From: Defluviitaleaceae bacterium
GTDB taxonomy: Bacteria > Bacillota > Clostridia > Lachnospirales > WRAX01
Assembly (NCBI GenBank): GCA_009784355.1
Contig: WRBU01000010.1
Location: 1-12,751 of the forward strand
Length of the DNA: 12,751 bases
Direction: 5' to 3'
This document shows, piece after piece, positions 1-12,751 of this stretch (position 1 is its first letter; each line of letters begins with the position of its first letter). Made by a program: the position numbers and the translations under genes. The notes beneath the pieces were generated by a model. It was not told the DNA's origin. It saw only the letters and a program-made list of their open reading frames with translations, and ran no database searches.

Positions 1-450
1 AACATTACCGCCAGCGGCATAATTCACCCTTGCCGCCTTTGTGGCAATAAGACTTTGGTGGTTTAAAATATTAAGCAGGGCGGTTTCTATAAAATTGGCC
101 TGCGCCATGGGGGCTTTTACCACTACCACGGGCTCGTGAGGAAAAAACACGCTGCCCTCACGCATGGCGTAAATGTCGCCCGTAAACTTAAAACCACGCA
201 AATACTCCAAAAAACGCTCATCAAACAGCCCCAAACCACGCAAATACGCAATGTCTGCTTCATTAAAGCGCAAATTTTCAATATACTCTGCAAATTGTTC
301 AAGCCCTGCAAAAACGCTAAACCCCCCGCCATCGGGATTTTGACGGATAAACATTTCAAAAACTGAAGGGTCCTCACTGCGCCCCGACAAAAAATACCCC
401 TGCATCATTGTTATTTGATAAAAATCTGTTAGCATTGTTAGGTTGTTCAA
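1..450 (-). CDS. pncB: Nicotinate phosphoribosyltransferase, N-terminal part (runs off the left edge)
   Basis: Catalyses the ATP-assisted joining of nicotinate and PRPP to give nicotinate mononucleotide, the entry step of NAD salvage in the cytoplasm. Reading the minus strand gives an uninterrupted frame to base 1 with family hallmarks: an N-terminus containing MLTDFYQITMMQGYF, then FEMFIRQNP, GGGFSVFAGLEQ and, near the edge, LLNILNHQSLIATKAARV. About 150 residues are present; full-length enzymes are near 480, so the catalytic core lies outside. I chose the TTG at 450-448 because AAAGGA (plus-strand 459-464) is then 8 nt upstream. An in-frame ATG at 459-457 touches that ribosome site, and another ATG at 435-433 is too far from it. 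Divergent from the zinc-ribbon gene at 585. Family assignment is secure; the start is uncertain by a few codons. Confidence 0.9.
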   Translation of the reverse strand, partial: MNNLTMLTDFYQITMMQGYFLSGRSEDPSVFEMFIRQNPDGGGFSVFAGLEQFAEYIENLRFNEADIAYLRGLGLFDERFLEYLRGFKFTGDIYAMREGSVFFPHEPVVVVKAPMAQANFIETALLNILNHQSLIATKAARVNYAAGGNV

Positions 451-489
451 TATTATCATCCTTTCGTGGTAGATGGCAAGAAGCTCCAT

Positions 490-519
490 CTTATACATTT
501 TACCATTACCCTATTGCAA
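490..519 (-). promoter_or_regulatory. Candidate promoter of the pncB gene
   Basis: On the minus strand TTGCAA (519-514) is followed after 18 nt by TATAAG (495-490), about 40 bp before the gene start. The -35 hexamer is its own reverse complement and is also used by the candidate promoter on the plus strand. Sequence match only. Confidence 0.45.
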
Positions 520-542
520 AATCAATGGGCATGTGGTACAAT
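514..542 (+). promoter_or_regulatory. Candidate extended -10 promoter for the zinc-ribbon gene block
   Basis: TTGCAA (514-519), 17-nt spacer, TACAAT (537-542), with TG at 534-535 forming an extended -10. It lies 42 bp upstream of the first gene of the block and is the only good sigma-A-like site in the gap. It probably drives the two zinc-ribbon genes and possibly the radical SAM gene. Sequence match only. Confidence 0.6.
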
Positions 543-584
543 ATTTGCTAGAATAAAATATTTACTTTATTAGGAGAGGATATT

Positions 585-1313
585 ATGAGTTTTTGTAATT
601 CTTGCGGCACGCAATTAGAGCCCAATGTGGCATTTTGTGCCAAATGCGGCAACAAAACAGAAGGCACGGCAAGCGCACCAGCACCACAGCCCGCCCCGCA
701 AGCAGGCGGCGTAACAGCAAACCCAAATCCAGCCGTTGACAAAATTAAAAATTTGGCCGGCGGTTTAAATGCTGGCATGGCAAAAGGTTTAATTATGGCT
801 CTTGCTGTTGTATTGGCGGCATTAACATTTAGTGCATGGCTCACTTTTGCCCAAGACCGCATCATGCCTAATGCAGAAAGAGTGCGTTTTTACCCCCACA
901 GCTTTTCAAGCCCCGTAATGCGTGAACACAACGCTTGGGAGCAAAACCAAACAAACCCCAACACAATTCAAAACAGACGTGATGCAATAGCACCCATTCG
1001 CGGTTTAAACACTGTTGCTACAATTCAACTTGTTGTTGGTATTATATCCGTTGCGGCTTTGGCTGCCTTCATGCTTTTATCAAGCCAAAAGCACCAACAT
1101 ACTGTAAATGCCGCTTTGGCCGGCTTTGGTCTTTCGGCTTTGATGACAATAGTTTTCATTATTTACATACTTGCAAACGGAAGCGACATTGGCGCTTGGT
1201 TCGGCGGAGCTCTTACTTCTGCCCGCCCATCTTTCTTTGCCATTGCGTCCTTGCTTGTGTCAATAGGCGGCTTTGTACTAACATTCTTAAAAAAGAGCGA
1301 GCTTAACAACTAA
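585..1313 (+). CDS. Zinc-ribbon membrane protein of unknown function
   Basis: The 242-residue protein begins with a four-cysteine zinc ribbon (C4, C7, C18, C21; two CxxC knuckles, the second ending CGNK). A Pro/Ala-rich linker (about 28-50) follows. Hydrophobic stretches at about 68-90, 143-165, 174-197 and 215-235 predict four membrane helices, with a polar loop (91-140) between the first two. N-terminal zinc ribbons on small membrane proteins are common in Bacillota, but their role is mostly unknown. The start has GGAGAGG five to six bases upstream. It is 17 bp from the next gene, which also carries zinc ribbons, so the two are almost certainly co-transcribed. A third related ribbon protein starts at 3609. 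I do not recognise a named family for the membrane part. Confidence 0.85.
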   Translation: MSFCNSCGTQLEPNVAFCAKCGNKTEGTASAPAPQPAPQAGGVTANPNPAVDKIKNLAGGLNAGMAKGLIMALAVVLAALTFSAWLTFAQDRIMPNAERVRFYPHSFSSPVMREHNAWEQNQTNPNTIQNRRDAIAPIRGLNTVATIQLVVGIISVAALAAFMLLSSQKHQHTVNAALAGFGLSALMTIVFIIYILANGSDIGAWFGGALTSARPSFFAIASLLVSIGGFVLTFLKKSELNN

Positions 1314-1330
1314 ATAGGGGAGGCGACAAA

Positions 1331-1816
1331 ATGAGCAATCTTGCAAAGGTAAAAAGCGACATAGCCGACCTTAAAGACAAAAAACAGGCTCTTACACAGG
1401 CGGTGCAAAACGACATTGACGCAGTGCAAGCAAAAATTGACAAAGACTTCCACGATATTGGCAAGTCCGCCTACGACTTGCACACAGGCGGAAATGCGTC
1501 AATGGACACACTGGCTTCCCGCTTCACAATAATTGATGAATACAAAACAGACCAAAAAGAAAAAATGGCAAAAATTGCCGAAATAGCAAGCCGTTATGAC
1601 GAAGAAATTCAGCTTTTAGAAAAATTAGTAGAAGATGCGGGTCCAGAGGCGTTTTGCTCGTCATGCGGCAAGGCATACGCCCTTGGTACTGACGTATTTT
1701 GCGCCGACTGCGGCAACAAACTGCCAACAGGCAACGAAAAAAACTGCGCAGGTTGCGGGCTTTCATACACCCCGGGTCAACAAGCCTTTTGCGCAAACTG
1801 CGGCAACAAACACTAA
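1331..1816 (+). CDS. Coiled-coil protein with two C-terminal zinc ribbons
   Basis: 161 residues and soluble. Residues 1-100 are rich in Lys, Asp, Glu, Ala and Gln in heptad-like patterns, indicating long helices or coiled coil (about 5-40 and 70-103). The C-terminus holds two tandem four-cysteine ribbons: C109/C112 with C124/C127, and C139/C142 with C154/C157. Both close with CGNK, as in the upstream protein. GGGGAGG sits at about 1317-1323 ahead of ATG. The close spacing and shared ribbon type suggest it works with the membrane protein encoded at 585-1313, perhaps as a cytoplasmic partner, but that is inference. No catalytic motif is visible. It could be a scaffold or a regulator. Confidence 0.85.
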   Translation: MSNLAKVKSDIADLKDKKQALTQAVQNDIDAVQAKIDKDFHDIGKSAYDLHTGGNASMDTLASRFTIIDEYKTDQKEKMAKIAEIASRYDEEIQLLEKLVEDAGPEAFCSSCGKAYALGTDVFCADCGNKLPTGNEKNCAGCGLSYTPGQQAFCANCGNKH

Positions 1817-1830
1817 TTTCAACAGTCATC

Positions 1831-1854
1831 GTAGGGGCGAGCAATGCTCGCCCG
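1831..1854 (+). repeat. GTAG-hairpin palindromic repeat, copy 1
   Basis: GTAG followed by a perfect 8-bp stem (GGGCGAGC with GCTCGCCC), loop AAT, then G. It lies in the 57-bp gap between the zinc-ribbon gene and the radical SAM gene, 10 bp before the latter's ribosome site. The transcribed hairpin could affect read-through or translation. No U-run follows, so it is not a classic terminator. Confidence 0.85.
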
Positions 1855-1873
1855 TTTGCATTTTGGAGAACAT

Positions 1874-3448
1874 ATGAAAAAAGTAATAATCCTAGCAATA
1901 AACTCAAAATACATCCACTCATGCCTAGCCGCATGGGTGCTATCCGCCGCCGTCAAAAAATTCTGCAGCCACACCCATAACGTAAAAGTAATAGAAGCAA
2001 ACATAAACCAAACCATAGACGAAATTTGTAGGGGCGACCATTGGTCGCCAGCTCCCGACATCGTCGCAATCCCCACCTACATCTGGAACGCAAAAAAACT
2101 ACCATATATATTGGAAGAAATACGCAAAAAACTACCAAACACAAAAATAGTCCTAGGCGGCCCTGAAGCAGAGCATAACGCAAATTTTTGGTTGCAAAAC
2201 GGCGCAGACGCAGTCCTAAACGGCGAAGGCGAAAAAACCCTCCCCGCCTACCTCGTAGGGGACGCTGCATCACGCGTCCCGCATCCCGACTGCGACACCC
2301 AAATTGACCCTTTCACAGATGAGTATTTAACAGCCCTAACCGGCAAAATAGCCTATATAGAAACCTCACGAGGATGCCCTTTCTCCTGCGCTTACTGCCT
2401 TTCAGGCGACGACCCCGTGCGGTTTTTTGACATCGAAACCGCAAAGGGGCAACTGGCAAAACTTTCCAAAGCAAATGTGCGGGTGATAAAATTTGTAGAC
2501 CGCACATTTAACTGTAATGCAGCACGGGCGTACGAGCTTATAGAATATATAATGGGGCTTAACAGCGACAAATGCTTTCATTTTGAGGTCGCCGCAGATT
2601 TGTTTGATGATGCTACACTTAGCCTGCTTGCCACAGCCCCCTCGGGGCTTTTTCAAATAGAAGCAGGCATACAGAGCTTTTTTGCCCCAGCCCTTTCGGC
2701 ATCCACCCGAAAAACTAACCTTGAAAAAGTGGCAAAAAACATCCGCCGTCTGCTTGCGGCAGGTAACATACACATCCATCTTGACCTTATTGCGGGACTG
2801 CCAAACGAAACGCTGACAGAATTTGAAAATAGCTTTAATTCGGCATTTGACCTAGCACCCCATAAACTCCAACTGGGCTTTCTAAAAATGCTGCACGGCT
2901 CCGCCCTCCGCAAAAATCATCCCGAAATTATTTTTGACGCACACCCGCCGTATCAAATAATAAAAAGCCCGTGGATGAGCGAGGCAGACTTAAACACCCT
3001 GTACCTAACCGAAGATGCCCTGCAAAACACCCAAAACAAAAGCCATTTTTTGCGCACAATAGGTTATGCCATGGGGGCAGGTGGACTTTCGCCCTTTGCC
3101 TTTTTTCGCCGCATGGGTGAGAGCTTTCAAAAAAAGGGCATGGCTTTGGAAGCCTATGCCGAAAAAATATTTAATTTTTGCAAAGCCCTTGACGGCGTGG
3201 CAAAAGATGCCTTAATGGAGCATATGATAATAGACTGGATGGAAATGGTAAAAGGAGTAAACATGCCGCCTTTTCTGAAAATAGCCACCAAACAGCAACA
3301 TACCCACGCAATAAACCAAGCCGAAACCGCCCTAAACAGAAAAATTCGCCGCAACGAAGCCGCCATCCTACCCTCAGGGCAACACATTTTCGTAGATGCC
3401 CAAACACGCCACCCCATAACAAAACTATACAAAACAACGCTCTCGTAG
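1874..3448 (+). CDS. B12-binding-domain radical SAM protein (DUF4080-type)
   Basis: The 524-residue protein has an N-terminal Rossmann-like cobalamin-binding-type domain (about 1-125: VIILAINSKYIHS, PDIVAIPTYIWNA, IVLGGPEAE, NGEGE). A radical SAM core follows with its [4Fe-4S] motif C168-x3-C172-x2-C175 in TSRGCPFSCAYC. The last ~150 residues resemble DUF4080. I see no DxHxxG motif, so cobalamin, if bound, would not be held base-off by that histidine. The family is probably enzymatic, but its substrate is unknown to me. I chose the ATG at 1874 (GGAGAA at 1865-1870). An in-frame ATG at 1844 lies inside a palindromic repeat and has no ribosome site. Two repeat copies lie in frame, encoding residues 52-59 and 128-137, and a third provides the stop codon. 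Confidence 0.88.
   Translation: MKKVIILAINSKYIHSCLAAWVLSAAVKKFCSHTHNVKVIEANINQTIDEICRGDHWSPAPDIVAIPTYIWNAKKLPYILEEIRKKLPNTKIVLGGPEAEHNANFWLQNGADAVLNGEGEKTLPAYLVGDAASRVPHPDCDTQIDPFTDEYLTALTGKIAYIETSRGCPFSCAYCLSGDDPVRFFDIETAKGQLAKLSKANVRVIKFVDRTFNCNAARAYELIEYIMGLNSDKCFHFEVAADLFDDATLSLLATAPSGLFQIEAGIQSFFAPALSASTRKTNLEKVAKNIRRLLAAGNIHIHLDLIAGLPNETLTEFENSFNSAFDLAPHKLQLGFLKMLHGSALRKNHPEIIFDAHPPYQIIKSPWMSEADLNTLYLTEDALQNTQNKSHFLRTIGYAMGAGGLSPFAFFRRMGESFQKKGMALEAYAEKIFNFCKALDGVAKDALMEHMIIDWMEMVKGVNMPPFLKIATKQQHTHAINQAETALNRKIRRNEAAILPSGQHIFVDAQTRHPITKLYKTTLS
2028..2051 (+). repeat. GTAG-hairpin repeat, copy 2, inside the radical SAM gene
   Basis: GTAG plus a 7-bp stem (GGCGACC with GGTCGCC), loop ATT, outermost pair mismatched. 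Read in frame it encodes C52-R-G-D-H-W-S-P59, between the segment IDEI and PDIVA where relatives are expected to have an ordinary helix-to-strand linker. No stop codon arises in this frame. Confidence 0.75.
2255..2281 (+). repeat. GTAG-hairpin repeat, copy 3 (variant), inside the radical SAM gene
   Basis: GTAG plus stem GGGACGC with GCGTCCC and a longer 8-nt loop. In frame it encodes V128-G-D-A-A-S-R-V-P-H137, in the linker between the B12-binding domain and the radical SAM core. It differs from the other copies in stem sequence but keeps perfect pairing. Confidence 0.65.
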
Positions 3449-3468
3449 GGGCGGTTTTTAACCGCCCG
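3445..3468 (+). repeat. GTAG-hairpin repeat, copy 4, overlapping the radical SAM stop codon
   Basis: GTAG plus stem GGGCGGTT with AACCGCCC, loop TTT. The TAG of its GTAG (3446-3448) is the stop codon of the preceding gene. Forms an inverted pair with the copy at 3514-3537. Confidence 0.88.
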
Positions 3469-3513
3469 ACATGCTTCGGATAGGGGGCATATTTGTCAAA
3501 TTGTAAGCTCCAA

Positions 3514-3537
3514 CGGGCGACTACAAGTCGCCCCTAC
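3514..3537 (-). repeat. GTAG-hairpin repeat, copy 5 (minus orientation)
   Basis: On the minus strand: GTAG, stem GGGCGACT with AGTCGCCC, loop TGT. It is the inverted partner of copy 4, with a 45-nt unique spacer between them. Like other minus copies it is followed on the plus strand by AAA. Confidence 0.88.
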
Positions 3538-3547
3538 AAAATCCGTA

Positions 3548-3576
3548 TTGACAACTCGCATTTTTCAATATAAAAT
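3548..3576 (+). promoter_or_regulatory. Candidate promoter for the zinc-ribbon/Lgt-like pair
   Basis: Perfect -35 TTGACA (3548-3553), 17-nt spacer, TAAAAT (3571-3576), 32 bp before the ATG at 3609. It begins ten bases after repeat copy 5. Sequence match only. Confidence 0.65.
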
Positions 3577-3608
3577 AACAATTACAACAACTTTAAGGAG
3601 GGCTAACT

Positions 3609-4010
3609 ATGAATTTTTGCAGTGCTTGCGGTCAACAATTAGAGCAAAATGCAGCCTTTTGCGCAAATTGCGGCAAACAACCCGCAAACAACCCGCAAAC
3701 TAACGCACCACATATGCCGCATCACCACCTCACACCCACACCGTCGGCAGAACAACCAGGTCAAAGCCTTGCTTTGGCATCCATGGTGCTAGGTATTGTC
3801 GCATTGGTAGTTAGCTATACACCGCTTTCTTTGTTTTTAGCAATTCCCGGCGTTGTTTTGGCGGCAATGGCAAAAAGAAATGGGAACAAAAGCGGCATGG
3901 GTACGGCAGGTTTGGTATGCTCCATAATTGCACTTGCGATTGGCTTTTCGTTTTTTGTGGCGTGCAGCAGCTCGCTTGCTTGTTTTAGACCATTTTATTT
4001 TTGGTGGTAA
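3609..4010 (+). CDS. Zinc-ribbon membrane protein, DUF4190-like
   Basis: 133 residues. The N-terminal zinc ribbon (C4, C7, C18, C21) has the same cysteine spacing as the protein at 585-1313 and a very similar sequence, so the two ribbons are homologous. A His/Pro/Asn-rich linker (24-50) leads to hydrophobic segments at about 54-69, 73-88 and 99-118. The pattern SLALASMVLGIVAL followed by a Gly-rich turn and GTAGLVCSIIAL resembles DUF4190 membrane domains. A near-perfect ribosome site AAGGAGGG (3595-3602) decides the start. The stop is 3 bp before the next ATG, so translation is probably coupled to the Lgt-like gene. Function unknown. Confidence 0.85.
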   Translation: MNFCSACGQQLEQNAAFCANCGKQPANNPQTNAPHMPHHHLTPTPSAEQPGQSLALASMVLGIVALVVSYTPLSLFLAIPGVVLAAMAKRNGNKSGMGTAGLVCSIIALAIGFSFFVACSSSLACFRPFYFWW

Positions 4011-4013
4011 AAA

Positions 4014-4790
4014 ATGCTGCCTTATCTTGAAATTTTCGGGCAGTCATTTTCTACATACGGCATTATAGGCATTGCCGCCTTGGTAATAGCCGCGGCAACA
4101 GCCAGCTTGCGTGCAAAAAAATACAATTTAACATTATCTGACATCTTGCTTGTAACAACATTTGCAGGGGGCGGCATTTTTTTAGGCGGCTCTCTTTTGT
4201 ATGCCTTGGTGCAGTTGCCCCATTTGTCTAATATTATAGAGCACACGGGGGGAAGTTTTGGGGACACTCTTTCCCTGCTTTTTGGCGGCATGATTTTTTA
4301 TGGCGGGCTTTTTGGCACGCTTTTGGCAGTGGCAATATACGCAAAATTTATGAAACAAGACATCAAAAATATTTTTCGGTTTGTAATTCCCGTTTTTCCT
4401 TTGGCTCACGGCATAATGCGCCTTGGCTGTTTTGCCGTAGGGTGTTGTTATGGCATAGAGCATAGCACCCTAGGGCTTGCCTTTACAAATTCGCCCATAG
4501 CACCAAATGACACACCCTTTATACCAGTACAACTTTACGAATCCGCACTAAATTTCGCAATTTTCGCCGCAATTTGGGCGTATTCAAAAAAAGAAAGGCA
4601 TCCCGTGCATTTAATTTGCTTTTACGCCATGCCGTACGCAATAGGCCGCTTTGCCCTTGAATTTTTACGTGGCGACGCACAAAGAGGGTCAATTTTTGGC
4701 ATATCAACATCCCAATTTATAAGCATCGCCGTATTAATATGCTGCACGGCAGCACTAATTTTTACTAAAAAACGCATCACTCGCAGCTAA
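4014..4790 (+). CDS. Lgt-family membrane protein (prolipoprotein diacylglyceryl transferase-like)
   Basis: The 258-residue polytopic membrane protein (about seven helices) has the Lgt layout: an N-terminal YGIIGI helix, GGMIFYGGLFG (91-101), HGIMRLGCFAVGCCYG (132-147), PVQLYES (171-177) and a C-terminal R212-x3-E216-x2-RGD. Lgt adds diacylglycerol from phosphatidylglycerol to the lipobox Cys of prolipoproteins. However, the Lgt signature G-R-x-G-N-F-x-N-x-E is altered: R136 is kept, but Asn and Glu positions are Cys, and the His of the HGG motif is Tyr96. The GCCYG form is known in Lgt-like paralogues, so this may be a second, divergent enzyme and not the housekeeping Lgt. Its coupling with a zinc-ribbon membrane protein is unexplained. 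Family assignment is firm; the reaction is not. Confidence 0.8.
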   Translation: MLPYLEIFGQSFSTYGIIGIAALVIAAATASLRAKKYNLTLSDILLVTTFAGGGIFLGGSLLYALVQLPHLSNIIEHTGGSFGDTLSLLFGGMIFYGGLFGTLLAVAIYAKFMKQDIKNIFRFVIPVFPLAHGIMRLGCFAVGCCYGIEHSTLGLAFTNSPIAPNDTPFIPVQLYESALNFAIFAAIWAYSKKERHPVHLICFYAMPYAIGRFALEFLRGDAQRGSIFGISTSQFISIAVLICCTAALIFTKKRITRS

Positions 4791-4846
4791 ACAAAAAATG
4801 CGGCTACAAAGTATACAACAACACGTTCAACCATTGTGTACCCAAC

Positions 4847-4870
4847 GTAGGGGCGGTTACCAACCGCCCG
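4847..4870 (+). repeat. GTAG-hairpin repeat, copy 6
   Basis: GTAG, stem GGGCGGTT with AACCGCCC, loop ACC. Forms an inverted doublet with the minus copy at 4917-4940 (46-nt spacer). Confidence 0.88.
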
Positions 4871-4916
4871 CTGGAGTTTACGCCTTGCAAAACACACCTT
4901 CAAACCAAAAGCATAG

Positions 4917-4940
4917 AGGGCGGCTACAAGCCGCCCCTAC
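4917..4940 (-). repeat. GTAG-hairpin repeat, copy 7 (minus orientation)
   Basis: On the minus strand: GTAG, stem GGGCGGCT with AGCCGCCC, loop TGT; the final G is replaced by T. Followed by AAA on the plus strand. Confidence 0.85.
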
Positions 4941-4966
4941 AAATCATCCACCATCTGCCGCAAAAC

Positions 4967-4990
4967 GTAGGGGCGGTTTTTAACCGCCCG
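4967..4990 (+). repeat. GTAG-hairpin repeat, copy 8
   Basis: Identical over all 24 nt to copy 4 at 3445-3468, which points to recent duplication. Possible doublet partner of the degenerate minus copy ending at 5096. Confidence 0.88.
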
Positions 4991-5054
4991 CACAAGCCTG
5001 CTTTTTACAATATCCATCAATTACTCAAAATAAAGTTATCAACCAACACAATAA

Positions 5055-5096
5055 AAGGCGGCTACTTGCGCACTTCGTGCGCTAGTCCACCCCTAC
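5055..5096 (-). repeat. GTAG-hairpin repeat, copy 9 (minus, expanded) and probable terminator of the GNAT gene
   Basis: On the minus strand GTAGGGG starts a longer imperfect hairpin: GGTGG...CCGCC on the outside, CTA/TAG next, and a perfect inner stem GCGCAC-GAA-GTGCGC. It is followed by TTTTATT. The run of T makes it a plausible intrinsic terminator for the minus-strand operon. It overlaps the last 11 codons and the stop of the GNAT gene. Confidence 0.65.
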
Positions 5097-5679
5097 AAAA
5101 CTCTTTATCAAATTCTTTCGCCGCATCACGATTTAATTCGGTATTGTAAATATCCGCTTCGATGAATTTGCCGCACACATCCGCAAGATACCCCTTCACA
5201 AGCTCCATACCCATAAAAGCGGGGTAGTTATTGCCGCCGCTGTCTGTTGTGCCAAATTCCTTTGCCTCCACAAACCCGAATTTAGGATAATATTCGGGAT
5301 GTCCAAAAAAGAAAATTGCACCATAGCCAAGCTGTTTTGCACAGTCAATAGAATGGCGCAGCAATGCCCCGCCAATGCCCATTTTCTGCATACTAGGCAG
5401 CACACTAATAGGGCCAAAATCTAACACATCAATTCTAGAACCGTCATCCTGTAAAATATGGGCATGGCTGTAAATAATATGCCCTACAATACGACCATCC
5501 AGCTCTGCAACAAAACTAAGTTCCATTATTCCGTCTTTTTGTCGCAAACAATGCACCATATAGTGCTCAAGCGGGCAACCAATTTGCGAACGCTCTATCC
5601 TTGCGGGGGTGTCAAAGGCGGCACGAGTAAGCTCCTCAACCGCCCTATAATCCACCGGCTGTTCAAGTCTTATAATCAC
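5062..5679 (-). CDS. GNAT-family N-acetyltransferase (YhbS-like)
   Basis: The 205-residue protein has the GNAT fold signature. It begins IIRLEQPVDYRAVEELTRAAF, has a central LSFVAELDGRIVGHIIYS strand pair, then LDFGPISVLPSMQKMGIGGALL with the acetyl-CoA pyrophosphate loop Q98-K-M-G-I-G-G104, and GHPEYYPKFGF (126-136), typical of COG3153/YhbS relatives. It would transfer acetyl from acetyl-CoA to an unknown amine. The start is GTG at 5679-5677, overlapping the HEPN stop codon by 4 nt (GTGA), which indicates translational coupling. Residues C195-K205 and the TAG stop are encoded by a palindromic repeat, so the native C-terminus was probably replaced or extended. Substrate unknown; it could be a passenger of the MNT/HEPN module. 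Confidence 0.87.
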   Translation of the reverse strand: MIIRLEQPVDYRAVEELTRAAFDTPARIERSQIGCPLEHYMVHCLRQKDGIMELSFVAELDGRIVGHIIYSHAHILQDDGSRIDVLDFGPISVLPSMQKMGIGGALLRHSIDCAKQLGYGAIFFFGHPEYYPKFGFVEAKEFGTTDSGGNNYPAFMGMELVKGYLADVCGKFIEADIYNTELNRDAAKEFDKEFCRGGLAHEVRK

Positions 5680-6059
5680 AATCCATCAATCCATTCATTA
5701 ACATATGCGGCAATATCAACCGCCTCTTGCGCCATTTCTTGCGTTAGCTCTATATTCATTGCCTTTGGGTAATTTGTATCAAAATAATAATCCGTTAATT
5801 TTGACAAGTCGCCTCGTACGGCTTTGTCATTTTTTTGACCAGCTATTTGACAAATTCTGTCATACAACCTACCAAGATTGTGAGTGGTAAAAAATCCAAA
5901 GTCGCTGGCATCTCCGTTTTGCTCGATGTAATGTTTCATGCGCTTTTCCACGCTTTGTTGACAAAACCTTCCGCATGGGTCGTAAAAGCCAAGAGAAAGA
6001 TTGCCCACGGCATACTCAAAATCTCGTTTAGAATACTCAAAATAACCTATCGTTGCCAC
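5676..6059 (-). CDS. HEPN-domain protein, partner of the adjacent nucleotidyltransferase
   Basis: 127 residues, all-helical HEPN fold of the COG2250 type: GRFCQQSVEKRMKHYIE (30-46) matches the usual (A/C)QQAxEK helix, then THNLGRLYD (59-67) and DYYFDTNYPKAMN (90-102). HEPN proteins next to MNT nucleotidyltransferases form toxin-antitoxin-like pairs in which the HEPN RNase is the toxin. Here I find no canonical R-x(4-6)-H motif; only R40-x2-H43 is present, and the RYP-like site reads TNYP. RNase activity is therefore doubtful. The start is GTG at 6059-6057, with AAGGGGTGG 4 nt upstream. It overlaps the MNT gene by 13 nt and the GNAT gene by 4 nt. Confidence 0.82.
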   Translation of the reverse strand: MATIGYFEYSKRDFEYAVGNLSLGFYDPCGRFCQQSVEKRMKHYIEQNGDASDFGFFTTHNLGRLYDRICQIAGQKNDKAVRGDLSKLTDYYFDTNYPKAMNIELTQEMAQEAVDIAAYVNEWIDGL

Positions 6060-6385
6060 AATACCACCCCTTCATCACGAATATATTTGTTCGTATCAAA
6101 AACGCCCTCTGCTTCAATCAAAGCCTGTTTGGTAGTGAAAAAAAGGTTTACTGTCAATCTGTCGTCAATTTCTTCACCAAGCCCACGTAACGCACCTCTT
6201 TGGGTGGGGGAAAGCTCTGTAGCCAAAACGGCAATGTCAATATCAGACGACAGCTTGGCTTCCCCACGAGCCTGTGAACCAAACAAAACCAAGGCTTCGG
6301 CATCAATGCCAAGCCTTGTAAAGCGTCTAACAAATTCGTCTAAAAACTCACGAACAAAGGGTTTTAAAGGTTTCAAGGGTTTCAT
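6047..6385 (-). CDS. Minimal nucleotidyltransferase (MNT, pol beta superfamily)
   Basis: The 112-residue protein carries the nucleotidyltransferase motif G36-S37-x10-D48-x-D50 in LFGSQARGEAKLSSDIDIAV. MNT antitoxins of MntA/HepT systems transfer AMP to the HEPN partner and inactivate it. The position where a third carboxylate is expected (VxLFF strand, VNLFFTT) is N80 and not Asp, so metal binding may be impaired. The start is ATG 6385-6383 with GGGGGGAT just upstream; the longer frame to 6448 overlaps the end of proS and lacks a ribosome site. The N-terminus carries a KPLKPLKP triplet repeat from a tandem 9-mer in the DNA. It starts 14 bp after proS and overlaps the HEPN gene. Confidence 0.85.
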   Translation of the reverse strand: MKPLKPLKPFVREFLDEFVRRFTRLGIDAEALVLFGSQARGEAKLSSDIDIAVLATELSPTQRGALRGLGEEIDDRLTVNLFFTTKQALIEAEGVFDTNKYIRDEGVVLWQR

Positions 6386-6399
6386 GCAATCCCCCCGTT

Positions 6400-7836
6400 T
6401 TAATAGGCTCTGCCCCAAACAACCAAAGTGTCGGACGGCTTGCCGCACACAAAGCAGGTGTCGCCAATATTTTCGCTGACAAATGGCATTAGGCGGCTTG
6501 TTGCTGTGGCTTGCTCCTTAACAGCGTCCTCGCAGGTACGCTCGCCGCACCACATTGCTTTTACAAAGCCTGCGGCTGTGTCCAATTTCTCACGCAACTC
6601 GTCTATGCTAAATGCCGTGTTGGTGCGGTTTTCACGGTTTTTGCGGGCTTTTTCGTAAATGGCTTTGTGAATGGTGTACAAACGCATTTGCACTTCCTCC
6701 ACCAAATTGTCCAAAGAAGCTACAATTTTCTCGCCATTATCACGAAGCACAAGTACGCATTGCCCTTTTTCAATGTCTTTTGGTCCAATTTCAAGGCGGA
6801 TAGGCACGCCTTTCATTTCATATTCTGCATATTTCCAACCCGGGGTACGGTCGGACACGTCAAGTTTAACACGGAAATGGCGGGAAAGCGTGTTTTCAAG
6901 CTCGTACGCCTTGTCAAGCACACCTTCTTTATGGGAAGCAATGGGTATTATAACCACCTGTATCGGGGCAATTTTTGGTGGCAGCACAAGTCCGTTGTCA
7001 TCCCCATGTGCCATTATAATGCCGCCAATTAAGCGGGTAGAAAGCCCCCAAGATGTTTGATGAATATGTTGTAATTTATTTTCTTTGTCGGTATAAGTGA
7101 TGTCAAAAGCCTTTGCGAAGTCACTGCCAAAATTGTGGCTGGTGGCTGTTTGCAATGCTTTGCCGTCATGCATCATGCTTTCTATTGTCAAGGTTTCCTT
7201 TGCTCCTGCAAATTTTTCCTTTTCGGTTTTGCGCCCTCGCAACACAGGCAGTGCCAAATAATTTTCAGCAAAATCTGCGTAAAGATGGAGCATCATAAGG
7301 GTGAATGCATCGGCTTCTTCGGCGGTTGCGTGTGCCGTATGCCCCTCTTGCCACATAAATTCACGGGTACGCAAAAATGGACGGGTGGATTTTTCCCAAC
7401 GCACAACACTGCACCATTGGTTAAACTTTTTTGGCAAATCCCTATGCGACTGTATTGCATTTGCAAAATACTCGCAAAACAGCACCTCGGAAGTAGGGCG
7501 GATGCAAAGACGCTCTTCAAGCTCCTCATCCCCGCCGTGGGTTACCCACGCCACCTCTGGCGCAAAGCCCTCTATGTGGTCTTTTTCACGCTGCAACAAA
7601 CTTTCAGGAATAAACATTGGAAAATACACATTCTCATTACCAACTGCTTTAAAGCGGGCATCAAGCTCCGTCTTTATCATTTCCCATATTGCGTATCCAT
7701 AAGGCAGCAAAATAACACAGCCCTTAACAGAGCTATATTCCACCAAGCCAGCCTTTTTTACCACATCTGTGTACCATTGCGCAAAGTCCACATCCCTGCT
7801 TGTTATCATTTCTACGTTTTTATCACCTTTTGCCAT
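6400..7836 (-). CDS. proS: Proline--tRNA ligase, archaeal/clostridial short type
   Basis: Charges tRNA-Pro with proline in the cytoplasm. 478 residues, the usual size of the ProS type lacking the bacterial editing insertion. Class II motifs are visible: RPTSE (113-117), motif 2 [16 protein letters not shown] (154-169) and motif 3 [19 protein letters not shown] (264-282). An anticodon-binding domain starts near 289 ([10 protein letters not shown]). The C-terminal domain has four likely zinc ligands (C430, C435, C461, C464) and ends GRAY, the Tyr terminus typical of this type. AGGAGAT eight bases upstream sets the ATG. It lies 33 bp after the CAP-domain gene and 14 bp before the MNT gene, all on the minus strand. 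No T-box leader is seen in the short gap, so the promoter is probably further upstream. Confidence 0.96.
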
Positions 7837-7869
7837 TGTTATTATCTCCTATTCAAATTATTCGCTTAA

Positions 7870-9303
7870 TTAAGGCATTGACGGGGCATTGGACATAAAC
7901 ATATACTGCCACGGCGTGCCTGCTTCGTTTAAAGACATACCCATGCCCACAAAACGGTGTTCGGGGTCAAGGATATATCTTGCGTGCCCCGGTGAATTCA
8001 TCCAGCCGTCCACAACAGCTTGCGGAGTGTGCCGCCCCGGGGTGAAGGCATTGCCGCCCCAGCGAAGGGTTGCCCCCATTGCCCTTGCCGTGTTTACGGA
8101 TGTTGTGTAAGGGCCTTGCGTATGGGCTGTGCCTGCACTTTGGTTTGTGCGGTAGTTCAAATGTATTAAAATTTGTGTGTAGTACCTTGCCGCCATGCTT
8201 AATATGGGGCAAAATTCTACGGGGCTTAAACCGTGCGCCACACGAACTTCACTAACAAGCCTTGACACCTCATGTTCAAAAGCATTTGCGCCGCCCAAAG
8301 CCCAATATTCTGCAATCCATGCGGCACGCTCTGCAGGTGTTGCTACCCTTGTTGTGTTTAGTGTAATTTGCGATTGCGGCAACTGCCCGGCATCTATCAT
8401 GTTATTAATTAAAAACGGGTTTATACTGGCGGCAACTTCCCCTGCGTGGGTGATAAAATAAATACCAAGCACACCAAAATGGTCGTGTATACCAAAAAGC
8501 TGAAAAACTTCGTTATAAGCAACACCAACCCCTGCCAAGTAAGGGTTTAATATAAAACCCTGAAAACGGTCATTTGACACAATTTCCTCAAACATAAGTT
8601 CCGGCGTAATATCACCAAATCTAAAATTGTGGTTACGTTCAATATGCAAATTGCTTGATGAGCCTGCCACCATGCCGCTTTCTATTCTGGCATGTACTCT
8701 TTGTGCAATTTCTTCGTTCCAAACAAGGGCAGACAGACCATTTGCTGTCCTTTCAGCATTAATCATGTTAAAAATGGCTTGCTCAAAAGCCCTAGGGTCG
8801 ATTGGCTCTGCTGGAAAATTCACCGCTACCAAACGGGTATTTTCGTGCCATTGCAAGTTAGCTCCTGCGGCATTTGCTATATCCGTAATACGTACAACAG
8901 TCGCGCCGTCAATATTAAAACTGTCAACACGCTGCCCCGCAACATAAGTTACAATGTCTGTATGCAGAACATTAAAAGCCACACTTCCCACGGGATGCAG
9001 GTTTTGCGGAACATATCGGGGCTGGGCAATGCTTGCACCGCGGGCAATATCCACCCGCCTTGTTTGCTCGTTAAAAGAAACAGTGAAGCCGTGCGCCTCC
9101 AAATCCCTCACCACAACAAAAGTTTGTGCATTAAAATTATAGCCCATTATAGGGACATCCTCAATGGTCACACGTATGTCTGTATGCAGCACCTGCCCCA
9201 CAATGTCGCCGACATTATTTGCATTTGCGTAAGCAATATCAATTCCAAAGACAATTACAGCGGCAAAAACAGCTATTGCAAAATTTCTTACAAAACGTCT
9301 CAT
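7870..9303 (-). CDS. Exported protein with two stalk (copper amine oxidase N-like) and two CAP/SCP domains
   Basis: 477 residues with an N-terminal signal peptide (RRFVRN, then a hydrophobic core at 8-25, probable cleavage near AYA-NA). Two tandem stalk-type repeats follow: VLHTDIRV...RRVDI (38-86) and VLHTDIVT...RLVAV (112-161), both of the copper-amine-oxidase N-terminal-like class common in clostridial surface proteins. Two CAP/SCP-like regions come next. The first is degenerate (about 172-290, INAERTANGLSALVWNEEIA). The second is more typical (about 342-470, with H394 and WMNSPGHARYIL at 434-445). The GENI-type motif reads GGNAF, so its Glu is missing. The protein is presumably extracytoplasmic; function unknown. 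ATG 9303 is preceded by GGGGAGG at an 8-nt gap; a TTG one codon earlier is less likely. Confidence 0.85.
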   Translation of the reverse strand: MRRFVRNFAIAVFAAVIVFGIDIAYANANNVGDIVGQVLHTDIRVTIEDVPIMGYNFNAQTFVVVRDLEAHGFTVSFNEQTRRVDIARGASIAQPRYVPQNLHPVGSVAFNVLHTDIVTYVAGQRVDSFNIDGATVVRITDIANAAGANLQWHENTRLVAVNFPAEPIDPRAFEQAIFNMINAERTANGLSALVWNEEIAQRVHARIESGMVAGSSSNLHIERNHNFRFGDITPELMFEEIVSNDRFQGFILNPYLAGVGVAYNEVFQLFGIHDHFGVLGIYFITHAGEVAASINPFLINNMIDAGQLPQSQITLNTTRVATPAERAAWIAEYWALGGANAFEHEVSRLVSEVRVAHGLSPVEFCPILSMAARYYTQILIHLNYRTNQSAGTAHTQGPYTTSVNTARAMGATLRWGGNAFTPGRHTPQAVVDGWMNSPGHARYILDPEHRFVGMGMSLNEAGTPWQYMFMSNAPSMP

Positions 9304-9333
9304 CAAATTTTCCTCCCCAAACTTTATCCCAAT

Positions 9334-9362
9334 ATTTTATCACAATCCGCAAAAAAATGCAA
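9334..9362 (-). promoter_or_regulatory. Candidate promoter of the CAP-domain gene
   Basis: On the minus strand TTGCAT (9362-9357), 17-nt spacer, TAAAAT (9339-9334), about 30 bp before the ATG. It could drive the whole minus-strand run through proS, MNT, HEPN and GNAT. It lies back-to-back with the riboswitch promoter, only 6 bp apart. Sequence match only. Confidence 0.5.
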
Positions 9363-9368
9363 TGCCTA

Positions 9369-9397
9369 TTGACAAGAGTTTTTTCGTGCTGTATAAT
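9369..9397 (+). promoter_or_regulatory. Consensus promoter of the B12 uptake operon
   Basis: Perfect TTGACA (9369-9374), 17-nt spacer, perfect TATAAT (9392-9397). Transcription would begin near 9404, about 16 nt before the first paired base of the riboswitch. A full-consensus promoter fits an operon controlled by termination and not by initiation. Confidence 0.85.
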
Positions 9398-9419
9398 GGA
9401 TGTACAACTAAATAATATA

Positions 9420-9545
9420 AAGCATGTTGAGGAATTGGGTGAAAGTCCCAAACTGTCCTGCAGCCGTGTTGGTCTTATTAGACTTTAGTCGGAATATTCA
9501 AATGCTTTAAAAACCTTGTAACTCTACATGGATATAGAGGAGGGA
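9420..9545 (+). ncRNA. Cobalamin riboswitch
   Basis: The closing stem AAGCAT (9420-9425) with ATGCTT (9502-9507) encloses the conserved cobalamin aptamer core. This includes GGGTGAAAGTCCC (9437-9449) and the segment ACTGTCCTGCAGCCGTG (9452-9468), which matches the conserved CxGxCC-GC-GTG signature, and a B12-box-like AGTCGG near 9487-9492. The 3' extension (9508-9545) could hold the loop partner of the kissing interaction. It binds a cobalamin form in the nascent RNA. It is followed by a terminator and B12 transporter genes, so high cobalamin should switch the operon off. I cannot say which cobalamin is preferred. Confidence 0.9.
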
Positions 9546-9586
9546 TGATACTAGCCGCTAGGCAATTCTATCGTGATTTTGACACC

Positions 9587-9612
9587 TCCCAAACCTCCGT
9601 TTGGGATTTTTT
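9587..9612 (+). terminator. Intrinsic terminator of the riboswitch expression platform
   Basis: Perfect 8-bp stem TCCCAAAC (9587-9594) with GTTTGGGA (9599-9606), loop CTCC, then six T (9607-9612). It sits between aptamer and btuF-like gene, as expected for ligand-induced termination. Its 5' arm is identical to aptamer bases 9446-9453, which suggests an alternative antiterminator pairing. Confidence 0.88.
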
Positions 9613-9616
9613 AATT

Positions 9617-9640
9617 GTAGGGGCGGCAACCTGCCGCCTG
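9617..9640 (+). repeat. GTAG-hairpin repeat, copy 10, in the B12 operon leader
   Basis: GTAG plus a 7-bp stem (GGCGGCA with TGCCGCC), loop ACC. It begins 5 nt after the terminator U-run and ends about 11 nt before the AGGAGG of the first gene, so it will be part of any read-through mRNA. Confidence 0.82.
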
Positions 9641-9665
9641 CCACTTAACATCAGGAGGAAAACAA

Positions 9666-10556
9666 ATGAAAAAGCTACTACCAATTCTAATTTTAACAGC
9701 AATATTTTTGGCAGCATGTGGAAGAACAGGAAACGACCACGAAAACGGTTATGAAAACGGCTATGTAAATGCACAAAACAACGAAAATATCGAAGACACA
9801 AGCCTTCGTATAGTATCCCTTGGGGCATCAAACACAGAAATTATCGAAGCCTTGGGACTAGCTCAAAACATCATTGCCATTGACGACGAGTCGCACGACG
9901 TGCCGAATGTAGCGCAAAATTTGCCGCAATTCAGCATGTTTGGACTTGATATGGAAGCATTAATAGCCTTACAACCCGACATCATTATTGTAATGGATTT
10001 TTTTTGGGGCAACAGCCCGCTTGCAATTATGTATGACATGACAGAGGTGATATACATACAATCAGCTACATCCATAGAAGATATTATGGCGGATATTACG
10101 ACAATAGGCGAGGCGTTAAATGCCAGTGCCGCCGCCGCACAGCTTGTTGCCCAAACCGAAGCCGGCATTGAGAATATTGTTGCAAAAGCCAATGACCTTG
10201 AGTCCGTTACGGTCTATTTTGAAATTGACCCCGCACCAATGTTTACTCTTGGGCAAGGCACGTGGCTTAACGAGCTTATTGAGTTGGCCGGCGGCATAAA
10301 TGTTTTTGCAAGCGAGTTTGGATGGATACAGGTAGCGGATGAAGCTGTGCTTGCGCTAAACCCCGATGTTATTATTGCAAACACAGGCTGGGCATCAGAC
10401 GATGTTTTGGGCGGTATGGAAAACCGTGCAGGCTGGCACGCCCTTTATGCGGTGCAAACGGGTCGCCTGCATCTTGTGGAAACAAATGCAACAAGCCGCC
10501 AATCGCACAATATTGCAAATGGTTTGGAGCAGATTTTTAATGCGTTGCACAATTAA
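9666..10556 (+). CDS. btuF: Cobalamin ABC transporter substrate-binding lipoprotein (BtuF-like)
   Basis: The 296-residue periplasmic-binding-type protein (PF01497-like) is predicted to capture cobalamin or a precursor outside the membrane and pass it to the permease. It has a lipoprotein signal peptide with lipobox LAAC (C18), then an Asn/Gly/Glu-rich flexible tether (19-42). The mature fold begins LRIVSLGASNTEIIEALGL, then LQPDIIIVMD, LNELIELAGGINVF and LNPDVIIANTGW, typical of the BtuF/FhuD class with its helix between lobes. Siderophore-binding proteins share this fold; the upstream cobalamin riboswitch makes B12 the preferred substrate. AGGAGG at about 9652-9657 sets the ATG. The permease gene overlaps its 3' end by 17 nt. 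Confidence 0.9.
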   Translation: MKKLLPILILTAIFLAACGRTGNDHENGYENGYVNAQNNENIEDTSLRIVSLGASNTEIIEALGLAQNIIAIDDESHDVPNVAQNLPQFSMFGLDMEALIALQPDIIIVMDFFWGNSPLAIMYDMTEVIYIQSATSIEDIMADITTIGEALNASAAAAQLVAQTEAGIENIVAKANDLESVTVYFEIDPAPMFTLGQGTWLNELIELAGGINVFASEFGWIQVADEAVLALNPDVIIANTGWASDDVLGGMENRAGWHALYAVQTGRLHLVETNATSRQSHNIANGLEQIFNALHN

Positions 10557-11571
10557 AAAAAATGCAAAAAAAAGAATACTGCTATCTGCCGCCATTGTCG
10601 CCGCAATTTTGATTTTGGCGGTGGGGATAGGCAGTGTTTTTGTCAACCCATTAGAAATTTTGCGCATAATAGGATATAGGCTTTTTGGCATAGACGGCGC
10701 AGATAATGTGTCCGCCACAAACACCGCAATAATATGGAATGTACGCTTACCTCGGGTTTTGCTCGCTTTTGTGGCTGGGGCTGCTTTAAGCGTTTCAGGT
10801 GCTGTTATGCAGTCCGTGCTTCGCAATCCCTTGGCATCATCCTTTACGCTGGGGGTTTCAAGCGGTGCGTCCCTTGGTGCGGCTTTGGTTATAATGCTTG
10901 GCATATCTTTTTTGCCCGTATTCACAATGCCTGCCGTGGGTTTTGCCTTTGCAATGGCAACCATGGTGCTGGTTATTGCCATTGCCTCAAAAATGGACAA
11001 AGGCTCACTGCAAAACAACACAATAATACTTTTGGGAATGGTTGCATCCCTTTTTGTAAACGCAATAACCACATTGCTAATAACAATGAATAGGGACTCC
11101 CTACAACGCCTAATTTTTTGGCAACTAGGCTCTTTTTCAGGGCAAGGCTGGCTGCCCATCGCAATTTTAACGCCCATTTTAGTCCTTGGTGTGCTGGCGG
11201 TTGTCCGCTACCACAAAGAAATGGACATAATGACATTTGGTGAAGAAACAGCAAAAACCATAGGTGTAAATATGTCACGCACAAAATGGGTTCTGCTTAT
11301 CCTCGCCGCATCCCTAACAGGCTCTACAATAGCCTTTGTGGGCATTATAGGCTTTGTTGACCTCATTGCCCCCCATATTGTACGCCGCATTTTTGGCGCA
11401 AGGCACAAACTGCTCATCCCTCTTTCAGCCATCTTTGGCGGCACTTTTATGGTGGCGGCAGACACAATAGCCCGCTCAATATCCCCCCCAACCGAAATCC
11501 CAATAGGCGTAATAACCGCCCTAATAGGTGCGCCGTTTTTTGCCTTTATCTATTTGAAAAATAGGAAATAA
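10540..11571 (+). CDS. btuC: Cobalamin ABC transporter permease (BtuC/FecCD family)
   Basis: The 343-residue polytopic inner-membrane protein matches the FecCD family (usually about 330-350 residues, ten helices). Hallmarks include the start of the core at NVRLPRVLLAFVAGAALSVSG, the motif RNPLASSFTLGVSSGASLGAAL, the cytoplasmic coupling region with FGEETAKTIGVN, and GIIGFVDLIAPHIVRRIFG near the C-terminus. It forms the transmembrane channel for the BtuF-like protein, with ATP hydrolysed by a BtuD-like subunit. I chose the ATG at 10540, inside the end of btuF with GGAG 10 nt upstream; an open frame extending back to 10366 lies within btuF and is not needed. Arginine codons favour CGC (9 of 16), unlike the next gene. 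Confidence 0.92.
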   Translation: MRCTIKKNAKKRILLSAAIVAAILILAVGIGSVFVNPLEILRIIGYRLFGIDGADNVSATNTAIIWNVRLPRVLLAFVAGAALSVSGAVMQSVLRNPLASSFTLGVSSGASLGAALVIMLGISFLPVFTMPAVGFAFAMATMVLVIAIASKMDKGSLQNNTIILLGMVASLFVNAITTLLITMNRDSLQRLIFWQLGSFSGQGWLPIAILTPILVLGVLAVVRYHKEMDIMTFGEETAKTIGVNMSRTKWVLLILAASLTGSTIAFVGIIGFVDLIAPHIVRRIFGARHKLLIPLSAIFGGTFMVAADTIARSISPPTEIPIGVITALIGAPFFAFIYLKNRK

Positions 11572-11576
11572 TCCAA

Positions 11577-11605
11577 TTGACTTTTTTTCTGGATTAGACT
11601 ATAAT
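11577..11605 (+). promoter_or_regulatory. Promoter of the ParA-like gene
   Basis: TTGACT (11577-11582), 17-nt spacer, perfect TATAAT (11600-11605), just after the permease stop codon. A near-consensus internal promoter lets the ParA-like gene, and probably the ATPase gene behind it, be transcribed independently of the riboswitch. Confidence 0.75.
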
Positions 11606-11618
11606 ATATACAGTATAT
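11606..11618 (+). promoter_or_regulatory. Operator-like palindrome at the ParA-like promoter
   Basis: Perfect inverted repeat ATATAC-A-GTATAT, directly abutting the -10 hexamer and covering the expected transcription start. This is where a repressor would act. It could also be chance in AT-rich DNA. Confidence 0.4.
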
Positions 11619-11637
11619 TTGGGAGGAGCTATCGACC

Positions 11638-12681
11638 ATGGCGAAAATAATAACTTTTTTCAATCACAAGGGCGGAGTGGGCAAAACGACACTATCCTAT
11701 AATGTTGCTTGGGGGTTAGCGAGTGCGGGTAAGCGTGTGTTGATGATAGATGCTGACCCTCAATGTAATTTAACTGAGATTACTGTTGACGACCATTATC
11801 TATATGGCGACGACCAAATAAGACTTATTGATAATTATAGTCCTGATTTTTTCTTGCAAAACAATGTTTACAACTATTTTTCGCCTTACATCTTGCCTGT
11901 TTTAGGCATGGAAAAACCCCGAATTGACACATATATTAAAAACGAAAACCTGCAATTATTAGCTGGATTTATTAGGTTTGCAGAACTAGAAAGCAGCATT
12001 GCACTCTCTGTAGCTAATGTTCCTGGTATGTCTCACATACCAAAATCGACATATGAGGCATTGCAGGAATTAACCAAGGATGTTGACTGTGTAATAATTG
12101 ATTTATCACCTGCACTTTCGGCTACAAATCAATTATTTTTGATGCTATCTGACTATTTCATTGTTCCTGTAAATCCAAGTATTTTTAGTCGTCAAGCGTT
12201 GATGAATTTGAGTGAGATTTTTAGAGATTGGAATAGAAAACTTTCTGGATTTGAAGTTTTTAATAGGAAGTCGAAGCCGCTTCCCAAAATGTTGGGCATA
12301 GTTTGTCAAAACTACAGACCTTATTCAAGAGCGGGTGAAGATAAAACAAAATCAGCAATACGTTTTGAGGAAAGATTGAATGATTTGAATAAATGTGCTA
12401 TTGAATTGGCAGAAGACTTAAATAGTTTTGGAATGGCTCTGACACCAAATGAGTTTTTGAATATTTTTGATGGATGCGTCCCATACCGAATAGCAAATAT
12501 TCCTGACTATAACCAGTTAGCACAAATATCAGAAATTGAAAAAATTCCCGTGGTAGGAATAGACCACAAAATTTTGAATAAAAAACCATACAATATGGCG
12601 ACACCTCAATATCAACAAAAACTGAAAGACTTTAAGGTTCAATGTGATATAATAGTTGGCGGTTTGAAAAAATTAATTTAA
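11638..12681 (+). CDS. Orphan ParA/MinD-type ATPase
   Basis: The 347-residue protein has the deviant Walker A box of the ParA class, K11-G-G-V-G-K16-T-T, followed by MIDADPQCNLT (36-46; D38 and D40-P-Q are typical of ParA/Soj) and a Walker B-like DCVIIDLSPALSATN near residue 150. ParA proteins form ATP-dependent dimers that bind DNA or membranes and position DNA or cell machinery. No ParB or centromere-like repeat is visible. GGGAGGAG lies 9 nt before the ATG, with its own promoter and palindrome upstream. Of 13 Arg codons none is CGC (6 AGA, 3 CGT, 2 AGG, 2 CGA) and the gene is more AT-rich than its neighbours, so it looks acquired. It separates permease and ATPase of the B12 transporter. 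It is not a CbiA/CobB amidotransferase: no glutaminase domain is present. Confidence 0.88.
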   Translation: MAKIITFFNHKGGVGKTTLSYNVAWGLASAGKRVLMIDADPQCNLTEITVDDHYLYGDDQIRLIDNYSPDFFLQNNVYNYFSPYILPVLGMEKPRIDTYIKNENLQLLAGFIRFAELESSIALSVANVPGMSHIPKSTYEALQELTKDVDCVIIDLSPALSATNQLFLMLSDYFIVPVNPSIFSRQALMNLSEIFRDWNRKLSGFEVFNRKSKPLPKMLGIVCQNYRPYSRAGEDKTKSAIRFEERLNDLNKCAIELAEDLNSFGMALTPNEFLNIFDGCVPYRIANIPDYNQLAQISEIEKIPVVGIDHKILNKKPYNMATPQYQQKLKDFKVQCDIIVGGLKKLI

Positions 12682-12698
12682 AAAATGGTGGATTTATA

Positions 12699-12751
12699 AT
12701 GCTCAAAGTTTGTAATTTAACCGCAGGCTACGGCGGTGCTGACGTAATAAA
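12699..12751 (+). CDS. btuD: ABC transporter ATP-binding protein, N-terminal fragment (BtuD/FecE-like)
   Basis: Only the first 17 codons are in the window: MLKVCNLTAGYGGADVI, the usual start of FecE/BtuD-type ATPases (MLxVxNLxxGYGG). The Walker A box would lie beyond the edge. GGTGGAT sits about 7 nt upstream of the ATG, and the gene begins 17 bp after the ParA-like stop. It would complete the btuF-btuC transporter. Assignment rests on this short N-terminus and on context. Confidence 0.75.
   Translation, partial: MLKVCNLTAGYGGADVI

Follow-up and report, generated by a model that had tools for sequence, protein, structure and literature searches.

GTAG-type hairpin repeats, REPIN-like doublets and paired hairpins inside RAYT-like genes

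The hairpin repeats analyzed here are close to several described systems, which we summarize from the sections of the published accounts drawn on for this comparison. In the GTAG REP super-family (Di Nocera et al., 2013, PMC3733652) the tetranucleotide GTAG stands at the foot of a 6-13 bp stem with a short loop, the stems show compensatory variants, doublets carry GTAG on the outside, and some copies lie in genes or supply a TAG stop codon from GTAG; our repeats share all these traits. They differ in lineage, since their best named RAYT relatives are, judged by name, Clostridia, and neither "clostridi" nor "firmicutes" occurs in the main text of PMC3733652. The TnpA-REP REPtrons of subclass 2.4 (Quentin et al., 2018, PMC6006769), equated there with Bertels group 4, likewise have in-frame REPs within the transposase gene, a variable stretch after the HuH strand and G-C pairs at the stem foot. 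For this subclass the same source also describes double-foot REPs and an insertion of 8 residues, and its main text places insertions generally between HuH and Y. In-frame hairpins inside RAYT genes are therefore already in print for subclass 2.4 (PMC6006769); added here are two in-gene sites, usually holding matched hairpins in inverted orientation on either side of the HuH-coding part, with the likeness of the partners, and hence their apparent concerted change, measured. REPINs (PMC3116915; also PMC6006769) are repeated units in which a short spacer separates two inverted REPs, as in our case, where the unit differs from that of PMC3116915 in being 92-99 bp long (69-70 bp in a second genome, G046). 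Stenotrophomonas REPSm (PMC8266576), as described there, has the same 23-nt form of GTAG, an 8-bp perfect palindrome and a 3-nt loop, and belongs to a group 3 REPtron, a different group from the one whose genes contain REPs.

We consider it probable (about 0.87) that these are REP elements of the GTAG type, some of them joined in pairs as REPINs, and that they are handled in trans by a RAYT (TnpA-REP) Y1/HuH transposase with in-frame REPs in its own gene. Each REP would be a short non-autonomous element folding as a single-strand hairpin, which the RAYT would recognize, cut and join in trans, and the RAYT gene of this group would keep REP hairpins in frame in itself.

Form, number and pairing of the hairpins

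The window (the whole 12,751-nt stretch analyzed) had been annotated in a first pass with ten GTAG hairpins, usually of an 8-bp stem and a 3-nt loop. GTAGGGG is present at all ten positions on the expected strands. The 8+3 form is perfect in six copies and has an imperfect outer pair in two more; the copies at 2255 and 5096 are variants to which it does not apply. The hairpin at 1831..1853 (+) has a perfect 8-bp stem and the loop AAT. Two copies lie in frame within a radical SAM/B12-binding/DUF4080 gene (1874-3448): 2028..2050 (+), with a G-A mismatch at the outer pair, and 2255..2280 (+), with a 7-bp stem and an 8-nt loop. Perfect 8-bp stems with 3-nt loops form both halves of a 93-bp REPIN-like doublet at 3445..3537 (left half 3445-3467, +; right half 3515-3537, -) and of a 94-bp one at 4847..4940 (4847-4869, +; 4918-4940, -), the latter between an LGT gene (ending at 4790) and a GNAT gene (5062-5679, -). 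In a longer doublet of 130 bp (4967..5096) the left hairpin (4967-4989, +) is again of the perfect 8+3 form, and the right one (5057-5096, -; extent judged by eye) is longer, imperfect, and reaches into the 3' end of the GNAT ORF. The last copy (9617..9639, +) has an outer G-T pair; a cobalamin riboswitch (9407-9550) precedes it, and a substrate-binding protein gene starts after it, at 9666.

The motif is non-random. The window holds seven strict hairpins against none in each of 200 dinucleotide shuffles, and 10 GTAGGGG words against a shuffle mean of 0.7. The genome-wide count that had been proposed as a check gave 55 + 56 matches to GTAGGGGCGN{6,16}CGCC, copies with the end CGCCCGCC being scored twice, versus 1 + 0 with the reversed pattern. 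A frequency no higher than chance, which had been named as the result that would speak against the proposal, was thus not what we found. In 302 kb of the window's genome, 86 of 123 GTAGGGG sites take the 8+3 form with at least 7/8 pairs, and C or T directly precedes GTAG in 83 of these 86. Copies are many and dispersed, GTAG standing immediately below the short stem. Most lie outside genes: crude ORFs span 87% of the sequence, yet 68 of 100 good hairpins fall between them.

The 86 copies, picked for at least 7/8 pairs, comprise 43 distinct ones, and in these the earlier description of a nearly fixed outer and a covarying inner stem proved right, changes being found on both sides of pairs 6-8. 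Pair 6 is GC in 30, AT in 8, GT in 2, TA in 1 and AC in 2; pair 7 is CG in 29, TA in 6, GC in 5 and AT in 3; pair 8 is TA in 19, AT in 14, CG in 9 and TG in 1. Pairs 2 and 5 are invariant, and pair 1 is G-C in 28, G-T in 14 and G-A in 1. With G-C at pair 2 in 43/43 and at pair 3 in 41/43, the three foot G-C pairs of canonical subclass 2.4 REPs are mostly present.

In the same 302 kb, inverted doublets of 92-99 bp occur 20 times, with spacer ends that recur; as repeated units of near-constant length they look like REPINs. Two of them (L036 and L057) are identical, each lies at the end of a contig, and they may represent a single locus. G046 has six doublets of 69-70 bp. In form, copy number and doublets the hairpins are of the known REP/REPIN kind, in agreement with the likeness first noticed.

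Hairpins in host genes

In-frame hairpins also occur in host genes, and seven conserved genes carry copies. Hairpin 2028 encodes CRGDHWSP, where six orthologues have different residues and one fewer; hairpin 2255 falls in a stretch that is variable among orthologues of the radical SAM gene, and the stop TAG of this gene is supplied by the GTAG of hairpin 3445 (ORF end at 3448). We considered whether the hairpins had entered host genes by clean insertion of 24 nt and found no support for this, the net length change never being +8 residues. The length comparisons took in radical SAM, PyrC, PheT, TopB, MnmG, LigA and CopA, with L046, L054, L068, L069 and hairpin 2255 left out. The net change is +1 residue versus each of 6 orthologues for radical SAM (hairpin 2028), -2 to +1 versus 11 orthologues for PyrC (0 in 6/11; the L264 row, cut at the N-terminus, left out), 0 to +4 versus 13 orthologues for PheT (0 versus the same-genus G001), and +3 (G001) to +5 versus 6/7 orthologues for TopB (+11 versus L290). 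It is +4 for MnmG against 9hip, +3 for LigA against 1dgs, where the gap falls slightly upstream by a few residues, and -3 for CopA against 3j09 (plus +4 slightly upstream). The hairpin may instead overwrite host sequence; we treat this as a lead only, because the orthologues are far (36-77% identity) and the places length-variable.

RAYT-like genes and their matched hairpin pairs

A search for Y1 transposases, suggested with the first-pass annotation, gave two PF01797 matches over the cut-off in the window's genome, with hairpins inside both genes; the lack of any RAYT-like gene in motif-carrying genomes, which would have told against the proposal, did not occur. By sequence, and for one of them by predicted fold, these look like RAYTs with a Y1_Tnp/HuH fold and HuH, W and Y motifs, and as in subclass 2.4 they carry REPs in frame. 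Across 14 aligned proteins H81, H83, W131 and Q132 are invariant, and R141 and Y152 almost are. For one of the two RAYT-like proteins the predicted fold resembles IS200/IS605 transposases (Foldseek: IS608/ISDra2 TnpA), and the matches include 4er8, a RAYT in complex with a REP hairpin (E 8.6e-7); in this model both in-gene hairpin sites are largely coil and predicted less confidently. Of the 10 leading RAYT matches that bear names, nine are presumably from Clostridia, judged by those names, and the earlier label of a clostridial genome is plausible, no firmer than that.

Two in-gene hairpins were found in 42/80 named family genes and in 10/12 chosen ones, the genes being partly picked for hairpins or for likeness to hairpin carriers. 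The order is (+,-) in 48 of 52 pairs, and the start spacing has a median of 165 nt (interquartile range 161-171 nt). Partners match each other at 0.93 versus 0.51 when shuffled; their likeness is 0.92 versus 0.66 for the same sites of the nearest relative, being higher in 35, equal in 6 and lower in 3 of 44 comparisons. The two hairpins of one gene match each other and therefore seem to change in concert.

The in-gene hairpins may be passive, that is, ordinary REP insertions surviving in surface loops without a role, and we give this reading somewhat less than an even chance. It fits the coil-like sites, the in-frame hairpins of host genes, and the in-frame REP insertions in RAYT and unrelated genes that PMC6006769 and PMC3733652, in the sections consulted, read as loop-tolerated. 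Passive insertions should, however, vary in site, orientation and kind, yet the order and spacing of the pairs are nearly uniform, and likeness is greater between partners than for the corresponding sites of the nearest relative. A tentative and rather less probable reading is that the inverted pair is a working part: a REPIN-like unit around the HuH-coding segment that supplies the enzyme with a substrate and source copy of its own, is kept matched by the enzyme's copying (concerted evolution) and ties the transposase to one REP kind; elsewhere the hairpin would overwrite host sequence instead of being cleanly inserted. In the RAYT explanation favored above, too, the pair may be a standing substrate or source copy of the RAYT. 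Matched but sequence-diverse, the 52 pairs are candidate enzyme/substrate pairs for tests of recognition and concerted change.

For the repeats as a whole, it is improbable that they are RNA elements (terminators, mRNA stabilizers or regulators) spreading without RAYT. G-T pairs in the stems, the predominance of copies between crude ORFs and the copy between a riboswitch and its gene would suit such elements, which leave unexplained the matched RAYT-gene pairs, the near-constant doublet length and the copies within seven conserved genes; the repeats may have an RNA role as a by-product. Chance palindromes or compositional bias, to which we assign next to no probability, are refuted by the empty shuffles and by the reversed-pattern control (1 versus 111).

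Co-occurrence and kinds of hairpin across genomes

A RAYT match is present in 10/13 hairpin-rich versus 3/28 hairpin-poor genomes (Fisher p 5.5e-5), a count made on related genomes with the rich/poor line (8 matches) drawn after the counts were seen, and in which some of the ten positives (G004, G016, G033) have the match in pieces only. GTAGGGG was absent from the RAYT loci of the three hairpin-poor genomes (L080, L081, L082) and from locus L094 of the hairpin-rich G014. Searches of hairpin-rich G003 (59 matches) and G008 (95) by one protein or alignment A1 gave no such RAYT and found only other PF01797 proteins; in G002 (22 matches) a 34-residue RAYT piece remains. The 26-mer inside the Gemmiger gene has 22 copies in its own genome, 2 of these at RAYT, and 0 in 8 other genomes searched. 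Together with this co-occurrence and the in-gene copies, these exact dispersed copies support the earlier proposal of mobilization by RAYT, although not every hairpin-rich genome has such a gene; recognition, cutting and movement of the hairpins would then be the work of a RAYT of this group.

An exact match of RAYT to REP, looked for genome by genome, emerged only partially. When dispersed copies not in RAYT genes are counted in samples of 302 kb or 400 kb, the in-gene kind of L087 accounts in its own genome for 15 exact copies and 16 within one change of 31, that of L095 for 1 and 3 of 31, and that of L075 (G007, 400-kb sample) for 0 and 0 of 31. The figures are 2 and 6 of 29 for L074, 2 and 2 of 29 for L089, 3 and 9 of 9 for L076, 0 and 0 of 9 for L088 (G006, 400-kb sample), 1 and 13 of 76 for L086, and 1 and 2 of 76 for L073. 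The kind of L105 is in G043 solely at the gene (all 32 rows). None of the commonest dispersed cores of the window's genome (GTTTTTAAC 15, GCAACCTGC 10 and GCTTGTAGC 9 of 76) is an exact match to a kind found within its two RAYT genes, and each of these in-gene kinds has just 1 exact dispersed copy, a mismatch that may reflect either the 68% complete assembly or loose recognition. Some kinds are common to several genomes: that of L075 is a better fit to G006 and G014 than to the genome it comes from, and that of L087 accounts for 7/76 exact copies in G000.

GTAG hairpins in the window and across the genome

The repeats of the window belong to the REP kind already described. All ten GTAG hairpins listed in the first-pass annotation are present at the positions claimed, and the form it gave as usual (8-bp stem, 3-nt loop) is perfect in six of them. 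The other four are variants: the copy at 9617 has a G-T outer pair, the outer pair at 2028 is mismatched, the copy at 2255 has a 7-bp stem and an 8-nt loop, and the minus-strand copy at 5096 (5057-5096) is longer and imperfect by eye. Seven strict hairpins were found in the window versus none in each of 200 dinucleotide shuffles. Two inverted doublets, 3445-3537 and 4847-4940, fall in a 92-99 bp class, and a longer doublet lies at 4967-5096. On the minus strand at 5676-6448 a HEPN-domain gene adjoins a nucleotidyltransferase-domain gene, arranged as a HEPN/MNT toxin-antitoxin pair would be. In region 9407-9639 a cobalamin riboswitch (RF01482, 54.9 bits) precedes what looks by eye like a terminator, a hairpin with a T run at about 9580-9612, and next comes a REP hairpin; the genes 3' of it encode a substrate-binding protein (9666-10556) and a FecCD permease.

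The dispersal read from the window extends to the source assembly (1.43 Mb in 257 contigs, 68% complete, the window being contig 10). The pattern GTAGGGGCGN{6,16}CGCC gave 55 + 56 matches versus 1 + 0 for the reversed control, copies with the end CGCCCGCC being counted twice. A 302-kb sample was then taken from the window and 40 contigs picked for holding matches, leaving out C176, C186 and the contigs of unlisted matches. It holds 123 GTAGGGG sites, 100 of them with a hairpin score of at least 5; 86 copies (43 distinct) are of the 8+3 form and make seven or more of the eight pairs when G-T is counted as a pair. These copies were selected on pairing, so the test lies in the variety of pairs and not in the paired share. 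Among the 43 distinct copies, pairs 6 to 8 each occur as four standard pair types with only two mismatched cells, both at pair 6, and pairs 2 and 5 are invariant; the compensatory change and near-fixed outer stem claimed from the window are thus borne out. T or C precedes GTAG in 83 of the 86 copies. The sample also contains 20 inverted doublets of 92-99 bp with GTAG outside and recurring spacer ends, two of which are identical, lie at contig ends and may be one place. By crude ORF calling, the 100 hairpins are intergenic (68), within ORFs (21), across an ORF end (8) or at an edge (3).

Paired hairpins inside RAYT genes

The link to Y1 transposases (PF01797) made in the first-pass annotation finds its counterpart in two places of this genome above cut-off, C71:970-1305 and C79:2542-2850, and the hairpin pattern matches within both ORFs. 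The hairpins encode in-frame 8-residue peptides, VGAASCRP and GRQDAAPT in one RAYT and VGAGIARP, GRAMHAPT and VGATTGRP in the other. In an AlphaFold model of the second RAYT (mean pLDDT 79.3, pTM 0.75, 14 rows), coil is predicted for site 1 (residues 40-47, except residue 40) and for site 2 (95-102); site 1 comes before and site 2 after the stretch carrying HuH histidines 81 and 83. Foldseek matched the model to the IS608 and ISDra2 transposases and to 4er8 (E 8.6e-7), a RAYT bound to its own REP hairpin.

We examined 92 RAYT genes: 80 named loci, the best of 490 confirmed as ranked by likeness to an alignment mostly of hairpin-peptide rows, and 12 family genes picked for showing hairpins, with the hairpin-free L080, L081, L082 and L094 and broken or partial matches excluded. 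Under a rule starting from GTAGGG, 52 of the 92 carry at least two in-gene hairpins (42 of the best 80 named loci, 10 of 12 family genes), 26 carry one and 14 none; a stricter rule finds at least one in 51 of these best 80 named loci. The pair is oriented (+,-) in 48 of the 52, (-,-) in two, and (-,+) and (+,+) in one each, with a median start-to-start spacing of 165 nt (interquartile 161-171). Judging by the frames and spacings, it appears to flank the HuH-coding part. Exceptions are L078 and L089 (site 1 reversed), L074 (different frame at site 1), L131, L138, L154 and L172 (different spacings) and L087 (internal stop). Past the first 8 bases, likeness is 0.93 within a gene versus 0.51 for shuffled partners (maximum 0.60; 0 of 2000 reach 0.93). 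Where the nearest relative is less than 75% identical (44 genes), likeness is 0.92 within the gene versus 0.66 to the same site of the relative; the within-gene value was higher in 35, equal in 6 and lower in 3 (Wilcoxon p 1.5e-7, the genes not being independent). From this excess of within-gene likeness, the two in-gene hairpins seem to change in concert.

Dispersed copies of the in-gene kind vary among genomes. The genome of Gemmiger holds 22 copies of its in-gene 26-mer, two of which fall, by position, at the RAYT; the 26-mer was absent from 8 other genomes searched. In Flavonifractor An10 the in-gene kind is at many places among the matches listed, with a high control (34 + 30 versus 120 + 166). 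Genome G046 (all 21 rows, control 0) has six 69-70 bp doublets with loops the same as or near the in-gene ATT loop; G043 (complete list of 32 rows, control 0) shows its in-gene kind nowhere but at the gene. For G042, G044 and G045 this comparison covered counts only. In samples of four family genomes, dispersed copies match some RAYTs well and others not at all.

We infer that the hairpins are recognized and moved by RAYT. They would serve as single-strand substrates, single copies and doublets would spread in trans, and the matched pair may be kept by recopying through the enzyme's own activity or by recombination. RAYTs of other groups are reported to cut at CT or CA dinucleotides and use GTAG (PMC8266576). 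GTAG REPs, doublets, intragenic REPs and GTAG-derived stops are described in the literature (PMC3733652). In subclass 2.4, in-frame REPs within RAYT genes are reported as predominant, lying as a rule between HuH and Y, and an insertion of 8 residues is recorded for another part of that subclass (PMC6006769). Because these cover REPs and in-gene REPs, and no statement of a matched two-site pair was found in the portions surveyed of the REP, REPIN, RAYT and REPtron literature, including Firmicutes and Clostridia, we see in the concerted pair something that extends the published picture modestly.

RAYT and hairpins in related genomes

The hairpin pattern is present in 22 of 41 genomes and a RAYT match to a single query protein in 13. 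Such a match occurs in 10 of 13 rich genomes versus 3 of 28 poor ones (Fisher p 5.5e-5, relatedness ignored), where rich means at least 8 pattern matches, a line drawn after the counts were seen, and G004, G016 and G033 count as positive on matches in pieces. GTAGGGG was not found at the RAYT loci of the three RAYT-positive poor genomes (L080, L081, L082) or at L094 of rich genome G014. The RAYT reading is weakened because two rich genomes, G003 and G008, have no such RAYT by the single protein or by the RAYT alignment A1 (run on 10 genomes), and G002 has only a fragment by the latter; as we read their scores and lengths, PF01797 proteins found in G003 and G008 resemble those of IS200. Broken-looking RAYT copies, with stops or frame breaks, occur in the family at L079, L083/L092, L085/L093, L087, L091/L096 and L097. 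In the RAYT frame of L084/L090 (G016:C3:91724-92413), site 1 has grown into repeated RDSIS/SSRNSIS-like units, such as might result from in-frame multiplication of degenerate hairpins.

Hairpins in host genes

Of the 21 within-ORF hairpins of the 302-kb sample, five belong to the two RAYT genes and three to doubtful ORFs of L034; one (L051:1880) is poor, and 12 sit in apparent host genes. The last lie in a radical SAM/DUF4080 gene of the window (two copies), CopA, MnmG, LigA, genes read as PheT, PyrC, TopB and an rRNA methyltransferase, and L054, L068 and L069. Eleven of the 12 are on the sense strand, and nine are in the frame reading VGAxxxRP or near. At the PheT stretch with the hairpin (L045:5426), orthologues L272-L280 have other peptides, e.g. 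KIQNSKLEN or ITNYELEK, which look coded by different short repeats, possibly at a shared hot spot.
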